From: Blastococcus saxobsidens
GTDB taxonomy: Bacteria > Actinomycetota > Actinomycetes > Mycobacteriales > Geodermatophilaceae
Reading direction: 5' to 3'
DNA: 64,000 nt
NCBI RefSeq assembly: GCF_002938435.1
Contig: NZ_POQT01000015.1
Location: 1-64,000, forward strand
Shown in pieces: positions 1-64,000 of this stretch. Below the pieces are notes generated by a model, which worked only from the letters and a program-made list of their open reading frames with translations, did not search any database and was not told the origin of the DNA. Position numbers and translations under genes: made by a program. Within the stretch, counting starts at the first letter, position 1; every line of letters starts with the position of its first letter.

Positions 1-2291
1 CCGACGCCGTCACCGGCTGGCCGGCCGGGGCGGTCGGCGCGCTGGTGCTCGGCGCCCTGCTCGGCGCCGCCGGTTGGGCGCTGTGGCGGTTCCCCCGGCT
101 GCGCCCGCCTGCGCTGGCCGCCCTGGTGGCGCTCGTCGTGGTCGGCTGGCCGCTGCGCCAGCCGCTGGTCGGCTGGCCGCCGACGGGGGTGGCGCTGGTG
201 GCCTGCGACGTCGGGCAGGGCGACGGCCTGGTCCTCCCGCTGGGCGACGGCGCCGGCGTGCTCGTCGACGCAGGCCCGGAGGTGGGGCCGGTCGACCGCT
301 GCCTGGAACGGCTCGGCATCGACCGGCTGCCGCTGGTGCTCCTGACCCACCTCGACGCCGACCACGTCGGCGGCCTCCCCGGCGCGCTGGCGGGGCGCAC
401 CGTCGGCGTCGTGGCCACCGGCGCGCTCTCCCCGGCCGACGAGCGGGCAGGAGCCCTGGACGCGCTCGTGCACCGCTCCGAGGCGACGCGCGCCGTGCTG
501 CTGCCCGGGGACAGGCGCGAGACCGGGGGAGCGCTGCTCGAGGTCCTCGCGCCCGACCCCCGCCGGGCCGCGGCTGCCGGGGAGTCGGCGGCCAACGACC
601 TGTCCCTGGTGGTCCGCGTGACGGTCCGGGGCCTGCGCCTGCTGCTGACCGGTGACCTCGGCGCGGAGGCGGAGGCGCGGCTGGTGCGCGACGGCACCGA
701 CCTGCGGGCCGACGTCCTCAAGGTGCCGCACCACGGCAGCGGCGACGCCGACCCGGACTTCCTGGCGGCGACCGGCGCCGCGGTCGCGCTCATCTCGCTG
801 GGCGCCGACAACACCTACGGCCATCCGGCGCCCCGGCTGCTCGGCTGGCTCGCCGACGCGGGGATGCGCGTGCACCGCACCGACCTCGGCGGGGACCTCG
901 CGGTGGTGGGCCGGGCCGGCGACTGGGGGGTCGTCGAGCGCGGCCGGGGTCTGGGCGGCACCGCGTCGGCAGAGGTGGGGGAGACGCCCGGGCCGGTGGA
1001 CGCCGCGACGCGGGGCGGGGTCCTCCCGGGCGGCCGGGGACGTCGGCGTCCCGTGGCACCATGCAGGCGTGCCAGCGTCAGCCGTCGAGCCCACCTCCCG
1101 GCTGCGCGTGGTGATGGGCGAGGAGGAGCTGCTGCGCTCGCGGGCCGTCGGCGCCGTCCGCACCGCCGTCCTCGCCCGCCACCCCGACGTGGAGGTGCAC
1201 GAGCTGGCCGCGATGGGCCTGCCGGTCGGTCAGCTGGCCGACGTGCTGGCGCCCTCCCTCTTCGGCGGGCACCGCCTGGTCGTCGTCACCGGCGTCCAGG
1301 AGGCGGCGAGCGCGCTGGCCGCCTCCCTGACCAGCTACGCCAAGGATCCCGATCCCGAGCTGACGCTCGTCCTCGTGCACAACGGCGGCAAGCGCAACGA
1401 GGCGCTGGTCAAGACCTTCACGTCGGCCGGCGCGGCGGTCGACGAGTGCCCGAAGGTCAGCTCGGTGGGCGACCGGATCGCCTTCGTGCGCAACGAGGTG
1501 CGCACCTTCGGCGGGCGCATCACCCCCGATGCGGTCACCGCGCTCGTCGACGCCATCGGGGCGGACCTGCGCTCCCTGTCGGCGGCGGTGAGCCAGCTGC
1601 TGTCGGACTTCGGCGGCACCATCGACGCCGACGACGTCGCCCGGTTCCACCGGGGGCAGGCCGAGGTCACCGGCTTCACCGTCGCCGAGCGGGTCCTGAC
1701 CGGCGACCGCGCCGGGTCCATCGAGATGCTCCGGTGGGCGCTGGAGCGGGGCGTGGCCCACGTGCTCATCGCCGATGCGATCGCCGACGGCGTCCGTACC
1801 GCGGCGCGGGTCGCCTCGCTGAGCTCCACCAACCCGGGCGAGCTCGCCCGCACGCTGAAGATGCCGCCCTGGAAGGTCAAGAAGGCGCAGGCGCAGGCGC
1901 GCGGCTGGAGCATCGAGGGGCTGCAGCTGGCCCTGGGCGTGGCCGCCGACCTCAACGCCGACGTGAAGGGCGCAGCGGCCAGCGCCGACTACGCCCTGGA
2001 GCGGGCGATCCGGCGGATCGTCACCATCCGCGCCGAGACCGGCAGGGGCCGGCCGGCCCGTACCGGTCGCTGACCCACCCGATCGGTCAGCGGCCCGGCG
2101 AGGGTCACCGGGTCAGCGGGCCGGTGCGAGGACGGGCCCGCACGTCGCACCCGCCGAATGCGACGAGCCCCCGTCCCGCGAGGGACAGGGGCTCGTTCGG
2201 CTCCGCGCGAGGCGCGGCGCTCCGGCTCAGAGGCCGGCGACCTGCTTGGCCAGACCCGACTTGCGGTTGGCCGCCTGGTTCTTGTGGATGA
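1..2291 (+). CDS. comEC: ComEC/Rec2 DNA-uptake protein, C-terminal part; frame runs on through holA
   Basis: The 3' part of a competence channel gene that enters from the left edge. The visible protein ends a hydrophobic stretch and then carries the metallo-beta-lactamase-like ComEC C-terminal domain. Landmarks are CDVGQGDG near 205-230, [10 protein letters not shown] near 344-375, LTGDLG near 641-660, KVPHHGSGD near 720-746 and NTYGHP near 809-826. Family similarity fades by about 950. No in-frame stop occurs until TGA 2289-2291, so the open frame overlaps the whole of holA in another frame. The part after about 960 is almost certainly not conserved ComEC sequence. Either a frameshift removed the normal stop or the protein has a long unrelated tail. 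The other two plus-strand frames also lack a stop around 960-1070. Identity is firm; the 3' end is not. Confidence 0.72.
1069..2073 (+). CDS. holA: DNA polymerase III delta subunit
   Basis: A 334-residue clamp-loader delta subunit, which opens the beta sliding clamp during replisome loading. The N-terminal domain contains [11 protein letters not shown] and a delta-type AAA+ fold without a working ATPase site. The middle [16 protein letters not shown] and the C-terminal collar helices ([16 protein letters not shown]) match actinobacterial HolA. GTG 1069 is chosen because the conserved protein begins a few residues later; no strong Shine-Dalgarno site is visible. It follows comEC as in other actinobacteria and converges on rpsT. 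Confidence 0.93.
   Translation: MPASAVEPTSRLRVVMGEEELLRSRAVGAVRTAVLARHPDVEVHELAAMGLPVGQLADVLAPSLFGGHRLVVVTGVQEAASALAASLTSYAKDPDPELTLVLVHNGGKRNEALVKTFTSAGAAVDECPKVSSVGDRIAFVRNEVRTFGGRITPDAVTALVDAIGADLRSLSAAVSQLLSDFGGTIDADDVARFHRGQAEVTGFTVAERVLTGDRAGSIEMLRWALERGVAHVLIADAIADGVRTAARVASLSSTNPGELARTLKMPPWKVKKAQAQARGWSIEGLQLALGVAADLNADVKGAAASADYALERAIRRIVTIRAETGRGRPARTGR
2164..2195. terminator. Hairpin between convergent holA and rpsT
   Basis: CGAGCCCC (2164-2171) pairs with GGGGCTCG (2188-2195). An inner GTCCC/GGGAC stem (2173-2177 with 2182-2186) closes a GCGA loop, with one C/A mismatch between the two stems. There is no good U-tract on either side. Its position between two converging genes fits a shared bidirectional terminator. 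Confidence 0.6.
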
Positions 2292-2487
2292 CGCCCTTGC
2301 TGGCGGCCTTGTCCAGCTGCTTGGCGGCGACCTGGAAGGCAGCGCTCGCGGCAGCGGCGTCCCCGGACTCGGCAGCAGTGCGGACGCGCCGGACGGCGGT
2401 CTTCAGGGCGGACTTGACGGCGACGTTGCGCTGACGCGCCTTCTCGTTCGTCTTGATCCGCTTGAGCTGGGACTTGATGTTCGCCAC
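2227..2487 (-). CDS. rpsT: 30S ribosomal protein S20
   Basis: Ribosomal protein S20, 86 residues, the usual family length; it binds 16S rRNA early in 30S assembly. The start [20 protein letters not shown] and the lysine/arginine/alanine-rich helical body ending [11 protein letters not shown] are diagnostic. The frame is open upstream, but GTG 2487 is chosen because the family begins exactly there (M/V-A-N-I-K-S). It converges with holA, the standard actinobacterial arrangement. Confidence 0.96.
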
Positions 2488-2575
2488 GCGTGAGCCTCGG
2501 GTGTCTCGCAGGAGGGAGTACTTCTGACAGTGCGTCCGGGCGCAGTGCACGACCGCGCGCCAGGACCGGTCTGCC

Positions 2576-2605
2576 AAGATACCAGCGCATCGGGCCGTGC
2601 CCCAA
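2576..2605 (-). promoter_or_regulatory. Candidate rpsT promoter
   Basis: Reading the minus strand, TTGGGG (2605-2600) and TATCTT (2581-2576) are separated by 18 nt, about 90 nt upstream of the rpsT start. The -10 fits TANNNT. The -35 is a partial match. Inferred from sequence only. Confidence 0.4.
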
Positions 2606-2625
2606 CCCGGCCGGTCCGCACCGTG

Positions 2626-4260
2626 TCAGTCGCACTGCCCGGTGGGCAGCCACGCGCTGCTGAGGACGTAGCGGCCCGGACGGTCGGCCGTCAGCATCGT
2701 CCAGCCGTCCCGGTCGCCCGGGGACACGCAGCCGTCGGGGCCCTCGACCGTCGACCACTGCGACCACCGCAGCGCGACCTCCACCTGCCCGGCGGCCGGC
2801 ACGTCCACGACCAGCCGGGACCGGTCGCTGGACACCAGCGTGGCCCCACCCCGGACCATGCCTCCACCGGACACCTCGAACAGCCGCCACGACCGGTCCG
2901 ACCACACCTCCCGCAGCCCGGGCACGCCCTCGCGCAGCAGCCGCGCCTCGCCGCCCGTCGGCCAGTCCAGCGGCCCGCTGGGCAGCACCACGTAGGAGAC
3001 CCCGGCGTTCCGGAGCCAGGCCAGGTACGTGCCGGCGTCCAGGGTGCCGTCGTAGAACAGCCCGGCGTGCACCGTGTCCAGCTGGCGCAGCCAGCCACGC
3101 GCCAGAGGGACCCCCTGCGCCACCGACATGCTCTCCTCGTGGCTGTTCAGCGGCACCACCTCGATGCGCCCCACCGGTCCGCGGGCCCGGAGCTCGGCCA
3201 GCAGCGTCTCCGCCTGCGGTGCCGGCGGCGCCGCGTCGCGCGGCATGAGGTCCCGCACCACGACGGGCGGCAGCAGCCAGACGACGGCCACCGCGGCGAG
3301 GAAGGTCCCCGCCGGCCGGGTGCGCCCCACGGCCACCACCACCGGGGCGGCGAAGAGCAGGACGAGGCGGGTGGAGGTCGAGCCGACCGGGCTGCTGATC
3401 AGCCAGGTCGCCAGCAGCAACAGGGCGGTGAGCAGCGCGCCGGTGCGCAGCGCGCGGTGCGCGACGGGCACCAGCGCCGCGGTGAGCGCGGCTGCCGCCA
3501 CCGCCGCCAGCATCTGGTGGGCGCTGGTCGGCTGCGGGCCGCTCACCGCGCCGAGGAGCTTGGCGGCCGCCACGGAGAGCAGCGCCCCGACGGCGATCAC
3601 CCACGGCTCGACCGGGCGGAGGCGCACCGCGGACCACCGCGTCCCCCGCTGCGCCCCGAGCCACCAGGCGGCCGCCGCCAGGACCAGGAACGCGGCCGCC
3701 ACCGGGCTCGTAGCCCCGGCCAGCGCCGCCAGCACCCCGCCGGTGAGCCGGCCGGCACGACCGCGCCCGGTCACCACCACGAGCGCGAGGCACCCCAGTG
3801 CGGCGCCCAGACCGAAGGTGGTCCGGCCGCTCCACTCGTTCGCCGCCCACATGCCCGCGCCGACGACGCCCGCGGCGGTCCACCGCGCCGGGGGAGGCCG
3901 GAGCCGGCCGAGCAGGGCGGCGGTCGAGGTGGCGCCGAGGACCGTGCCCAGGACCCCGACCAGCGGCAGGCCCAGCAGCGCCCCGGCCCACGGGCTGAGC
4001 AGACTGTAGGAGGCGACCGTCACCCCGCCGTACCAGCCGAGGTCGACCGGCGCCCGGTTGGACGACGCCCACGACGCCCACCACTCCTGCGCGACGAGGT
4101 CACCACCGACGACCGGGGCCGCCTCGACGAGCAGGGCCAGCACCAGCGCGCACACCCCGGTGACCGCCACGGGCCGGGCGAGGAGGCGTCCCGCGGTCCG
4201 CCGCGCGGGCGTCGTCGAGGGAGCCGGTCTCCCGGACTGTGGCGAGGCTGTCAGCAGCAC
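2626..4260 (-). CDS. Polytopic membrane protein of unknown function
   Basis: A 544-residue integral membrane protein with roughly ten hydrophobic helices followed by a soluble C-terminal domain of about 170 residues. Near the N-terminus, [20 protein letters not shown] followed by a YGG...YSLLSP stretch resembles a family of actinobacterial membrane proteins with a WYGG-x-YS-x-L-x-P loop, some of which look like lipid-linked sugar transferases; no catalytic function can be assigned here. GTG 4260 is chosen because AGGAGG lies five bases upstream. It is divergent from lepA across a 108-bp gap. The frame is open far upstream, antisense to lepA, which is a GC artefact. Confidence 0.82.
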
Positions 4261-4368
4261 GCGCCCCTCCTGCCCCGGACCGGCGCCTCCGGAACTCCGC
4301 GCCCGCGTCGGTCCTGCGCGCCGGGTCGCGCCGTCACGCCGCCGGGGACGTGGGACGATGGCGGCACT

Positions 4369-6216
4369 GTGACGACTCCCGCTGCCACCGATCCGGCCCG
4401 CATCCGGAACTTCTGCATCATCGCCCACATCGACCACGGCAAGTCGACGCTGGCCGACCGGATGCTGGAAGTGACCGGAATCGTCGAGGGCCGCAACATG
4501 CGTGCCCAGTACCTCGACCGCATGGACATCGAGCGCGAACGCGGCATCACCATCAAGGCGCAGAACGTCCGGCTGCCCTGGACCCCGCGCAGCGGCGCCG
4601 ACACCAGCACCGAGTTCGTGCTGGACATGATCGACACCCCTGGCCACGTCGACTTCACCTACGAGGTGTCCCGGTCGCTGGCCGCCTGCGAGGGCGCGGT
4701 GCTGCTGGTCGACGCCGCGCAGGGGATCGAGGCCCAGACGCTGGCCAACCTGTACCTGGCGCTGGAGAACGACCTCACGATCATCCCGGTGCTGAACAAG
4801 ATCGACCTGCCCGCCGCCCAGCCGGAGAAGTACGCCGCGGAGATCGCGCACATCATCGGCTGCGACCCCGACGACGTCCTGCGCGTCAGCGGCAAGACCG
4901 GCGTCGGCGTCCCCGAGCTGCTCGACCGCATCGTCACCGACATCCCGGCCCCGACCGGCGTCGCCGAGGGCCCGGCCCGGGCGATGATCTTCGACTCGGT
5001 CTACGACATCTACCGCGGTGTCATCACCTACGTCCGGGTGGTCGACGGCCGGATCTCCGCCCGCGAGCGGATCAAGATGATGTCCACCGGCGCCACGCAC
5101 GAGCTGCTGGAGATCGGCGTCATCTCGCCCGAGCCCAAGCCCGTGGCGTCCCTGGGCGTCGGCGAGGTCGGCTACTTCATCACCGGGGTGAAGGACGTCC
5201 GCCAGTCCCGCGTCGGTGACACGGTGACGCTGCAGCACAAGCCGGCCAGCGAGTCCATCGGCGGCTATCGCGACCCCAAGCCGATGGTCTACTCCGGCCT
5301 CTACCCGATCGACGGCAGCGAGTACCCGCTGCTGCGCGAGGCGCTGGACAAGCTGCTGCTCAACGACGCCGCCCTGGTCTACGAGCCTGAGACGTCGGCC
5401 GCGCTGGGCTTCGGCTTCCGCGTCGGCTTCCTCGGCCTGCTGCACCTGGAGATCGTCCGGGAGCGGCTGGAGCGCGAGGCCGGCATCAGCCTCATCTCCA
5501 CCGCGCCCAACGTCGTCTACCGCGTGGTCATGGAGGACGGCTCGGAGATCACGGTGACCAACCCGAGCGACTGGCCCGAGGGCAAGATCGACAAGGTCTT
5601 CGAGCCGATCGTCAACGCGACGATCATCGCCCCGAGCGACTACACCGGCGCGATCATGGAGCTCTGCCAGAGCCGGCGCGGCCAGCTGGGCGGGATGGAC
5701 TACCTCAGCGAGTCCCGCGTGGAGCTGCGCTACACGCTGCCCCTGGGCGAGATCATCTTCGACTTCTTCGACGCCCTGAAGTCGCGCACCCGCGGCTACG
5801 CCTCCCTGGACTACCAGGAGGCCGGCGAGCAGGAGTCCGCGCTGGTCAAGGTGGACATCCTGCTGCAGGGCGAGGCGGTCGACGCGTTCAGCGCGATCGT
5901 GCACAAGGACAAGGCCTACAGCTACGGCGTGATGATGGCCGGCAAGCTGCGCGAGCTCATCCCGCGGCAGCAGTTCGAGGTGCCCATCCAGGCCGCCGTC
6001 GGTTCCCGGGTCATCGCCCGCGAGACGGTGCGCGCGATCCGCAAGGACGTCCTCGCCAAGTGCTACGGCGGTGACATCACCCGCAAGCGCAAGCTGCTGG
6101 AGAAGCAGAAGGAGGGCAAGAAGCGGATGAAGATGGTCGGCCGCGTCGAGGTCCCCCAGGAGGCGTTCGTCGCCGCGCTCTCCACGAACGAGTCGACCGC
6201 GTCCAAGCCCAAGTGA
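4369..6216 (+). CDS. lepA: Elongation factor 4 (LepA), ribosome back-translocating GTPase
   Basis: A 615-residue translational GTPase that acts on stalled or mistranslocated ribosomes. G1 is AHIDHGKST, followed by the switch region [12 protein letters not shown]3 DTPGHVD and G4 NKIDLP. The LepA-specific C-terminal domain ends with [20 protein letters not shown]. Length is typical. GTG 4369 precedes [21 protein letters not shown], where the family starts. Its stop TGA (6214-6216) overlaps the GTG that opens the first 74-bp repeat unit. Confidence 0.97.
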
Positions 6217-6290
6217 GCGAGCTCGCGAGCTCACCGATGGCAGAGCAGCGTCGCGAACGCGCGGCGAGCGCCAGCGAGCCGGCGCAGTGA
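6213..6290 (+). CDS. 25-residue mini-ORF in repeat unit one
   Basis: GTG 6213 overlaps the lepA stop as GTGA. The frame encodes 25 residues ([12 protein letters not shown], then an Arg/Ala/Ser-rich tail ending SEPAQ) and stops at TGA 6288-6290, which overlaps the next GTG. No family is recognised. Whether the peptide is functional or only keeps ribosomes running from lepA to the MOSC gene cannot be told from sequence. Confidence 0.3.
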
Positions 6291-6360
6291 GCGAGCTCGC
6301 GAGCTCACCGATGGCAGAGCAGCGTCGCGAACGCGCGGCGAGCGCCAGCGAGCCGGGGCA
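6213..6360 (+). repeat. Two tandem 74-bp elements between lepA and the MOSC gene
   Basis: Copy one is 6213-6286 and copy two is 6287-6360. They differ at a single base near the end (GGCGCA versus GGGGCA). Each starts with GTGAGCG, and the same heptamer at 6361 begins the MOSC gene, so the element is bounded by short direct repeats. Each copy holds the palindrome GAGCTCGCGAGCTC and an internal AGCGCCAGCGAGC run. The element keeps an overlapping GTGA stop/start signal at all three junctions. Confidence 0.92.
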
Positions 6361-6364
6361 GTGA
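6287..6364 (+). CDS. 25-residue mini-ORF in repeat unit two
   Basis: Near-identical to the preceding mini-ORF, ending SEPGQ rather than SEPAQ. GTG 6287 overlaps the stop of unit one. Its TGA 6362-6364 overlaps GTG 6361 of the MOSC gene, so lepA, two mini-ORFs and the MOSC gene form an unbroken chain of four-base overlaps. Confidence 0.3.
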   Translation: MSELASSPMAEQRRERAASASEPGQ

Positions 6365-7032
6365 GCGGGCCGCTCGGCGACGCGCGGGTCGAGGCCGTCT
6401 GCGTCTCGGGTGCTGACCTGCTGGCGCTGCCGGGGCGCCGTCCCGACCGCAGCGGCATCGACAAGAGGCCGGTCGCCGGCCGGGTCGCCGTCGGGGAGCT
6501 CGGCCTGGACGGCGACGTCCAGGTCAACCGGAAGTACCACGGCGGGGACGGGCAGCAGGTCTACGCCTACGCGCAGGAGGACGCCGACTGGTGGGTGGCC
6601 GAGCTCGGCCGCGAGCTGCCGCCGGGCCGGTTCGGGGAGAACCTGCGGACGACGGGGCTGGACCTGACCGAGGCGGTGCTGGGCGAGCGCTGGCGCATCG
6701 GGACCGCGCTGCTCGAGGTGAGCGCTCCGCGCATCCCGTGCGCGAACTTCGCCCGCTTCTGGGACGTGCCGCAGCTGGTCAAGCGGTTCACCGCGCGCGG
6801 TGCCAGCGGGGCCTACCTGCGGGTGCTCGAGACCGGTGAGCTCGGCGCGGGTGACGCCGTGGAGGTCGTCGAGCGGCCCGGGCACGACGTGACGATCGGG
6901 CTGGTCTTCCGGGCCTTCACGACGCAGAAGTACCGGATCCCCGAGCTCGATCCCGCGCTGCCGTACCTGCCCGAGAAGGACCGCGCGAAGGTGGTCGCGA
7001 AGATCGCCAGGCGGATCGCTCCCGTCCTGTAG
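6361..7032 (+). CDS. MOSC domain protein (YiiM-like)
   Basis: A 223-residue MOSC-domain protein of the stand-alone YiiM type. MOSC proteins are linked to molybdenum-cofactor sulfur chemistry or to reduction of N-hydroxylated compounds. Visible landmarks are GLDGDVQVNRKYHGGDGQQVY, the substrate-side PPGRFGENLRTTGLDL and the conserved cysteine in SAPRIPCANFARF. GTG 6361 overlaps the stop of the upstream mini-ORF; no separate Shine-Dalgarno site is seen, so translation is probably coupled. It ends with TAG. The exact substrate is unknown. Confidence 0.88.
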   Translation: MSGPLGDARVEAVCVSGADLLALPGRRPDRSGIDKRPVAGRVAVGELGLDGDVQVNRKYHGGDGQQVYAYAQEDADWWVAELGRELPPGRFGENLRTTGLDLTEAVLGERWRIGTALLEVSAPRIPCANFARFWDVPQLVKRFTARGASGAYLRVLETGELGAGDAVEVVERPGHDVTIGLVFRAFTTQKYRIPELDPALPYLPEKDRAKVVAKIARRIAPVL

Positions 7033-7093
7033 GGGGCCGGCGCGCTAGTGTCCGCCGCGACGGCCGGGTCGACCGGTCCCGAGGGAGGTGGCC

Positions 7094-7798
7094 ATGTCTC
7101 TGCGCCGGTCGGGGATCGCGCTGATCTCCCTCGCCCTGCTCGCCGGTCCGGCACTGGTCGGCTGCGGCAGCGAGGAGCCGGAGGAGTCGGCGGCGGACCT
7201 GCTGGGTCGCGCCAAGGAGCACCTGGACGAGACGTCGAGCGCCCACTTCGTGCTGGACAGCGAGGGCGCTCCGTCGTCGGGCACCGCCCTCGTGGGCGGC
7301 GAGGGTGACATCGCCCGTCCGGCGTCCTTCGAGGGGACGCTCCAGGTCGTGGCCCTCGGCTCGAAAGTCGACCTCCAGGTCGTCTCCGTCGACGGCACCG
7401 TCTACGCCGAGCTGCCGTTCGCCGACGGGTTCAGCGTGATCGAGCCGGCGCAGTTCGGCATCGGTGACCCCGGGGCGCTGCTCGACCCGGAGACGGGCAT
7501 CTCGCAGCTCCTGGCCGAGGCGCAGTCCGCGGAGCTGGGGGAGGAGCGCCGGGTGGACGGCGAGGTGGTCCGCGAGGTGACCGCCGAACTCCCCGGCGAC
7601 CTCGTCGAGCAGATCCTCACCAGCAAGGACCCGTCCCAGGCCGTGCGCGCCCGCTTCTCCGTCGCCACCGAGAGCGGTGAGCTGCGCCGGGCGGAGCTGA
7701 CCGGGCCGTTCTTCGCCGCCGGTGAGAACGCGACCTACACCCTCGAGCTCAGCGACTTCGGGGCCGATGTCGACATCACCGCACCGCCCACCGGCTGA
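7094..7798 (+). CDS. lprG: LprG/LppX-family lipoprotein
   Basis: A 234-residue exported lipoprotein. The signal peptide ends in the lipobox L-V-G-C with the lipidated cysteine at residue 24. The rest matches the LppX/LprA/F/G fold, which carries triacylated lipids across the periplasm in mycobacteria. ATG 7094 is preferred over the in-frame GTG 7088 because GGGAGG lies five bases before it. The downstream MFS gene overlaps its 3' end by 32 bp, the same pairing as lprG-p55 (Rv1411c-Rv1410c), which supports a joint role in lipid or drug export. Confidence 0.85.
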   Translation: MSLRRSGIALISLALLAGPALVGCGSEEPEESAADLLGRAKEHLDETSSAHFVLDSEGAPSSGTALVGGEGDIARPASFEGTLQVVALGSKVDLQVVSVDGTVYAELPFADGFSVIEPAQFGIGDPGALLDPETGISQLLAEAQSAELGEERRVDGEVVREVTAELPGDLVEQILTSKDPSQAVRARFSVATESGELRRAELTGPFFAAGENATYTLELSDFGADVDITAPPTG

Positions 7799-9521
7799 CC
7801 CGGCGGTCACCGGCCGCACCCCCGTCCCCGGGACGGCGGCGGTCGCCCTCGCCACGCTGGCCGTGCTGGTCACGGCCGCCGACACCTACGTCGTCGTCCT
7901 CGCGCTGCCCGACATCCTCACCGGGGTCGGGGTCGGGCTGGACGACCTGCAGCGGGCGACGCCGATCGTCGGAGGCTTCCTGCTGGGCTACACGGCCACG
8001 CTGCCGCTGCTGGGCCGGCTGGCCGATCTGCGCGGCCGGACGCCGGTCCTCGTCGGCTGCCTCCTGCTGTTCGCGCTGGGCTCGCTGCTCACCGCCTCGG
8101 CGGACTCGCTCGGCCTCGCCGTCGCCGGACGCGGGCTGCAGGGCATCGGCGCGGGGGGACTGGTGCCCGCGACCCTCGCGCTCGTGGCCGACCGGTGGCC
8201 GCCGGAGCGGCGGTCGGTGCCGCTCGGGGTCGTCGGTGCGGTGCAGGAGGCCGGGGCGGTGCTCGGCCCGCTGGCCGGCGCGGCGGTGCTCGCGGTGGCG
8301 GACTGGCGGGCGATCTTCTGGCTGAACCTGCTGCTCGGGGTCGGACTGGCCGCCGGCGTGGCCGCAGCCGCGCGGGCGCGGCGTCCGGACGCCGTCGGGC
8401 TGGTCCTGGCCGCGCTGGCGACCCTCGCACTGGGGCTGCACCTGGCCGAGCCGGCCGCGCTGGCAGAGGACGTCACGCTCGGGCTGCTCTACGTGCCGCT
8501 GGTCGAGGCATGGCCGTGGACGTCCCCGCTGATGCTGGTGGCGCTGCTCGCGACCGCCGGGCTCGTCGCGCGCAGCCTCGCCCACCCGGCCGGTGCGGTG
8601 CTGCCCCTGCGCGGGCTCGGCGCGCTCACCCGCGAGGTCGACGTCCTGGGCTCGGCGCTGGCCGTCGTGGCCCTGGGGTCGCTGGTGTGGGCCTTCGCCG
8701 CCGCCGACCCCGCGCGCCAGGTGGTGGCGCACGGCTGGCTGCTCCTGCCGCTGGCCGCCGTCGCGGCGCTGCTGTTCGTGCTGCACGAGCGGCGGGCAGC
8801 CAACCCCGTGCTGCCGCTGGACGCGCTGCGCCCGGTCGGCGCCTGGGGCGCGATGCTGGTGAACCTGCTGGTGGGCGTCGCGCTGGTGGCAGCACTGGTC
8901 GACATCCCGCTCTACGCCCGGGCCACCACGACGCCGGGTGACCAGCTGGGCGCGGCGCTGGTGCTGCTGCGGCTGCTGATCGCCGTCCCGGTCGGGGCGG
9001 TCGCCGGGGGCTGGCTGTGCCGGGTGGTCGCCCCGCGCGTCGTGGCGGCGGCCGGGATGGCGCTGGCTGCCGTCGCCTTCGTCGCGATGACCACCTGGGA
9101 CGAGCGGGCGCTGGACGGCTGGCCGTCGACCGTCGTCCTGCTTGCCGCCGGGCTCGGGTTCGGTCTGGCCATCGCCCCGGTGAACGCCGTGCTGCTCGCC
9201 GTCACCCGGGCGGAGGTGCACGGCAGCGCCGGCGCGCTCGCCGTCGTCGCCCGGACCGTGGGGATGCTGGCCGGGCTGTCGCTGCTCACCGCCGTCGCGC
9301 TGCGCCGGTTCACCGCCGAGGTCGCGGCGATCGGGACGCCGATGGAGCTCTGCCCGGGCACTCCCGCCGACTGCGCCGCCTACGACGCCGCCACCGAGGC
9401 CGCGCTCCTCACGCAGCTGCACACGGTCTTCGCCGGGGCCGCCATCGCCGCGGGCCTGGCCGCCCTCGCGGCGCTCGTCCTGCTCCGCAGTGCGCCGCTC
9501 AGGGGTTCAGCGCGAACCTGA
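7767..9521 (+). CDS. MFS efflux pump, P55-like (14-TM DHA2 type)
   Basis: A 584-residue major-facilitator protein with about fourteen hydrophobic helices. The early motif DTYVVVLALPDI, the motif-A-like loop GRLADLRGRTPVLVG and the motif-C-like GAVQEAGAVLGPLAGA mark a proton-driven exporter. The pairing with an LprG-like lipoprotein identifies it as the probable P55 partner, exporting triacylglycerides or toxic compounds. ATG 7767 lies inside the lipoprotein gene and gives a cytoplasmic tail of about 20 residues before the first helix; its Shine-Dalgarno site is weak, consistent with coupling. Confidence 0.85.
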   Translation: MSTSPHRPPADPAVTGRTPVPGTAAVALATLAVLVTAADTYVVVLALPDILTGVGVGLDDLQRATPIVGGFLLGYTATLPLLGRLADLRGRTPVLVGCLLLFALGSLLTASADSLGLAVAGRGLQGIGAGGLVPATLALVADRWPPERRSVPLGVVGAVQEAGAVLGPLAGAAVLAVADWRAIFWLNLLLGVGLAAGVAAAARARRPDAVGLVLAALATLALGLHLAEPAALAEDVTLGLLYVPLVEAWPWTSPLMLVALLATAGLVARSLAHPAGAVLPLRGLGALTREVDVLGSALAVVALGSLVWAFAAADPARQVVAHGWLLLPLAAVAALLFVLHERRAANPVLPLDALRPVGAWGAMLVNLLVGVALVAALVDIPLYARATTTPGDQLGAALVLLRLLIAVPVGAVAGGWLCRVVAPRVVAAAGMALAAVAFVAMTTWDERALDGWPSTVVLLAAGLGFGLAIAPVNAVLLAVTRAEVHGSAGALAVVARTVGMLAGLSLLTAVALRRFTAEVAAIGTPMELCPGTPADCAAYDAATEAALLTQLHTVFAGAAIAAGLAALAALVLLRSAPLRGSART

Positions 9522-9629
9522 GGTCGGTGCGCAGGCCCTCGATGCTCCGCGACTCCTTCGTGCAGCGACGGCTCGAGCACCTTCGCCCAGGGTCGGCTTA
9601 AGCTCCACGGCGAGCCGCGACCACGGCTC

Positions 9630-9672
9630 CCGGACGAGCGGTGCCGTACCCGGTGTGCGACAAGACGGCGCC
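9630..9672 (+). promoter_or_regulatory. Guanidine-III (ykkC-III) riboswitch
   Basis: The 43 nt match the guanidine-III aptamer closely. CCGGACGAG opens it, GCCGTACCCGGT forms the middle, and GACAAGACGGCGCC closes it. The two CCGG segments form the first helix, and GCCGT (9643-9647) can pair with ACGGC (9665-9669) as the pseudoknot. It ends one base before the Shine-Dalgarno AGAGGAG (9673-9679) of an SMR exporter gene, so ligand binding should control ribosome access. Known members of this class control guanidinium exporters. Confidence 0.9.
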
Positions 9673-9685
9673 AGAGGAGCCCGTG

Positions 9686-10000
9686 ATGGCGTGGTTGGTG
9701 CTGGTGCTGTCGGGAATGCTGGAGGCGGTCTGGGCGGCCGCGCTCGACCGCTCGGAGGGCTTCACCCGGCTGGCGCCGTCGATGGTGTTCCTGGTGGCGA
9801 TGGTGGCCAGCATGGCCGGGCTGGCCTTCGCGATGCGCGAGCTGCCGGTGGGGACGGCGTACGCAGTGTGGGTGGGCATCGGCGCGGTGCTGACGGTGGC
9901 CTACGCGATGATCACCGGTATCGAGACGGTGTCCCTGGTCAAACTGCTGCTGCTGGGCGGGATCGTCGGCTGCGTGATCGGCCTGAAGCTCGTCAGCTGA
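9686..10000 (+). CDS. sugE: SMR-family guanidinium exporter (Gdx/SugE)
   Basis: A 104-residue small multidrug-resistance protein with four transmembrane helices. The conserved membrane glutamate lies in the first helix ([13 protein letters not shown]), followed by the Gdx-type [11 protein letters not shown] segment. Gdx proteins exchange guanidinium for protons. ATG 9686 sits six bases after AGAGGAG. The guanidine-III riboswitch ending just upstream makes the guanidinium assignment much stronger than homology alone. It converges with the MDR gene with only 16 bp between the stops. Confidence 0.93.
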
Positions 10001-10016
10001 CGGCGGGCGAGGACTC

Positions 10017-10982
10017 TCAGAGCGTGAAGGCGATCTTGCCGTTGGTGCGGCCCTCGAGCATCCGCTCGAACCCATCGCGGGCCTGCGCCAGCGGCAGCTC
10101 GACGTCGATCTGCGGGCGGATGCCGGTCACCGCGCACATCTGGATGAGCGCCTCCAGCTCCGCCTTGGTGCCCATCGTCGAGCCGACGACCGACAGCTGG
10201 GTGAAGAAAACCCGGTTGAGCTCGGCGCCGGGGTTGAAGCCGGTGGTCGCCCCCGAGGTCACCAGCACCCCGCCGGGCTTGAGCGACTTGATGCTGTGGC
10301 TCCAGGTCGCCTCGCCGACGGTCTCCATGACGCCGTCGACCCGCTCGGGCAGCCGCGCGCCGGACTCGAACGCCTGCTCGGCGCCCAGCGCCAGGGCCGC
10401 GGCGCGCTTCTCCTCGCTGCGACCGGTGACCCAGATCCGGTAGCCCGCCGCGCGGCCCAGCACGATCAGCGCCGTCGCGACGCCGCCGCTGGCCCCCTGC
10501 ACGAGCACCGTCTGGCCCGGGCGCAGCCCGGACTTCACGAACAGCATCCGGTAGGCGGTCAGCCACGCGGTGGGCAGGCAGGCCGCCTCGGCGAAGGACA
10601 GCTCGGCCGGCTTGGGCAGCAGGTTGCGCTTCGGCACGGCGACCTTCTCCGCCATCGAGCCCTGGTGCACCTCCGACAGCAGCGAGCGCTTCGGGTCGAG
10701 GGTCTCGTCGCCCATCCAGTCCGGGGTGGAGATGACGCCGTGGACGACGACCTCGTTGCCGTCCTCGTCGATGCCGGACGCGTCGGTGCCGAGGATCATC
10801 GGCATCCGCTCGGCGGGCAGCCCGATGCCCTGGAGGCTGAACAGGTCGTGGTGGTTGAGCGAGACGGCCTTCACCTGGATCGTCGTCCAGCCGTCGGGTG
10901 CCACCGGCTCGGGCCGGTCGCCGACCTCCAGCACGGAGAGCGGGTCCTTCGGGGCGGGCGTGGCGACGAAGACGGCGAGCAT
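10017..10982 (-). CDS. MDR-superfamily zinc-type/quinone oxidoreductase
   Basis: A 321-residue medium-chain NAD(P)H-dependent reductase. The GroES-like N-terminal half contains SLNHHDLFSLQG, and the Rossmann half carries the quinone-reductase type VLVQGASGGVATALIVLGRA nucleotide-binding turn. The structural and catalytic zinc cysteine clusters of alcohol dehydrogenases are not apparent. The likely reaction is NADPH-dependent reduction of a quinone or alpha,beta-unsaturated carbonyl; the substrate cannot be read. ATG 10982 is the natural start. Confidence 0.85.
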   Translation of the reverse strand: MLAVFVATPAPKDPLSVLEVGDRPEPVAPDGWTTIQVKAVSLNHHDLFSLQGIGLPAERMPMILGTDASGIDEDGNEVVVHGVISTPDWMGDETLDPKRSLLSEVHQGSMAEKVAVPKRNLLPKPAELSFAEAACLPTAWLTAYRMLFVKSGLRPGQTVLVQGASGGVATALIVLGRAAGYRIWVTGRSEEKRAAALALGAEQAFESGARLPERVDGVMETVGEATWSHSIKSLKPGGVLVTSGATTGFNPGAELNRVFFTQLSVVGSTMGTKAELEALIQMCAVTGIRPQIDVELPLAQARDGFERMLEGRTNGKIAFTL

Positions 10983-11032
10983 GCCCGGACGCTAACCGAG
11001 CCGCCCGCCGTCGGCGACGCCGGTGCCGCTGG

Positions 11033-11641
11033 TCAGCCGCGACCCCTCGGGCAGATGTCCGTCAACGTCCGCACGTCGCCGAACCCGTCCTCGATCGTGG
11101 CCGTGATCGGCTCGCGCTCGGGCAGCGCGACCGTGATCGTGACCAGCCCCGTCACCTCGGCCGCGCGCTGCTTGTTGAGCGAGACGCACGGCAGCCCCGG
11201 GATCACGACGGCCGACCGGTCGACCGGGCCGTACGCCTCCCACTCCACGTCGACGGTCACGTGGGCGGCGCCGTCACCGGGCAGGGCCGGTCCGCCGCAG
11301 ACGAGGGTGGTGCTGCCCTCCGCAGTGGCGCCGTCCAGGCCGTCGAGGGTTGCGCCGATGAGGGGTCCGTCGAAGCACTCGAAGTACTCGCCCTCCCCGG
11401 GGCCGTACGTGCCGAACACCTCGACACCGGCGGTCGCCTCCCCGCCCCGCCCGTCGAAGACCGAAAGGTGCACGTAGAAGTCGCCATCGGGCGCCGGGAG
11501 CGAGGCGTAGGCCGCACCCACGGTGGGGAAGAGGTTCCCCCGGTCGGCGGGCGGGCCGGCGGCGGCCGTCCCCGTCCCCACCCACAGCAGGCCGGTCACC
11601 ACTGCGCCGGCCGCCACGATCCGCCTGTCCGTCGACCTCAT
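11033..11641 (-). CDS. Secreted protein of unknown function
   Basis: A 202-residue exported protein. MRSTDRR is followed by a hydrophobic segment and a probable signal-peptidase I site after GTGTAAA. The mature part is rich in glycine and acidic residues, with three cysteines (FECFDG, LVCGGP, LPCVSL) and a fourth near the C-terminus (TDICPRG), so two disulfides are possible. No family is recognised. It is transcribed alone. The 133 bp between it and the selD stop hold nothing else I can name. Confidence 0.65.
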   Translation of the reverse strand: MRSTDRRIVAAGAVVTGLLWVGTGTAAAGPPADRGNLFPTVGAAYASLPAPDGDFYVHLSVFDGRGGEATAGVEVFGTYGPGEGEYFECFDGPLIGATLDGLDGATAEGSTTLVCGGPALPGDGAAHVTVDVEWEAYGPVDRSAVVIPGLPCVSLNKQRAAEVTGLVTITVALPEREPITATIEDGFGDVRTLTDICPRGRG

Positions 11642-11774
11642 CGGGCTCCTCCTCGAGCCGTCGTGCGTCCCCCGCCCGACCGCTGTGGTCGTACGCGCGG
11701 TCGCAGGATGGCACTGTCGCCCGCACCGCGGAAACGAATTGGTGCCCGGACTCGGGAACCCGAGGGCGCGCCCG

Positions 11775-12782
11775 TCAGCGGATGACGACGACGAACTCCC
11801 CGCGGGGCACGAACTCGCCGATCACCGGGGCGCCGGGGACCTCGCCGCCCAGCAGCAGGCCGCCGGAGGTCTGCGCGTCGGCCAGCAGCAGGGCCTCGTC
11901 CTCGGGCACGGCCGACAGGTCGGTGTGCGGCCGCACCCAGTCGAGGTTGCGCCGTGTCCCGCCGGACACGAACCCGTCGGCCAGCGCCGCCCGGGCGCCG
12001 GTCAGGTACGGGACGGCGGCGGCGTCGACGACGGCGGTCACGCCGCTGGCCCGCGCCATCTTGTACAGGTGGCCGAGCAGGCCGAACCCGGTGACGTCGG
12101 TACCGGCCCGGATCCCGGCGGCGACCGCGGCCCGGCCGGCGTCGCGGTTCAGTGCGGTCATCGACGCGACCGCCTCCTCCGAGACCTCGCCGGTGGCCTT
12201 CATGCGGCTGTTGAGCACGCCGACGCCCAGCGGCTTGGTGAGGCTGAGCGGGGTGCCGGCCACCGCGCCGGAGTTGGTGATGAGCTGGTCGATGTCGACG
12301 ACGCCGGTCACCGCCATCCCGTACTTGGGCTCCGGGTCGTCGATCGAGTGCCCACCGCCGACGTGGCAGCCGGCCTCCTGGGCGACCTCCAGGCCGCCCC
12401 GCAGCACCTCCGCGGCCAGCTCGGCGGGCAGCAGGTCGCGGGGCCAGCCGAGCAGGTTGACGGCCACGACCGGTGTGCCGCCCATGGCGTAGACGTCGGA
12501 GAGCGCGTTGGCCGCGGCGATCCGGCCGAAGGTGTACGCGTCGTCGACGACCGGGGTGAAGAAATCGGTGGTGAGCACCAGGCCCTGCCCGCCGGCGATG
12601 CGCACCACGGCGGCGTCGTCGCCGTCGTCGAGGCCGACGATCAGCTCGGCGGCCGGGTTCACCGGGCCCTGGGCGGACAGACCGGCGACCACCGCCTCCA
12701 GCTCACCGGGCGGGATCTTGCAGGCGCACCCGCCGCCGTGCGCGAACTGGGTGAGCCGGACTCGGGCGGGTGCGGTGGTCAC
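11775..12782 (-). CDS. selD: Selenide, water dikinase (selenophosphate synthetase)
   Basis: A 335-residue SelD, which makes selenophosphate from selenide and ATP for Sec-tRNA synthesis. The N-terminal active-site loop is HGGGCACK; the catalytic position is cysteine, so this SelD is not itself a selenoprotein. LTTDFFTPVVDD and NALSDVYAMGG bind metal and ATP, and VTGFGLLGH is conserved. GTG 12782 fits the family start (LTQFAHGGGC shortly after). It lies 23 bp downstream of the WYL gene on the same strand and back to back with selC-selA-selB. Confidence 0.96.
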   Translation of the reverse strand: MTTAPARVRLTQFAHGGGCACKIPPGELEAVVAGLSAQGPVNPAAELIVGLDDGDDAAVVRIAGGQGLVLTTDFFTPVVDDAYTFGRIAAANALSDVYAMGGTPVVAVNLLGWPRDLLPAELAAEVLRGGLEVAQEAGCHVGGGHSIDDPEPKYGMAVTGVVDIDQLITNSGAVAGTPLSLTKPLGVGVLNSRMKATGEVSEEAVASMTALNRDAGRAAVAAGIRAGTDVTGFGLLGHLYKMARASGVTAVVDAAAVPYLTGARAALADGFVSGGTRRNLDWVRPHTDLSAVPEDEALLLADAQTSGGLLLGGEVPGAPVIGEFVPRGEFVVVIR

Positions 12783-12805
12783 GGCACCGAATCTAGGCCG
12801 GACCG

Positions 12806-13429
12806 TCAGGCGAGGCCGCCGGGGAGCAGCCGGAGCCGGGGCGCCTCCGGCTGTGCGACCGGGCCGCGGGGGAGCTTCCGGCCGGCGGGATGGTTCGTGG
12901 CCGGCGGGGTGCCGATGCCCGGTAGCTCGCGCCGCTGGGCGACCTCGTCGGTCACCTGGACATCGCTGATCCGGTCCTCCCGGAACCAGCGCAGCTCCTG
13001 GCGCTCCCGGCACCAGGCGACCAGGAACCAGTGCGCCCCCTGCCGGGCGAGCAGCTGCGGCTCCACCGTGCGCTCCGAGCAGCGCTGCTGGCGGTCGCAG
13101 TAGTCGATGACCAGCACCCGCCGCTCGGCCAGCCCGCCCTCGACCCGGCGCCGCAGGTCTGCCTCGCGGGCGGCCTGGGCCGCCAGCCACCGGTGGCTGG
13201 CCAGCATGCGGGCCCGGCGGCTCGCATCGGGCTCCAGCGCGGTGAGGACCTTCTCCATCGCCGTCTGCCCGGCATCGGCGAACGGCCCCTCGGACCGGCC
13301 CGACAGGGCGGCGACGATCGCGGCCGCCTCCTCCGGGGTGAGGTCGACCGGGGGCAGCGGCGCGGGGGTGCGGTGCTCGGTGCTGGTCACGTCGGAGAGG
13401 CTGGCAGCACCCTCTGACACTTCCGGCAC
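12806..13429 (-). CDS. WYL-domain protein lacking a DNA-binding domain
   Basis: Up to 207 residues. The C-terminal half is a WYL ligand-sensing domain (LVIDYCDRQQRCSERTVEPQ, then HWFLVAWCRERQELRWFRED). WYL regulators are normally about 320 residues with an N-terminal winged helix. Here the region where it should lie is occupied by selC on the other strand, so the helix is truly absent. GTG 13429 gives the longest frame and GTG 13390 is an alternative; neither has a clear Shine-Dalgarno site. Its 23-bp spacing to selD suggests co-transcription. A role in sensing linked to selenium metabolism is only a guess. Confidence 0.72.
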   Translation of the reverse strand: MPEVSEGAASLSDVTSTEHRTPAPLPPVDLTPEEAAAIVAALSGRSEGPFADAGQTAMEKVLTALEPDASRRARMLASHRWLAAQAAREADLRRRVEGGLAERRVLVIDYCDRQQRCSERTVEPQLLARQGAHWFLVAWCRERQELRWFREDRISDVQVTDEVAQRRELPGIGTPPATNHPAGRKLPRGPVAQPEAPRLRLLPGGLA

Positions 13430-13443
13430 GTAGGCTGCCGGGC

Positions 13444-13539
13444 GGAGGCGTCAGGGTGTCTGGTGGCCCCCGCGGCCTCTAAAGCCGACGTGGTCGAGCA
13501 TCTCGGCCAGGCGGGTTCGATTCCCGTCCGCCTCCGCCA
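13444..13539 (+). tRNA. selC: tRNA-Sec with CUA anticodon (reads UAG)
   Basis: A 96-nt selenocysteine tRNA. The acceptor stem is 13444-13451 with 13528-13535 (seven Watson-Crick pairs plus one T/C mismatch), the discriminator is G13536 and CCA is encoded at 13537-13539. The long variable arm is 13491-13498 with 13502-13509 (eight pairs, three-base loop). The T arm is 13511-13515 with 13523-13527 around TTCGATT. The anticodon stem CGGC/GCCG (13473-13476, 13484-13487) encloses CTCTAAA, so bases 34-36 are CTA (13479-13481). Standard tRNASec has CTTCAAA with TCA. It lies 31 bp before selA. UAG-decoding tRNASec is reported for Geodermatophilus and Blastococcus. Confidence 0.93.
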
Positions 13540-13570
13540 CCTCCTCCCGCCCGCCTACTCTCCGGAAGCG

Positions 13571-14887
13571 ATGAGCGACGACCCGCGGCGGCACGTGCCG
13601 CGCACCGACACGCTGCTCGCCGACCCCCGGCTCGCCGGCGCCGGCGAGCGGCTGGGACGCGCGCTGGTCAAGGACGCCGTCCAGCGCGTGCAGCAGCGGG
13701 TGCGGGGTGGTGAGGTCGCGCCCGACGCCGCCGTCGAGGCGGTGCTGGCCGACCTGCCCCCGACGGCGTCCAGCCTCCGCCCGGTGCTGAACGCGACCGG
13801 CGTCATCGTGCACACCAACCTCGGCCGGGCCCCGCTGTCGGGGGCCGCGGTGGAGGCGATCACCGCCGCCGCCGGAACCACCGACGTCGAGCTGGACCTC
13901 GGCACCGGGCGCCGGGGACCTCGCGGCGAGGCGGCCATCGCCGCCCTGCTCGAGGCCGTGCCCGCCGCCGAGGCGGCGATCGTGGTGAACAACTGCGCCG
14001 CGGCGCTGGCCCTGGTGGCCACCGCGCTCGGGCAGGGCCGTGAGCTGGTGCTCGCGCGGGGCGAGCTGGTCGAGATCGGCGACGGCTTCCGCATCCCCGA
14101 GCTGCTGCAGAGCACCGGCGCCCGGCTGCGCGAGGTGGGCACCACGAACCGGGTCGCCCTCGCCGACTACCGCGACGCGCTGGGGCCGGACACCGGCGCG
14201 GTGCTCAAGGTGCACCCGTCGAACTTCGTCGTCCGCGGGTTCACCCGGGCCGTGCCCGTGGCCGAGCTCTCGGAGGCGCTGGCGGGCACCGGCGTCCCGC
14301 TCGTGGCCGACGTCGGGTCGGGGCTGCTGCGCCCGCACCCGGTGCTGTCCGACGAGCCGGACCTGCAGACCACGCTGGCCGACGGCGCGGACCTCGTGCT
14401 GGCCAGCGGGGACAAGCTGCTCGGTGGCCCGCAGGCCGGCCTCGTGCTGGGCCGCGCCGATCTGGTGCAGCGGCTGCGCCGGCACCCGCTCTACCGGGCG
14501 CTGCGGGTGGACAAGACGACGCTCGCCGCGCTGGAGGCGACGCTGCGCGGCCCGCGGCCGCCGGTGCCGGAGATGCTGGCTGCCGACGTCGACGGGTTGC
14601 GGGCGCGCGCCCGGGCGGTGGTCGCCCGGCTCGTCGACGCCGGGATCGACGCCTTCGCCGTGGACGCCGGGTCGCGGGTCGGCGGGGGAGGGGCACCCGA
14701 GCACCCGCTGCCCGGTGCCGCCGTCTCGCTGCCGCCGGGGTTCGCCGAGCCGCTGCGGGTCGGGGTCAGGCCGGTCGTGGGCTACCTCGAGGACGACCGC
14801 ACGCTGCTGAACCTGCGCAGCGTCCCGCCCTCGGCCGACGACGACCTCGCCGACGCCGTGCTCGCGGTGGCGGCTGCGTGGACGTGA
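13571..14887 (+). CDS. selA: L-seryl-tRNA(Sec) selenium transferase
   Basis: A 438-residue PLP enzyme that converts Ser-tRNASec to Sec-tRNASec with selenophosphate. LRPVLNATGVIVHTNLGRAP marks the start of the catalytic domain, VNNCAAALAL the cofactor site, and the PLP lysine lies in LASGDKLLGGPQAG. Length is slightly below the E. coli enzyme but complete. ATG 13571 follows selC. The stop overlaps the first possible selB start, so selC-selA-selB look like one unit. Confidence 0.96.
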   Translation: MSDDPRRHVPRTDTLLADPRLAGAGERLGRALVKDAVQRVQQRVRGGEVAPDAAVEAVLADLPPTASSLRPVLNATGVIVHTNLGRAPLSGAAVEAITAAAGTTDVELDLGTGRRGPRGEAAIAALLEAVPAAEAAIVVNNCAAALALVATALGQGRELVLARGELVEIGDGFRIPELLQSTGARLREVGTTNRVALADYRDALGPDTGAVLKVHPSNFVVRGFTRAVPVAELSEALAGTGVPLVADVGSGLLRPHPVLSDEPDLQTTLADGADLVLASGDKLLGGPQAGLVLGRADLVQRLRRHPLYRALRVDKTTLAALEATLRGPRPPVPEMLAADVDGLRARARAVVARLVDAGIDAFAVDAGSRVGGGGAPEHPLPGAAVSLPPGFAEPLRVGVRPVVGYLEDDRTLLNLRSVPPSADDDLADAVLAVAAAWT

Positions 14888-14898
14888 CCGCTCCCGGC

Positions 14899-16644
14899 AT
14901 GGACGTCATCGCGACCGCGGGGCACGTCGACCACGGCAAGTCGGCGCTGGTGCGGGCGCTCACCGGCATGGAGCCCGACCGCTGGGCCGAGGAGCGCCGC
15001 CGCGGCCTCACCATCGACCTCGGCTTCGCCTGGACGACGCTGCCCTCGGGCCGGAGGCTGGCGGTCGTCGACGTGCCGGGCCACGAGCGGTTCGTCGGCA
15101 ACATGCTGGCCGGGGTCGGATCCGTGCCCGCCGCGCTCGTGGTGGTCGCCGCCGACGACGGCTGGTCGGCCCAGACCGCCGAGCACGTCGCCGTCCTCGA
15201 CGCCCTCGGGGTGCGGCCGGCGCTGCTCGCCGTCACGAAGTCCGACCTGGCCGATCCCGCGCCGGTGGTCGCCGACGTGCGCGAGCGGCTGGCCGCCACC
15301 TCGATGGGGGACGTGCCCGCGGTGCCCGTCAGCTCGGTGACCGGGCAGGGGCTCCCGGAGCTCACGACGGCCATGGAGTCCCTCCTCGCCCGGCTGCCCG
15401 CCCCCGACGCCACGGCGCCGGTGCGGCTCTGGATCGACCGGGCCTTCACCATCAGGGGCGCCGGCACGGTCGTCACCGGGACTCTCGCCGCCGGCACCGT
15501 GGCCCCCGAGGACCGGCTGCTGCTGGGCGGCCGCGAGGTCACCGTGCGGGGCGTGCAGTCCCTCGGCGCCGCGGTGGAGCGCGCGCGGGCCACCGCCCGG
15601 GTCGCGCTGAACCTGCGCGGGGTCGCGGTCGAGGACCTCTCCCGTGGCGACGCGCTGCTCACGCCGGGCGCGTTCCGGCTCACCGACGTCGTCGACGTGA
15701 CGCTCGCCGCCGAGCCCGACGAGCGGCTGCCCGCCGAGCCCGTCGTGCACGTCGGCTCGGCCACCGTCGGTGCCCGGCTGCGCCCGCTGGACGGCACGGC
15801 CGTGCGGCTGCGGCTGGCCTCCCCGCTGCCGCTGCGGGTCGGGGACCGGTTGCTGCTGCGCGATCCCGGCGCCCGCAGGGTGCTCGGCGCCGACGTCCGC
15901 GACGTCGACCCGCCCGAGCTCTGCCGTCGCGGGGCCGCCCGGCAGCGCGGTGCGGAACTGGCCGCCCAGCCGGAGGGGGACGCCGGGGCCGCGGCCGACC
16001 TCGCCCGCCGGCGGATCGTGCGCGCGGCGGACTTCGCCGCGATGGGCTGGCCGGTGCCGGCCGGCGCCACCGAGCAGGGGCCGTGGTTGCTGGCGCCCGG
16101 GCTGGCCGACGAGCTCGCCGCCCGGGTGCCCGACGTCGTCACCCGTTTCCGGCGGCTGCGGCCGCTGGAGCCGGGACCCCCGGCGGAGGTCGTGCGCCGG
16201 GCCCTCGACCTGCCCGACGCCGACCTCGTGGCCGCGCTCGTGCGCGAGCCGCTGGTGCTGCGCGAGGGCCGGGTCGTCGACGGCGCCGCCGACCTGCCGC
16301 CCGCGGTGCAGCGGGCCGTGGACGAGATCCGTGCCCGGCTGGCCACCGATCCGTTCGCCGCCCCGGAGGCGCCGGACCTGGCCGACGCGGGGCTGGGCGT
16401 GCGGGAGCTGGCCGCCGCCGTCCGCAGCGGGCAGCTCGTGCGCGTGGGGGAGGGCGTCTACCTGGCGCCGGGGATCGACGGGGTCGCCCGGACCCGGCTG
16501 GCGGCGATCCCGCAGCCGTTCACCCTCAGCCAGGCCCGGCAGGCATGGGGGACGAGCCGCCGCGTGGCCGTCCCGCTCATGGAGTGGCTCGATGCCCGCG
16601 GTGTCACCGAGCGGCTGCCGGACAACACCCGCACCCTCCGGTAG
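14899..16644 (+). CDS. selB: Selenocysteine-specific elongation factor
   Basis: A 581-residue SelB GTPase that delivers Sec-tRNASec at recoded codons marked by a SECIS hairpin. IATAGHVDHGKSALVRALTG is G1, RRRGLTIDLGFAW is the SelB-type switch, DVPGHERFV is G3 and TKSDL is G4. The C-terminal winged-helix repeats that bind SECIS RNA occupy roughly the last 250 residues. ATG 14899 matches the family start; an in-frame GTG 14878 overlapping selA would add seven residues. In this locus SelB must work with a tRNA that reads UAG. The gene itself ends in TAG. Confidence 0.94.
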   Translation: MDVIATAGHVDHGKSALVRALTGMEPDRWAEERRRGLTIDLGFAWTTLPSGRRLAVVDVPGHERFVGNMLAGVGSVPAALVVVAADDGWSAQTAEHVAVLDALGVRPALLAVTKSDLADPAPVVADVRERLAATSMGDVPAVPVSSVTGQGLPELTTAMESLLARLPAPDATAPVRLWIDRAFTIRGAGTVVTGTLAAGTVAPEDRLLLGGREVTVRGVQSLGAAVERARATARVALNLRGVAVEDLSRGDALLTPGAFRLTDVVDVTLAAEPDERLPAEPVVHVGSATVGARLRPLDGTAVRLRLASPLPLRVGDRLLLRDPGARRVLGADVRDVDPPELCRRGAARQRGAELAAQPEGDAGAAADLARRRIVRAADFAAMGWPVPAGATEQGPWLLAPGLADELAARVPDVVTRFRRLRPLEPGPPAEVVRRALDLPDADLVAALVREPLVLREGRVVDGAADLPPAVQRAVDEIRARLATDPFAAPEAPDLADAGLGVRELAAAVRSGQLVRVGEGVYLAPGIDGVARTRLAAIPQPFTLSQARQAWGTSRRVAVPLMEWLDARGVTERLPDNTRTLR

Positions 16645-16650
16645 CACCGC

Positions 16651-16669
16651 CCCTCTCGCGGTGAGAGGG
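16651..16669. terminator. Hairpin between convergent selB and the enoyl-CoA hydratase gene
   Basis: CCCTCTC (16651-16657) and GAGAGGG (16663-16669) form a perfect seven-pair stem with a five-base loop, starting six bases after the selB stop. No U-tract follows. Probably a shared weak terminator. Confidence 0.45.
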
Positions 16670-16683
16670 AGTAGGGAGGCGGG

Positions 16684-17463
16684 TCAGTCCGCCGCGGGCA
16701 CCCACCGGGCGGGGCGCTTCTCGCGGAACGCGGCGATGCCCTCCTGGCCCTCCTCGCCGGCGAAGAACCGCGCGGAGAGGTCGAGCAGCTCGTCGAAGGC
16801 CAGCGCACCCTGCCGCGCTCGCAGCAGCCGCTTGGTCTCGGCCAGCGCCGCCGGGGCGCCCGCGGTGAGGTGCACCAGCTGGGCGCGCACCTCGCCGTCG
16901 ACGTCGGCATCCGGGACGACGACGTCGACGAGCCCACCGGCCGAGGCGACCGCCGCGTCGAAGACCTGCCCGGTGAGCATCAGCCGGTGCGCCACGTGCG
17001 GCACCATCCGCGGCAGCACGACAGCGGAGATGACCGCCGGGACCAGGCCGAGCCGCACCTCGGAGAAGGCGAACGTCGCCGAGTCGGCCGCGACCACGGC
17101 GTCGCAGGCCGCGAGCAGCCCGACGCCGCCGGCGCGGGCCGGGCCCCGGACGGCGGCCACGACCGGCTTGGGCGAGGACCACAGGAGCTGGAGCAGCTCG
17201 GGGAACTCGCGCACCCCCTGGTCCTGCGACGACCCGCCGGCCGCCTCGGAGAGGTCCATCCCGGAGCAGAACACCCGGCCGGTGTGGTCCAGCACGACCA
17301 CCCGCACGGCGTCGTCGGCCAGTGCCTCCTCCAGGGCTGCCCGCAGCTGCCCGCGCATCGCCCGCGAGAGGGCGTTCCGGTTGGCGGGGGAGTCGAGGGT
17401 GAGGGTCGCGACGCCGCGCGACACCGCCACCTGGAGCACTCGGTCGGAGGTCACGCCCGGCAT
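16684..17463 (-). CDS. Enoyl-CoA hydratase/isomerase family protein
   Basis: A 259-residue crotonase-fold protein. VFCSGMDLSEA and [28 protein letters not shown] form the CoA oxyanion-hole region, and FAFSEVRLGLVPAVIS is the second signature. The catalytic glutamate usual in hydratases is placed as in FSEVRLG. ATG 17463 is the first good start; GTG 17454 nine bases later has a better-spaced GGCAGG. Substrate unknown. It is transcribed towards selB. Confidence 0.85.
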   Translation of the reverse strand: MPGVTSDRVLQVAVSRGVATLTLDSPANRNALSRAMRGQLRAALEEALADDAVRVVVLDHTGRVFCSGMDLSEAAGGSSQDQGVREFPELLQLLWSSPKPVVAAVRGPARAGGVGLLAACDAVVAADSATFAFSEVRLGLVPAVISAVVLPRMVPHVAHRLMLTGQVFDAAVASAGGLVDVVVPDADVDGEVRAQLVHLTAGAPAALAETKRLLRARQGALAFDELLDLSARFFAGEEGQEGIAAFREKRPARWVPAAD

Positions 17464-17498
17464 CCTGCCGTCCGGCGTCGGTACGCGTCGCTCCGGCG

Positions 17499-18035
17499 TC
17501 ACGCCGCCGAGCCGGCCTGCCGCGACGAGGCGTCGGGCGACCGCTCCGGCAGCTCCTGCCTCGGCGTGCCGACGTAGCGCGCCGCCATCTCCGCGAAGGA
17601 CCGGATCCGGTCGTGGATCTCGGTACCGAGGGCTTCGCGTCCCTGCTTCGTGGTGGCCCCGCTGATGTCGGCCGCGCCCTGCAGGCAGGCGTGCGCCGCG
17701 GCCGCGAGGCCGTCGCTGCTCAGCATGAAAACCTCGTAGTAGCGGCTCCACGCGGTCGCTCTCGTGGCGCGCACGTCCTCACCGACGGCCGGCTCCGTCC
17801 GGGCGGCCGCCTCCTTGCCGCCCAGCCGGGCGCGTACGTCCCACTGGTTCAGCGCTGCCCGGCGGTAGTCCAGCGCGGCCCCGCAGAAGGCCATGTAGAC
17901 CTCCGTGCGCCGCCGGCGCAGCTCCTCGTTGCGCTGGACCCGGGCGTCGTCGCGGGTCTTCCAGAGGCCGAGGAGCACCGGTAGCGCCGCGCCGATCAGC
18001 GCACCGACCGTCGCGGCCACGACCGTGGAGTCCAT
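17499..18035 (-). CDS. Single-pass membrane protein of unknown function
   Basis: A 178-residue protein with an N-terminal transmembrane helix (VVAATVGALIGAALPVLLGL) followed by a charged, probably helical cytoplasmic body starting WKTRDDARVQRNEELRRRR. The remainder is alanine- and arginine-rich without a recognised domain. ATG 18035 places the helix at the very start, as expected for a signal anchor. It lies 35 bp upstream of the enoyl-CoA hydratase gene and is divergent from hemW. Confidence 0.6.
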   Translation of the reverse strand: MDSTVVAATVGALIGAALPVLLGLWKTRDDARVQRNEELRRRRTEVYMAFCGAALDYRRAALNQWDVRARLGGKEAAARTEPAVGEDVRATRATAWSRYYEVFMLSSDGLAAAAHACLQGAADISGATTKQGREALGTEIHDRIRSFAEMAARYVGTPRQELPERSPDASSRQAGSAA

Positions 18036-18116
18036 GTGCCATCGAATCGCCGTAGTGGCGCGCCTGACAAGGCCTTCGCGACTGGCGGGGACGGTCAGGC
18101 GGCACACTGGGAGCAG

Positions 18117-19355
18117 ATGAACACCGTCCTGCCACTGCTGAACGACACGGGCCTGCCGCCCGGCTCGCCCGGTCCCGACCGGCTTCCCGACAGTGCCCGG
18201 GAGGGCCTGGCCACCACGCCGTTCGGGCTCTACGTGCACGTCCCGTTCTGCGCGACCCGGTGCGGCTACTGCGACTTCAACACCTACACCTCCGACGAGC
18301 TGGGCCCCGGCGCCAACCGCAGCGAGTACGCCGGCACCGCGATCGCCGAGCTGGAGCTGGCCGCCCGCACCCTCGGACCGGACCTGCCGACCGTCTCGAC
18401 CGTCTTCGTCGGCGGCGGCACCCCCACGCTGCTGCCGGCCGACGACCTCGTCGCCGTCCTGGCGGGAGTGCGCGAGCTGTTCCCGGTGGCCCCCGGCGTC
18501 GAGGTGACCACCGAGGCCAACCCGGAGACCGTCTCGCCCGCGTCGCTGTCCCGGCTCCGGGAGGGCGGCTTCACCCGGGTGAGCCTGGGCATGCAGTCGG
18601 CGGCGCCGCACGTGCTGGCCGCCCTCGACCGCCGGCACACGCCCGGCCGCGCGGTGGAGGCGGCGCACGAGGCCCGCGCCGCCGGCTTCGAGCACGTGAA
18701 CCTGGACCTGATCTACGGCACGCCGGGGGAGAGCGACGCCGACTGGGCCGCCTCCCTCGACGCCGTCCTGGCCTCCCCGGTCGACCACGTGAGCGCCTAC
18801 GCGCTGATCGTCGAGGAGGGCACCAGGCTGGCCCGCCGCGTCCGGCGCGGCGAGCTGCCCATGCCGGACGACGACGTGCTGGCCGACCGCTACGAGCAGG
18901 CCGACGCGACCCTGCGGACGGCGGGCTTCGAGTGGTACGAGGTGTCCAACTGGGCGACCTCGGACGCCGCGCGCTGCCGGCACAACGAGCTGTACTGGGC
19001 CAACGCCAACTGGTGGGGCGTGGGACCCGGTGCGCACAGCCACGTCGGCGGGCTGCGCTGGTGGAACGTCAAGCACCCGGCCGCCTACGCCGACCGGCTC
19101 GCTCTCGGGCAGAGCCCCGCCCAGGACGCCGAGCTGCTCGATGAGATCGACCGCGCCCTGGAGGCCGTGATGCTCGGCCTGCGGCTGCGCGACGGGCTGC
19201 CGCTGACCGCGCTCACCGACACCGGCAGGTCCCGGGCCGCGGGCGCCGTCGCCGACGGGCTCCTGGACGCCGCGGCGCACGCAGCGGGTCGCGCCGTCCT
19301 GACCGACCGTGGCCGGCTCCTGGCCGACGCGGTGGTCCGCGACCTTACCGACTGA
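18117..19355 (+). CDS. hemW: Radical SAM heme chaperone HemW
   Basis: A 412-residue HemW-like protein. YVHVPFCATRCGYCDFNTY carries the radical-SAM CxxxCxxC cluster motif, followed by VFVGGGTPTLL and the HemN-family pattern NLDLIYGTPGES. Residues used by true coproporphyrinogen dehydrogenases are not evident, so heme delivery to respiratory enzymes is the better role. ATG 18117 follows GGGAGC. In actinobacteria hemW commonly precedes hrcA-dnaJ; here a DksA-like gene, a two-component pair and a small gene intervene. Confidence 0.92.
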   Translation: MNTVLPLLNDTGLPPGSPGPDRLPDSAREGLATTPFGLYVHVPFCATRCGYCDFNTYTSDELGPGANRSEYAGTAIAELELAARTLGPDLPTVSTVFVGGGTPTLLPADDLVAVLAGVRELFPVAPGVEVTTEANPETVSPASLSRLREGGFTRVSLGMQSAAPHVLAALDRRHTPGRAVEAAHEARAAGFEHVNLDLIYGTPGESDADWAASLDAVLASPVDHVSAYALIVEEGTRLARRVRRGELPMPDDDVLADRYEQADATLRTAGFEWYEVSNWATSDAARCRHNELYWANANWWGVGPGAHSHVGGLRWWNVKHPAAYADRLALGQSPAQDAELLDEIDRALEAVMLGLRLRDGLPLTALTDTGRSRAAGAVADGLLDAAAHAAGRAVLTDRGRLLADAVVRDLTD

Positions 19356-19362
19356 AAAAGGA

Positions 19363-19412
19363 CCCCCTGCCCCCCGATCCTCGCTGCGCTCGGGTCGGGA
19401 CCCTGCAGGGGG
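19363..19412. terminator. Long hairpin after hemW, with U-tract on the minus strand
   Basis: CCCCCTGC (19363-19370) pairs with GCAGGGGG (19405-19412). An inner CCGA/TCGG stem encloses a CTCGCTGCGCTCGG tip of the kind seen again at 34.1 kb. On the plus strand no U-run follows. On the minus strand the stem is followed by TTTTT (from AAAAA at 19355-19359), so it is a better terminator for leftward transcripts, though no leftward gene ends here. Confidence 0.6.
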
Positions 19413-19788
19413 CCGAGGGGCCCCGTTGCCCAGTTCATCCGAAAGAGCGAGATTCAGGTCGCAGTCGTGGGCTATGGTCCCCGTTCCGGCAACGGGGCCG
19501 GGCAGACCTCGGGGGTGATCGGCGTGGACGCATTCGCGTTCCGGCATGCGCGATCCCTGCCCGGTGCCCGCGCAGCCGTTCGGGTCCCCGCCCTCTCGGG
19601 CGGGATGTTGCTCGCACTGGCGATGAATCGCCGGGCCCGCGGCCTCCGCGGCCTCGACGTACTCCGTCGCAGCCAGGACCGGGCCCCGCCGCGCACGGCC
19701 TGACTCCCGTCCGGGAGTCGCGACCGCCCGTCCTGACGCGCCACCGACCGGTGACCGCGTTCTTCCGCGTTCCCAGAAGGAGATCCGC
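19413..19788. other. 376-bp stretch without a confident gene
   Basis: A possible -10 TATGGT (19473-19478) is followed by the inverted repeat CCCCGTT/AACGGGG. A perfect small hairpin GACTCCC/GGGAGTC lies at 19702-19719. An open frame (GTG 19467 to TGA 19703, 78 codons) has no recognisable features and I do not call it. The stretch probably holds the promoter and leader of the DksA-like gene. Confidence 0.4.
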
Positions 19789-20103
19789 ATGTCCGCCAGC
19801 CTCGACGCCATGACCGCCCCCTCGGCGGACCGTTTCCGCACCATGCTGGAGGTCCAGCGCACCGACGTCGTGCGGCAGCGCGAGGAGGCCCTCGCCGAGT
19901 GCGCCACGTCGGTCCCCGACCCGGTCGCCCAGCGCCGCAGCGCCGACCTCCAGCTCACGATCGAGGAGATCGACCGGGCGCTCGCCCGCATCGAGGCCGG
20001 CACCTACGGGCGCTGCACCGGCTGCGGCGCCTCCATCCCGGAGGAGCGGCTCGAGCTGCGCCCGTTCGCCAGCCGCTGCGTCACCTGCACCAGCGCCGCC
20101 TGA
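19789..20103 (+). CDS. DksA/TraR C4-type zinc-finger protein
   Basis: A 104-residue protein. A helical N-terminal part with TIEEIDRALARIEAGTYGRC leads into a four-cysteine zinc finger, CTGC followed 20 residues on by CVTC. DksA/TraR proteins bind RNA polymerase through the secondary channel; short actinobacterial members are poorly characterised. ATG 19789 has an excellent Shine-Dalgarno AGAAGGAGA. Confidence 0.88.
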   Translation: MSASLDAMTAPSADRFRTMLEVQRTDVVRQREEALAECATSVPDPVAQRRSADLQLTIEEIDRALARIEAGTYGRCTGCGASIPEERLELRPFASRCVTCTSAA

Positions 20104-20261
20104 TCCCAGGGGTCGCCGGTCGCCTCTGACGGATGTCAGGAGCGGCCGGCGACGTCCGGCACTACTGGCCGGTGCCGCGGCCCCGGCAGGCTGAGGCCAT
20201 GCCTCCCGCACCCGGCCGCTGCACGCGGTCGCGGGGCTGACCCGGTGGCTACGGTCGAGCC

Positions 20262-21374
20262 ATGGACGTGAACGGCCGGCTCCAGCAGCTTGGGTGGGCG
20301 CTGCCGTGGCTGCTGTTCCAGGTCTTCCCCGTCCTCGACCTGGTGACGACGCCGCGGCCGGACTGGGTGCGGGCCGGAGCGGCCGTCGCCCTGGTGGCCT
20401 TCACCGCCGCCTACCTGACGGTGTTCGCCCGGGCGTTCGGGCGGGGCTGCTCGCCGGCCTACCGCCAGCTGGCGGTCGTGGCCGTGCTGGGCGTCGGGCT
20501 GGCCGTCTGGCTGGGGACGCCGTTCGCCGGGCTGATGATCTACCTGTCCGCCGCGGTCGCGGTCACCCTGCCCGAACGCTGGGTGTGGCCGGCGGTCGTG
20601 GGTGCGACCGCCGTCTGCGCCGGGGTGGTCCTCGCCGACGAGAAGTTCGGGGACGTGTTCGTCCTGCCGCTGCTGTGCCTGCTGACCGCCTTCGCGCTGC
20701 GCGGCATGCGCTACCTGATCGGGGTCAACTCCGAGCTGACCGCGGCCCGGGACGAGCTGGCCCGCAACGCCGTCGCCGAGGAGCGGATGCGGTTCGCCCG
20801 CGACCTGCACGACCTGCTCGGGCACAGCCTGTCGCTCATCGCGCTCAAGAGCGAGCTGGCCGGCCGGCTCGCCGACCGCGACCCGGTCCGCGCCCGGCAG
20901 GAGATGGCCGACGTCGAGGCCGCCGCCCGCCGGGCGCTGGCCGAGGTGCGCGACGCCGTCAGCGGCTACCGCCAGGTCAGCCTGGGCCAGTCGCTGGCCG
21001 AGGCGCGGTCGGCGCTGTCGGCCGCGGGCATCTCGCTCACGGTTCCGCCGCCCGGTCAGCCGCTGCCCGGCGCGGTGGACGCGGTGCTCGGCTGGGTCGT
21101 CCGCGAGGCGATCACCAACGTGCTCCGGCACAGCGACGCCCGGTCGGTCGCGGTGGCCTTCCGGACGGTTGCGGACGGCGTCGAGCTGAGCGTCTCCGAC
21201 GACGGGCGCGGGAGCGACGCCCCCGCCGGGGCGGGGCTCAGCGGGCTGGCCGAGCGGGTGGCCGCGCTCGGCGGGCGGCTCGAGCACGGGCCGGCCGAGG
21301 GACGTGGCTTCCGGCTGACCGCCGCTGTGCCGCTGGACAGCCCGGTCCCGACCGGACAGGTGGCCGCCCGGTGA
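20262..21374 (+). CDS. Sensor histidine kinase, DesK/NarL-partner type (HisKA_3)
   Basis: A 370-residue kinase. The first ~150 residues hold about five membrane helices with little periplasmic sequence, which points to sensing in or near the membrane. The dimerisation and phosphoacceptor segment is RFARDLHDLLGHSLSLIALK (phospho-histidine in DLHDLLGHS). The ATPase domain has REAITNVLRHSDA (N box) and SDDGRGSD (G1). ATG 20262 follows a 158-bp gap. The stop overlaps the regulator start as GTGA, so the pair is translationally coupled. The signal is unknown. Confidence 0.9.
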   Translation: MDVNGRLQQLGWALPWLLFQVFPVLDLVTTPRPDWVRAGAAVALVAFTAAYLTVFARAFGRGCSPAYRQLAVVAVLGVGLAVWLGTPFAGLMIYLSAAVAVTLPERWVWPAVVGATAVCAGVVLADEKFGDVFVLPLLCLLTAFALRGMRYLIGVNSELTAARDELARNAVAEERMRFARDLHDLLGHSLSLIALKSELAGRLADRDPVRARQEMADVEAAARRALAEVRDAVSGYRQVSLGQSLAEARSALSAAGISLTVPPPGQPLPGAVDAVLGWVVREAITNVLRHSDARSVAVAFRTVADGVELSVSDDGRGSDAPAGAGLSGLAERVAALGGRLEHGPAEGRGFRLTAAVPLDSPVPTGQVAAR

Positions 21375-21976
21375 TCCGGGTGCTGCTGGCCGAGGACCAG
21401 TCGATGGTGCGCGGCGCCCTGCGCGCGCTGCTCGAGCTCGAGGACGACATCGAGGTGGTGGCCGAGGTGGGCCGCGGCGACGAGGTCGTGGCGGCCGCGG
21501 TCGAGCACCGGCCCGACGTCGCCCTGCTCGACATCGAGATGCCCGGCGCCGACGGGCTGACCGCCGCCCGGGAGCTGGCGACGGCCCTGCCGGGCTGCCG
21601 GGCGGTGATCCTCACGACCTTCGGTCGGCCGGGCTTCCTGCGGCGGGCCATGGAGGTGGGCGCGGCCGGTTTCCTGGTCAAGGACGCGCCGGTCGCCGAG
21701 CTCGCCCAGGGCATCAGGGCGGTGATGGCCGGCGAACGGGTCATCGACCGGGACCTCGCCGCCGCGGCCCTGGCCATCGGGGCGACACCGCTGTCGGCAC
21801 GGGAGGCCGACGTGCTGCGTGCCGCCGCCGACGGGGCCACCGTCGCCGACATCGCCGGACGGCTGTTCCTGTCCGAGGGGACGGTGCGCAACTACCTGTC
21901 GTCGGCCATCGGCAAGACCGGCGCCCGCACCCGGGTGGAGGCCGCGCGCGTCGCCGAGGACAAGGGCTGGCTGTAG
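21371..21976 (+). CDS. NarL/FixJ-family response regulator (DesR-like)
   Basis: A 201-residue response regulator. The receiver has LAEDQSMVRGAL with the acidic pair, phospho-acceptor aspartate in VALLDIEMPG, the conserved threonine in ILTTFGR and lysine in FLVKDAP. The LuxR-type helix-turn-helix is LSAREADVLRAAADGATVAD, then IAGRLFLSEGTVRNYLSSAIGK. GTG 21371 shares four bases with the kinase stop. The gene ends in TAG. Confidence 0.92.
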   Translation: MIRVLLAEDQSMVRGALRALLELEDDIEVVAEVGRGDEVVAAAVEHRPDVALLDIEMPGADGLTAARELATALPGCRAVILTTFGRPGFLRRAMEVGAAGFLVKDAPVAELAQGIRAVMAGERVIDRDLAAAALAIGATPLSAREADVLRAAADGATVADIAGRLFLSEGTVRNYLSSAIGKTGARTRVEAARVAEDKGWL

Positions 21977-21977
21977 C

Positions 21978-22355
21978 TCAGCTCGTGCGGGGGCCCGGCA
22001 CCGGCGGCTGGGCGGGGATCGCCGCGGTGCTCGGGCCGGCCGGTGCCTGCACCGGCGTGAGCGCATCCAGGTCGAGCACCCGCACGTGGATCACGTTGCG
22101 CTGCTGCAGCGCGGCCCGCAGAGCCCGGTGCAACCCGTCCTCCAGGTAGAGCTCGCCGTGCCACTGCACGGCGTGCGGGAACAGGTCGCCGTAGAAGGTC
22201 GAGTCGTCGGCCAGCAGGGCGTCGAGCGCCAGCTCCCGCTTCGTCGTCGTCAGCGTGTCCAGGCGGACCTGACGGGGCGGGATCATCGCCCAGTCGCGGG
22301 TGGACAGCCCGTGGTCGGGATACGGGCGACCGTCGTGCACGCCTTTGAAGATCAG
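21978..22355 (-). CDS. Conserved actinobacterial protein, probable CTG start
   Basis: A protein of up to 125 residues. The core DGRPYPDHGLSTRDW, IPPRQVRLDTLTTTKRELAL, DSTFYGDLFPHAV and YLEDGLHRALRAALQQRNVI is typical of a conserved actinobacterial family of unknown role with a faint ParB-like look. CTG 22355 is chosen because GGAGG lies seven bases upstream and it yields the family-like start (M)IFKGVHDGRPYPDHG. GTG 22340 would drop five residues and has no Shine-Dalgarno site. It converges with the response regulator and is divergent from hrcA. Confidence 0.78.
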   Translation of the reverse strand: MIFKGVHDGRPYPDHGLSTRDWAMIPPRQVRLDTLTTTKRELALDALLADDSTFYGDLFPHAVQWHGELYLEDGLHRALRAALQQRNVIHVRVLDLDALTPVQAPAGPSTAAIPAQPPVPGPRTS

Positions 22356-22502
22356 GGGAGGACCTCCGCCTCTCAGCCCCGCCCCGGGGCGCCGACGGCC
22401 CCACCCTAGTCGTCGTCGGCCGCGGCCGTCGCGGCCCTCGACGGCCCCGTGCGGAGGCCCGGCGCGAGCGGGCGAGCGCTGAGGAGGACGGCGTCCTTCG
22501 CG

Positions 22503-22538
22503 TATGCTGGGCTGGCACTCTGTCCGTGCGAGTGCCAG
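22503..22538 (+). promoter_or_regulatory. CIRCE operator with overlapping promoter -10 upstream of hrcA
   Basis: CTGGCACTC (22512-22520), a nine-base spacer and GAGTGCCAG (22530-22538) form a perfect inverted repeat matching CIRCE (TTAGCACTC-N9-GAGTGCTAA). A -10 TATGCT lies at 22503-22508, so bound HrcA would block the promoter. This predicts autorepression of hrcA-dnaJ and heat-shock induction. Confidence 0.93.
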
Positions 22539-22623
22539 CCCGCAGCCGCTCGGGCCGGCCCGCCTCGGGACCTGCTTCCCGAGGGTGCGCACGGCGCGTC
22601 GACCGGTACGGGGAGGTGTCACC

Positions 22624-23646
22624 GTGGCGCACGACGAACGCCGCCTGGAGGTGCTCCGGGCCATCGTCCAGGACTTCGTGTCGACCAACGACCCGGTCGG
22701 CAGCAAGGCCCTGGCCGAACGGCACGACCTCGGTGTCTCGCCGGCGACCATCCGCAACGACATGGCGGTGCTGGAGGAGCAGGGCTACATCACCCAGCCG
22801 CACACCAGCGCCGGCCGCGTGCCCACCGACAAGGGATACCGGCTCTTCGTGGACCGGCTGTCGGCGGTCAAGCCGCTCTCGGCCGCCGAGCGGCGGGCGA
22901 TCGAGCGGTTCCTCGACGGCGCCGTCGACCTGCACGACGTCCTCGGCCGCACCGTCCGCCTGCTGGCGCAGCTGACCCGCCAGGTCGCCGTCGTCCAGTA
23001 CCCGACGCTGTCGCGCAGCACGGTCCGCCACCTCGAGGTGGTGCAGGTCGCCGCCGGCCGGCTGCTGCTGGTGCTCATCACCGACACCGGGCGGGTCGAG
23101 CAGCGGGTCGTCGACTCCCCGGTCGAGGTGGACGCCCAGGCCGTCCCGGAGCTGCGGGCCCTGCTGAACTCCGCGTTCGCCGGGGTGAAGCTCGCCGACG
23201 CCGGCGACAAGATCCCCGACCTGCTGGAGACCGCCCCCTCGCACCTGCGCGGGCTCGTGACGACGGTGAGCACCACGCTGGTCGAGACGCTGGTGGAGCC
23301 CAGCGACGACCGGCTGGTGATCGGTGGGACGGCGAACCTCGCGCGCGGCAACGCCATGGACTTCTCCGGCACCATGCGACCGCTGCTGGAGGCGCTGGAG
23401 GAGCAGGTCGTCGTCCTGCGCCTCATGGGCGAGGTCGACCCGAGCACCGTGCTGGTGCGGATCGGCGAGGAGAACGCCCACGAGGCGCTCACCGGCGCCT
23501 CGCTGGTCACCGTGGGGTACGGCTCCGCCGAACGACCGCTCGGCGGTCTCGGCGTCGTGGGGCCGACCCGGATGGACTACCCAGGGAACATGGCCGCGGT
23601 ACGTGCCGTGGCCCGCTACGTCGGCCACCTGCTGGCCGAGAGCTGA
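22624..23646 (+). CDS. hrcA: Heat-inducible transcription repressor HrcA
   Basis: A 340-residue repressor of CIRCE-controlled chaperone genes. The winged helix contains [20 protein letters not shown], then [14 protein letters not shown] and [14 protein letters not shown]. The GAF-like inserted domain and C-terminal dimerisation region follow, with the late [23 protein letters not shown] 22624 precedes [14 protein letters not shown], the family start; the frame is open upstream across the operator. It is followed 15 bp later by dnaJ. Confidence 0.96.
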
Positions 23647-23661
23647 GGACGAGACTCACCG

Positions 23662-24792
23662 ATGGCAACCGACTACTACGGCGTGCTGGGCCTTGCCCAG
23701 GGGGCGAGCGACACCGACATCAAGCGCTCCTACCGGCGGCTGGCCCGCGACCTGCACCCCGACGTCAACCCCGACCCGGAGGCCAAGGAGCGCTTCCAGG
23801 AGGTCACCCGGGCCTACGAGGCGCTGACCGACCCGGAGAAGCGCCGGATCGTCGACCTGGGCGGTGACCCGTTCGACTCCGGGCCGGGCGGCGCCGGTGG
23901 CTTCGGTGGCGCCGGGTTCGGCGGCCTGGGCGACATCATGGACGCCTTCTTCGGGGGCGCGGCGGCCCGCGGACCGCGCAGCCGTACCCGCGCCGGCCGC
24001 GACGCGCTGATCCCGGTCGAGCTGGAGCTCGACGAGACGGTGTTCGGCACCCAGAAGGACATCACCGTCGACACCGCCGTCCTCTGCGACACCTGCACCG
24101 GTGCGGGCACCGCACCCGGCACCCACGCCACCACCTGCGCCACGTGCTCGGGCCGCGGCGAGGTGCAGAGCGTGCAGCGCGGTTTCCTCGGCCAGGTCGT
24201 CTCCAGCCGGATCTGCCCGACCTGCTCGGGCACCGGCCAGGTGATCCCCGAGCCGTGCCCCAAGTGCGCGGGTGACGGCCGGGTGCGGTCTCGGCGCACC
24301 ATCTCGGTCAAGGTCCCGGCCGGCGTCGAGGACGGCATGCGGATCCGGCTGACCGGCCACGGCGAGGTCGGTCCCGGCGGTGGCCCCGCCGGGGACCTCT
24401 ACGTCGAGGTGCACGAGCGCCCGCACCCGGTGTTCACGCGCGAGGGCGAGGACCTGCACTGCCGGGTCACCCTGCCCATGACCTCCGCCGCGCTGGGTAC
24501 CACGCTCAACCTCAAGACGCTGGACGGCGAGGAGGACCTCGACATCCGTCCGGGCACCCAGTCCGGCAGCGTGCTCACGCTGCGCGCCCACGGTGCCCCG
24601 CGGCTGCGGGCGACCGGCCGGGGCAACCTCCTGGTGCACGTCGAGGTGCAGACGCCCACCAAGCTGGACGCCGAGCAGGAGAAGCTGCTGCGCGAGCTCG
24701 CCGCACTGCGCGGCGAGGACCAGCCCGAGTCCAACCGCGAGGCGCAGGGCGGCCTGTTCTCCCGGGTCCGCGACGCGTTCAACGGGCGCTGA
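23662..24792 (+). CDS. dnaJ: Chaperone DnaJ (HrcA-linked DnaJ2 type)
   Basis: A 376-residue type I J-protein. The J domain starts [20 protein letters not shown] and has the HPD tripeptide (LHPDVNPD). A Gly/Phe-rich linker follows, then four zinc-binding repeats ([32 protein letters not shown]) and the substrate-binding C-terminal domain. It stimulates DnaK ATPase. It sits between hrcA and rsmE, so it should fall under CIRCE control; dnaK is not in the window. Confidence 0.96.
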
Positions 24793-24796
24793 GCCG

Positions 24797-25549
24797 GTGA
24801 GCACCGAGGTCCCCGAGCTCGACGGCGCGCCGCTCTTCCTCGTGGACGAGGTGCCGGACGTCCCGGAGCTGCTGGTCGACGGCCAGGAGGGGCGGCACGC
24901 GGTCGACGTGCTGCGCCTGCAGCCCGGTGAGCGGGTGCACGTCGGGAACGGCGACGGCACGCTCGCCGAGGGCGACGTCGTGGCCGCGGGGCCCGAGGGG
25001 CTGCGCGTGGCGGTCCGGGCCCGGTTCGAGGTGCCCGCGCCCGACCCGGAGTTCGTGCTCGTCCAGGCACTGCCCAAGGGCGACCGCGGACCGCTGGCCG
25101 TCGACCTCGCCACCGAGCTCGGCGTCGACCGGATCGTGCCCTGGCAGGCGGCCCGCTGCGTGACCCGCTGGCGGGACGACCGGGTGGGCAAGGGCGTGGC
25201 CAAGTGGCGCGCGGCGGCCCGCGCGGCGAGCAAGCAGTCCCGCCGGCCGCGGCTGCCCGAGGTGACCGAGCCGATGACCACCCGGGAGGTGGCCGGGCTG
25301 CTCGCCGACGCCGACCTCGCCGTGGTGCTGCACGAGCAGGCCCGTCGTCCGCTCGCCGGCCTCACCGTGCCCACGGAGGGCACGGTGGTGATCGTCGTCG
25401 GCCCCGAGGGCGGCCTCACCGACGGCGAGGTCGTGGCCTTCCGGGCCGCCGGCGCCGAGCCGGTGCGGCTTGGCCCCGAGGTGCTGCGCACCTCCACCGC
25501 GGGCGCGGCCGCGATCGCCGCGCTCTCCACCCGCACCCGCTGGCACTGA
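24797..25549 (+). CDS. rsmE: 16S rRNA m3U1498 methyltransferase
   Basis: A 250-residue SPOUT methyltransferase that methylates U1498 of 16S rRNA. An N-terminal PUA-like domain (HAVDVLRLQPGERVHVGNGD) is followed by the knotted SAM site: VIVVGPEGGLTDGEV and LGPEVLRTSTAGAAAIAAL are diagnostic. GTG 24797 lies five bases after the dnaJ stop and matches the expected length. Last gene of the hrcA unit. Confidence 0.95.
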   Translation: MSTEVPELDGAPLFLVDEVPDVPELLVDGQEGRHAVDVLRLQPGERVHVGNGDGTLAEGDVVAAGPEGLRVAVRARFEVPAPDPEFVLVQALPKGDRGPLAVDLATELGVDRIVPWQAARCVTRWRDDRVGKGVAKWRAAARAASKQSRRPRLPEVTEPMTTREVAGLLADADLAVVLHEQARRPLAGLTVPTEGTVVIVVGPEGGLTDGEVVAFRAAGAEPVRLGPEVLRTSTAGAAAIAALSTRTRWH

Positions 25550-25587
25550 GCCGGACTCACTGATGATCAGGTCTGCTGATCCGTCAG

Positions 25588-25623
25588 GGGTCCTGGCTCA
25601 CCGTCGGTGCTGAGCCAGGACCC
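25588..25623. terminator. Strong hairpin between convergent rsmE and the ABC permease
   Basis: GGGTCCTGGCTCA (25588-25600) and TGAGCCAGGACCC (25611-25623) form a perfect 13-pair stem with a ten-base loop. A third copy of TGAGCCAGGA lies at 25631-25640. There is no U-tract, as is common in this GC-rich setting. Confidence 0.75.
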
Positions 25624-25681
25624 GCGACGCTGAGCCAGGACAGCGCTCGGCACCACCCGGCGGGAAGCCCTCGTCGGACGC

Positions 25682-27292
25682 TCAGCGCAGGGCGGCGCGC
25701 GCCCGCTCGGCCACCACGTCGACGGCGAAGCTGAGCACCACGATCGCGCCGAGCACGGTGGCTACCGCGGGCCAGTCGAAGGCCGAGATCCGGGCCGACA
25801 GCAGCACGCCGATGCCCCCGGCGCCGAGCAGCCCGACCAGCACGGTGTCGCGGATCGCCACCTCCCAGCGGTGGAGGGCGAGGGCGAGCACGGGCCCGGT
25901 CAGCGCGGGGACGGCGCCGTACAGCCAGGCACCGGCAGCCGAGGCGCCGGCCGCGCGGAGCGCCTCGCGGGGACGGCGGTCGGCCTCCTCCACCGCCTCC
26001 CCGACGAGCCGCCCCAGCACGCCGAGCGTGTAGACGCCGAGCGCGAGCGCCCCGGGGAGGACACCGGGGAGCAGCACGAAGAGCAGGACCAGGGCCCACA
26101 CCGGCGGGGGCACCGCACGCAGCAGCAGCAGCACGAGGCGCACCAGCGCGCCACCGGCCCGGCGCACAGGACCGGCCCCCGGTGAGCGTGCCGCGAGGCC
26201 GGCCAGGAGGAGCGCCCCGGCGGTGGCGACGACGACCGCGACCACCGACATGGCGAGGGTGTCGACGGCCGTGGCGGCCACGTCGGCGAGCAGCGACCGC
26301 TGGGTCGACGGCGGCCACGCGGCGGAGGCGACGTAGGACAGCTGCTCCCGGGCGCGCGCGGAGACCAGCGCGGCGGGGGAGAGGGCGAGGAACCACAGCG
26401 ACCAGGCGACCAGCGCCACGACGATCCCGACCGCGGTGGTGAGCACCGGGTCCCGCCCGGGGCCGGGGGACGGGGGAGCGGCCACCCGGCGGCGGACGGC
26501 GCGGCCGCCGACGTCGGCCAGCAGGCACAGGAGGCCGAGGGCGTAGACCGTCGTCCAGACCTGCTCCCAGCGCAGGGAGGTGAACGACAGCGCCAACTGG
26601 TAGCCCAGGCCGCCGGCGCCGATGAGGCCCAGCACCACCGCGGAGCGGACGGCGCACTCCAGCCGGTAGAAGGAGTAGGACAGCAGGCCGCCGGCCGCCG
26701 AGGGCAGCAGCCCGTACAGGGCGGCGGTGCCCCGGCCGGCGCCGGCCGCCCGGAGCGCCTCGTAGCCCCCGCCGGGCACCTCGTCGAGGAGGTCGGCGAA
26801 GACCGTCGCGGTGACGGCGCCGTACGGGACGGCGATGGCGAGCACGCCGACCCAGGGGTCCAGGCCGAGGACGTTGACGAGCAGCAGCCCCCACACCGCC
26901 TCGTGCAGCCCGCGCGGGACGGCCAGCAGCCCGCGGGCGGCCAGCCAGCCCGAGCGGCGTCGTCCCCAGGTCCGCCGGGAGACGAGCGCCGCACCGACCG
27001 CACCGAGCACCAGCGCCAGGCCGCCGCCGAGCACGGCGTAGGCGACGGTGACCAGGGCCGACCCGGCCACGACGGAGAGGAACCCTGGGTCCAGCTCGGG
27101 CCGCAGGGCCGCGGTGGCGAAGCGGCCGAACTGGGCGGACCCACCCGGGTTCAGCACCGACCCGGAGAACAGGCCGGCGCCGGCGAGCGCGGCGGCGGTC
27201 AGCACGACGGCGGTCAGCCCCCACGCCCACCGGCGCCGGTCGCGCGCCAGCCGGGCAGCCGGCGGGACGGCCCGGTCCAGGACGGTGGTCAC
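25682..27292 (-). CDS. ABC permease, two fused PhnE-like domains
   Basis: A 536-residue permease made of two PhnE-type halves. The first half has the loop EALRAAGAGRGTAALYGLLP and ends with SAVVLGLIGAGGLGYQLAL. The second repeats it (EALRAAGASAAGAWLYGAVP; DTVLVGLLGAGGIGVLL). Most bacteria use one PhnE as a homodimer or two separate genes. GTG 27292 overlaps the ATPase stop as GTGA. The neighbouring binding protein suggests an oxyanion substrate: phosphonate or phosphite by family, or selenate by the subfamily. Confidence 0.88.
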   Translation of the reverse strand: MTTVLDRAVPPAARLARDRRRWAWGLTAVVLTAAALAGAGLFSGSVLNPGGSAQFGRFATAALRPELDPGFLSVVAGSALVTVAYAVLGGGLALVLGAVGAALVSRRTWGRRRSGWLAARGLLAVPRGLHEAVWGLLLVNVLGLDPWVGVLAIAVPYGAVTATVFADLLDEVPGGGYEALRAAGAGRGTAALYGLLPSAAGGLLSYSFYRLECAVRSAVVLGLIGAGGLGYQLALSFTSLRWEQVWTTVYALGLLCLLADVGGRAVRRRVAAPPSPGPGRDPVLTTAVGIVVALVAWSLWFLALSPAALVSARAREQLSYVASAAWPPSTQRSLLADVAATAVDTLAMSVVAVVVATAGALLLAGLAARSPGAGPVRRAGGALVRLVLLLLRAVPPPVWALVLLFVLLPGVLPGALALGVYTLGVLGRLVGEAVEEADRRPREALRAAGASAAGAWLYGAVPALTGPVLALALHRWEVAIRDTVLVGLLGAGGIGVLLSARISAFDWPAVATVLGAIVVLSFAVDVVAERARAALR

Positions 27293-28035
27293 CGCGCGAC
27301 GCCGTAGAACCGCTCGAGTTCCGCGACCGTCAGCGAGCCGGCGGCGGCGTCCAGGACGACCCGGCCGGAGTCGAGGCCGACGACCCGGTCGCTGTGCCGC
27401 AGGGCCAGCGCCGGGTCGTGCAGGCATGCGACCAGCGCGCCGCCGCGCTCGGCGGCCAGCTCGCCGAGCACGGCGAGGACGGTGTCGGCCAGCGCCGGGT
27501 CCAGCGCCGAGGCGGGCTCGTCGGCCAGCACCAGCTCCGGCCGCTGCACCAGCAGCCGGGCGACGGCGACCCGCTGGCGCTGCCCACCCGAGAGCCGGTC
27601 GGTGCGCTCGTACATCCGGTCGGCCAGACCCAGCCGGTGCAGGGCGGCGGCGACCTCCGCCGTCCCCTGGGGGCGCAGCAGCGACCAGGCGGCGCGGGAG
27701 ACCGACCAGGAGCCCAGCCGGCCGGCGTTGACGTTGTGCACGACGCGCAGCTGCCCGGGCAGCTCCAGGTGCTGGCGCACGGTGCCGGTGCGTCCCCGCA
27801 GCCGGCGCAGCTCCCGTCCCCGCACCGATCCCGGGTCGGTGCCGTGCACCAGCACCTTCCCGGCCGACGGCGTCACGGTGCCGTCGAGCACCCCGAGCAG
27901 CGTCGACTTGCCGGCACCGGACGCGCCCACGACGGCGACCCGCTCGCCCCGGGCGACGGTGAGGTCCACCCCGGCCAGCGCCGTCGTGCCGCCGAAGCGC
28001 ACCTCGATACCGCGGAGCCGGGCGATGCCGGTCAG
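27289..28035 (-). CDS. ABC transporter ATPase, PhnC-like
   Basis: About 248 residues. Walker A is VGASGAGKSTLL, the Q-loop region is TVRQHLELP, the signature is LSGGQRQR, Walker B is LVLADEPAS, and the switch histidine lies in VACLHDPALAL. It energises the fused permease. The start is uncertain. CTG 28035 overlaps the binding-protein stop and gives the expected first strand (RLRGIEVRFGG). The first conventional start, GTG 28002, would cut into that strand. Coupled translation from the upstream gene is likely. Confidence 0.85.
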   Translation of the reverse strand: MTGIARLRGIEVRFGGTTALAGVDLTVARGERVAVVGASGAGKSTLLGVLDGTVTPSAGKVLVHGTDPGSVRGRELRRLRGRTGTVRQHLELPGQLRVVHNVNAGRLGSWSVSRAAWSLLRPQGTAEVAAALHRLGLADRMYERTDRLSGGQRQRVAVARLLVQRPELVLADEPASALDPALADTVLAVLGELAAERGGALVACLHDPALALRHSDRVVGLDSGRVVLDAAAGSLTVAELERFYGVAR

Positions 28036-28988
28036 CTGACCAGCCCGAGGTCGCGGCCGATCTCCTCGATCCGCCGGTAGTTCGCCGCCTCGGTCGGGAT
28101 GAAGGCCCCGGCACCGAAGAGGTCCAGCACGATCGCGTCGGCCGGCCGGTCGGGGGAGAGGCCGGTGAAGTGCGCGGTCAGCCGGTCGGGCCCGCCGAGC
28201 CGCTCGGCGGCCCGCGGGCCGAGCAGCCAGTGGTAGTCGTGGTAGCCCGGGGTGCGGGCGTAGGCGACCACCGCCGGGTCCACCTCGCCGGCCGCGCTGC
28301 GCGCCAGCCACACCTGCTCGTTGACCGCCCCGGCCTGGTAGGTGCCCGAGGCGACGAGCGCGAGGGTGGAGTCGTGCGAACCGGAGAACCCGGGGCCGCC
28401 GGGGAAGCCCTCCGGGTCGACGCCGGCCTCGCGCAGGAAGTACGCGGGCATGAGCCGGCCCGACGTCGAGGTCTGGCTGCCGTAGGTGAAGCGCAGGTCG
28501 GCCAGCGGGCGCAGGTCGTCGGCCGGCGTCACCCCCGTGGAGGAGTTGACGACGAACACGGAGTGGAAGTCGGCGTCGATGTCGCGCTGGGCCACCGGGA
28601 CGGCGCCCGGGGTCTGCAGCCGGGCCTGGACGCCGGTGAGGCCGCCGAACCACACGAGGTCGAGGTCGCCGGTGCGGAACAGGGAGACAGCGGCGGCGTA
28701 GTCGGTGACCGGCCGGTACTCCACCGGGATGCCGAGCGCGTCGGCCAGGGAGTCGGCGACGGTGGCGTGCAGCCGCTGCAGGACCTCGGGGTCCTGGTCG
28801 GGGATGGCGCCGATGCGCAGCTGTCGGGCCGGATCGGGCCCGGCGGAGGAGCTGCCGCCGCAGCCGGCGAGCGCGGCGACGACGGCGGCGCCCGTGCCGG
28901 CGAGCAGGGTGCGGCGGGAGATGCGGGGGAGGAGCGGGACCAACTCGTTTCCGGGGCCACCCGACCGGGCAGCGGGAGCGGTGCTCAC
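28032..28988 (-). CDS. ABC substrate-binding lipoprotein, PhnD family, possible selenate type
   Basis: A 318-residue exported binding protein. A twin-arginine-like RISRRTLLAG precedes the hydrophobic segment and the lipobox LAGC. The mature part shows LRIGAIPDQDPEVLQRL, TDYAAAVSLFRTGDLDLVWF, GGLTGVQARLQ, RDIDADFHSVFV and GSQTSTSGRLMP. This is PhnD-like; the IPDQDPE start resembles the branch that genome surveys linked to selenium users and named putative selenate binding protein. GTG 28988 follows GAGGACGTA. With SelA/B/C/D in the window, selenium supply is attractive but unproven. Confidence 0.85.
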   Translation of the reverse strand: MSTAPAARSGGPGNELVPLLPRISRRTLLAGTGAAVVAALAGCGGSSSAGPDPARQLRIGAIPDQDPEVLQRLHATVADSLADALGIPVEYRPVTDYAAAVSLFRTGDLDLVWFGGLTGVQARLQTPGAVPVAQRDIDADFHSVFVVNSSTGVTPADDLRPLADLRFTYGSQTSTSGRLMPAYFLREAGVDPEGFPGGPGFSGSHDSTLALVASGTYQAGAVNEQVWLARSAAGEVDPAVVAYARTPGYHDYHWLLGPRAAERLGGPDRLTAHFTGLSPDRPADAIVLDLFGAGAFIPTEAANYRRIEEIGRDLGLVS

Positions 28989-29306
28989 TACGTCCTCGCG
29001 GGGGGAAGGGGAACGGGCACGGCGGATCTCCTGGGCGATCGGGGGCGGGCGCCCCATCCTCTACCGGGGACGGTCGCGGCGGCACGGCGCGCCGCCGGCG
29101 CACCCCTGCGGTGCCCCCTTCGGTCACGTTCTGGGCACGCTTCGGCGCACCCGGCCCGGACGTCCGCAGAGGCTGCCTACTGTGACGGCGTAACCGGCCG
29201 GCCGGCATCGGCCGGCCCCAGGCCCCGGGCGGCGAGGGCAGGCCCCCGTCCGCCCTGGAGACGTGCGAACCCGCCGCGCGGACGGCGGGTTCGACAAGGG
29301 AGAGAC
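28989..29306. other. 318-bp divergent intergenic region with leader hairpin before livK
   Basis: The region separates two ABC operons. On the plus side a candidate -10 TACTGT (29178-29183) lies about 125 bp before livK. A CCGGCC-rich tract follows, then a perfect ten-pair inverted repeat GAACCCGCCG/CGGCGGGTTC (29267-29276 with 29283-29292). This ends just before the AAGGGAGAG Shine-Dalgarno site. The hairpin could insulate or control the livK ribosome site. No gene is seen. Confidence 0.45.
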
Positions 29307-30488
29307 ATGCGCACCAAGCTCTGCACCGTGGCGGCTGCGAGCGCCGCCGCCCTCCTCCTCGCCTCCTGCGGCTCCGGGGACTCCGGTGGCGGGGACACCA
29401 GCGCCTCGGGCGGCGGCCTGACCGGCGAGGGCAGCGGCGAGTCGTGCACCATCGAGGGCGAGGTGCCCATCGGCGCGGTGCTCAGCCTCACCGGTGCGGC
29501 GGCCAGCTACGGCGAGTCCCAGCAGCGCGGCCTGGAGCTGGCGGCCGCGGAGCTGGCCGGGAACGATGGCGTCACCTACGACCTGACGATCGAGGACGAC
29601 CAGACCGACCCCCGCCAGGCCATCACGCTGTTCGACGAGTTCGTCAACGACGGCGCGAGCCTGATCATCGGGCCCACGCTGTCCAACGCCGCCGTCCAGG
29701 CCGACCCGATCGCCCAGGAGGCCGGCGTCCCGGTGCTCGGCATCTCCAACACCGCGGCGGGCGTCACCGAGATCGGGGACTACATCTTCCGCGACTCGCT
29801 GACGGAGCAGGCGGTCATCCCGCAGACGATCGCCGCGGCCACCGAGGAGTTCGGCCTCCAGGACGTCGTCGTGATGTACAGCAACGACGACGCGTTCACC
29901 GAATCCGGCTACGAGGCGTTCGCCGCCGCGCTGGAGGACGAGGGCGTGGAGATCAGCGAGACGATCACCTTCTCCAAGTCCGACACCGACTTCCGGGCCC
30001 TGCTCACCCAGGCGCAGGAGAGCGACCCCGACGCGATCGTCGTCTCCGCCCTGATCGAGGCCGCCGTCCCGCTGGTCACCCAGGCCCGCGAGCTGGGCAT
30101 CGACGTGCCGATCATCGGTGGCAACGGGTTCAACAACCCGCGGCTCATGGCTGACGCCGGTGAGGCGGCCGAGGGCGTCGTCGTCGGTGCCGCGTGGAAC
30201 TCCACCTCCGACAACCCGGAGAACCAGGCGTTCCTGGAGGCCTACGAGGCCGAGTACGACGCCCGTCCCGACCAGTTCGCCGCGCAGGCCTACACCGGCC
30301 TGAAGCTGGTTGACCAGGCCGTGCGGGCCAACTGCTCCGCCGAGCGCGACAGCATCCAGCAGGCCCTCGGCGAGATCGAGGACGTGCCGACGGTCCTGGG
30401 GGAGTTCTCCATCGACGAGAACCGCGACGCCGACCACCCCGCCGTCGTGCAGGTGGTCGAGAACGGCACCTTCACCGTCCTCGAGTGA
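29307..30488 (+). CDS. livK: Branched-chain amino-acid-type ABC substrate-binding lipoprotein
   Basis: A 393-residue type I periplasmic binding protein. The signal peptide ends in the lipobox L-A-S-C and a Gly/Ser-rich linker follows. The body has IGAVLSLTGAAASYGESQQR, IEDDQTDPRQAITLFDEFV, LIIGPTLSNAAVQADPIAQE and NTAAGVTEIGDYIFR, all LivK-like. ATG 29307 follows GGGAGAGAC. It heads the liv-type operon; the ligand could be branched-chain amino acids, other amino acids or urea-like molecules. Confidence 0.9.
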   Translation: MRTKLCTVAAASAAALLLASCGSGDSGGGDTSASGGGLTGEGSGESCTIEGEVPIGAVLSLTGAAASYGESQQRGLELAAAELAGNDGVTYDLTIEDDQTDPRQAITLFDEFVNDGASLIIGPTLSNAAVQADPIAQEAGVPVLGISNTAAGVTEIGDYIFRDSLTEQAVIPQTIAAATEEFGLQDVVVMYSNDDAFTESGYEAFAAALEDEGVEISETITFSKSDTDFRALLTQAQESDPDAIVVSALIEAAVPLVTQARELGIDVPIIGGNGFNNPRLMADAGEAAEGVVVGAAWNSTSDNPENQAFLEAYEAEYDARPDQFAAQAYTGLKLVDQAVRANCSAERDSIQQALGEIEDVPTVLGEFSIDENRDADHPAVVQVVENGTFTVLE

Positions 30489-30540
30489 TCCGGCGCACGG
30501 CTCCGGTCGGCTGACGGCCGAGCCGTCCTGCGGCCCTGCC

Positions 30541-30568
30541 GGGGGCCCGGTCCACGGACCGGGCCCCC
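30541..30568. terminator. GC-rich hairpin between livK and livH
   Basis: GGGGGCCCGGTCC (30541-30553) and GGACCGGGCCCCC (30556-30568) are perfect complements with almost no loop. Such hairpins after binding-protein genes often stabilise or attenuate the transcript, giving more binding protein than permease. Confidence 0.65.
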
Positions 30569-30618
30569 GACAGGTCGTCGACTACCGTGCCTGCACCCAC
30601 TTCGAGACAGGGACGGCT

Positions 30619-31494
30619 GTGCAGCAGCTCCTCAACGGCATCTTCATCGGCTCCATCTACGCGTTGTTCGCCATCGGCTTCACGCTGGTCTTCGGCATCC
30701 TCGACCGGCTGAACCTGGCGCACCCCGCGGTCTTCGCCGCCTCGGCCTTCGTGGGCATCGAGCTGGTGGAGCGCGGCGGACTCTCCCTGTGGGCGGCGCT
30801 GCCGCTGGTGTTCGTCGTCGGCGCCGTCCTCGGCCTGCTGATCGAGCGGCTGGCGTTCCGGCCGCTCAAGGGCCGGGCCGACGCGCACTTCGCCGGCCTG
30901 ATCTCCTCCATCGCACTGGCCGGCATGCTGATCGCCCTGCTCCAGTGGCGGTACGGCCCCGACACCCGCCGCTTCCCTCCCGGCTCGTTCCCCGACACCC
31001 GGTTCGAGGTCTTCGGCGCCCAGGTCACCCTCGTGCAGGTCGTGATCCTCGCGGTCTCCCTCGCCCTCATGGTCGCGCTGACCTACATGGTCACCCGGAC
31101 CCGGCTGGGCCGGGGCATGCGCGCGGTCGCGGAGAACCCGACGGCGGCGCGGGTCCTGGGCGTGAACGTCGACCGGGTGACCGCGGTGACCTTCGCGATC
31201 TCCTCGTCGCTCGGCGCGGTCGCCGGCGTGCTCTTCGCCATCAACGTGAACACCGCCCAGCTGGGCATGGGCGCCGCCATCGAGCTCAAGGGCCTGGCCG
31301 TCATCATCGTCGGCGGCATGGGCTCGCTGCCGGGCGCGCTCATCGGTGGTCTGCTCCTGGGCCTGGCCGAGGTGTTCGCCGTCCAGTACATCGGCTCGTC
31401 GTGGATCGACGTCATCGCCTTCGGGCTGCTGTTCGTCATCCTCCTGCTGCGCCCCCAGGGGCTGCTCGGCGCCCGGAAGGTCCGGGAGGTCTGA
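30619..31494 (+). CDS. livH: Branched-chain amino-acid-type ABC permease LivH
   Basis: A 291-residue permease with about eight helices. The start VQQLLNGIFIGSIYALFAIG and the late AIELKGLAVIIVGGMGSLPG are family landmarks; EAA-type residues lie in RAVAENPTAARVLGVNVDRV. GTG 30619 is chosen by alignment. The TGA stop overlaps ATG of the next gene (ATGA). Confidence 0.93.
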   Translation: MQQLLNGIFIGSIYALFAIGFTLVFGILDRLNLAHPAVFAASAFVGIELVERGGLSLWAALPLVFVVGAVLGLLIERLAFRPLKGRADAHFAGLISSIALAGMLIALLQWRYGPDTRRFPPGSFPDTRFEVFGAQVTLVQVVILAVSLALMVALTYMVTRTRLGRGMRAVAENPTAARVLGVNVDRVTAVTFAISSSLGAVAGVLFAINVNTAQLGMGAAIELKGLAVIIVGGMGSLPGALIGGLLLGLAEVFAVQYIGSSWIDVIAFGLLFVILLLRPQGLLGARKVREV

Positions 31495-33326
31495 TGCTGG
31501 GCCAGTACGCCACCACGCTGACCTTCATCGCCCTCGGGGCGATCTTCGCCTACTCCTTCTACGCGGTCCTGATCGCCGGGCAGCTGAGCCTCGGGCAGGC
31601 CGGCTTCGCCTCGCTCGCCGCCTTCTCCGGGGCCTACCTGGCCCCCAGCGGAGCGGACGTCGGCGACGTCCCCGCGCTGCTGATCGCCGTGGCGATCGGC
31701 ATGTCGGTGGGCGCGCTCGCTGCCGTCGTCCTCGGCCTGCCGACGATGCACCTGCGCGGGGTCTTCCTCGCCATCGCCACCCTCGGGTTCGCCGAGGCGG
31801 TGCGCGTGGTCCTGCTCAACCAGGAGTGGACCGGGGGTGCGCAGGGGCTCGGGGTGCCGCGCGTCCTGACCGTCGGCATGGCGTGGCTCGCCCTGGGCCT
31901 GGTGGCCTACTGGTTCTGGCGCATGGGCCGGTCCCGCTACGGCCGGGCCCTGGAGGCCATCCGCGAGGACGAGCTGGCCGCCCGCGCCATGGGCATCGAC
32001 GTCGGCCGGCACCGGCTCGCCGCCTTCGTCACCGCGGGCGCCGTCGCCGGCCTGTACGGGGTGCTCTACGCCTACTACGTCCGACTCATCGCACCGGACG
32101 ACTTCGACTTCACCGCGGCCGTCGAGGGGCTGGTCACCGCCGTCGTCGGTGGCTCCACGATGTTCCTCGGCCCGGTCCTGGGCAGCGGTTTCCTGACCGC
32201 CGTCCCGGAGATCCAGCGGGCGGTCGGGGTGGAGGCTGGCTGGATCCGGCCGTTCCTCGCCGGCCTGCTGCTGCTGGTGGTCATCCTCTTCCTGCCCGGC
32301 GGGCTGGCCAGCCTGATCCGGCGCCGCACCCGCATGCCCGCCGACGCCGCAGCCGAGGCCGCCGGTGAGCGCGCCGGCCGCAGCCACCCGCCCGCCGGCG
32401 ACACGGTGGTCGCGCTGGCCGGCCTCGGCAAGGAGTACGGCGGGGTGCACGCCGTGCGCGGCGTCGACCTGGAGATCCGGGCCGGTGAGGTCGTCGGGCT
32501 GATCGGCCCGAACGGCGCCGGGAAGACCACCCTGGTCAACATGATCAGCGGGCTGGTCCCTCCCAGTTCCGGCAGCGCGACGGTGCTCGGTGCGGAGATC
32601 GGCCGCACGCCGGTGCACCGGATCGCCGCAGCGGGGGTCAGCCGCACGTTCCAGCACTCGAAGTTGTTCAACCGGCTCTCGGCACTGGAGAACGTGCTCG
32701 TGGGAGCTCACCTGGTGAGCCGTCCGACCTTCCTGCGGCGGCTGCTGTGGCTGCCCTCGGCCCGCCGCGACGAATCGGCCGCACTGCGCCAGGCGGCACG
32801 CTGCCTGGAGCGCGTGGGTCTCGCCGAGCTGGCCGCCAGCCGGGCCGAGGCGCTCTCCTACGGCGACCAGCGCCGACTGGAGATCGCCCGTGCCCTGGCC
32901 TCGGACCCGTCCCTGCTGATCCTGGACGAGCCGGCCGCCGGCATGAACCACGTGGAGGCGCGGCGGCTCTCGGAGCTGATCACGTCGTTGGCGCAGGACG
33001 GGCTGACCATCCTGTTCATCGAGCACAACGTGGGCATGGTGCTGCGGACCTGCACGCGGGTGGTCGTGCTGAACTTCGGCGAGGTGATCGCCAGTGGCGC
33101 CCCGGCCGAGATCGCGTCCGATCCGGCCGTCGTCGAGGCCTACCTGGGCTCGGCCGACGAGGACCCGGCCGGCGGTTCCATCGCCGAGGGCACGCTGGAC
33201 GACCCGACGTCGGCGGAGCGGGCGGACGCAACGCCGGACGCACCGCCGGACCCGGTCGTCGACGTGCGGCCCGGTGCGGCCGGCGACCTGGCACCACCGG
33301 ACTCGACCCCGAGGGATGCGACATGA
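31494..33326 (+). CDS. livM/livG: Fused LivM permease-LivG ATPase
   Basis: A 610-residue fusion. Residues 1 to about 285 are a LivM permease (LIAGQLSLGQAGFASLAAFS; GVFLAIATLGFAEAVRVVLL). After a charged linker of about 30 residues comes a LivG ATPase with Walker A IGPNGAGKTTLVN, the LivG-type SRTFQHSKLFNRLSALENVL, Walker B LLILDEPAAGMN and switch histidine IEHNVGMV. A 60-residue acidic tail follows. The signature is degenerate (ALSYGDQRRLEIAR), as is usual in LivG. ATG 31494 overlaps livH. Confidence 0.93.
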   Translation: MLGQYATTLTFIALGAIFAYSFYAVLIAGQLSLGQAGFASLAAFSGAYLAPSGADVGDVPALLIAVAIGMSVGALAAVVLGLPTMHLRGVFLAIATLGFAEAVRVVLLNQEWTGGAQGLGVPRVLTVGMAWLALGLVAYWFWRMGRSRYGRALEAIREDELAARAMGIDVGRHRLAAFVTAGAVAGLYGVLYAYYVRLIAPDDFDFTAAVEGLVTAVVGGSTMFLGPVLGSGFLTAVPEIQRAVGVEAGWIRPFLAGLLLLVVILFLPGGLASLIRRRTRMPADAAAEAAGERAGRSHPPAGDTVVALAGLGKEYGGVHAVRGVDLEIRAGEVVGLIGPNGAGKTTLVNMISGLVPPSSGSATVLGAEIGRTPVHRIAAAGVSRTFQHSKLFNRLSALENVLVGAHLVSRPTFLRRLLWLPSARRDESAALRQAARCLERVGLAELAASRAEALSYGDQRRLEIARALASDPSLLILDEPAAGMNHVEARRLSELITSLAQDGLTILFIEHNVGMVLRTCTRVVVLNFGEVIASGAPAEIASDPAVVEAYLGSADEDPAGGSIAEGTLDDPTSAERADATPDAPPDPVVDVRPGAAGDLAPPDSTPRDAT

Positions 33327-34045
33327 GCGACCCCATCCTCACCGTGGACGGCCTGCGGGTGAGCTACGGCCGGGTCGAGGCGGTCCGGGACGTCAGCTTC
33401 CGCGCCGAGCCGGGGGCGCTGGTGACGCTGGTCGGCGCCAACGGGGCGGGCAAGTCCTCGGTCATCAACGCCGTCGCCGGGCTGCTCCGGCCGGCCGGTG
33501 GGCGGATCACGTTCGAGGGGCAGGAGATCACCCGGACGCCGGCGCACAAGCTGGTGCGCCGGGGGCTGGTCCAGGTGCCCGAGGGGCGGCAGATCCTGGC
33601 CACGCTGACCATCGAGGAGAACCTCCAGATGGGTGGGTGGCACACCGGTGGCGGGGGCTCGGGCGCCATCGACGCCATGTACGACAGGTTCCCGGTGCTC
33701 GCCGAGCGGCGCGCGCTGCCGGCCGGAGCGCTGTCCGGCGGCGAGCAGCAGATGCTGGCCATCGCACGGGCCCTGGTGGCCGGGCCGAAGGTGATGCTCA
33801 TGGACGAGCCGTCGATGGGGCTGGCCCCCAAGATCGTCGACGAGGTGTTCCGCGTCATCGAGGAGATCCGGGCGTCGGGCACCACGGTCGTGCTGGTCGA
33901 GCAGAACGCCCGCCGGGCGCTGCGCGCGGCCGACCACGGCTACGTCATGCAGAGCGGGGAGGTCGTGCACTCGGGCCCGGCTGCCGACCTGCTCGCCGAC
34001 GAGCGCATCGTGCAGGCCTACCTGGGGGTCGAGAGCGGGACCTGA
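33323..34045 (+). CDS. livF: Branched-chain amino-acid-type ABC ATPase LivF
   Basis: A 240-residue ATPase. Walker A is VGANGAGKSSVIN, LivF-specific VPEGRQILATLTIEENLQMG follows, the signature is LSGGEQQMLAIAR and Walker B is VMLMDEPSMGLAP. It pairs with the LivG domain of the preceding fusion. ATG 33323 overlaps the upstream stop by four bases. Last gene of the operon, followed by a hairpin. Confidence 0.94.
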   Translation: MSDPILTVDGLRVSYGRVEAVRDVSFRAEPGALVTLVGANGAGKSSVINAVAGLLRPAGGRITFEGQEITRTPAHKLVRRGLVQVPEGRQILATLTIEENLQMGGWHTGGGGSGAIDAMYDRFPVLAERRALPAGALSGGEQQMLAIARALVAGPKVMLMDEPSMGLAPKIVDEVFRVIEEIRASGTTVVLVEQNARRALRAADHGYVMQSGEVVHSGPAADLLADERIVQAYLGVESGT

Positions 34046-34073
34046 CCGGCCGGCCGGTGAGGTGCTGGAACGG

Positions 34074-34123
34074 CCCCGTGCAGGGTCCCGCCGCGAGCGC
34101 AGCGAGTGGTGGGGGGCGCGGGG
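34074..34123 (+). terminator. Terminator hairpin after livF
   Basis: CCCCGTGC (34074-34081) pairs with GCGCGGGG (34116-34123). An inner CCCGCC/GGTGGG stem encloses the tip GCGAGCGCAGCGAG, and TCCTTCT follows. The tip sequence recurs, inverted, in the hairpin after hemW. Confidence 0.65.
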
Positions 34124-34141
34124 TCCTTCTAGGGTCCTGTC

Positions 34142-34501
34142 GTGACCGACTGCCTGTTCTGCCGCATGGTCGCCGGTGAGATCCCCGCCGACGTCGTCCA
34201 CCGCACCGACCGCGTGCTCGCCTTCCGCGACATCAACCCGCAGGCGCCGACGCACGTGCTGGTGGTCCCGCAGGACCACCACGCCACCGTCGGCGCGCTC
34301 GCCGAGGCCGACCCGGCGCTGCTCGGCGACGTCGTCTCGGCGGCGCACGCGGTGGCGCGCCAGGAGGGCCTGGTGGGCGCGGACGGCGCCGAGCCGGGCT
34401 ACCGCCTGGTGGCCAACACCGGTCCTGACGCGGGCCAGACCGTGCACCACGTGCACCTGCACGTGCTGGGCGGCCGGGGCCTCGGGTGGCCGCCGGGGTG
34501 A
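34142..34501 (+). CDS. HIT-family nucleotide hydrolase (HinT-like)
   Basis: A 119-residue histidine-triad protein. DCLFCRMVAGEIPADVVHRT is the family start and HHVHLHVLGG contains the catalytic H-x-H-x-H triad (with the extra leading H). Family members hydrolyse nucleoside phosphoramidates and AMP-linked adducts. GTG 34142 fits. In many actinobacteria a HIT gene lies just before phoH; here an enoyl-CoA hydratase gene intervenes. Confidence 0.93.
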   Translation: MTDCLFCRMVAGEIPADVVHRTDRVLAFRDINPQAPTHVLVVPQDHHATVGALAEADPALLGDVVSAAHAVARQEGLVGADGAEPGYRLVANTGPDAGQTVHHVHLHVLGGRGLGWPPG

Positions 34502-34533
34502 CCCCGCCCGGAGCTGCCTGAGAAGGTGGGGGC

Positions 34534-35346
34534 ATGAGCGAGCCCCTGCGCATCGAGCGCGACGGCGACGTCGCCGTCGTCGTCCTGGACAACCCGCCGC
34601 TGAACCTCTTCGACGCGGCGACGTTCGACGCGATGGAGCGGGTGGCGCGGGAGCTCGTGGCGATGACCGACCCGGCCGACCCCGACCGGGCCCGCGCGGT
34701 GCTGGTCGAGGCGCGCGGCAAGGTGGTCTCCGGCGGCGTCGACGTCACCTACTTCCGGGACATCGCCGAGGGGCCCGACCCGGCCGAGCGCGGCGGCGAG
34801 CTGTGGGCCCGCCTGCTGGAGGTGGCCAACACCTTCGAGGACCTGCCGGTGCCCACCGTGTTCGCCGCCCACGGGCTGACGCTGACCGCAGCGTTCGAGC
34901 TGGCGCTGTCCTGCGACATCCTGCTGGCCGCGGAGAAGGCTTCGTTCGGCCTGGTGGAGATCGTCGTGGGTCTGACCCCGTCGATGGGCGGGCCGCAGCG
35001 GCTGGCCGAGCGCGCCGGCCCGGCCCGGGCCAAGGAGCTCGTCTACACCGGCGAGCGCTACCCGGCCGCGGTGCTGGAGCGATGGAACGTGGTCAACCGC
35101 GTGCTGCCCGACGAGGGCTTCGCCGAGGCCGCTCGCGCCTACGCCCACCGGGTGGCGGCCGGCCCCACGGTGGCGCACGCGGCGACCAAGCGGCTGGCGT
35201 CGGTCGCCGTCCGCGAGGGAGCCCGGGCGGCCGACGCGCTGGTGCCCGCCGTCTCCGGCCCGCTGTTCGCCACCGAGGACCTGCGCGGCGCCGTCGCGTC
35301 GTTCCTGTCCGACGGCCCCGGCAAGGCGAGCTACCGCGGTCGGTGA
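34534..35346 (+). CDS. Enoyl-CoA hydratase/isomerase family protein
   Basis: A 270-residue crotonase-fold enzyme. VVLDNPPLNLFDAATFDAM, KVVSGGVDVTYF and THGLTLTAAFELALSCDILL-like segments (here AAHGLTLTAAFELALSCDIL) build the CoA site. The second signature is FGLVEIVVGLTPSMGGPQRL, with the glutamate of EIVVG in the usual place. ATG 34534. No operon partner other than nearby HIT and phoH; substrate unknown. Confidence 0.85.
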   Translation: MSEPLRIERDGDVAVVVLDNPPLNLFDAATFDAMERVARELVAMTDPADPDRARAVLVEARGKVVSGGVDVTYFRDIAEGPDPAERGGELWARLLEVANTFEDLPVPTVFAAHGLTLTAAFELALSCDILLAAEKASFGLVEIVVGLTPSMGGPQRLAERAGPARAKELVYTGERYPAAVLERWNVVNRVLPDEGFAEAARAYAHRVAAGPTVAHAATKRLASVAVREGARAADALVPAVSGPLFATEDLRGAVASFLSDGPGKASYRGR

Positions 35347-35450
35347 CCCCATCGAGCGACCGGCGCTTGAGGGGCGCTCGCGCGGGTAGAGTCGACCGTC
35401 CAGTGCCGCAACAGCACATCGCCGTAGCAGGAAGGCAGGGTCGAGGGTTC

Positions 35451-36575
<1,125 letters not shown>

Positions 36576-36580
36576 CCGCC

Positions 36581-37084
36581 GTGCCCGTCGAGGTGTCCAA
36601 CGAGTCCGAGATCGCCGTGGACGAGGCCGAACTGGCCGGCGTCTGCCGGTTCGTGCTCGGCGAGATGGAGATCAACCCGATGGCCGAGCTGTCGGTGCTC
36701 TGCGTCGACACCGAGTACATGAGCAGCCTGCACGAGCGGTGGATGGGCGAGAAGGGCCCCACCGACGTGCTGGCCTTCCCCATGGACGAGTTCGACTCCG
36801 GGCGGCCGGACGACCCCGAGCCCGGCCCGGCCCTGCTCGGCGACATCGTGCTGTGCCCGTCGGTCGCCGTCCGGCAGGCCCGGGCCGCCGGTCACTCCAT
36901 GGATGACGAGCTGGTCCTGCTGGCCACTCACGGGGTGCTGCACCTGCTCGGGTACGACCACATGGAGCCCGACGAGGAGAAGGAGATGTTCGCGCTCCAG
37001 TCGAAGCTCATCGACGCCTGGCGCGCCGCTCCCCGCGAGCCGGTGACCGGCGCGGCGACGGGTCAGGAGAGCGGTTCCCGATGA
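36581..37084 (+). CDS. ybeY: Endoribonuclease YbeY
   Basis: A 167-residue metal-dependent RNase involved in 16S rRNA 3' maturation. The zinc motif is [11 protein letters not shown] (H-x3-H-x5-H); [12 protein letters not shown] and [12 protein letters not shown] are also conserved. GTG 36581 is chosen because [10 protein letters not shown] matches the family start. The stop (37082-37084) overlaps an ATG that opens an 83-bp mini-ORF element rather than the next housekeeping gene. Confidence 0.95.
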
Positions 37085-37167
37085 GCACCGCGAGCGCGAC
37101 GGGCGAGCGAGCATCGCAGCGAGTGCCAGCGAGCGAGGAGCGGAACGAGTCCGGAGCCGAGCAATGA
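37081..37167 (+). CDS. 28-residue mini-ORF inside the junction element
   Basis: ATG 37081 overlaps the ybeY stop. The frame encodes 28 residues starting [14 protein letters not shown] and ending ESGAEQ, and TGA 37165-37167 overlaps ATG 37164 of the CNNM gene. Composition (Ser, Ala, Glu, Arg, terminal Gln) resembles the mini-ORFs at 6.2 kb. It may be only a translational bridge. Confidence 0.3.
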
Positions 37168-37173
37168 GCACCG
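37081..37173 (+). repeat. 83-bp junction element flanked by a 10-bp direct repeat
   Basis: ATGAGCACCG occurs at 37081-37090 and again at 37164-37173. The second copy is the start of the CNNM gene; the first overlaps the ybeY stop. The sequence between is built from GAGCGAGC, GCAGCGAG and CCAGCGAGCGAG words, as in the 74-bp elements at 6.2 kb. It looks like an insertion that duplicated the overlapping stop/start site and so kept the junction intact. Confidence 0.8.
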
Positions 37174-38519
37174 CTGCGATCACCATGCTCGTGGTCGCCG
37201 GCTGCCTGGTCCCGCTCGCGGGCGTCTTCGGCGCGATGGACGCCGCTCTCCAGCGCGTCTCGAAGGCCCGCGTCGAGGAGATGCGCCGCGAGGGGGTCAA
37301 GCGCGCCGCAGCCCTCGAGGAGGTGGTCGCCGAGCGCGCCCGGCACGTCTCGCTGCTCCTGCTGCTGCGCATCGCCTGCGAGATGGTGGCCGCCGTCCTG
37401 CTCACCGTCCTGCTCTACGACCTGTGGGGAGGTGGCTGGCGCACCTTCCTCACCGCGGCCGGCGTCATGACCGTCGTCAGCTACGTGCTGGTCGGGGTCG
37501 GCCCGCGCACGCTGGGCCGTCAGCACGCCTACGGCACGGCGCTGGCGACGGCGGGGGTCGTCAAGCTGCTGGGCCGGGTGCTCGGGCCGGTCGCCACCCT
37601 GCTGATCCTCGTCGGCAACGCGATCACCCCGGGTCGGGGCTTCCGCGACGGCCCGTTCTCCTCCGAGGTGGAGCTGCGCGAGCTGGTCGACCTGGCCGAG
37701 GAGCGCGGCGTCGTCGAGTCCGGCGAGCGGAACATGATCCACTCGGTGTTCGAGCTGGGCGACACGATCGCCCGCGAGGTCATGGTCCCGCGCACCGACG
37801 TCGTCTACATCGAGCGGCACAAGACCGTGCGGCAGGCGCTGGCCCTGGCGCTGCGCAGCGGGTTCAGCCGCATCCCGGTGATCGGGGAGAACGTCGACGA
37901 CGTCGTCGGGGTGGTCTACCTCAAGGACCTCGTGCGGCGGTCGCAGAACGCCGGTGATCAGCGCGGCCCCAAGGTCGAGGAGCTGATGCGGACGCCGACC
38001 TTCGTGCCGGAGTCCAAGCCGGTCGACGAGCTGCTGCGGGACATGCAGGCCCAGCGCATCCACATCGCGATCGTCGTCGACGAGTACGGCGGGTTCGCCG
38101 GCCTGGTGACCATCGAGGACATCCTCGAGGAGATCGTCGGTGAAATAGCCGACGAGCACGACAGATTCCAGCGCCCGGAGATCGAGCAGCTGGCGGACGG
38201 CTCGGTGCGGGTCATCGCCCGGCTGCCCGTGCAGGACCTGGCGGAGCTGTTCCCGGGTGTGGAGCTCACCGAGGACGACGACGTCGAGACCGTGGGCGGG
38301 CTGCTCGCCCGCGAGCTCGGCCGGGTGCCGATCGAGGGCGCGGCCGCGGAGGTCGGCGGTCTGCGGCTGGTCGCCGAGAGCACGGGTGGGCGGCGCAACC
38401 GGATCGACACGATGCTGGTCTGCCGGGTGCCCGAGCCGTCCGAGGACGGCGAGGAGCCCGGTCAGGAGGAGGCGTCCGGGGCCACCCGCGCCGAGCTCCC
38501 GGCCGGCGTGGAAGGCTGA
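37164..38519 (+). CDS. CNNM/CorC-type hemolysin-family membrane protein
   Basis: A 451-residue protein with an N-terminal DUF21 membrane domain (three to four helices), a CBS pair starting at MVPRTDVVYIERHKTVRQAL and including DEYGGFAGLVTIEDILEEIV, and a C-terminal CorC/HlyC domain (VETVGGLLARELGRVP). Family members are linked to Mg2+ or Co2+ efflux. Neighbours phoH, ybeY and era are the conserved context (Rv2366c in M. tuberculosis). ATG 37164 is displaced from ybeY by the 83-bp element. Confidence 0.92.
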   Translation: MSTAAITMLVVAGCLVPLAGVFGAMDAALQRVSKARVEEMRREGVKRAAALEEVVAERARHVSLLLLLRIACEMVAAVLLTVLLYDLWGGGWRTFLTAAGVMTVVSYVLVGVGPRTLGRQHAYGTALATAGVVKLLGRVLGPVATLLILVGNAITPGRGFRDGPFSSEVELRELVDLAEERGVVESGERNMIHSVFELGDTIAREVMVPRTDVVYIERHKTVRQALALALRSGFSRIPVIGENVDDVVGVVYLKDLVRRSQNAGDQRGPKVEELMRTPTFVPESKPVDELLRDMQAQRIHIAIVVDEYGGFAGLVTIEDILEEIVGEIADEHDRFQRPEIEQLADGSVRVIARLPVQDLAELFPGVELTEDDDVETVGGLLARELGRVPIEGAAAEVGGLRLVAESTGGRRNRIDTMLVCRVPEPSEDGEEPGQEEASGATRAELPAGVEG

Positions 38520-38525
38520 CGCCTC

Positions 38526-38858
38526 GTGGCTGAACTGCACCCCGAGGACGCGAAGCTCGTCACCCTGGCCCGCTCGGCGCGCGGCCGCACCGGCGCCGCC
38601 GAGGGCGCGGCGGTCCGCGACACCGACGGCCGGACCTACGTCGCGGCGAGTGTGTCGCTGCTGTCGCTGAAGCTGTCGGCGCTGCAGGCCGCGGTCGCCG
38701 CCGCGGTCTCCAGCGGGGTCGAGGGGCTGGAGGCCGCCGTCGTCGTGTCGGCGGCCGATGCGGTGGAGCAGGAGGGGCTGGCCGCCGTCCGCGACCTCAC
38801 CGCCGCCGCGCCCGTGCACCTCGCGGGCCCGGACGGAAGCCTGCGAGCCACCGTGTGA
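38526..38858 (+). CDS. Cytidine-deaminase-like small protein without catalytic residues
   Basis: A 110-residue protein in the position of Rv2365c in the phoH-era cluster. RTGAAEGAAVRDTDGRTYVA and VSLLSLKLSALQAAVAAAVS echo a cytidine deaminase fold, but the H/C-A-E and P-C-x-x-C zinc motifs are missing; there is no cysteine at all. It probably acts as a structural or binding protein. GTG 38526 lies six bases after the CNNM stop. Confidence 0.82.
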   Translation: MAELHPEDAKLVTLARSARGRTGAAEGAAVRDTDGRTYVAASVSLLSLKLSALQAAVAAAVSSGVEGLEAAVVVSAADAVEQEGLAAVRDLTAAAPVHLAGPDGSLRATV

Positions 38859-39018
38859 AGCGGCAGGCAGCAGCCGGCCCAGGCCACCGGGATCGCACCC
38901 CCGGCTCGTATCGCAGCCACCCCGGCGGCGCCGCGACGTACGTGCAGGGCGTCGTGGTGACGGGGCGGTGCATGCGCCGTGCAGAATCAACCTGAATCGG
39001 CACACAGGAGGGCTTGCT

Positions 39019-40962
39019 GTGACCCTGGGAACGCCACTGGCCGCCGTGGTTGGACTACGCCGTGAACGGGAGATTCTCGCGGTCGCGCTGCGCACATATC
39101 GTCACGTCGTCCTGGAAGGCCCCCCGGGCACCGGCAAGTCGACGTTGCTGCGTTCCATCGCCGCCGACATGGGCCAGGATCTGGTGTTCGTCGAAGGCAA
39201 CGCCGAACTGACGCCTGCGCGGCTGATCGGTCAGTACGACCCGGCCGGGGTCCTGGCCGAAGGCTACGTTCCGTCCAACTTCTCGGACGGACCTCTGCTG
39301 ACAGCGATGCGCGGCTCCGGGCTGCTCTACCTCGAAGAGTTCAACCGGATCCCCGAAGAGACGCTGAACGTCCTGATCACCGTGCTCACCGAAGGTTCGA
39401 TCACGGTTCCGCGTCTGGGCACGGTGCGAGCCGCGGCCGGGTTCCGGCTGATCGCTGCCATGAACCCGTTCGATGCCATCGGCACCGCCCGGGTGAGCCA
39501 GGCGATCGCCGATCGGATGTGTCGCATCGTGCTCGGCTACCAGGACGCCGCAGCCGAACGGGCGATCGTGACCGCGGTGACCGGGAAGCAGCCGTCGTTG
39601 GTCGCGCTCGCGGTCCAGCTGAGCCGCGCCACGCGGCACCACCGGGACCTGGCAATGGGTTCATCGGTGCGTGGCGCGATCGACCTCGTGCTGCTGCTCG
39701 ACGGACTGCTGGCCGATCGCGGCCAGGGCCTTTCGGCTGCGGACGCCCGGGAGACCGCACGCGATGCCATGCATACGGCGCTCTCCGGGCGGATCCGCGT
39801 CATGGACGGACTCGAGCGAACACCCGAGTCCATCCTCGACGACATCCTCGAGGCCGAGTGGCCGCGCCGGGAGCCGCCGCCCTCCGAGGACCGTGCGCTC
39901 ACGATCGCAGGCGGGCGGCCGCCGCCCGATCCAGGAGTCGAGGACCACTCGAGCGTCGAACTCGATGACGGACAGCGGAGGAGCGGTCGGGGAAAAGTGG
40001 TGGGCCTGCCGCCCCGTCCGGCAGGCCCTGACCCCTTCCTGGCCGACTCCTCCCCGGCCTTCGCAGGAGGGGAGTCCGGACCTGCGTCCCGGCGGACGGG
40101 CCGGCGGGAGATGGAGTCCGCGCACCCGTCCTTCACGGAGATCAGCCCTGGAGTAGGGGAACTCGACGAGACGGCCCTCGCACGTCTGATGAGCGCCGAC
40201 GCCGACGAGGCCGCGGCGCTGCTGGCGGATCTCGCGGTGGCCACCGACCGCGAACTGCGCGTCGCCGCCCGGCGTCTGGCGGCGCGCATCCTCGTCCGGA
40301 TGGCCAGGGTCGGCAGGACGCCGAGCCGCGGAACCCGCCGGTTGACGCCGAGGCGGGGGGCCGAGGGCGATCTGGACCTGGAGCGGACCCTGGACCGGTT
40401 GTCAGCGGCTTGGCCGCCGACTGCCGAGGACCTCGTCACCCGGACGTGGTCCGGTCACCGTCGTGCCGTCTGCCTCGCCATCGACCGGTCCGGCTCGATG
40501 AGCGGCCTCGCTCTCGCCATCGCAGGCGTCGCCGCGGCAGGGGTCGTGCTGGCGGCGGACGAGCGCCTGCACACGAGTGTGCTCACGTTCGCCCGCGAGG
40601 CGGAGGTGCTCCAGCACCAAGGGCAGCGGCGGGCGGCAGAGGACCTCGTGCTCGAGCTCATCTCCCTGCGGGGGCACGGGATGACCGATCTGGCTGCCGG
40701 CCTGCACGCCGCGCGCCAGGAGCTGCTTCCCGTGTCCGCCGACCAGCGGATCGTCGTGCTGCTGTCGGACTGTCTGCAGACGGTGGGAGAACCTCCCGAG
40801 TCCGTTCTCCAAGGGATCGACCAGCTCCACGTCCTGTATCCCGTGCCCAGCAAGGAGGCGGAGGTCGCCGCGCGTGCGCTCGCGGCGCGCGGAGGGGGGA
40901 CGGCTCGGCCCTTGCGTTCCATCAGGGACGTCGGTCCGGCCCTGACCCGAGTGCTGGGATGA
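39019..40962 (+). CDS. Fused MoxR-type AAA+ ATPase and VWA-domain protein
   Basis: A 647-residue protein. Residues 1-290 are a MoxR AAA+ ATPase: Walker A LEGPPGTGKSTLL, Walker B GLLYLEEFNRIPEE, sensor AAMNPFDAIGTARVS. A charged linker follows. The C-terminal 200 residues are a VWA domain with MIDAS D-R-S-G-S-M-S and the later GHGMTDLAAGL. MoxR and VWA partners usually sit in adjacent genes (as CoxD/CoxE) and insert metals or remodel enzymes; here one chain carries both. GTG 39019 follows CAGGAGGG. It splits the conserved cdd-like/era junction, with 160 bp before and 213 bp after. Confidence 0.88.
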   Translation: MTLGTPLAAVVGLRREREILAVALRTYRHVVLEGPPGTGKSTLLRSIAADMGQDLVFVEGNAELTPARLIGQYDPAGVLAEGYVPSNFSDGPLLTAMRGSGLLYLEEFNRIPEETLNVLITVLTEGSITVPRLGTVRAAAGFRLIAAMNPFDAIGTARVSQAIADRMCRIVLGYQDAAAERAIVTAVTGKQPSLVALAVQLSRATRHHRDLAMGSSVRGAIDLVLLLDGLLADRGQGLSAADARETARDAMHTALSGRIRVMDGLERTPESILDDILEAEWPRREPPPSEDRALTIAGGRPPPDPGVEDHSSVELDDGQRRSGRGKVVGLPPRPAGPDPFLADSSPAFAGGESGPASRRTGRREMESAHPSFTEISPGVGELDETALARLMSADADEAAALLADLAVATDRELRVAARRLAARILVRMARVGRTPSRGTRRLTPRRGAEGDLDLERTLDRLSAAWPPTAEDLVTRTWSGHRRAVCLAIDRSGSMSGLALAIAGVAAAGVVLAADERLHTSVLTFAREAEVLQHQGQRRAAEDLVLELISLRGHGMTDLAAGLHAARQELLPVSADQRIVVLLSDCLQTVGEPPESVLQGIDQLHVLYPVPSKEAEVAARALAARGGGTARPLRSIRDVGPALTRVLG

Positions 40963-41175
40963 GACCGCCGGGCGTCCGCCGGGCTGATGCGTTGCGGGGT
41001 CGCCGGCGCGCCGAGCTGCGAGGGCAGTTCGGGCGCGCCCCTGCAATTCGGCGCCGACCCCCGAGGCGATCCGGGGCGATGAGGAAACGGGGGCCGGTGC
41101 AGAGCTGCAGGCGCGTGAACGACAGCGCCGCAGGATCCTGCCGGCCGCGTCGGCAGCCGGTGGGAGACTGACTTC

Positions 41176-42093
41176 GTGAGCTCCCCGCACCAGCCGCCGC
41201 ACCGCAGCGGCTTCGCAGCCCTTCTGGGCCGTCCCAACGCCGGCAAGACCACGTTGACCAACGCGCTCGTCGGCGAGAAGGTCGGCATCGTCAGCAATCG
41301 CCCGCAGACGACGCGGCACGCGATTCGCGGCGTGGTGCACCGGCCGGCCGGCCAGATCGTCCTCGTCGACACACCCGGGCTGCACAAGCCGAAGAGCCTG
41401 CTGGGCAAGCGGCTCAACGACATCGTTCGCGACACGCTCACCGATGTCGACGTCATCGTGTTCTGCATCCCGGCCGACCAGCCCGTGGGCACCGGCGACA
41501 AGTTCATCGCCCGCCAGCTCGCCGAGGTCAAGGCGCCGATCGTGGTCGTCGTGACCAAGACCGACGCCGCCTCGAAGAAGCAGATCACCGAGCAGCTCAT
41601 CGCGGCCAGCCAATTGGTGCAGGCCGCCGAGGTGGTGCCGGTGAGCGCCGTGGGCGGTGACCAGGTCGAGCTGCTCGAGGACCTGCTGATCAAGCTGCTG
41701 CCCGAGGGGCCGCCGCTGTACCCGCACGAGCAGACCACCGACGAGGACGTCGAGCGGCAGCTCGCCGAGCTCGTCCGCGAGGCCGCGCTGGAGAAGGTGC
41801 GCCAGGAGGTGCCGCACTCCCTGGCGGTGACCATCGAGGAGATGAACCGCCGCCCCGACCCGAAGCGGGCCGGCCGCGAGCTGGTCGAGGTGCACGCGCT
41901 GCTGCACTGCGAGCGGCAGAGCCAGAAGCCGATGCTGCTGGGCAAGGGCGGCTCGATCATCAAGGCCATCGGCAGCGAGGCGCGCACGGGCATGGAGACG
42001 CTGCTCGACGCCCGGGTGCACCTGGAGCTGCACGTCACGGTGCTGGGGGAGTGGCAGGACGACCCGAAGAAGCTCAACCGGCTCGGCTACTGA
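41176..42093 (+). CDS. era: GTPase Era
   Basis: A 305-residue Era GTPase needed for 30S assembly. G1 is LLGRPNAGKTTLTNAL, switch I NRPQTTRHAIRGVV, G3 VDTPGLHKP and G4 TKTDA. The KH domain has LLGKGGSIIKAIGSEAR. GTG 41176 fits the family start. The stop overlaps recO (TGATG). Confidence 0.97.
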   Translation: MSSPHQPPHRSGFAALLGRPNAGKTTLTNALVGEKVGIVSNRPQTTRHAIRGVVHRPAGQIVLVDTPGLHKPKSLLGKRLNDIVRDTLTDVDVIVFCIPADQPVGTGDKFIARQLAEVKAPIVVVVTKTDAASKKQITEQLIAASQLVQAAEVVPVSAVGGDQVELLEDLLIKLLPEGPPLYPHEQTTDEDVERQLAELVREAALEKVRQEVPHSLAVTIEEMNRRPDPKRAGRELVEVHALLHCERQSQKPMLLGKGGSIIKAIGSEARTGMETLLDARVHLELHVTVLGEWQDDPKKLNRLGY

Positions 42094-42884
42094 TGAGCGC
42101 GCACACCCCGAAGGCCCTCTACCGGGACGAGGGCATCGTGCTGCGCACCCAGAAGTTGGGTGAGGCCGACCGCATCGTCACCGTGCTGACCCGGCGGACG
42201 GGCAAGGTGCGGGCGGTCGCGAAGGGCGTGCGCCGCACCAAGAGCAAGTTCGGCGCCCGGCTGGAGCCGTTCACCCACGTCGACCTGCAGCTCTACACCG
42301 GCCGCAACCTCGACATCGTCAGCCAGGCGGAGTCGATCCGGTCCTACGGGCAGGAGATCGTCTCCGACTACCCCGCCTACACCGCCGGCACCGCCGTGCT
42401 GGAGACCGCCGACCGCCTGACCGCGGAGGAGAAGGAGCCGTCGCTGCGGCTGTTCCTCCTCGTCGTCGGTGCTCTGCGGGCGCTGGGGGAGCAGACGCAC
42501 CCCGCGAGCCTGGTCCTCGACGCGTTCCTCCTCCGGGCCATGTCCGTGGCCGGGTGGGAGCCGGCGCTGTCGGAGTGCGCCCGCTGCGGTGAGGCGGGCC
42601 CGCACCGGCACTTCTCCGTGCCCGCCGGCGGCACCGTCTGCCCGGCCTGCCGGCCGACCGGCTCCGCGATGCCCAGCCCCGTCACCATCGAGCTGCTCGA
42701 CGCGCTGCTCACCGGCGACTGGGCGCGCGCCGAGGCCAGCCAGGGCATCAACCGGCGGGAGGGCAGCGGCCTGGTCGCCGCACTGCTGCAGTGGCACCTG
42801 GAGCGCGGGCTGCGCTCCCTGCCGCTGGTCGACCGAACCGAATCGGCACCCCGCCGGGAGATGAGCCTGCTGCATGAGGCGTGA
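42093..42884 (+). CDS. recO: DNA repair protein RecO
   Basis: A 263-residue recombination mediator loading RecA with RecR. The OB domain starts [20 protein letters not shown], with [17 protein letters not shown] following. A four-cysteine zinc site is visible as CARC and CPAC. ATG 42093 overlaps the era stop, and the 3' end overlaps uppS by 11 bases. Confidence 0.95.
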
Positions 42885-43638
42885 GGTCAAGGCGCCCAAC
42901 CCGCACCCGTCCGGCGCCCGCCCGCCGCAGCTGCCCAAGGACAAGGTGCCCGGGCACGTCGCGATCGTCATGGACGGCAACGGCCGGTGGGCCAAGCAGC
43001 GCGGCCTGCCGAGGACGGCGGGGCACGAGGCGGGGGAGTCCTCGCTGTTCGACTGCGTCGAGGGCGCCATCGAGCTGGGCATCACCGCGATCAGTGCCTA
43101 CGCCTTCTCCACCGAGAACTGGCGGCGCAGCCCCGAGGAGGTGCGCTTCCTCATGGGCTTCAACCGGGACGTCATCCGCCGGCGGCGCGACGAGATGCAC
43201 GAGCTCGGCGTGCGGGTGCGCTGGGCCGGTCGTCGTCCGCGGCTGTGGCGTTCGGTGATCAAGGAGCTCGAGGTGGCCGAGGAGCTCACGCGCGACAACG
43301 ACGTGCTCACGCTGACCATGTGCGTGAACTACGGCGGCCGGGCCGAGATCGCCGACGCCGCGGCGGCCATCGCTCGTGAGGTGGCGGCCGGCCGGCTGAA
43401 CCCGGACAAGGTCGACGAGTCCACCGTCGCGCGCTTCCTCGACGAGCCGGACATGGAGGACGTCGACCTCTTCGTGCGCAGCTCCGGGGAGAACCGGACC
43501 AGCAACTTCCTGCTGTGGCAGTCCGCTTACGCCGAGTTCGTCTTCCTCGACACTCTCTGGCCCGACTTCGACCGACGGCACCTGTGGGCGGCCTGCGAGG
43601 AGTACGCGGCCCGGCAACGACGGTTCGGCAGCGCCTGA
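42874..43638 (+). CDS. uppS: Polyprenyl diphosphate synthase (cis-prenyltransferase)
   Basis: A 254-residue Z-prenyltransferase for the lipid carrier of wall synthesis. [20 protein letters not shown] carries the catalytic aspartate and P-loop, [16 protein letters not shown] is region III, and [20 protein letters not shown] with [13 protein letters not shown] are the IPP-binding regions. ATG 42874 lies inside recO. It is the Rv2361c-type long-chain enzyme by context. It ends the conserved housekeeping block. Confidence 0.96.
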
Positions 43639-43683
43639 CCAGCGCCCCGCAGGCGTGGAGGCATCCGCCGGTAGCGTGCACAC

Positions 43684-44415
43684 GTGCCCGAGGACGTCGA
43701 TTCGAACGAGGCGATCTGGAAGTCCGACCGCGCCGTGTCCCAGTGGGTGTCCACGGCCGAGGAACGTGAACGGCGTCGTGACCAGCAGCGCCGCCTCGTC
43801 GCCGAGTTGCTGCCGTTCGGCGAGGACGAGACGTTCACGTTCGTCGACCTGGGCGCCGGAACCGGAGCCGCGGCCCGTGCGGTGCTGGACCGCTACCCCG
43901 GAGCGACGGCGATCCTGGCGGAGTACTCGCCGCAGATGATCGCCGAGGGAGAGCGTGCGCTCGGCGCGTACCGCGGCCGCTACACCTACGTGGAGTTCGA
44001 TCTGAACGGCGATCGGTGGCCGGCCGACATCTCCGGCGAGCTGGACGCCGTCATCAGCTCCATGTGCCTCCACCACCTGCCCGACGAACGCAGGGAATCG
44101 CTGTTCGCGGAGATCCTGGCTCGCCTGACTCCCGGGGGCTGGTTCCTGAACTTCGATCCGGTGACATCCGATGATCCCGGGGTGCGCACGGCGTGGCAGC
44201 GAGCCGGCCACCGGCTCGATCCAGCAACGGCGGTCGAGCCAGCGCACCGCAGCCCCGAGGAACAGCGGCGTCACGAGAACCACGTCCGCCACATGAGTCC
44301 GCTCCCGCGCCAGCTCGACGCACTGCGGCGGGCCGGCTTCGAGGCGATCGACGTCTACTGGAAGCAGCTGGACGAGGTCATCTACGGCGGCCGCCGCCCG
44401 ACGAGAGCGGGATGA
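43684..44415 (+). CDS. Class I SAM-dependent methyltransferase
   Basis: A 243-residue methyltransferase. Motif I is FVDLGAGTGAAARAVLD, motif II AILAEYSPQMI, and AVISSMCLHHLPDERR and LTPGGWFLNFDPV are post-I motifs. The short tryptophan-containing start (AIWKSDRAVSQWV) and the C-terminal DVYWKQLDEVIYGGRR resemble small-molecule methyltransferases. GTG 43684. Its stop overlaps the MFS ATG (ATGA), so both may serve one pathway; substrate unknown. Confidence 0.85.
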   Translation: MPEDVDSNEAIWKSDRAVSQWVSTAEERERRRDQQRRLVAELLPFGEDETFTFVDLGAGTGAAARAVLDRYPGATAILAEYSPQMIAEGERALGAYRGRYTYVEFDLNGDRWPADISGELDAVISSMCLHHLPDERRESLFAEILARLTPGGWFLNFDPVTSDDPGVRTAWQRAGHRLDPATAVEPAHRSPEEQRRHENHVRHMSPLPRQLDALRRAGFEAIDVYWKQLDEVIYGGRRPTRAG

Positions 44416-45653
44416 CATCCTCCGGAGCTGCTCCGGCTCGACGTCCACCCGGCCCTCGTGCTGCCGGAGCAGCAGCGATCACGGTCACCACCGTCGGCAT
44501 CCTGCCGGTGTTCCTGGTCGGTGTGCTCTCCGTCCAGATCCAGGCGGATCTGGGCTTCGGTCCGGCGGTTCTGGGTGCCCTCGCCGCGTCGTTCTTCGCC
44601 GCCTCCGCCGTGAGCGCCCTGAGTGCGGGGGCGATGGTGCGACGGTGGGGCAGCGTGCTGGTCGTGCGGCTGTCCGCGCTGGTCTCCGCCGCCGTGATGG
44701 GGATCGTCGCCGTCGCCGCGGACGGTGCCGTGGCGCTGATCGCCGCACTGCTCGCCGCCGGCTGGGCCAACGGTGTCGGCCAGCCGGCGAGCAACGACCT
44801 GATCGCGAACGCCGTGCCGGCGGACCGCCAGGGCCTTGCCTACGGCGTGAAGCAGGCGGCGATCCCGATGGCGACGCTCCTGGCCGGGGTGGGCATCCCG
44901 CTCATCGCGATCCCGCTCGGGTGGCGGTGGGCGTTCGGGTTCGCTGCGCTGCTCGGGTTGACGGTGGCGGCAACCGTGCCCCGGGGCAGTCTCGCCCGGG
45001 CCGACCCGGCGGCCATGCACTCGGAGGCCGCCGGACCGTTCCGGCGCGCGCCACTCGTGGTCCTCTCGTTCGCACTGATGCTGGGCGCAGCGGGGGGAAA
45101 CTCCCTGGGCGCGTTCTTCGTCCCCACCGCTGTCGCCGCCGGGATCGCTCCTGGTGCGGCCGGTCTGCTCATCGCGGGTGCGAGCGGCGCGGGGATCCTG
45201 GTGCGCGTGCTGGTCGGCTGGCTCGCCGACCGTGTCCGTGCCCGGTGGCTGCTGGTGGTGGCGGTTCAGCTGGCGGTGGGCAGCGCCGCGTACGCCCTGC
45301 TGGCCACCGACAGCGGAGCCCTCATCGGCGTCGCGGTGCTCGTCGCCTACTGCTCCGGGTGGGCATGGGCCGGCCTGGCGACCTATGCGGTCGCCCGGAT
45401 GCATCCCGGCATGGCCGCTCGAGCCACGTCGATCACCCAGGGCGGAATGGGACTGGGCGCCGCTCTCGGACCGCTGTCCTTCGGCGCCACGGTCGCCGCG
45501 ACGTCCTACACGGTCGCCTGGTCCGCCCTGGCTGCGCTGTCGCTGGTCGCCGCGGTGATCTGCGTCATCGCCCGCCGGATGATGCTGCGGGAGCGGCCCG
45601 CCCTCGTGGCCGCGCAGCGGCAGCGGCGCGCGTCCGATCAGCGCTCCACGTAG
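44412..45653 (+). CDS. MFS transporter
   Basis: A 413-residue major-facilitator carrier with twelve predicted helices. PASNDLIANAVPADRQGLAY, then GVKQAAIPMATLLAGVGIPL, is a motif-C-like stretch seen in CynX/NIMT-type carriers; GWLADRVRARWLL is motif-A-like. ATG 44412 overlaps the methyltransferase stop. It ends in TAG and overlaps the oppositely transcribed next MFS gene by 16 bases. Confidence 0.86.
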   Translation: MTSSGAAPARRPPGPRAAGAAAITVTTVGILPVFLVGVLSVQIQADLGFGPAVLGALAASFFAASAVSALSAGAMVRRWGSVLVVRLSALVSAAVMGIVAVAADGAVALIAALLAAGWANGVGQPASNDLIANAVPADRQGLAYGVKQAAIPMATLLAGVGIPLIAIPLGWRWAFGFAALLGLTVAATVPRGSLARADPAAMHSEAAGPFRRAPLVVLSFALMLGAAGGNSLGAFFVPTAVAAGIAPGAAGLLIAGASGAGILVRVLVGWLADRVRARWLLVVAVQLAVGSAAYALLATDSGALIGVAVLVAYCSGWAWAGLATYAVARMHPGMAARATSITQGGMGLGAALGPLSFGATVAATSYTVAWSALAALSLVAAVICVIARRMMLRERPALVAAQRQRRASDQRST

Positions 45654-46852
45654 CTGACCCGGGCCAGCAACGAGGAGATCAGCGTGATCACCGCCGCGGT
45701 GAGGACGGCGGCTTGCACGTTCACGGCATCCGCGATCAGCCCGTCGAGCAGAGCGGCGGCCGGCCGGGTGCCCAGGAAGGCCAGCCCCCACAGGGCCATC
45801 ACCCGGCCGCGCAATTCGTCGGGCACCCGGCGCTGGATGCGCGTGGTCAGGACGACGGTGGCCAGGATGAAGCCCGTGCCGGCCACCACGAAACCTGCAG
45901 TGGCCGAGCCGACCGCAGGACTCAGGGCGACCACGACCAGGCCCGCGGCCAGAACCCAGAAGCCGTAGACGCCCAGCGGTCGGAGCGTCACCACCTTCCG
46001 GAGCGGTCGCAGGGCGACGACGGCGATCACGGCGCCGACACCGAAGGCGGTGGCGAACAGTCCCACCGTCTCGTCGCCGCCCCCCAACCCGGCTGCGAGC
46101 GCCGGAGTCAGCGTCAGCACCGGGTCGGCGCCGAAGGACACCGCGGCTCCGCCGAGCATGAGCATGGCCGCCTTGCGGTCGGCCCTCAGGTACCTGAACC
46201 CACCGAGGATGCGGACCCGGGCGCTGGGTCTGGCCGCCGCCCGTGGCTTGATGGCCAACAGGATGACGGCGAATGCCAGGTGCGCCGGTCCTGCGACCGC
46301 GAACGCCAGCGCGGGTCCCCCCAGCACTAGCAGGCCGGCGCCGAGGGCCGGACCGATCGTTCGGCCCAGGCTGGGTGCCACGGCGTTGAGCGCGAGCGCC
46401 TGCTCGAGATCACGAGCCGGCACCAGCGCAGGCACCATGGCCTGCATCGGCGGCATGCTCAACGCCCATCCCGTACCGGCGAGGAAGACCGCCACCAGGA
46501 GCACGGCCTCGCCGCCGAAGCCCTTCGTCCCACGGACGAGCAGCAACGTCGCCAGCATCACCACCGTGACACCGGACATCACCCGCCCGGCGATGAGGAG
46601 CCGACGGCGGTCGATCCGGTCGGTCAGCGCACCGGCCCAGAGGGAGAACAGCAGCATGGGCACGAACTGCGCGGTGCTGACGGCACCGACCATGAGGTTC
46701 GATCCGGTGAGGTCGTACATCAGCACGGCAGCGGCGATGTTCTGCACCCACATGCCGCAGGTGGAGACCACCTTGCCGCCGAGGAAACCCCCGAACATCG
46801 GATCTCGCAGGAGCGCCAGTGCCCCCCGGGGTGGTCCCGGCTCGTCCGTCAT
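45638..46852 (-). CDS. MFS transporter, EntS/MFS_3-like
   Basis: A 404-residue carrier. LRDPMFGGFLGGKVVSTCGM, WVQNIAAAVLMYDLTGSNLM and GALTDRIDRRRLLIAGRVMS are typical of the EntS-like exporter group. QRRVPDELRGRVMALWGLAF is the C-terminal motif. ATG 46852 is chosen because alignable sequence starts there; ATG/GTG codons up to 47002 would add an untypical 50-residue leader crossing an operator-like site. Converges with the preceding MFS gene. Substrate unknown. Confidence 0.86.
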   Translation of the reverse strand: MTDEPGPPRGALALLRDPMFGGFLGGKVVSTCGMWVQNIAAAVLMYDLTGSNLMVGAVSTAQFVPMLLFSLWAGALTDRIDRRRLLIAGRVMSGVTVVMLATLLLVRGTKGFGGEAVLLVAVFLAGTGWALSMPPMQAMVPALVPARDLEQALALNAVAPSLGRTIGPALGAGLLVLGGPALAFAVAGPAHLAFAVILLAIKPRAAARPSARVRILGGFRYLRADRKAAMLMLGGAAVSFGADPVLTLTPALAAGLGGGDETVGLFATAFGVGAVIAVVALRPLRKVVTLRPLGVYGFWVLAAGLVVVALSPAVGSATAGFVVAGTGFILATVVLTTRIQRRVPDELRGRVMALWGLAFLGTRPAAALLDGLIADAVNVQAAVLTAAVITLISSLLARVSYVER

Positions 46853-47013
46853 CGTGTGCAGGCCAAGCCGCGCCGCCTTCCGGACGGGATGGTCGTCGGT
46901 GTCTCGCAGGGTGAACCTACCCAGCACGGCGCTGACGCCTTGTCGGGAGCGGTACGCACGCCCCTGGGCACAACACGCTGGTGCGGCCATGGGGCTGGTC
47001 ACCTATGTACGCC

Positions 47014-47025
47014 TATGTATACAGT
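47014..47025. promoter_or_regulatory. GTATACA operator A, upstream of the MFS gene at 47133
   Basis: TGTATACA (47016-47023) is a perfect palindrome in the context CCTATGTATACAGTC, with a second TATGTA half-site eight to ten bases upstream. It lies in the 280-bp gap between divergent MFS genes. It is one of four matching sites in the region (see 48373, 52262 and 63468). Confidence 0.65.
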
Positions 47026-47132
47026 CAGGTGTCGCCCGACGAAGGAGTGCCGGTGCCCTGCCCGACGTCCACCGGTCCTGATGGTCTCCGGGCTGCGCCC
47101 TGCTGCGCGGTACCGGCGAGCGAGGCCCGGCC

Positions 47133-48350
47133 GTGAGGCTCCGGCGCGGCAGGACGCCGGCGGGGAGGCCGGAAGGCGACGAGCGTGGCGAGCACCGCGC
47201 CCGCCGTGCTGACCGTGACACGCTGGCGCTCTCGACCCTGGCCGTGTTGTTCGCCTCGGCGCTCGGCCTGTCGAGTGTCGCCCTTCCGTTGCGCGCTCTC
47301 GACGCCGGACACGGCGCGGGGATCATCGGACTCCTCGTGGCGCTGTCCGCCTTCGTCCAGATCGTCACCCGGTCGCGGTTGGGCGCGGTGATGCGCCGCG
47401 TTCCGGACAGCGTGCTCCTGGCGTTCGCGCCGGTCGCACTGGCCCTCTGCTTCGCGGTTGTGCTGGCATCACCGTCCGTGGCTTCGCTGGCGGTGGGCTG
47501 GGTCCTGCTCGCCCTCGCTCGGGCCTGCTTCTGGACGGCGGGGCAGACTCATGCGGTCCGGGGGCGGAGCAGCTCGTTGCGCGGCATGGCGAGGCTCAAC
47601 TTCTGGGGCAGCCTCGGCGCACTGGTCGGTCCGGTCCTCGCCGGCGTGCTCGCCGAGTCCGGGATCGAGACTGCGCTCGTCACCGGCATCGCGCTGGCGG
47701 GGTTGGGGATCGCACCCTCCCTGGCGCTCGAGCGGTACCCGCCTTTCGCGAAGCGGCAGGCGAAGGCCAAGGGGGCCATCTGGCGCCGTCCGGGCGTCGA
47801 CGCGGCCTGTTACTCCGGCGCCACCGCGGGCGCGTGGCGTGGACTGATGGACGGCTACGTCCCGGTCGTCCTGGAGGCGGCTCGCCACTCGTCGACCACG
47901 ATCGGGGCCCTGGTGTCGGTGGCCAATGCGACGTCCGTCGTCGGCACGGTCGTCATCGGCAAGCTGCGGGCGAGCTGGACCGCTCCCACGTTCGTGCTGT
48001 CGACGCTCGCCGCGGGCCTCGGCCTCGCGGTGCTCGGTTACGTCTCCGGTTCGGTCCCCGTCGCCGCCCTTGCGCTCGGCCTGTCGGGACTGGGTGCGGG
48101 GGTCATCCAGACTCTCGGGCCGGCGCTGGCGGCGACGTCCGTGGGGGAACAGGAGAAGGGGGAAGTCATGGCGGCCTACGGCACCGTGCGCACGTCAGCG
48201 ATGTTCCTCGCGCCGCTGGCCGTAGCGGGCGGGATCGTCGTCGTGCCGATCCCACTCGCGCTGCTGATCGTGGGCGCCGGCCTGGCGTTGCCGTCCTTCG
48301 CCGTAGGCTCGCTGAAGCGGGTGCCGGCTCCGGCCCCAACAGCTTCTTGA
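47133..48350 (+). CDS. MFS transporter of the putative catabolic regulon
   Basis: A 405-residue carrier with about twelve helices after a 30-residue Arg-rich start. GIIGLLVALSAFVQIVTRSR, ARACFWTAGQTHAVRG and MARLNFWGSLGALVGPVLAG are visible landmarks. GTG 47133 is the only plausible start, with a weak Shine-Dalgarno site. Operator A lies about 110 bp upstream and operator B directly downstream, so it is probably expressed with the cyclic-amide hydrolase. Direction and substrate unknown. Confidence 0.82.
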   Translation: MRLRRGRTPAGRPEGDERGEHRARRADRDTLALSTLAVLFASALGLSSVALPLRALDAGHGAGIIGLLVALSAFVQIVTRSRLGAVMRRVPDSVLLAFAPVALALCFAVVLASPSVASLAVGWVLLALARACFWTAGQTHAVRGRSSSLRGMARLNFWGSLGALVGPVLAGVLAESGIETALVTGIALAGLGIAPSLALERYPPFAKRQAKAKGAIWRRPGVDAACYSGATAGAWRGLMDGYVPVVLEAARHSSTTIGALVSVANATSVVGTVVIGKLRASWTAPTFVLSTLAAGLGLAVLGYVSGSVPVAALALGLSGLGAGVIQTLGPALAATSVGEQEKGEVMAAYGTVRTSAMFLAPLAVAGGIVVVPIPLALLIVGAGLALPSFAVGSLKRVPAPAPTAS

Positions 48351-48372
48351 CGCTCCGCGGGGGGTATGCAAG

Positions 48373-48380
48373 CGTATACA
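48373..48380. promoter_or_regulatory. GTATACA operator B, upstream of the amidohydrolase gene
   Basis: CGTATACA, with a GTATAC core at 48374-48379, followed by GACC. It lies 106 bp before the amidohydrolase start and just after the MFS stop. A TTGACG box (48347-48352) is too far from it for a standard promoter (22 bp). Confidence 0.6.
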
Positions 48381-48485
48381 GACCAGGATGGATCGGTCGC
48401 CGGCGACCGCAGTCAAGGCCGCGCCGGCATTCGTGAACTGGTGGACGCCGGCTGGCGTCCCTTCGTACGCGCCTAGGGAGAAACC

Positions 48486-49874
48486 GTGACAGACAACCAG
48501 TACGACCTCGTCGTCCGCTCCACCGAGATCTACACACCGGCCGGCCGCGTGAACGGCCAGATCGCGGTTCGTGGCGAGAAGATCGTCGGCATCCTCGGCC
48601 CGGAGGAGCCGGCCGCGGCACGCAAGACGATCGATGCAGGCACGAACCCGGTCATCCCCGGCCTGATCGACACGCACTGCCACTTCCGCGACCCGGGCTA
48701 CACGCACAAGGAGGACTACTACAACGGCACGATCGCCGCGGCCGCCGGCGGCGTGACCACGGTCTTCGACATGCCCAACGTCGACCCGCCGACGACCACC
48801 GTCGACCGGCTGAAGGCCCACCTCGAGAACGCCCAGTCCAAGGCAGTCGTGGACTTCGGGCACAACGCCTCGGGCGTCGTCCCGGAGAACATCAAGGGCC
48901 TGGCCGAGGCAGGCGCGACCGCGTTCAAGGTCTGGATGATGCAGGACATCGGCCGCGACTACCCGCACCCGCCCGGCACCTCGCTGACCAACCACGCGAT
49001 CCTCTACCGGGTGTTCGAGGAGGTCGCCGAGACCGGCCTGCCGCTCTACATCCATCCGCACGACCACAACCTCTACGAGCTGTTCGTCGAGCGGGCGCAG
49101 AAGCAGTGGGGCATGGACTTCCGCTCCTACGCGCGGGCGCTGCGCGGTGGCGACGGCGTCGTCCTCAACACCGCCATCTCGACCATCCTCGAGTTCCAGC
49201 GGTCGGTGGGCACCAAGCTGCACGTGCTGCACCTGTCCACCCGCGAGGGCGTTCGAATGGTCCGCGAGGCCAAGGCGCAGGGCCGGCCGATCACGGCCGA
49301 GGCCAACCCCTTCGCGATGTTCGTGACCAACGACTGGGCCAACATCGAGAAGAAGGGCCCGTACGCCCTCGGCTTCTGGGTGCCCGAGGAGGACAACCCC
49401 GCGATGTGGGGTGCGGTCGTCGACGGGACCATCGACGTCATCGGCAGCGACCATGGCCCACACACCAAGGAGGAGAAGGAGGTCGGTTGGACGGACATGT
49501 ACACCGCCCCCGGTGGCAGCCCGATGATCGAGCAGTACCTCCGCCTCATGCTGACCGAGGTGAACAAGGGCCGCCTCACCATGGAGCGGATCGTCGAGAT
49601 GACGTCCTCGAACCCTGCCAAGCTGACCGGCTTCTACGGCAAGAAGGGCGCCATCCAGGTCGGTGCCGACGCCGACCTGGTCGTCCTCGACATGGACCAC
49701 GAAGAGACGCTCCGGGCCGAGCACAGCCACTACCGGTGCGGCTGGATGCCGAGCGAGGACTTCGAGACCAAGGGCCGTCCGGTCAAGACCATCCTGCGCG
49801 GTCGCGTGATCATGGAGGACGGCAACGTCACCGCCGAGAAGGGCTCCGGTCAGCTGCTGCGCCCGCAGCGCTGA
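48486..49874 (+). CDS. Cyclic-amide hydrolase (dihydroorotase/allantoinase/hydantoinase family)
   Basis: A 462-residue amidohydrolase. PGLIDTHCHFRDPG supplies two metal histidines, FKVWMMQD the lysine expected to be carbamylated, LYIHPHDHN and LHVLHLSTREG further histidines, and VIGSDHGPHT the catalytic aspartate. These enzymes open cyclic amides or imides (hydantoin, dihydropyrimidine, allantoin). No pyrimidine-synthesis genes are nearby, so catabolism is likelier. GTG 48486 follows AGGGAG. Operator B upstream and a strong terminator downstream suggest its own transcript. Confidence 0.9.
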   Translation: MTDNQYDLVVRSTEIYTPAGRVNGQIAVRGEKIVGILGPEEPAAARKTIDAGTNPVIPGLIDTHCHFRDPGYTHKEDYYNGTIAAAAGGVTTVFDMPNVDPPTTTVDRLKAHLENAQSKAVVDFGHNASGVVPENIKGLAEAGATAFKVWMMQDIGRDYPHPPGTSLTNHAILYRVFEEVAETGLPLYIHPHDHNLYELFVERAQKQWGMDFRSYARALRGGDGVVLNTAISTILEFQRSVGTKLHVLHLSTREGVRMVREAKAQGRPITAEANPFAMFVTNDWANIEKKGPYALGFWVPEEDNPAMWGAVVDGTIDVIGSDHGPHTKEEKEVGWTDMYTAPGGSPMIEQYLRLMLTEVNKGRLTMERIVEMTSSNPAKLTGFYGKKGAIQVGADADLVVLDMDHEETLRAEHSHYRCGWMPSEDFETKGRPVKTILRGRVIMEDGNVTAEKGSGQLLRPQR

Positions 49875-49888
49875 GCCCAACGCCCACG

Positions 49889-49929
49889 GCGGGCGGTCGC
49901 ACCCCTGGCACGGGGTTGCGACCGCCCGC
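49889..49929 (+). terminator. Terminator after the amidohydrolase gene
   Basis: GCGGGCGGTCGC (49889-49900) pairs with GCGACCGCCCGC (49918-49929), and ACCCC (49901-49905) with GGGGT (49912-49916), leaving one bulged T and a six-base loop. A 17-pair stem starting 15 bases after the stop. Confidence 0.85.
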
Positions 49930-50007
49930 TCGTCGTGTCGGCCCACCTCGTCCGGCGCGCGCGGAAGCCGCCGCGATCGGGTTCGACGTGCCATGGGGGC
50001 TGCCGAG

Positions 50008-51413
50008 TCAGGCGGGTCCGGTTCGCACGGAGGCCCCGCGTCCCCGTCGGCCCGGCAGCACGAGGCTGAGCAGGGCGGTCGCGACCCAGACCGCGGCGCC
50101 GGTCGCGCCGGCGACGACGAACCCCTGTCCGGTCGGCAGCGCATCGCCGGACGGTGTGTACAGCTGCAGGACCGCGGCGCTCAGTACGCTTCCCATCGAG
50201 AACCCCGCCATCCGCAGAACCTGGTTGAACCCCATGGCGCTTCCGCTCTCCGAGGGGGTACCGCGGCCAGGATGAGTCCGGGCAGGGCGGCGAAGGTGCA
50301 GCCGACCCCGAGTCCCGTGAGCCCCATCGCCGCGAACACCGGCCAGAGAGAGTCGTGCGCGACGGTGAACAGGGACGCGCCGGCAAGGGCCGTCACGGCC
50401 CCCAGGGGTAGCACGGCCCGCGGGCCGATCCGGCGGCCGATCAGTGCGGCGCATCGGCTGCCACCGACGCTGGCCAGGGAGAACGGCAGCAGGGTCAGGC
50501 CGGCTACGACCACCGAGGCGCCGAACCCGTATCCCGCTGCGGTCGGTGTCTGCACCAGCCGGATGACGATCGAGAACAGCAGATACATGCCGATACCGGT
50601 CAGGATCCCGGTGACGGCCGCGGTGAGTACCGGACGGTGACGCAGGAGCCGGACGTCGACCAGTGGGACGGCGGTGCGCAGCTCCTGGCGAACCCAGACG
50701 ACCAGCGCGATCAGGGAGCCGGCCGCCAGCGCCGGCAGCTGCCAGGAGGCCACCCCCCACTGCGGCCCCTGGCTGAGCAGGACGAGGACGCCGGCCAGTC
50801 CGGCCCCCAGCAGCAGCGCCCCGAGCACATCGAAGCGCTGCGCGGGTCCTTCGGGCGGCGCAGGCAGGATCCAGATCGTCAGGAGCGCCGCGACGGCGCA
50901 CAGCGCCGCCCCCAGCCAGAAACCCGCAGACAGCCCGAAGAGGTCCGTCAGCAGCCCCGTCACCGGAAAACCGAACCCGACTCCGGCCGTCGTCGTGATC
51001 GACAGCATCGCGACGGCCGACCGAGCCCGGTGCACCGGCACGTGGTCCAGGGCGGTCACCACCGCGAGGGCGGACAGTCCCATGGCGAGGCCCTGGAGGG
51101 CCCGCCCGGCCAGCAGTGTGGGAAAGCCGAGCGGCAGGGCCGCCAGGACACAGCCGGCCAGCACCACGAGCAGGACGCCGACGACGGCCTTCTTCCGCCA
51201 GGGTCCGTCTCCCAGCCGTCCCAGGCCCGGCGTGGTCACCGCGGCCACGAGCAGCGTGACGGTGAGCGCCCACTGTGCAGCCGTGGGGGAGACCCCGTAC
51301 TCGTGGGCGATGGTGGGGATCAGGGGGACGCCGAGACTGGCGACGAGGGCGGCCACCGTCACCACGAACACCAGGGGCGGCACGAGGGCACGGCTGCGGA
51401 CCGGTTCTCGCAT
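50008..51413 (-). pseudogene. MFS transporter (DHA2 type) with a frameshift near the 3' end
   Basis: The main frame (ATG 51413 downstream) encodes a carrier starting MREPVRSRALVPPLVFVVTV with LGRLGDGPWRKKAVVGVLLV and LSITTTAGVGFGFPVTGLL. At LILAAVPP it leaves the family and stops at 50181. The neighbouring frame continues exactly where it should, ESGSAMGFNQVLRMAGFSMG, to TGA at 50008. The switch lies at a run of five G at 50254-50258. Restoring one frame gives a roughly 468-residue protein. Either a sequencing slip or a recent natural lesion. Neighbours suggest it belongs to the catabolic locus. Confidence 0.82.
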
Positions 51414-51481
51414 GCGTCCCTCCGCTCTCGCGGTATGGCGCCCGGAGAACGGGGCGGCCGGCCGCTCCGGGGAGGTGCCGG

Positions 51482-52120
51482 TCAGAACACCGACACCATG
51501 ACGTCACGGCCTCCGATCGAGAGGTCGGGGCAGGCGCTCAGGGCGACGAGGCAGTCCATCTCGGCGCGGAAGGTGACATAGGCCCCGTCGCCGTCCGGCG
51601 GGCGGAGCCGGCTGTTCGTCATGTGGCCCGACACGGCGTCGATGGACATGTGCTGGAAGATGTTGAGCGGGCTCGGGATGTCCTCGGGGGCGATCCCGTG
51701 CGGCTGGAGCGTCCGGCTCAGGTTCTCCCAGCAGCCGTGGTCGGGCAGTTCCTCCCACGAGATGTCCCGCAGGAACGACTCCTTCATCAGACCCTTGCGG
51801 AAGGCCAGCTCGTGCACCTGCCGGCTGCACATGCCCTTCTGCATGTCGTGGGTGCCCTCGAAGGTGTCCTCGGTGATCGTCATCATCACCTGGTTCGACT
51901 TCGAGTAGAGGACGTGGCCCGCCGTCACGAACAGCGTGTTCTGGTTGGTCTTCGTGCGCGCCTGGTCGAAGCGGTGGCGCAGGTCGTGTGCGTCGAAGAC
52001 GACGAAGTCGACGATGGTCCAGCCGCGCACCCGGATGCTCCGACCCGCAGGGACACTGGTCGACCACCCGGTGTTCCGGGGGACCACGATCTCCCGGTGG
52101 TTCTCCGTGGCGCTGCTCAT
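51482..52120 (-). CDS. DUF1989 (urea carboxylase-associated) family protein
   Basis: A 212-residue DUF1989 protein. VVFDAHDLRHRFDQARTKTN, GHVLYSKSNQVMMTITEDT, GTHDMQKGMCS and SPLNIFQHMSIDAVSGHM are typical. Family members accompany urea amidolyase and other nitrogen-scavenging genes; the reaction is unclear, but conserved His and Cys residues suggest metal binding. ATG 52120 has a strong GGAGGAG upstream. It is divergent from the ABC operon across the region with operator C and could share its control. Confidence 0.88.
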   Translation of the reverse strand: MSSATENHREIVVPRNTGWSTSVPAGRSIRVRGWTIVDFVVFDAHDLRHRFDQARTKTNQNTLFVTAGHVLYSKSNQVMMTITEDTFEGTHDMQKGMCSRQVHELAFRKGLMKESFLRDISWEELPDHGCWENLSRTLQPHGIAPEDIPSPLNIFQHMSIDAVSGHMTNSRLRPPDGDGAYVTFRAEMDCLVALSACPDLSIGGRDVMVSVF

Positions 52121-52244
52121 GGGGCACTCCTCCGGTATCCGGGCGGCACCGCCGGGCGGTCCCGGCAGACCCTGACGGGACCGCCGCAGGCACCGAGGCC
52201 ATGCCTGTTCGACCCGACTCGTCCGTTGCGTGCGGGCCAGGCTA

Positions 52245-52273
52245 TTGACCTTGCGTCCAGTTGTATACATAGT
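52245..52273 (+). promoter_or_regulatory. Promoter with GTATACA operator C, upstream of the ABC operon
   Basis: TTGACC (52245-52250) and CATAGT (52268-52273) are separated by exactly 17 bp. The palindrome TGTATACA (52262-52269) overlaps the end of the spacer and the start of the -10. Binding there would block RNA polymerase. The binding-protein start lies 74 bp after the -10. Confidence 0.75.
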
Positions 52274-52346
52274 GATGTCCATCTCACGCACACCTGCCGG
52301 CGCGGGCGTCGGCCCCAGGACATCCTCGATGAAGGAAGTGATCCGA

Positions 52347-53396
52347 GTGCACGTTGGACCCGCACGGAACCAGCGGCGAGGGGGCCGAGGCGCCCTCGTC
52401 GCGACGCTCACGCTCGTCGCCCTGGTGGCGACCGCGTGTGGCGGTTCGTCGGACGACGGCGGCGGCGGAGGGGGAGGGGGAGGGGGCGCCGACAGCGCCG
52501 ACGGCGGCGACCTCGGCACGCTGAAGGTCGTCACCGTCGTGCCCAACTCGCTGCTGTTCATCGGCGTCCAGGCCGCCGAGCAGCTCGGCACCTGGGAGGG
52601 CACCGGCCTCGAGGTCGAGGTCATCAACGGCACCTCACCGACGGCCGGCCAGATCATGGCCTCAGGTGAAGCCGACATCGGGCTGATGGACGGGAACCGG
52701 GCTGCCGCCAACATCACGCAGGGCCTCGACGCCACGATCATGGGCTCGGCCATCTCCCCCTGGGTGCAGTACATCATCGCTAGCAGCGAGTCAGGCGCCA
52801 CGGAACTCGAGGACCTCAAGGGCGGTACGTTCGGCACCTCGGGTGAGGGCTCTGGCGGCCACTACGCGACGTACAAGGTGGCCGAGGATCTCGGCTGGTC
52901 CGAGGACGAGTGGACGGCAACCCCGCTCGGGAACCTCGAGTCACTGCGCGCCGCCCTGGCGTCGGGCTCCATCGACGCGTTCGCCTGGAGCAGCACCACG
53001 GCCTTCAGCCTCGAAGAGCGGGGCGAGGGCGTCGTGCTGGAGTCAGCCGTCGACTACGTCGGCCCGAACCTCTTCGAGTCGTTCGCCGTCATGAACGACG
53101 TGGCCGAGGAGCGCCCCGAGGCCTTGCGTGTCTTCTTCGAGGGCTACTACGACGCCATCGAGCGGATCCAGGAGGACCCGCAGCTGGCCATCGACGTGCT
53201 CGTCAACGAGTGGGACGTGGACCCGCAGGCGGCAGAACGGGCCGTCGAGGCTGACGTCCCGCTCCTCTCCACGACGGGCGAGGTCTCCGAGGAGGAACTC
53301 CAAGGAGTCGCCGAGGCGGTCACCTTCGCCACCGGCGCCGAGGCTCCCGACCCGAGTGAGTTCTACGAGTACTGGCAGGACGTCCTCGAGGGCTGA
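52347..53396 (+). CDS. NitT/TauT-type ABC substrate-binding lipoprotein
   Basis: A 349-residue exported binding protein of the NMT1/SsuA class. A basic start and hydrophobic helix end near VATAC, and a glycine-rich linker follows. The body has LKVVTVVPNSLLFIGVQAAE, NGTSPTAGQIMASGEADIGL, LEDLKGGTFGTSGEGSGGHY and LESLRAALASGSIDAFAWSS. GTG 52347 is preferred because AAGGAAG lies nine bases before it; ATG 52329 is an alternative. Family ligands are sulfonates, nitrate, thiamine precursors or aromatic acids; the ligand here is unknown. Confidence 0.9.
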   Translation: MHVGPARNQRRGGRGALVATLTLVALVATACGGSSDDGGGGGGGGGGADSADGGDLGTLKVVTVVPNSLLFIGVQAAEQLGTWEGTGLEVEVINGTSPTAGQIMASGEADIGLMDGNRAAANITQGLDATIMGSAISPWVQYIIASSESGATELEDLKGGTFGTSGEGSGGHYATYKVAEDLGWSEDEWTATPLGNLESLRAALASGSIDAFAWSSTTAFSLEERGEGVVLESAVDYVGPNLFESFAVMNDVAEERPEALRVFFEGYYDAIERIQEDPQLAIDVLVNEWDVDPQAAERAVEADVPLLSTTGEVSEEELQGVAEAVTFATGAEAPDPSEFYEYWQDVLEG

Positions 53397-53440
53397 TCCC
53401 ACCTCCCACGACCCACCACGACGACGAGGCGGTGCGACAG

Positions 53441-54265
53441 ATGGCAGTTCCCTCCGTGTACGCCGGCCGGCTCGGGGCCTCCACCCGGACCCGCCGGGGG
53501 ACGTCGCGCGCGGAGGCCAGAGTCTGGCGCACCGCCTTCATCGTCGGCGTGGTGGTCCTGTGGGAGCTGCTCGCCAGGACGGGCGTGATCGACGAGCGCT
53601 TCGCCTCGAAGCCCTCGTCGATCGTGATGGCAGTCCCGCCTCTGCTCTCGGACCCGCAGGTCCTGGAGGCGTTGGGCATGACGCTCTACGCGGTTGGTGC
53701 CAGCTTCGCCATCGGCACGGCGGGCGGCATGCTGGTCGGCGTCATCTTGGGGCTGCAACCGATGCTGCGCACTGCGTACTTCCCGATCGTCATGATGCTG
53801 CTGGGCACGCCGAAGTCGCTGTTCCTCCCCGTGATCATGCTGTTCTTCGGGCTGGGCGTGGAGTCGGCGATCGTCTTCGGATCGATCCTCACCTTCGTCC
53901 ACGTGACCGTGAACGTCGTCGCCGGCGTCGACCTGGTCGAGCCGAAGCACCTGATGGTGGCGAAGGCATACCGGGCCAGCCGGTGGAAGCGGTTCAGACA
54001 CGTGATCCTCCCCGGCGCCTCCCCGGGGCTGTTCACCGCCATCTGGCACGGATTGCGCAACGGCTTCACCGGTGTGGTCATCGCGCAGCTGTTCACGGCC
54101 ACGGCGGGCATCGGCTATCTGGTCCGCGTGTACAGCAACAACTTCCAGACCGACCGAGCACTCACGCTCATCCTCATGGTGTCGCTCGTGCTGATCCTCG
54201 TCGGCACGGGCTGGAACCACGTCGAGAAGCGGCTGACCAGCTGGCGCCCGGACGCGACGCAGTGA
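53441..54265 (+). CDS. ABC permease, NitT/TauT type (first)
   Basis: A 274-residue permease with about six helices. SKPSSIVMAVPPLL is the usual pre-helix segment, and the EAA-type loop is MVAKAYRASRWKRFRHVILP, followed by GLFTAIWHGLRNGFTGVVIA. ATG 53441 is chosen; GTG 53432 is an in-frame alternative. A second permease follows the ATPase, so the transporter is probably a heterodimer. Confidence 0.9.
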   Translation: MAVPSVYAGRLGASTRTRRGTSRAEARVWRTAFIVGVVVLWELLARTGVIDERFASKPSSIVMAVPPLLSDPQVLEALGMTLYAVGASFAIGTAGGMLVGVILGLQPMLRTAYFPIVMMLLGTPKSLFLPVIMLFFGLGVESAIVFGSILTFVHVTVNVVAGVDLVEPKHLMVAKAYRASRWKRFRHVILPGASPGLFTAIWHGLRNGFTGVVIAQLFTATAGIGYLVRVYSNNFQTDRALTLILMVSLVLILVGTGWNHVEKRLTSWRPDATQ

Positions 54266-54341
54266 CCGTCGTCGCCCGGCACGAGTTCCGCACCCGGGTT
54301 GGTCCCCGCGGCCACGAGAGAATCACAGGAAGGCGGACGTC

Positions 54342-55142
54342 ATGACCGACTTGCGTGTCGAGGGCCTGCAGGTCGCCTACGAGACCCGGCCGGGCGAGCG
54401 TCTCGTCGCCTGCCAGGACATCAGTCTGACCGTCGCGTCGGGCGAGTTCGTGACGATCATCGGCCCCAGTGGGTGCGGCAAGTCCACGGTGCTGCACTGC
54501 ATGGGAGGTCTGCTCCCGCCGACCCAGGGCCGCGTCCTCTTCGGCGGGGACGAGGTCGTCCAGCCCAATCCGCACAACGCGGCCTTCGTCTTCCAGGACT
54601 ACAGCCTCTTCCCGTGGAAGAACATCCTGGAGAACGTCGGTATGGGTCTGACCTTTGCGGGAGCGGGCAAGACCGAGATCGCCGGCAAGGCAGCCGAGAA
54701 GCTCGACTTCGTCGGCCTGGGCGAGTTCGCCCACGCGCTGCCGCGGGAGCTGTCCGGCGGCATGCAGCAGCGGGTGGCCGTGGCGCGTGCGCTGGCGATG
54801 GAACCGCGCGTCCTGCTCATGGACGAGCCGTTCGGTGCTCTCGACGAGCAGTCCCGGCGCACCCTTGGCTCGGACATGGCCCGCATCCTGGAGCAGACCC
54901 AGCGCAGCGTCGTACTCATCACGCACAGCCTGGACGAGGCCATCTTCTGGGCCGACCGGATCATCGTGATGTCGGCACGGCCCGGGACCATCATCGAGGA
55001 GATCGAGGTCAAAGCGCCGCGGCCGCGTGACTTGTCGATGATGACCGAACCGGAGTTCCAGGCGATCCGCGTCCGGCTCTTCGACCTCATCCAGCTCCAA
55101 CAGGCCAAGAAGGCTCCGCAGCCCCTGGCCGGCGGGCGGTAG
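54342..55142 (+). CDS. ABC ATPase, NitT/TauT type
   Basis: A 266-residue ATPase. Walker A IIGPSGCGKSTVLHCMGGLL, VFQDYSLFPWKNILENV (Q-loop), signature LSGGMQQRVAVARALA, Walker B VLLMDEPFGALDEQ, switch histidine ITHSLDEAIFWADRI. Close to SsuB/TauB in layout. ATG 54342 follows CAGGAAGGCG. It ends in TAG, five bases before the second permease. Confidence 0.94.
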   Translation: MTDLRVEGLQVAYETRPGERLVACQDISLTVASGEFVTIIGPSGCGKSTVLHCMGGLLPPTQGRVLFGGDEVVQPNPHNAAFVFQDYSLFPWKNILENVGMGLTFAGAGKTEIAGKAAEKLDFVGLGEFAHALPRELSGGMQQRVAVARALAMEPRVLLMDEPFGALDEQSRRTLGSDMARILEQTQRSVVLITHSLDEAIFWADRIIVMSARPGTIIEEIEVKAPRPRDLSMMTEPEFQAIRVRLFDLIQLQQAKKAPQPLAGGR

Positions 55143-55147
55143 GCGAC

Positions 55148-55993
55148 GTGGCGACGACGGAGTCCGCCTTCAGGGCCAGGGCGTTCCGGGCACGGGCGAA
55201 GCACTCGAGCACCGTGTGGGCCCTGCGCCTCCTGCTCCTGCTGATCGTCGTGGGCGCGTGGCTGTACGGCACCGGACCGGGGGAGATCTCCTTCCTGATC
55301 CTGCCCCCCCTCGGTGAGGTGTTCAGCGCGATCGGCGGCCTGGTGACCACCCAGGTCTTCTGGACGGCGCTGGGCGTGACGGTCTTCGAGATGCTCGTCG
55401 CGTTTCTTCTCGCCGCGGTGGTCGGCGTGAGCCTCGGCTTCTTCCTCAGCCGGACGCCATTGCGAGCGCAGGCATCGGAGCCGCTGCTGTCCTGGGGCTA
55501 CATGTTCCCGGTCGTGCTGCTCTATCCCTTGTTCCTGCTCTGGGTGGGCGTCGGGATCGGCTCCAAGATCGCCTACGCGGCGACGGCGGCCTTCTTCCCT
55601 ATCGCATACAACACCCTGCGCGGGCTGCGGTCCGTCGACGAGAAGTACCTCAAGGTGGGTGTAGCGTTCGGTGCCTCGCGACTCGCCACGGACCGCCACA
55701 TCAAGGCGGGCGCCGCCCGCCCGATGATCCTGTCCGGTCTCCGCATCGGCGTCTCGGTCGTGATGATCTCCGTGGTGCTGGCCGAGTTGCTCGGCTCGAA
55801 CGCGGGGCTCGGCTACGAGCTCCAGCGGGCGGCCAGCACCTTGCGGCTGCCCGACGAGTACGGCATCGCGCTACTCCTGCTGGTCGTCGCGGTGACGCTG
55901 CAGCGGGTGCTGGAGCTGGCGCTGCGGCCGCGGCGGCCGGGACAGAAGGCGCCATCGCGCGCGACCGAGCCGGCTGCCCAGCTCGACGAATGA
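55148..55993 (+). CDS. ABC permease, NitT/TauT type (second)
   Basis: A 281-residue permease. ILPPLGEVFSAIGGLVTT, GVTVFEMLVAFLLAAVVGVS and the EAA-type loop KYLKVGVAFGASRLATDRHI are visible, and LAELLGSNAGLGYELQRAAS ends the core. It differs enough from the first permease to be a true partner rather than a recent copy. GTG 55148. Followed 13 bp later by the molybdenum hydroxylase genes, so import and oxidation are likely one operon. Confidence 0.9.
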   Translation: MATTESAFRARAFRARAKHSSTVWALRLLLLLIVVGAWLYGTGPGEISFLILPPLGEVFSAIGGLVTTQVFWTALGVTVFEMLVAFLLAAVVGVSLGFFLSRTPLRAQASEPLLSWGYMFPVVLLYPLFLLWVGVGIGSKIAYAATAAFFPIAYNTLRGLRSVDEKYLKVGVAFGASRLATDRHIKAGAARPMILSGLRIGVSVVMISVVLAELLGSNAGLGYELQRAASTLRLPDEYGIALLLLVVAVTLQRVLELALRPRRPGQKAPSRATEPAAQLDE

Positions 55994-56006
55994 CGACAGG
56001 AGAGGG

Positions 56007-56888
56007 ATGAGAGCCCCAGCGGCGATGCACCGTCCGGAGACCCTTGAGGAGCTGCTCGCGATACTTCGCGAGCACGGCGACTCAGCCAAGATCGTCGCCG
56101 GTGGGACGGCGTTCACCATCCTCTGGAAGGCCGGGCTCCTGCAGGCCGAGCACATCGTCAGCGCCACCGGCCTGCACGGCCTGACCGATGTGCGGGCGGA
56201 CGACGAGGCGCTGACCGTCGGCGCGCTGGCGCGGGTCCGGGACGTGGAGCGCGCCGAGGCCACCCGGAGGAATTCTCCCGTGCTCGCATCGGCGCTGCGG
56301 CTGGTGGCGAACGTGCGCGTGCGCAATGTGGCCACCATGGGCGGGAACGTCGCCGAGGCCGACTACACGTCCGATCCGCCGGCGGTCCTCAGCGCACTGG
56401 ACGCGGTGGTCACCATCCGCGACAAGGACGGCGGGCGCGACCTTCCGCTGCGCGAGTTCCTCGTGGACTACTTCGAGACGGCCCTCCGGCCCGACGAGTT
56501 CGTGACCGGCGTCCGGATCCCGATCCTCGCTGCGGACTGGGGCGGTACCTACCTGAAGCTGCTGTCGCGCTCGGCCGAGGACCGTACCTGCATCGGCGTG
56601 GCCGCGTTCCTCCAGCATGCGACGGACGGCACCTGCGCCGGTGTCCGCGTCGCCGTCGTCGGAGGGAATCCGGTGCCCCTTCGACTTCCCGAGGTGGAGA
56701 GGCAGTTCGTGGGCCAGGAACCGAGCATGGAGGCCTTCGCGGCACTCGCCGCGGAGTACGCGGCAGCCGCCGATCCCGTGGCGGACAACCGCGGCACGGC
56801 GTCCTACCGGCGCCGGGTCATGGCTCCGCTCATCGTGCGGGCGCTGCGGCGGGCCGCGCGCGGGACGAACGACGCGGTGTTCGCATGA
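56007..56888 (+). CDS. Molybdenum hydroxylase medium (FAD) subunit, CoxM-like
   Basis: A 293-residue FAD subunit of the xanthine dehydrogenase/CO dehydrogenase family. AKIVAGGTAFTILWKAGLLQ is the first FAD loop (normally AGGTDL), NVRVRNVATMGGNVAEADYT the second (normally T-I-G-G-N), and LPLREFLVDYFETALRPDEF is conserved. ATG 56007 follows AGGAGAGGG. It passes electrons from the iron-sulfur subunit to an acceptor. Its stop overlaps the large subunit start. Confidence 0.92.
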   Translation: MRAPAAMHRPETLEELLAILREHGDSAKIVAGGTAFTILWKAGLLQAEHIVSATGLHGLTDVRADDEALTVGALARVRDVERAEATRRNSPVLASALRLVANVRVRNVATMGGNVAEADYTSDPPAVLSALDAVVTIRDKDGGRDLPLREFLVDYFETALRPDEFVTGVRIPILAADWGGTYLKLLSRSAEDRTCIGVAAFLQHATDGTCAGVRVAVVGGNPVPLRLPEVERQFVGQEPSMEAFAALAAEYAAAADPVADNRGTASYRRRVMAPLIVRALRRAARGTNDAVFA

Positions 56889-59161
56889 TCGGGCAGCGGC
56901 AGACCCTCCTGGACGCGAGGGACCGGGTCACCGGGCGCATCCCGTACACGATCAACTTGGAGCCGCCCGGCACCCTGCACGTGGCGATCCTCCGGAGCAC
57001 CGTGCCGCACGCCCGCCTCGTCCGGGTGGACGCCTCCGCGGCGTCCCAGCTGCCCGGCGTCGCCGCGGTGCTCACCCGGGACGACTTCGCCGGATCCTCC
57101 ATCCGTCCGCTCTTCGGACCGGTGTTCCGTGACCAGCCGATCGTCGCCATGGACCGCGTGCGCTACGTCGGCGAGCCGGTGGCGGCCGTGGCCGCGACCG
57201 ACCTGCGTGCGGCCGAGGCCGCGCTGGAGTCCATCGAGGTGGAGTACGAGGAACTGCCGGCGGTGTTCACGCCGCAGGATGCCCTGGCCGCCGGTGCGCC
57301 GCTGTTGCACGAGAGCTTCGACGACCGGGCGCCCGGCTACGCCGACATCGTCCTCCAGGGTCAGGGCGGGAACGTCTGCAACAAGTTCCAGCTGCGGAAG
57401 GGCGATGGGCTGGCCGGGTTCGAGCTCGCGGACGAGATCTTCGAACACGAGTTCAGCTCTCCGCCGGTCCAGCACGTGTCGATGGAGCCGCACGCCGCGG
57501 TCGCCTCCTTCGAGGGTGACTACCTCACGGTGCACACCTGCACCCAGACCCCGTACGCGGTCCGCGACGCGCTGGCCTACATGTTCCGGTTGCCCGCGTC
57601 GCACGTCCGCGTCGTCGTGCCCCCCGTCGGCGGCGGGTTCGGCGGCAAGACCTACGCCAAGGTGGAACCGCTGGCCGCGGTGCTGTCCAAGATGACGCAC
57701 CGCCCGGTGAAGGTGCACCTCACCCGCGAGGAAGAGTTCGTCACCAACCGCAAGCACCAGGCGTTCATCAAGCTCCGTACCGGGATGCGCCGCGACGGGA
57801 CGATCGTGGCGCGGGAGGTCCAGGCGCTGTTCAACGCCGGTGCCTACACCGACATCAGCCCGCGGCTGATCAAGAACGGCGGGTACGGTGCCGTGGGCCC
57901 GTACCGGATCTCGCACGTGCACATCGACTCCTACGCCGTCTTCACGAACCTGCCGTCCGCCGGCGCGTTCCGGGGTTACGGCGTCTCCCAGGGCTCATGG
58001 GCCTACGAGTCGCAGATGGACATGATCGCCGAGGCCATGGGGTTCGACCCGATCGAGCTCCGCATGCGGAACCTGCTCCTCGAGGGTGACACCTTCGCGA
58101 CCGGAGAGACCCTGCACGGCATCCGGTTCCCGGAGGTACTCCGCGACGCGACCACCCTGTTCGAGGCCGGGCGGGTGCCGCCGCCCGCGGAGGACGACGG
58201 CTCGGTGAAGCGCGGCCGCGGGTGCGCGGTGATCATCAAGTCCACGATCACTCCATCGACGTCTGCGGCCTCGGTCAAGCTCAACAGCGACGGCAGCCTC
58301 CAGGTGCTCACCTCCACCGTCGACATGGGGCAGGGGGCGCACACGGCACTCAGCCAGATCGCCGCGTCCGCCCTCGGTGTCGGCGTCGGCAGTATCGGGG
58401 TGGTGGGGCCGGACACCGACGTGACGCCGTTCGACCTGACCACCAGCTCGAGCCGGTCGACCGCAGCGATGGGCGCGGCGGTCCGCGAGGCCGTCTTCGA
58501 CGTCCGCCGGCAGCTGCTGGACCTGGCCGCTCAGCAGATGGAGGTCGACGTCACCGACCTGGAGCTCGCCGACGGCCGGATCTCGGTCGTGGGCGACCCG
58601 GCGTCGGGGCGTTCCATCGCCGAGGTCGTGACCGCCTCGCGTCGCGGGACGCTGGCCGGGAACGGCAGCTTCGTCACCGAGGGCGGCCTGCACCCGGAGA
58701 CCGGCCAGGGAATCGCTTCCGAGCACTGGCACCAGGGGGCGGTGGCCGCGGAGGTCGACGTCGACGTGGCGACCGGCAAGGTCACCGTGCGCGGGCTGCG
58801 CGCCTCCGTGTACGCCGGGACGGTCGTCAACCCGATCAACGCCCGGATGCAGATCGACGGCAGCGTGTCGTTCGGTATCAGCCAGGCGCTCTTCGAGCAG
58901 CTCATCCACGACGAGGGGCATCCGGCCAACTCGTCGCTGTCCGAGTACGCGCTCGCCGGGCTGGCCGACCTGCCGGAGGTCTTCGAGGTCTCGCTGATCG
59001 AGGACCCGGACAACGACGAGATGCACGGGCTGGGAGAGACGTGCCTGCCCCCGGTGATGCCGGCGATCGCCAACGCCGTCGCGGATGCGGTCGGTGTGCG
59101 CATCCGCCACCTCCCGCTCACAGCCGAACGCGTCCTCGACGCACTGGAGGAGCAGCGATGA
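56885..59161 (+). CDS. Molybdenum hydroxylase large (molybdopterin) subunit
   Basis: A 758-residue catalytic subunit. VPPVGGGFGGKTYAKVEPLA binds the cofactor, SAGAFRGYGVSQGSWAYESQ is the arginine-containing substrate loop, MGQGAHTALSQIAAS binds the pyranopterin, and HGLGETCLPPVMPAIANAVA holds the catalytic glutamate (G-x-G-E). The CoxL-specific active-site loop VAYRCSFR (Cu-binding cysteine) is not present, so it is not a form I CO dehydrogenase. It should hydroxylate a carbon, typically next to a ring nitrogen or an aldehyde. ATG 56885 overlaps the FAD gene. Confidence 0.92.
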   Translation: MIGQRQTLLDARDRVTGRIPYTINLEPPGTLHVAILRSTVPHARLVRVDASAASQLPGVAAVLTRDDFAGSSIRPLFGPVFRDQPIVAMDRVRYVGEPVAAVAATDLRAAEAALESIEVEYEELPAVFTPQDALAAGAPLLHESFDDRAPGYADIVLQGQGGNVCNKFQLRKGDGLAGFELADEIFEHEFSSPPVQHVSMEPHAAVASFEGDYLTVHTCTQTPYAVRDALAYMFRLPASHVRVVVPPVGGGFGGKTYAKVEPLAAVLSKMTHRPVKVHLTREEEFVTNRKHQAFIKLRTGMRRDGTIVAREVQALFNAGAYTDISPRLIKNGGYGAVGPYRISHVHIDSYAVFTNLPSAGAFRGYGVSQGSWAYESQMDMIAEAMGFDPIELRMRNLLLEGDTFATGETLHGIRFPEVLRDATTLFEAGRVPPPAEDDGSVKRGRGCAVIIKSTITPSTSAASVKLNSDGSLQVLTSTVDMGQGAHTALSQIAASALGVGVGSIGVVGPDTDVTPFDLTTSSSRSTAAMGAAVREAVFDVRRQLLDLAAQQMEVDVTDLELADGRISVVGDPASGRSIAEVVTASRRGTLAGNGSFVTEGGLHPETGQGIASEHWHQGAVAAEVDVDVATGKVTVRGLRASVYAGTVVNPINARMQIDGSVSFGISQALFEQLIHDEGHPANSSLSEYALAGLADLPEVFEVSLIEDPDNDEMHGLGETCLPPVMPAIANAVADAVGVRIRHLPLTAERVLDALEEQR

Positions 59162-59646
59162 GCGACGGCTCGGAGATCTTCCTGCTGAACCTGCGGGTCA
59201 ACGGCAGGGCCCATCGGGTTCCGGTGTCAGCCGATGACACGCTGCTCGACGTCCTTCGCCGCGACCTGCGGTTCTTCAGCTGCCGGGAGACCTGCGGTCT
59301 GGGCCTGTGCGGCAGCTGCACCGTCGTGGTAGATGGTCGGGCGGTCAGCGCCTGCCTCGCGCCGGCCTTCACCCAGGACGGCTGCGAGGTGCGCACCGCC
59401 GAAGGGCTGGAGGACACGGACGATCTGCATCCGGTACAGCAGGCATTCGTCGACGAACAGGCGTTCCAGTGCTCGTTCTGCACGCCCGGATTCCTCATGA
59501 GCACGGTGGCGATGCTCGAGGAGGACGGCCCCGCCGACGTGGAGTCCGCCCTGACCGGGCACCTCTGCCGATGCGGCAGCTACCGGCAGATCATGGCCGC
59601 CGTGGGCAAGGTCGCCGGCGATGGAAGGGACGGCACCGGTGAGTGA
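59158..59646 (+). CDS. Molybdenum hydroxylase small (2x[2Fe-2S]) subunit
   Basis: A 162-residue iron-sulfur subunit. The plant-type cluster is ligated by CRETCGLGLCGSC and a distant cysteine (VSACLAP). The second cluster uses CSFCTPGFLMS and HLCRCGSYRQI. ATG 59158 overlaps the large subunit stop (ATGA). Order medium-large-small is one of the common arrangements. Confidence 0.94.
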   Translation: MSDGSEIFLLNLRVNGRAHRVPVSADDTLLDVLRRDLRFFSCRETCGLGLCGSCTVVVDGRAVSACLAPAFTQDGCEVRTAEGLEDTDDLHPVQQAFVDEQAFQCSFCTPGFLMSTVAMLEEDGPADVESALTGHLCRCGSYRQIMAAVGKVAGDGRDGTGE

Positions 59647-60127
59647 CGTGTTCGGTCGCATCCGCGACGAGGTACCGGCCGGCGAGCTGGTGCCGTGGCC
59701 GACGGAAGCCCCAACTCTTCCGGAGGGCGCGATCTTCGACGTCCTCGGCATCCGTCCCACGCACCTCGGCCGCGGAACCGCGCGCGCGGAGATGGTGATC
59801 GCCCCGCAGCACCTCAACCAGCGGGGACTGCTGCAGGGTGGGGTGCTCGTGACCCTCGCCGATGCGACCGCCGGTTGGGCGAGCTACTGCCTCGTGCCCG
59901 ACGGGCACGCATTCACGACGCTCGAGATGCACACGAACCTGCTGGGCGGTGCCAGGCTCGGCGACCCGCTGGTCGCAATCGCTCGGACGGTGCACGCCGG
60001 CCGGCGGACGGCGGTCCTGGCCGTCGAGGTCATGCAGGAGGCACAGGGGGACCGCCCGCCCACGGACCGGAGGCTGACCGCGATGTTCACCTGCACCCAG
60101 ATGATCCTGCCGCCGGCGGGGGCCTGA
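59639..60127 (+). CDS. Hotdog-fold thioesterase (PaaI-like)
   Basis: A 162-residue hotdog protein. PQHLNQRGLLQGGVLVTLAD, then ATAGWASYCL, carries the PaaI-type N-x-x-G-x-x-x-G-G motif and the helix aspartate. GDPLVAIARTVHAGRRTAVL is the second strand pair. Family members hydrolyse acyl-CoA or hydroxyphenylacetyl-CoA. GTG 59639 is chosen because GGAAGGGA lies seven bases upstream; ATG 59621 is an alternative. It overlaps the iron-sulfur gene and precedes the acyl-CoA ligase by one base. Confidence 0.87.
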   Translation: MSDVFGRIRDEVPAGELVPWPTEAPTLPEGAIFDVLGIRPTHLGRGTARAEMVIAPQHLNQRGLLQGGVLVTLADATAGWASYCLVPDGHAFTTLEMHTNLLGGARLGDPLVAIARTVHAGRRTAVLAVEVMQEAQGDRPPTDRRLTAMFTCTQMILPPAGA

Positions 60128-60128
60128 G

Positions 60129-61745
60129 ATGGCCGCCATCCTGCCGCCACTCGAGGAGCGCACGGTGCTCCGCGTCCTGCAACGCGGGGCGCGCGAGGCG
60201 CCCGACCGGGTGGCCGTCCTGGACGAGACGCGCAGCCTCACCTACCGCGAGGTATACGACGAGGCGTTGCGCCTCGGTGGGGGGTTCCGGTGGCTCGGGG
60301 TCGGCCGGCAGGAGCCGGTCCTGCTGATGCTCGACAACCACGTCGATCACGCGATGTGCTGGTTCGGGCTCGGTGCAGTGGCGGCCATCGAGGTGCCCGT
60401 GAACGTCGCGCTGCGTGCCGAGCAGCTCGCGCACGTGATCCGCGACTCCGGGGCCAAGGTGCTGGTGATGGAGGACCACTACCTCGACCGGCTCGACGGG
60501 CTAGAGGACGCGGTGGCCGGGCTGACCCACCTCGTCGTCCGCGGCGCCCTTCCGGACCGGCAGTTTCCGCCGCAGGTCCTGGGGCTCGACGAGCTGGCGG
60601 CGTCGGAGCCGTCGGAGCCGGCGGAGTCCAACCCGTGGGACATCTCGGGCGTGCTCTACACCTCGGGCACCACGGGGCGGGCGAAGGGGGTGCTGGTGCA
60701 CGAGGCCCAGACCTACGGCCGCCAGTGGCCGACCGGGCCCGGCTCACCGGAGCCCGGTGACGTCACCCTCGTGGTCCTGCCGATCTTCCACGTCATCGGC
60801 CAGTGCGGCGGTCTCTACAACAGCATGATCGCACTCGCCACGGCGGTGATCCTGCCGCGGTTCAGCGCATCCACGTTCTGGGACACCTGCCGGAAGTACG
60901 GGATCACCTGCGCACCGCTGGTCGGCGTCATGGGCACCTACCTCATGCGCCAGCCACGCTCCCCGCGTGACCGCGACCACTCCCTCCAGCGGATCGCGGT
61001 CGGCACGACCTTCGCGGAGGTAGAGGAGTTCCGGGAGCGCTTCGGTGTGGAGGTGTACTCGACGTACGGCCTCACCGAGGCCGGCGGGATGATCCGGGGA
61101 CGGGCCGAGCCCACCGGGATCGGCTGGATACGACCCGACGTCGAGGCGCGGCTCGTCGACGAGTTCGACCGTGACGTGGCGCCCGGTGAGCCCGGGGAAC
61201 TCGTCCTGCGGCCGACCGAGCCGTGGACGTTCATGGCCGGCTACCACAACCGGCCGGACGCCACGGTGGAGAAGTGGCGCAACCTGTGGCTGCACACCGG
61301 CGACGTCATGCGGGAGCGCCCGGACGGTCAGCTGGTCTTCGTGGACCGGCGCGTCGACACCATCCGGCGCGGCGGCGAGAACATCTCCACGTTCGAGGTC
61401 GAGCACCAGATCTCGCTGCACCCCGACATCGCCGAGTGCGCCGTCGTCGCCGTCCGGGAGGAGGGCGCGGAACCGGAGGTCAAGGCCGTCGTCGTGCCCG
61501 CCCCCGGAAAGGAGCTCGACCCCGTGGACCTGACGATCTGGATGGCCGAGCGGATCCCGCACTACGCGGTTCCACGCTTCCTGGAGTTCCTCGCGGAACT
61601 GCCGCGAACGCCGTCCACCCAGCGCGTCACCAAGGCGGAGCTCGTCGCCCGCGGATGGAGCTCGGCCTGGGACCGCCAGGCCGCCGGCCTGGCCGTGACC
61701 AGAGACGGCGTCAGAGAGCTCAAACCGGCACCAGGCTCGTCCTGA
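60129..61745 (+). CDS. AMP-forming acyl-CoA ligase (CaiC-like)
   Basis: A 538-residue ANL-superfamily ligase. The P-loop is GVLYTSGTTGRAKGVLV, VYSTYGLTEAGG is A5, LWLHTGDVMRERPDGQLVFV is A7 and RRGGENISTFEVE is A8. The C-terminal A10 region reads LPRTPSTQRVTKAEL rather than P-x-T-x-x-G-K, the form found in the crotonobetaine/carnitine-ligase-like group. It should activate a carboxylic acid released in the pathway. ATG 60129. Confidence 0.92.
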   Translation: MAAILPPLEERTVLRVLQRGAREAPDRVAVLDETRSLTYREVYDEALRLGGGFRWLGVGRQEPVLLMLDNHVDHAMCWFGLGAVAAIEVPVNVALRAEQLAHVIRDSGAKVLVMEDHYLDRLDGLEDAVAGLTHLVVRGALPDRQFPPQVLGLDELAASEPSEPAESNPWDISGVLYTSGTTGRAKGVLVHEAQTYGRQWPTGPGSPEPGDVTLVVLPIFHVIGQCGGLYNSMIALATAVILPRFSASTFWDTCRKYGITCAPLVGVMGTYLMRQPRSPRDRDHSLQRIAVGTTFAEVEEFRERFGVEVYSTYGLTEAGGMIRGRAEPTGIGWIRPDVEARLVDEFDRDVAPGEPGELVLRPTEPWTFMAGYHNRPDATVEKWRNLWLHTGDVMRERPDGQLVFVDRRVDTIRRGGENISTFEVEHQISLHPDIAECAVVAVREEGAEPEVKAVVVPAPGKELDPVDLTIWMAERIPHYAVPRFLEFLAELPRTPSTQRVTKAELVARGWSSAWDRQAAGLAVTRDGVRELKPAPGSS

Positions 61746-61807
61746 CCGCTCGCACGTTCGTCGTCCGCGGCCCACGGGGCCGACAATTGATAGAGGAGAA
61801 GCAACTC

Positions 61808-62905
61808 GTGAAAGCACTGATCATCGGCGGCACCGGTCCGACTGGCCCGTTCGTAGTGGAAGGACTCGTCCAGCGCGGTTACGAGCCCGTGATCCTGCAC
61901 CGGGGAACCCACGAGGTGCCCTTCGTCGAGCCCTTCGAGCACATCCATGCCGACCCGCACTTCGGCGAGCCGGTGGCCGAGGCGCTCCAGGGCCGCACGT
62001 TCGACCTCGTCATCGCCTCCTACGGTCGCCTGCGCCTGCTCGTGGACACGCTCGCCACGACGACCGACCGGCTGATCACCATCGGCGGAACCGTCTACGG
62101 CAAGACGGAGTGGTCCAAGCCGGCGGACGAGTCAGCGGCCCGGGCGTTGACGCACAAGATCGTCCAGCGGGTCCAGGAGACCGAAGAGTTCCTGCGCGAG
62201 AGCCACGCCGCGGAGAAGTTCAACCTGACGCACTTCCGCTACCCCAACCTCTACGGACCGCGGCAGCTGGCGCCGCGTGAGTGGAGCATCATCCGGCGGC
62301 TGCTGGACGGACGCCGCGAGATCCCGGTCATGGACGGCGGCCTGACCCTGGAGAGCCGGGCGTACGTGGAGAACGCCGCCCATGCGGTGCTCCTCGGCGT
62401 CGACGACGCCGAGTCGTCAGCGGGCGCGTTCTACAACGTGGCCGACGAACTGACGCCCACGGACGCGCAGCGGGCGGAGGCGATCGCCGCGGCGATGGAG
62501 CTCGACGTCCGGTTGGTGAACTACCCGCGGGAGGCGGCGGCTCCCGCGTATTTCTGGGGGGTCGGCCGCAATCTCGAGTACATGGGCCAGGAGGGTCCGC
62601 CGCCGACGCACCACAAGCTGCTCGACATCTCGAAGATGAAGACCGAGCTCGGCTACCGGGACGTGGTCCCCTTCGAGGAAGCGGTGCGGCGGACGGTCGA
62701 CTGGTACCTCGAGAACCCGCTCGAGCGAGGCGGGTCGGAGGAGGAGAAGATCGGCGACCCGTTCGACTACGAGGGTGAGGACGCCTTCCGCGAGGCCCTC
62801 GGCGGTTTCCTCGGGAAGACCGCCTCGCTCCCGCTGAAGGGCGTGGTGTTCCAGCACTCCTACGAGCACCCGAAGGCGCCGGCCAGCGGCGCAGCGAACA
62901 ACTGA
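61808..62905 (+). CDS. NAD(P)-dependent epimerase/dehydratase family protein (extended SDR)
   Basis: A 365-residue extended short-chain dehydrogenase. The start KALIIGGTGPTGPFVVEGLV is the G-x-x-G-x-x-G nucleotide site, LITIGGTVYGKTEW follows, and HFRYPNLYGPRQLAPREWSI is the second half. The usual Y-x-x-x-K active site is not obvious, so the reaction (reductase, epimerase or lyase) is open. GTG 61808 has AGGAGAAGC upstream. A 62-bp gap separates it from the ligase. Confidence 0.87.
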   Translation: MKALIIGGTGPTGPFVVEGLVQRGYEPVILHRGTHEVPFVEPFEHIHADPHFGEPVAEALQGRTFDLVIASYGRLRLLVDTLATTTDRLITIGGTVYGKTEWSKPADESAARALTHKIVQRVQETEEFLRESHAAEKFNLTHFRYPNLYGPRQLAPREWSIIRRLLDGRREIPVMDGGLTLESRAYVENAAHAVLLGVDDAESSAGAFYNVADELTPTDAQRAEAIAAAMELDVRLVNYPREAAAPAYFWGVGRNLEYMGQEGPPPTHHKLLDISKMKTELGYRDVVPFEEAVRRTVDWYLENPLERGGSEEEKIGDPFDYEGEDAFREALGGFLGKTASLPLKGVVFQHSYEHPKAPASGAANN

Positions 62906-62915
62906 GGAGACGACC

Positions 62916-63383
62916 ATGGCATCCGAACAATTCTCGCGTGAGCTCGTCGTTACCTCTGACCCCGAACGGTGCTGGGCGGTGCTCACCGACGTCGCGCAGG
63001 TTGCCTCGTGGGTGACCATCGCCTACGACGTCAAGGAGATCGAGAGGCTGGCCGCCTACACCGCGGTCCTGCAGGACAAGCTCGGTCCGTTCAAGTTGCG
63101 AGCGCTGCTGGACATCCGCGTGGACGTCGTCGACGAAGGCCGTCGTGTCCGCATGCGCGCGTCGGGCAAGGACGTGCAGATCAACTCGCAGATCACCGTG
63201 GACGCCACGCTCTCGCTGCTCCCGACCGACGACGGCGGCACCGTGGTGGCGACCGAGGGCACCTATCAGGTGGTCGGCCGCGTCGCGACGATGGGCGCCG
63301 GTGTCATCCGGAAGAAGGCGGACAAGATCCTCGAGGAGTTCTTCGCGAATGCGGCGCGGGAACTCGCGGCTGCACCCGTCTAG
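62916..63383 (+). CDS. CoxG-like SRPBCC protein
   Basis: A 155-residue START/SRPBCC-fold protein of the CO-dehydrogenase subunit G group. PERCWAVLTDVAQVASWV is the usual first helix, and TVVATEGTYQVVGRVATMGA with RKKADKILEEFFANAAREL ends it. CoxG proteins accompany molybdenum hydroxylases and may anchor them to the membrane. ATG 62916. Its 3' end and TAG stop are inside a 32-bp tandem duplication. Confidence 0.9.
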   Translation: MASEQFSRELVVTSDPERCWAVLTDVAQVASWVTIAYDVKEIERLAAYTAVLQDKLGPFKLRALLDIRVDVVDEGRRVRMRASGKDVQINSQITVDATLSLLPTDDGGTVVATEGTYQVVGRVATMGAGVIRKKADKILEEFFANAARELAAAPV

Positions 63384-63422
63384 CGGCGCTGGAACTCGCG
63401 GTTGCACCCGTTCAGCGGCGCG
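63359..63422 (+). repeat. 32-bp tandem duplication across the coxG-like stop
   Basis: GGAACTCGCGGCTGCACCCG and its continuation (63359-63390) are repeated at 63391-63422 with three or four changes. The second copy reads TTCAG where the first has the TAG stop. It is a local slip that duplicated the last codons into the intergenic region. Confidence 0.85.
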
Positions 63423-63446
63423 GCGACGAGAAGGCTCCAGCAAGCC

Positions 63447-63476
63447 TTGTCCACTGCCGTGTACGTTGGTATACAG
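63447..63476 (+). promoter_or_regulatory. Promoter with GTATACA operator D, upstream of the flavoprotein gene
   Basis: TTGTCC (63447-63452) and TATACA (63470-63475) are 17 bp apart. The GTATAC palindrome (63469-63474) coincides with the -10, in the context TTGGTATACAGG. The next start codon is 38 bp downstream. Repression by the factor that binds the other three sites is likely. Confidence 0.78.
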
Positions 63477-63512
63477 GACCGGACACCAGGCACGTCGTCA
63501 GGAGAAGAACCC

Positions 63513-64000
63513 ATGAGTCCGTCGTACGACGTGATCGTCGTCGGTGCTGGCAATGCCGCCCTCTGCGCTGCCCTCGCGGCCCGCGAGACGGGCAGCTCCG
63601 TACTGGTCCTCGAGCGGGCCCCGTACGAGGAGCGCGGTGGGAACAGCACCTACACCGCCGGGGCGATGCGGGTCGCCTACCGTGGCGTGGACGACATCAA
63701 GGAGCTCTCGCCCGACCTCACGGACGAAGAACTGGCGAGCACAGACTTCGGCACCTACACCGAGGAGCAGTTCTTCGATGACATGGCTCGGGTCACCGAG
63801 AACCGCACCGACCCGGACCTGACCGACATCATCGTGAAGCGCAGCTTCGAGACACTGCGCTGGATGCGCACCAAGGGCGTCAAGTTCCTGCCGATCTACG
63901 GGCGCCAGGCGTTCAAGGTCGAGGGGAAGTTCAAGTTCTGGGGTGGGCTCACCCTCGAGACCTGGGGCGGCGGCCCCGGCCTGGTGGATGCGCTGACCAA
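63513..64000 (+). CDS. FAD-dependent dehydrogenase, tricarballylate/fumarate reductase type (5' part)
   Basis: The first 162 codons of a flavoprotein that continues past the right edge. SYDVIVVGAGNAALCAALAA is the FAD-binding start, followed by LVLERAPYEERGGNSTYTAG with the G-G-N-S motif of the TcuA/fumarate reductase flavoprotein group. These enzymes oxidise or reduce a C-C bond next to a carboxylate. ATG 63513 follows AGGAGAAGA. It has its own operator/promoter. In this context it may dehydrogenate or reduce a ring or chain intermediate. Confidence 0.88.
   Translation, partial: MSPSYDVIVVGAGNAALCAALAARETGSSVLVLERAPYEERGGNSTYTAGAMRVAYRGVDDIKELSPDLTDEELASTDFGTYTEEQFFDDMARVTENRTDPDLTDIIVKRSFETLRWMRTKGVKFLPIYGRQAFKVEGKFKFWGGLTLETWGGGPGLVDALT

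Follow-up and report, generated by a model that had tools for sequence, protein, structure and literature searches.

UAG as a probable selenocysteine codon in a Blastococcus-like member of the Geodermatophilaceae

The soil actinobacterium of the window (the whole 64,000 nt stretch of DNA analyzed here) most probably inserts selenocysteine (Sec) at UAG codons marked by a SECIS hairpin, using a tRNA-Sec with the anticodon CUA, and reads UAG as a stop elsewhere. Judging from sequence comparisons, we put the probability of this reading at about 95%. The Sec system found in the window is that of a Blastococcus-like bacterium of the Geodermatophilaceae, a family in which the use of UAG for Sec is already known, and adds a further well-supported case to this group. 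To the published cases we add a survey of 112 genomes, three genera with a UCA tRNA-Sec, a single CUA clade in SelA, and the inheritance of a mismatch at the eighth acceptor pair of the tRNA.

ARAGORN found a single tRNA in the window, at 13444-13539 on the plus strand, with the anticodon cta and an encoded CCA. This tRNA scored 65.8 bits on the Rfam tRNA-Sec model RF01852, for which the gathering threshold is 47 (E 3.5e-11; model positions 1-91 of 91), and it has a long variable arm and G73. The anticodon CTA, read directly from the sequence at 13479-13481 on the plus strand (tRNA position 36), lies in the loop CTCTAAA and is complementary to UAG. The window sequence, ARAGORN and the Sec-aware Rfam model agree with the earlier note on this DNA, which had described a tRNA-Sec with a long variable arm, a CTCTAAA loop and a CUA anticodon. 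In the whole genome, RF01852 gave 10 matches, two of which exceeded the cut-off: the window tRNA and a 49.7-bit match that is tRNA-Ser(tga) according to ARAGORN. Three tRNA-Ser of the genome match the model, and with the tRNA-Ser match set aside, no second tRNA-Sec was found in the genome with RF01852.

ARAGORN labels the window tRNA 'tRNA-Pyl', which would make UAG a pyrrolysine codon. We consider this extremely improbable, as the variable arm of tRNA-Pyl has three nucleotides according to the accessible part of PMC7609411, whereas that of the window tRNA is long and the match to the tRNA-Sec model covers the whole model. Moreover, the tRNA gene is linked to selA, selB and selD, and three in-frame TAGs are located at redox sites of formate dehydrogenase (FDH) and peroxiredoxin-like genes.

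A full selA-selB-selD set accompanies the tRNA gene, as had been stated from the sequence; the three genes were assigned by NCBIfam equivalogs above cut-off and by Pfam. The selA gene for L-seryl-tRNA(Sec) selenium transferase (13571-14887, plus strand; TIGR00474, 415 bits; PF03841) begins 31 bp downstream of tRNA-Sec and is followed by selB for the Sec-specific elongation factor (14878-16644, plus strand; TIGR00475, 285 bits), whose product has a SelB-wing_3 domain at residues 544-584 of 588. The selD gene for selenide water dikinase (11775-12842, minus strand, start codon uncertain; TIGR00476, 388 bits) is located divergently upstream of the tRNA and encodes Cys, not Sec, in the GGGCACK motif. 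With these components, SerRS would charge tRNA-Sec(CUA) with serine, SelA would turn the seryl-tRNA into Sec-tRNA with selenophosphate supplied by SelD, and SelB would carry the Sec-tRNA to ribosomes at a UAG with a SECIS hairpin a few codons downstream. Sec would then enter a small number of oxidoreductases at UAG, namely two FDH alpha subunits and a peroxiredoxin-like UxxC protein, and UAG would act as a stop elsewhere. The window also contains a guanidine-III riboswitch aptamer (9609-9674, plus strand; RF01763, 63.1 bits), which is present in L027, L030 and L049 among 11 relatives scanned.

We searched the window's genome for PF00384, PF00578, PF20696, a UGSC pattern, and AhpD-like, FDH and peroxiredoxin-like proteins. 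PF00384 gave 7 matches distributed over 5 genes. Two of these genes, for FDH alpha on contigs C3 and C25, harbor one in-frame TAG each within a matched stretch, and the matched stretches of the other three contain none. One of the 8 AhpC-TSA matches includes a TAG and represents the peroxiredoxin-like gene on contig C18. Read codon by codon, the TAG sites are QARI-U-HSATV and QARI-U-HSSTV in the FDH genes and GDW-U-PYCC in the peroxiredoxin-like gene. When TAG was counted as a residue, the FDH proteins scored 1920.6 and 1974.7 bits on NF041513, 'formate dehydrogenase'. The pattern that the earlier note had named as incompatible with its reading, TGA and no TAG at Sec sites, was not seen: the families searched in the genome yielded three TAG genes and none with TGA at the Sec position. 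Among the families in which TAG had been expected, FDH (two genes) and the peroxiredoxin-like protein (one gene) followed the expectation and the UGSC type did not, as none of the 12 matches of the pattern TAGGGNWSNTGY in the genome was convincing; four of these 12 read U-G-S-C, in reading frames that are not gene-like. PF20696 was wrongly taken as the UGSC family, as it is UbiD_C, and it had 0 matches in the genome. Automatic annotation is apt to truncate such selenoprotein genes at TAG.

UAG keeps its meaning as a stop outside the SECIS-marked sites. In the window, 7 of 47 ORFs predicted by a crude gene caller based on frame composition end in TAG, and selB itself is among them (stop codon at 16642-16644). 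Four of the seven have a Pfam domain (selB, MOSC, ABC transporter and CoxG); the other three are devoid of a Pfam match and may be false. Since ordinary genes end in TAG, the claim that Sec is coded by UAG in this genome holds at SECIS-marked UAG only, not generally.

The same genes bear on the idea that the window tRNA is an amber-suppressor serine tRNA and that UAG stands for Ser in a selenium-free system. Any tRNA-Sec is first serylated, and the matches of three tRNA-Ser to the tRNA-Sec model would suit such a tRNA. Nevertheless, this idea seems very unlikely given the fit of the window tRNA to the tRNA-Sec model, its linkage to the sel genes and the location of TAG at catalytic Cys/Sec positions; in addition, one would expect readthrough of selB and the other TAG-ended genes from a suppressor delivered by EF-Tu.

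A hairpin with the loop GGUCU is located 11 nt after the in-frame stop codon of FDH in 36 of 36 extracted sequences (35 TAG and one TGA; L155 and L017 represent one gene). All seven of its pairs are formed in 34 of the 36 sequences, and the single TGA outgroup FDH (L140) shares this hairpin. The E. coli SECIS has the GGUCU loop as well. When duplicates are removed, leaving 25 distinct sequences, pairing holds in 98.9% of 175 cells, and two of the seven pairs show changes of both partners, in 14 cells. The covariation score of 0.261, compared with 0.112 in shuffles, was reached by 0 of 500 shuffles and exceeded those of all slid versions; the number of pairs with changes on both sides, which 35 of 500 shuffles reached, is less telling. 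For FDH, covariation thus bears out the SECIS-like hairpin just 3′ of TAG that had been proposed as a check. The folding-energy z-scores were moderately low for the two FDH hairpins (-1.82 and -1.28) and unremarkable for the peroxiredoxin-like one (-0.57), and hairpin stability by itself is not convincing. What speaks for the putative SECIS of the peroxiredoxin-like gene is conservation, in a region that is itself coding. In G153 and G077, which belong to different genera, the peroxiredoxin-like hairpin (L211 and L212) has the same one-base deletion 3′ of TAG.

We compared the anticodons with the Sec codons in other genomes. ARAGORN found a CUA tRNA near selA in 39 of 80 named loci of SelA relatives and a UCA tRNA in 27, which leaves 14 with neither; of the 41 outgroup loci, 27 have a tRNA-Sec at selA. 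Eleven of the 14 loci devoid of an ARAGORN match were scanned with Rfam, and none gave a match above threshold. Seven Saccharopolyspora-type loci (L065, L066, L078, L079, L083, L097 and L100), six of which were scanned with Rfam as well, have no tRNA-Sec detectable by ARAGORN in the fetched flanks, and the SelA proteins of this type are among the closest to the CUA clade. The CUA loci carry Geodermatophilaceae genus titles except for L031; this locus, titled 'Bacillus sp. AZ43', has a CUA tRNA-Sec and nests in Blastococcus by SelA, and its title looks wrong. In the 49 genomes behind the SelA loci that were compared for the FDH codon (L040 and 9 further outgroup loci left out), FDH has one in-frame stop: TAG in every CUA genome (38 of 38) and TGA in 10 of the 11 UCA genomes. 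The remaining UCA genome, G048, has no FDH orthologue.

Within the window's family, a tRNA-Sec was found by pattern in 108 of 112 genomes. CUA is present in 101, one of which (G107) also has UCA, and seven genomes (G115, G117, G118, G119, G121, G122 and G123, of the genera g5, g6 and g7) have UCA only. The four genomes with no match are at most 82% complete. A sequencing error or a decayed anticodon in the window, with UGA as the true code, has a negligible probability: the same loop occurs in 39 named relatives and in 101 of the 108 family genomes with a match, the target genes contain TAG, and we found no point in favor of such an error. No intermediate anticodon (UUA or CCA) was found among the matches listed from the 112 family genomes and 397 order-level genomes, two sets that overlap.

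An FDH segment was detected in 100 of the 112 family genomes; in 98 of them the match extends across the Sec codon and contains TAG as its sole stop, and the exact position of the stop was checked in 36 extracted sequences. The two FDH-bearing exceptions are G082, with a partial match, and G128, in which the region is deleted. Both FDH copies of G128, L159 on contig C4 and L160 on contig C12, are devoid of the stretch with the Sec codon and SECIS and have a common 3′ boundary; this loss is either real or an assembly artefact. The 12 family genomes devoid of FDH consist of 9 from g5-g7 and the incomplete G083, G143 and G145 (at most 81%). As the g5-g7 genomes have no FDH, the Sec codon of these UCA genera is deduced from their tRNA-Sec. 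The peroxiredoxin-like gene was found in 30 of the 112 genomes at E 1e-25, and in every one of them (30 of 30) TAG occupies the same codon position. Across the family, the FDH, peroxiredoxin-like and tRNA genes are mutually consistent on the Sec codon.

In the SelA tree of 84 rows (L062, one of 85, was dropped by the length filter), which is not a species tree, the CUA rows form one clade with a support of 100/100, present in all 200 bootstrap trees examined. SelA of the window nests inside Blastococcus, in line with the link to Geodermatophilus and Blastococcus that the earlier note had drawn. This tree is also the basis for taking the surveyed family to be the Geodermatophilaceae. Since UCA tRNA-Sec occurs in the same family, the switch to CUA appears to have happened inside it. 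With UCA in three genera and CUA in the nine others surveyed, the family offers a natural case in which a change of Sec codon can be traced.

Measured against the 8/5 acceptor branch (13 pairs) expected of such a tRNA-Sec, the window tRNA has a T/C mismatch at its eighth pair, as had been pointed out earlier. The same T/C is present in 39 of 39 CUA tRNA-Sec and in 25 of 27 UCA tRNA-Sec, the remaining two UCA tRNAs having C/T. The mismatch is therefore inherited, predates the switch to CUA and is no mark against Sec identity; the suggestion that it reflects adaptation to UAG is rejected on the same grounds. The outermost G/A pair of the anticodon stem also occurs in UCA tRNA-Sec, e.g., L069, L072 and L075. 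The anticodon loop is closed by C-G in 39 of 39 CUA tRNAs and by T-A in 27 of 27 UCA tRNAs compared, a difference that comes in addition to the anticodon itself. However, a few UCA tRNA-Sec of other families have C-G among the order-level matches listed, and thus C-G is a correlate of CUA rather than a rule.

The recoding of UAG for Sec in Geodermatophilus and Blastococcus, to which the earlier note had referred, is supported by the literature. According to the accessible passages of PMC5330540 (Santesmases et al., 2017), three Geodermatophilaceae genomes have a CUA tRNA-Sec, the discovery of UAG-Sec and of the FDH and UGSC genes is credited to Mukai et al., 2016, and AhpC of Blastococcus saxobsidens DD2 is added as a selenoprotein that has Sec-TAG together with a bSECIS. 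More broadly, UAG and some sense codons are described as serving for Sec in nature in the parts consulted of two reviews (PMC10778597 and PMC8124441). The window's genome, which is probably distinct from those published, shares with the published cases the CUA anticodon, the family and an FDH with Sec-UAG. Its peroxiredoxin-like gene is probably of the same kind as the AhpC of strain DD2, judging by the description in PMC5330540 rather than by the sequences. In contrast, the UGSC gene, one of the three UAG families given in the same passages (FDH, UGSC and AhpC), was not found in the window's genome. The UGA-Sec loci of other actinobacteria, e.g., Planotetraspora, Mycobacterium and Amycolatopsis, have the tRNA architecture in common with the window, and FDH with one recoded stop is present in 10 of 11 such genomes. 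The actinobacterial UGA-Sec systems differ in the anticodon UCA, the codon TGA and the T-A pair closing the loop (27 compared), which is C-G in the window. We found no report of UCA genera within the Geodermatophilaceae in the literature searched, which left most subscription journals outside its coverage.

Geodermatophilus sp. LHW52908 (G107), the family genome with both anticodons, has a native CUA tRNA-Sec beside selD and selA (L149), a SelA identical to that of L037, and a TAG FDH. Its contig C17 encodes an additional UCA tRNA-Sec (Rfam, 81.8 bits), from which an AhpD-like gene of 192 codons lies 315 bp away in divergent orientation (L148:1169-2157). This gene has TGA at codon 98, in the context RCFY-U-MESH (CxxU motif CFYU). 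The protein scored 112.6 bits on TIGR01926 (cut-off 81.8) and 51.8 bits, below cut-off, on NF041238, 'alkylhydroperoxidase-related (seleno)protein'. The homologues in the 19 other loci compared carry Cys where this gene has TGA, and of the 68 family genomes out of 112 with a homologue (E 1e-15), only G107 has an in-frame stop in it. The CxxU family TIGR01926 is listed as a selenoprotein family in the portion consulted of a 2026 review (PMC13188914); the G107 gene differs from other AhpD-like CxxU selenoproteins in that it adjoins its own UCA tRNA-Sec within a UAG-Sec genome.

The cassette is flanked on one side by transposase genes (IS110, HTH_38/rve and HTH_21/rve) and on the other by a short DDE_Tnp_1-associated ORF; two genes beside it have no Pfam or NCBIfam match. 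The 1-6 kb stretch of C17 has a low GC content of 61.9%, and its tetranucleotide correlation with contig C11 of G107 is 0.47, compared with 0.57-0.86 elsewhere on the contig (19 overlapping windows of equal length). Other genes on C17 include hemE, one for protoporphyrinogen oxidase and an RlmD-like gene. We found no selA, selB or selD on C17, and thus SelA, SelB and SelD of the host would have to serve both tRNAs. For the SECIS of the TGA gene, the hairpin that can be drawn is no stabler than shuffles (z 0.22). The search for a donor of the cassette gave 0 of 394 class genomes at E 1e-30, a sample with no positive control, plasmid matches all below 60% identity, and none in viral contigs.

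These features, read in a draft assembly, make it rather likely, though far from certain, that G107 uses two stop codons, UAG and UGA, for Sec at once and that the UCA cassette was imported. We found no report of both codons serving for Sec in one genome in the same literature, again with most subscription journals outside coverage. Mukai and colleagues are said to have described in 2016 an Aeromonas tRNA-Sec for a Cys codon, possibly beside a normal one, and two tRNA-Sec in one genome may by this analogy have a precedent. If the dual code of G107 holds, it would serve as a natural experiment on whether SelB ignores the anticodon and on how selenoprotein genes pass between species with differing Sec codons; by travelling together with its own tRNA-Sec, a selenoprotein gene would have a route across a code barrier between UGA and UAG species.

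Both tRNAs were also seen in G279, a metagenome-assembled genome of another family, which has a UCA tRNA-Sec plus a CUA contig, C194 (L154), of 4.8 kb with a selD 89% identical to that of the window; contamination is the more likely explanation of this pair.
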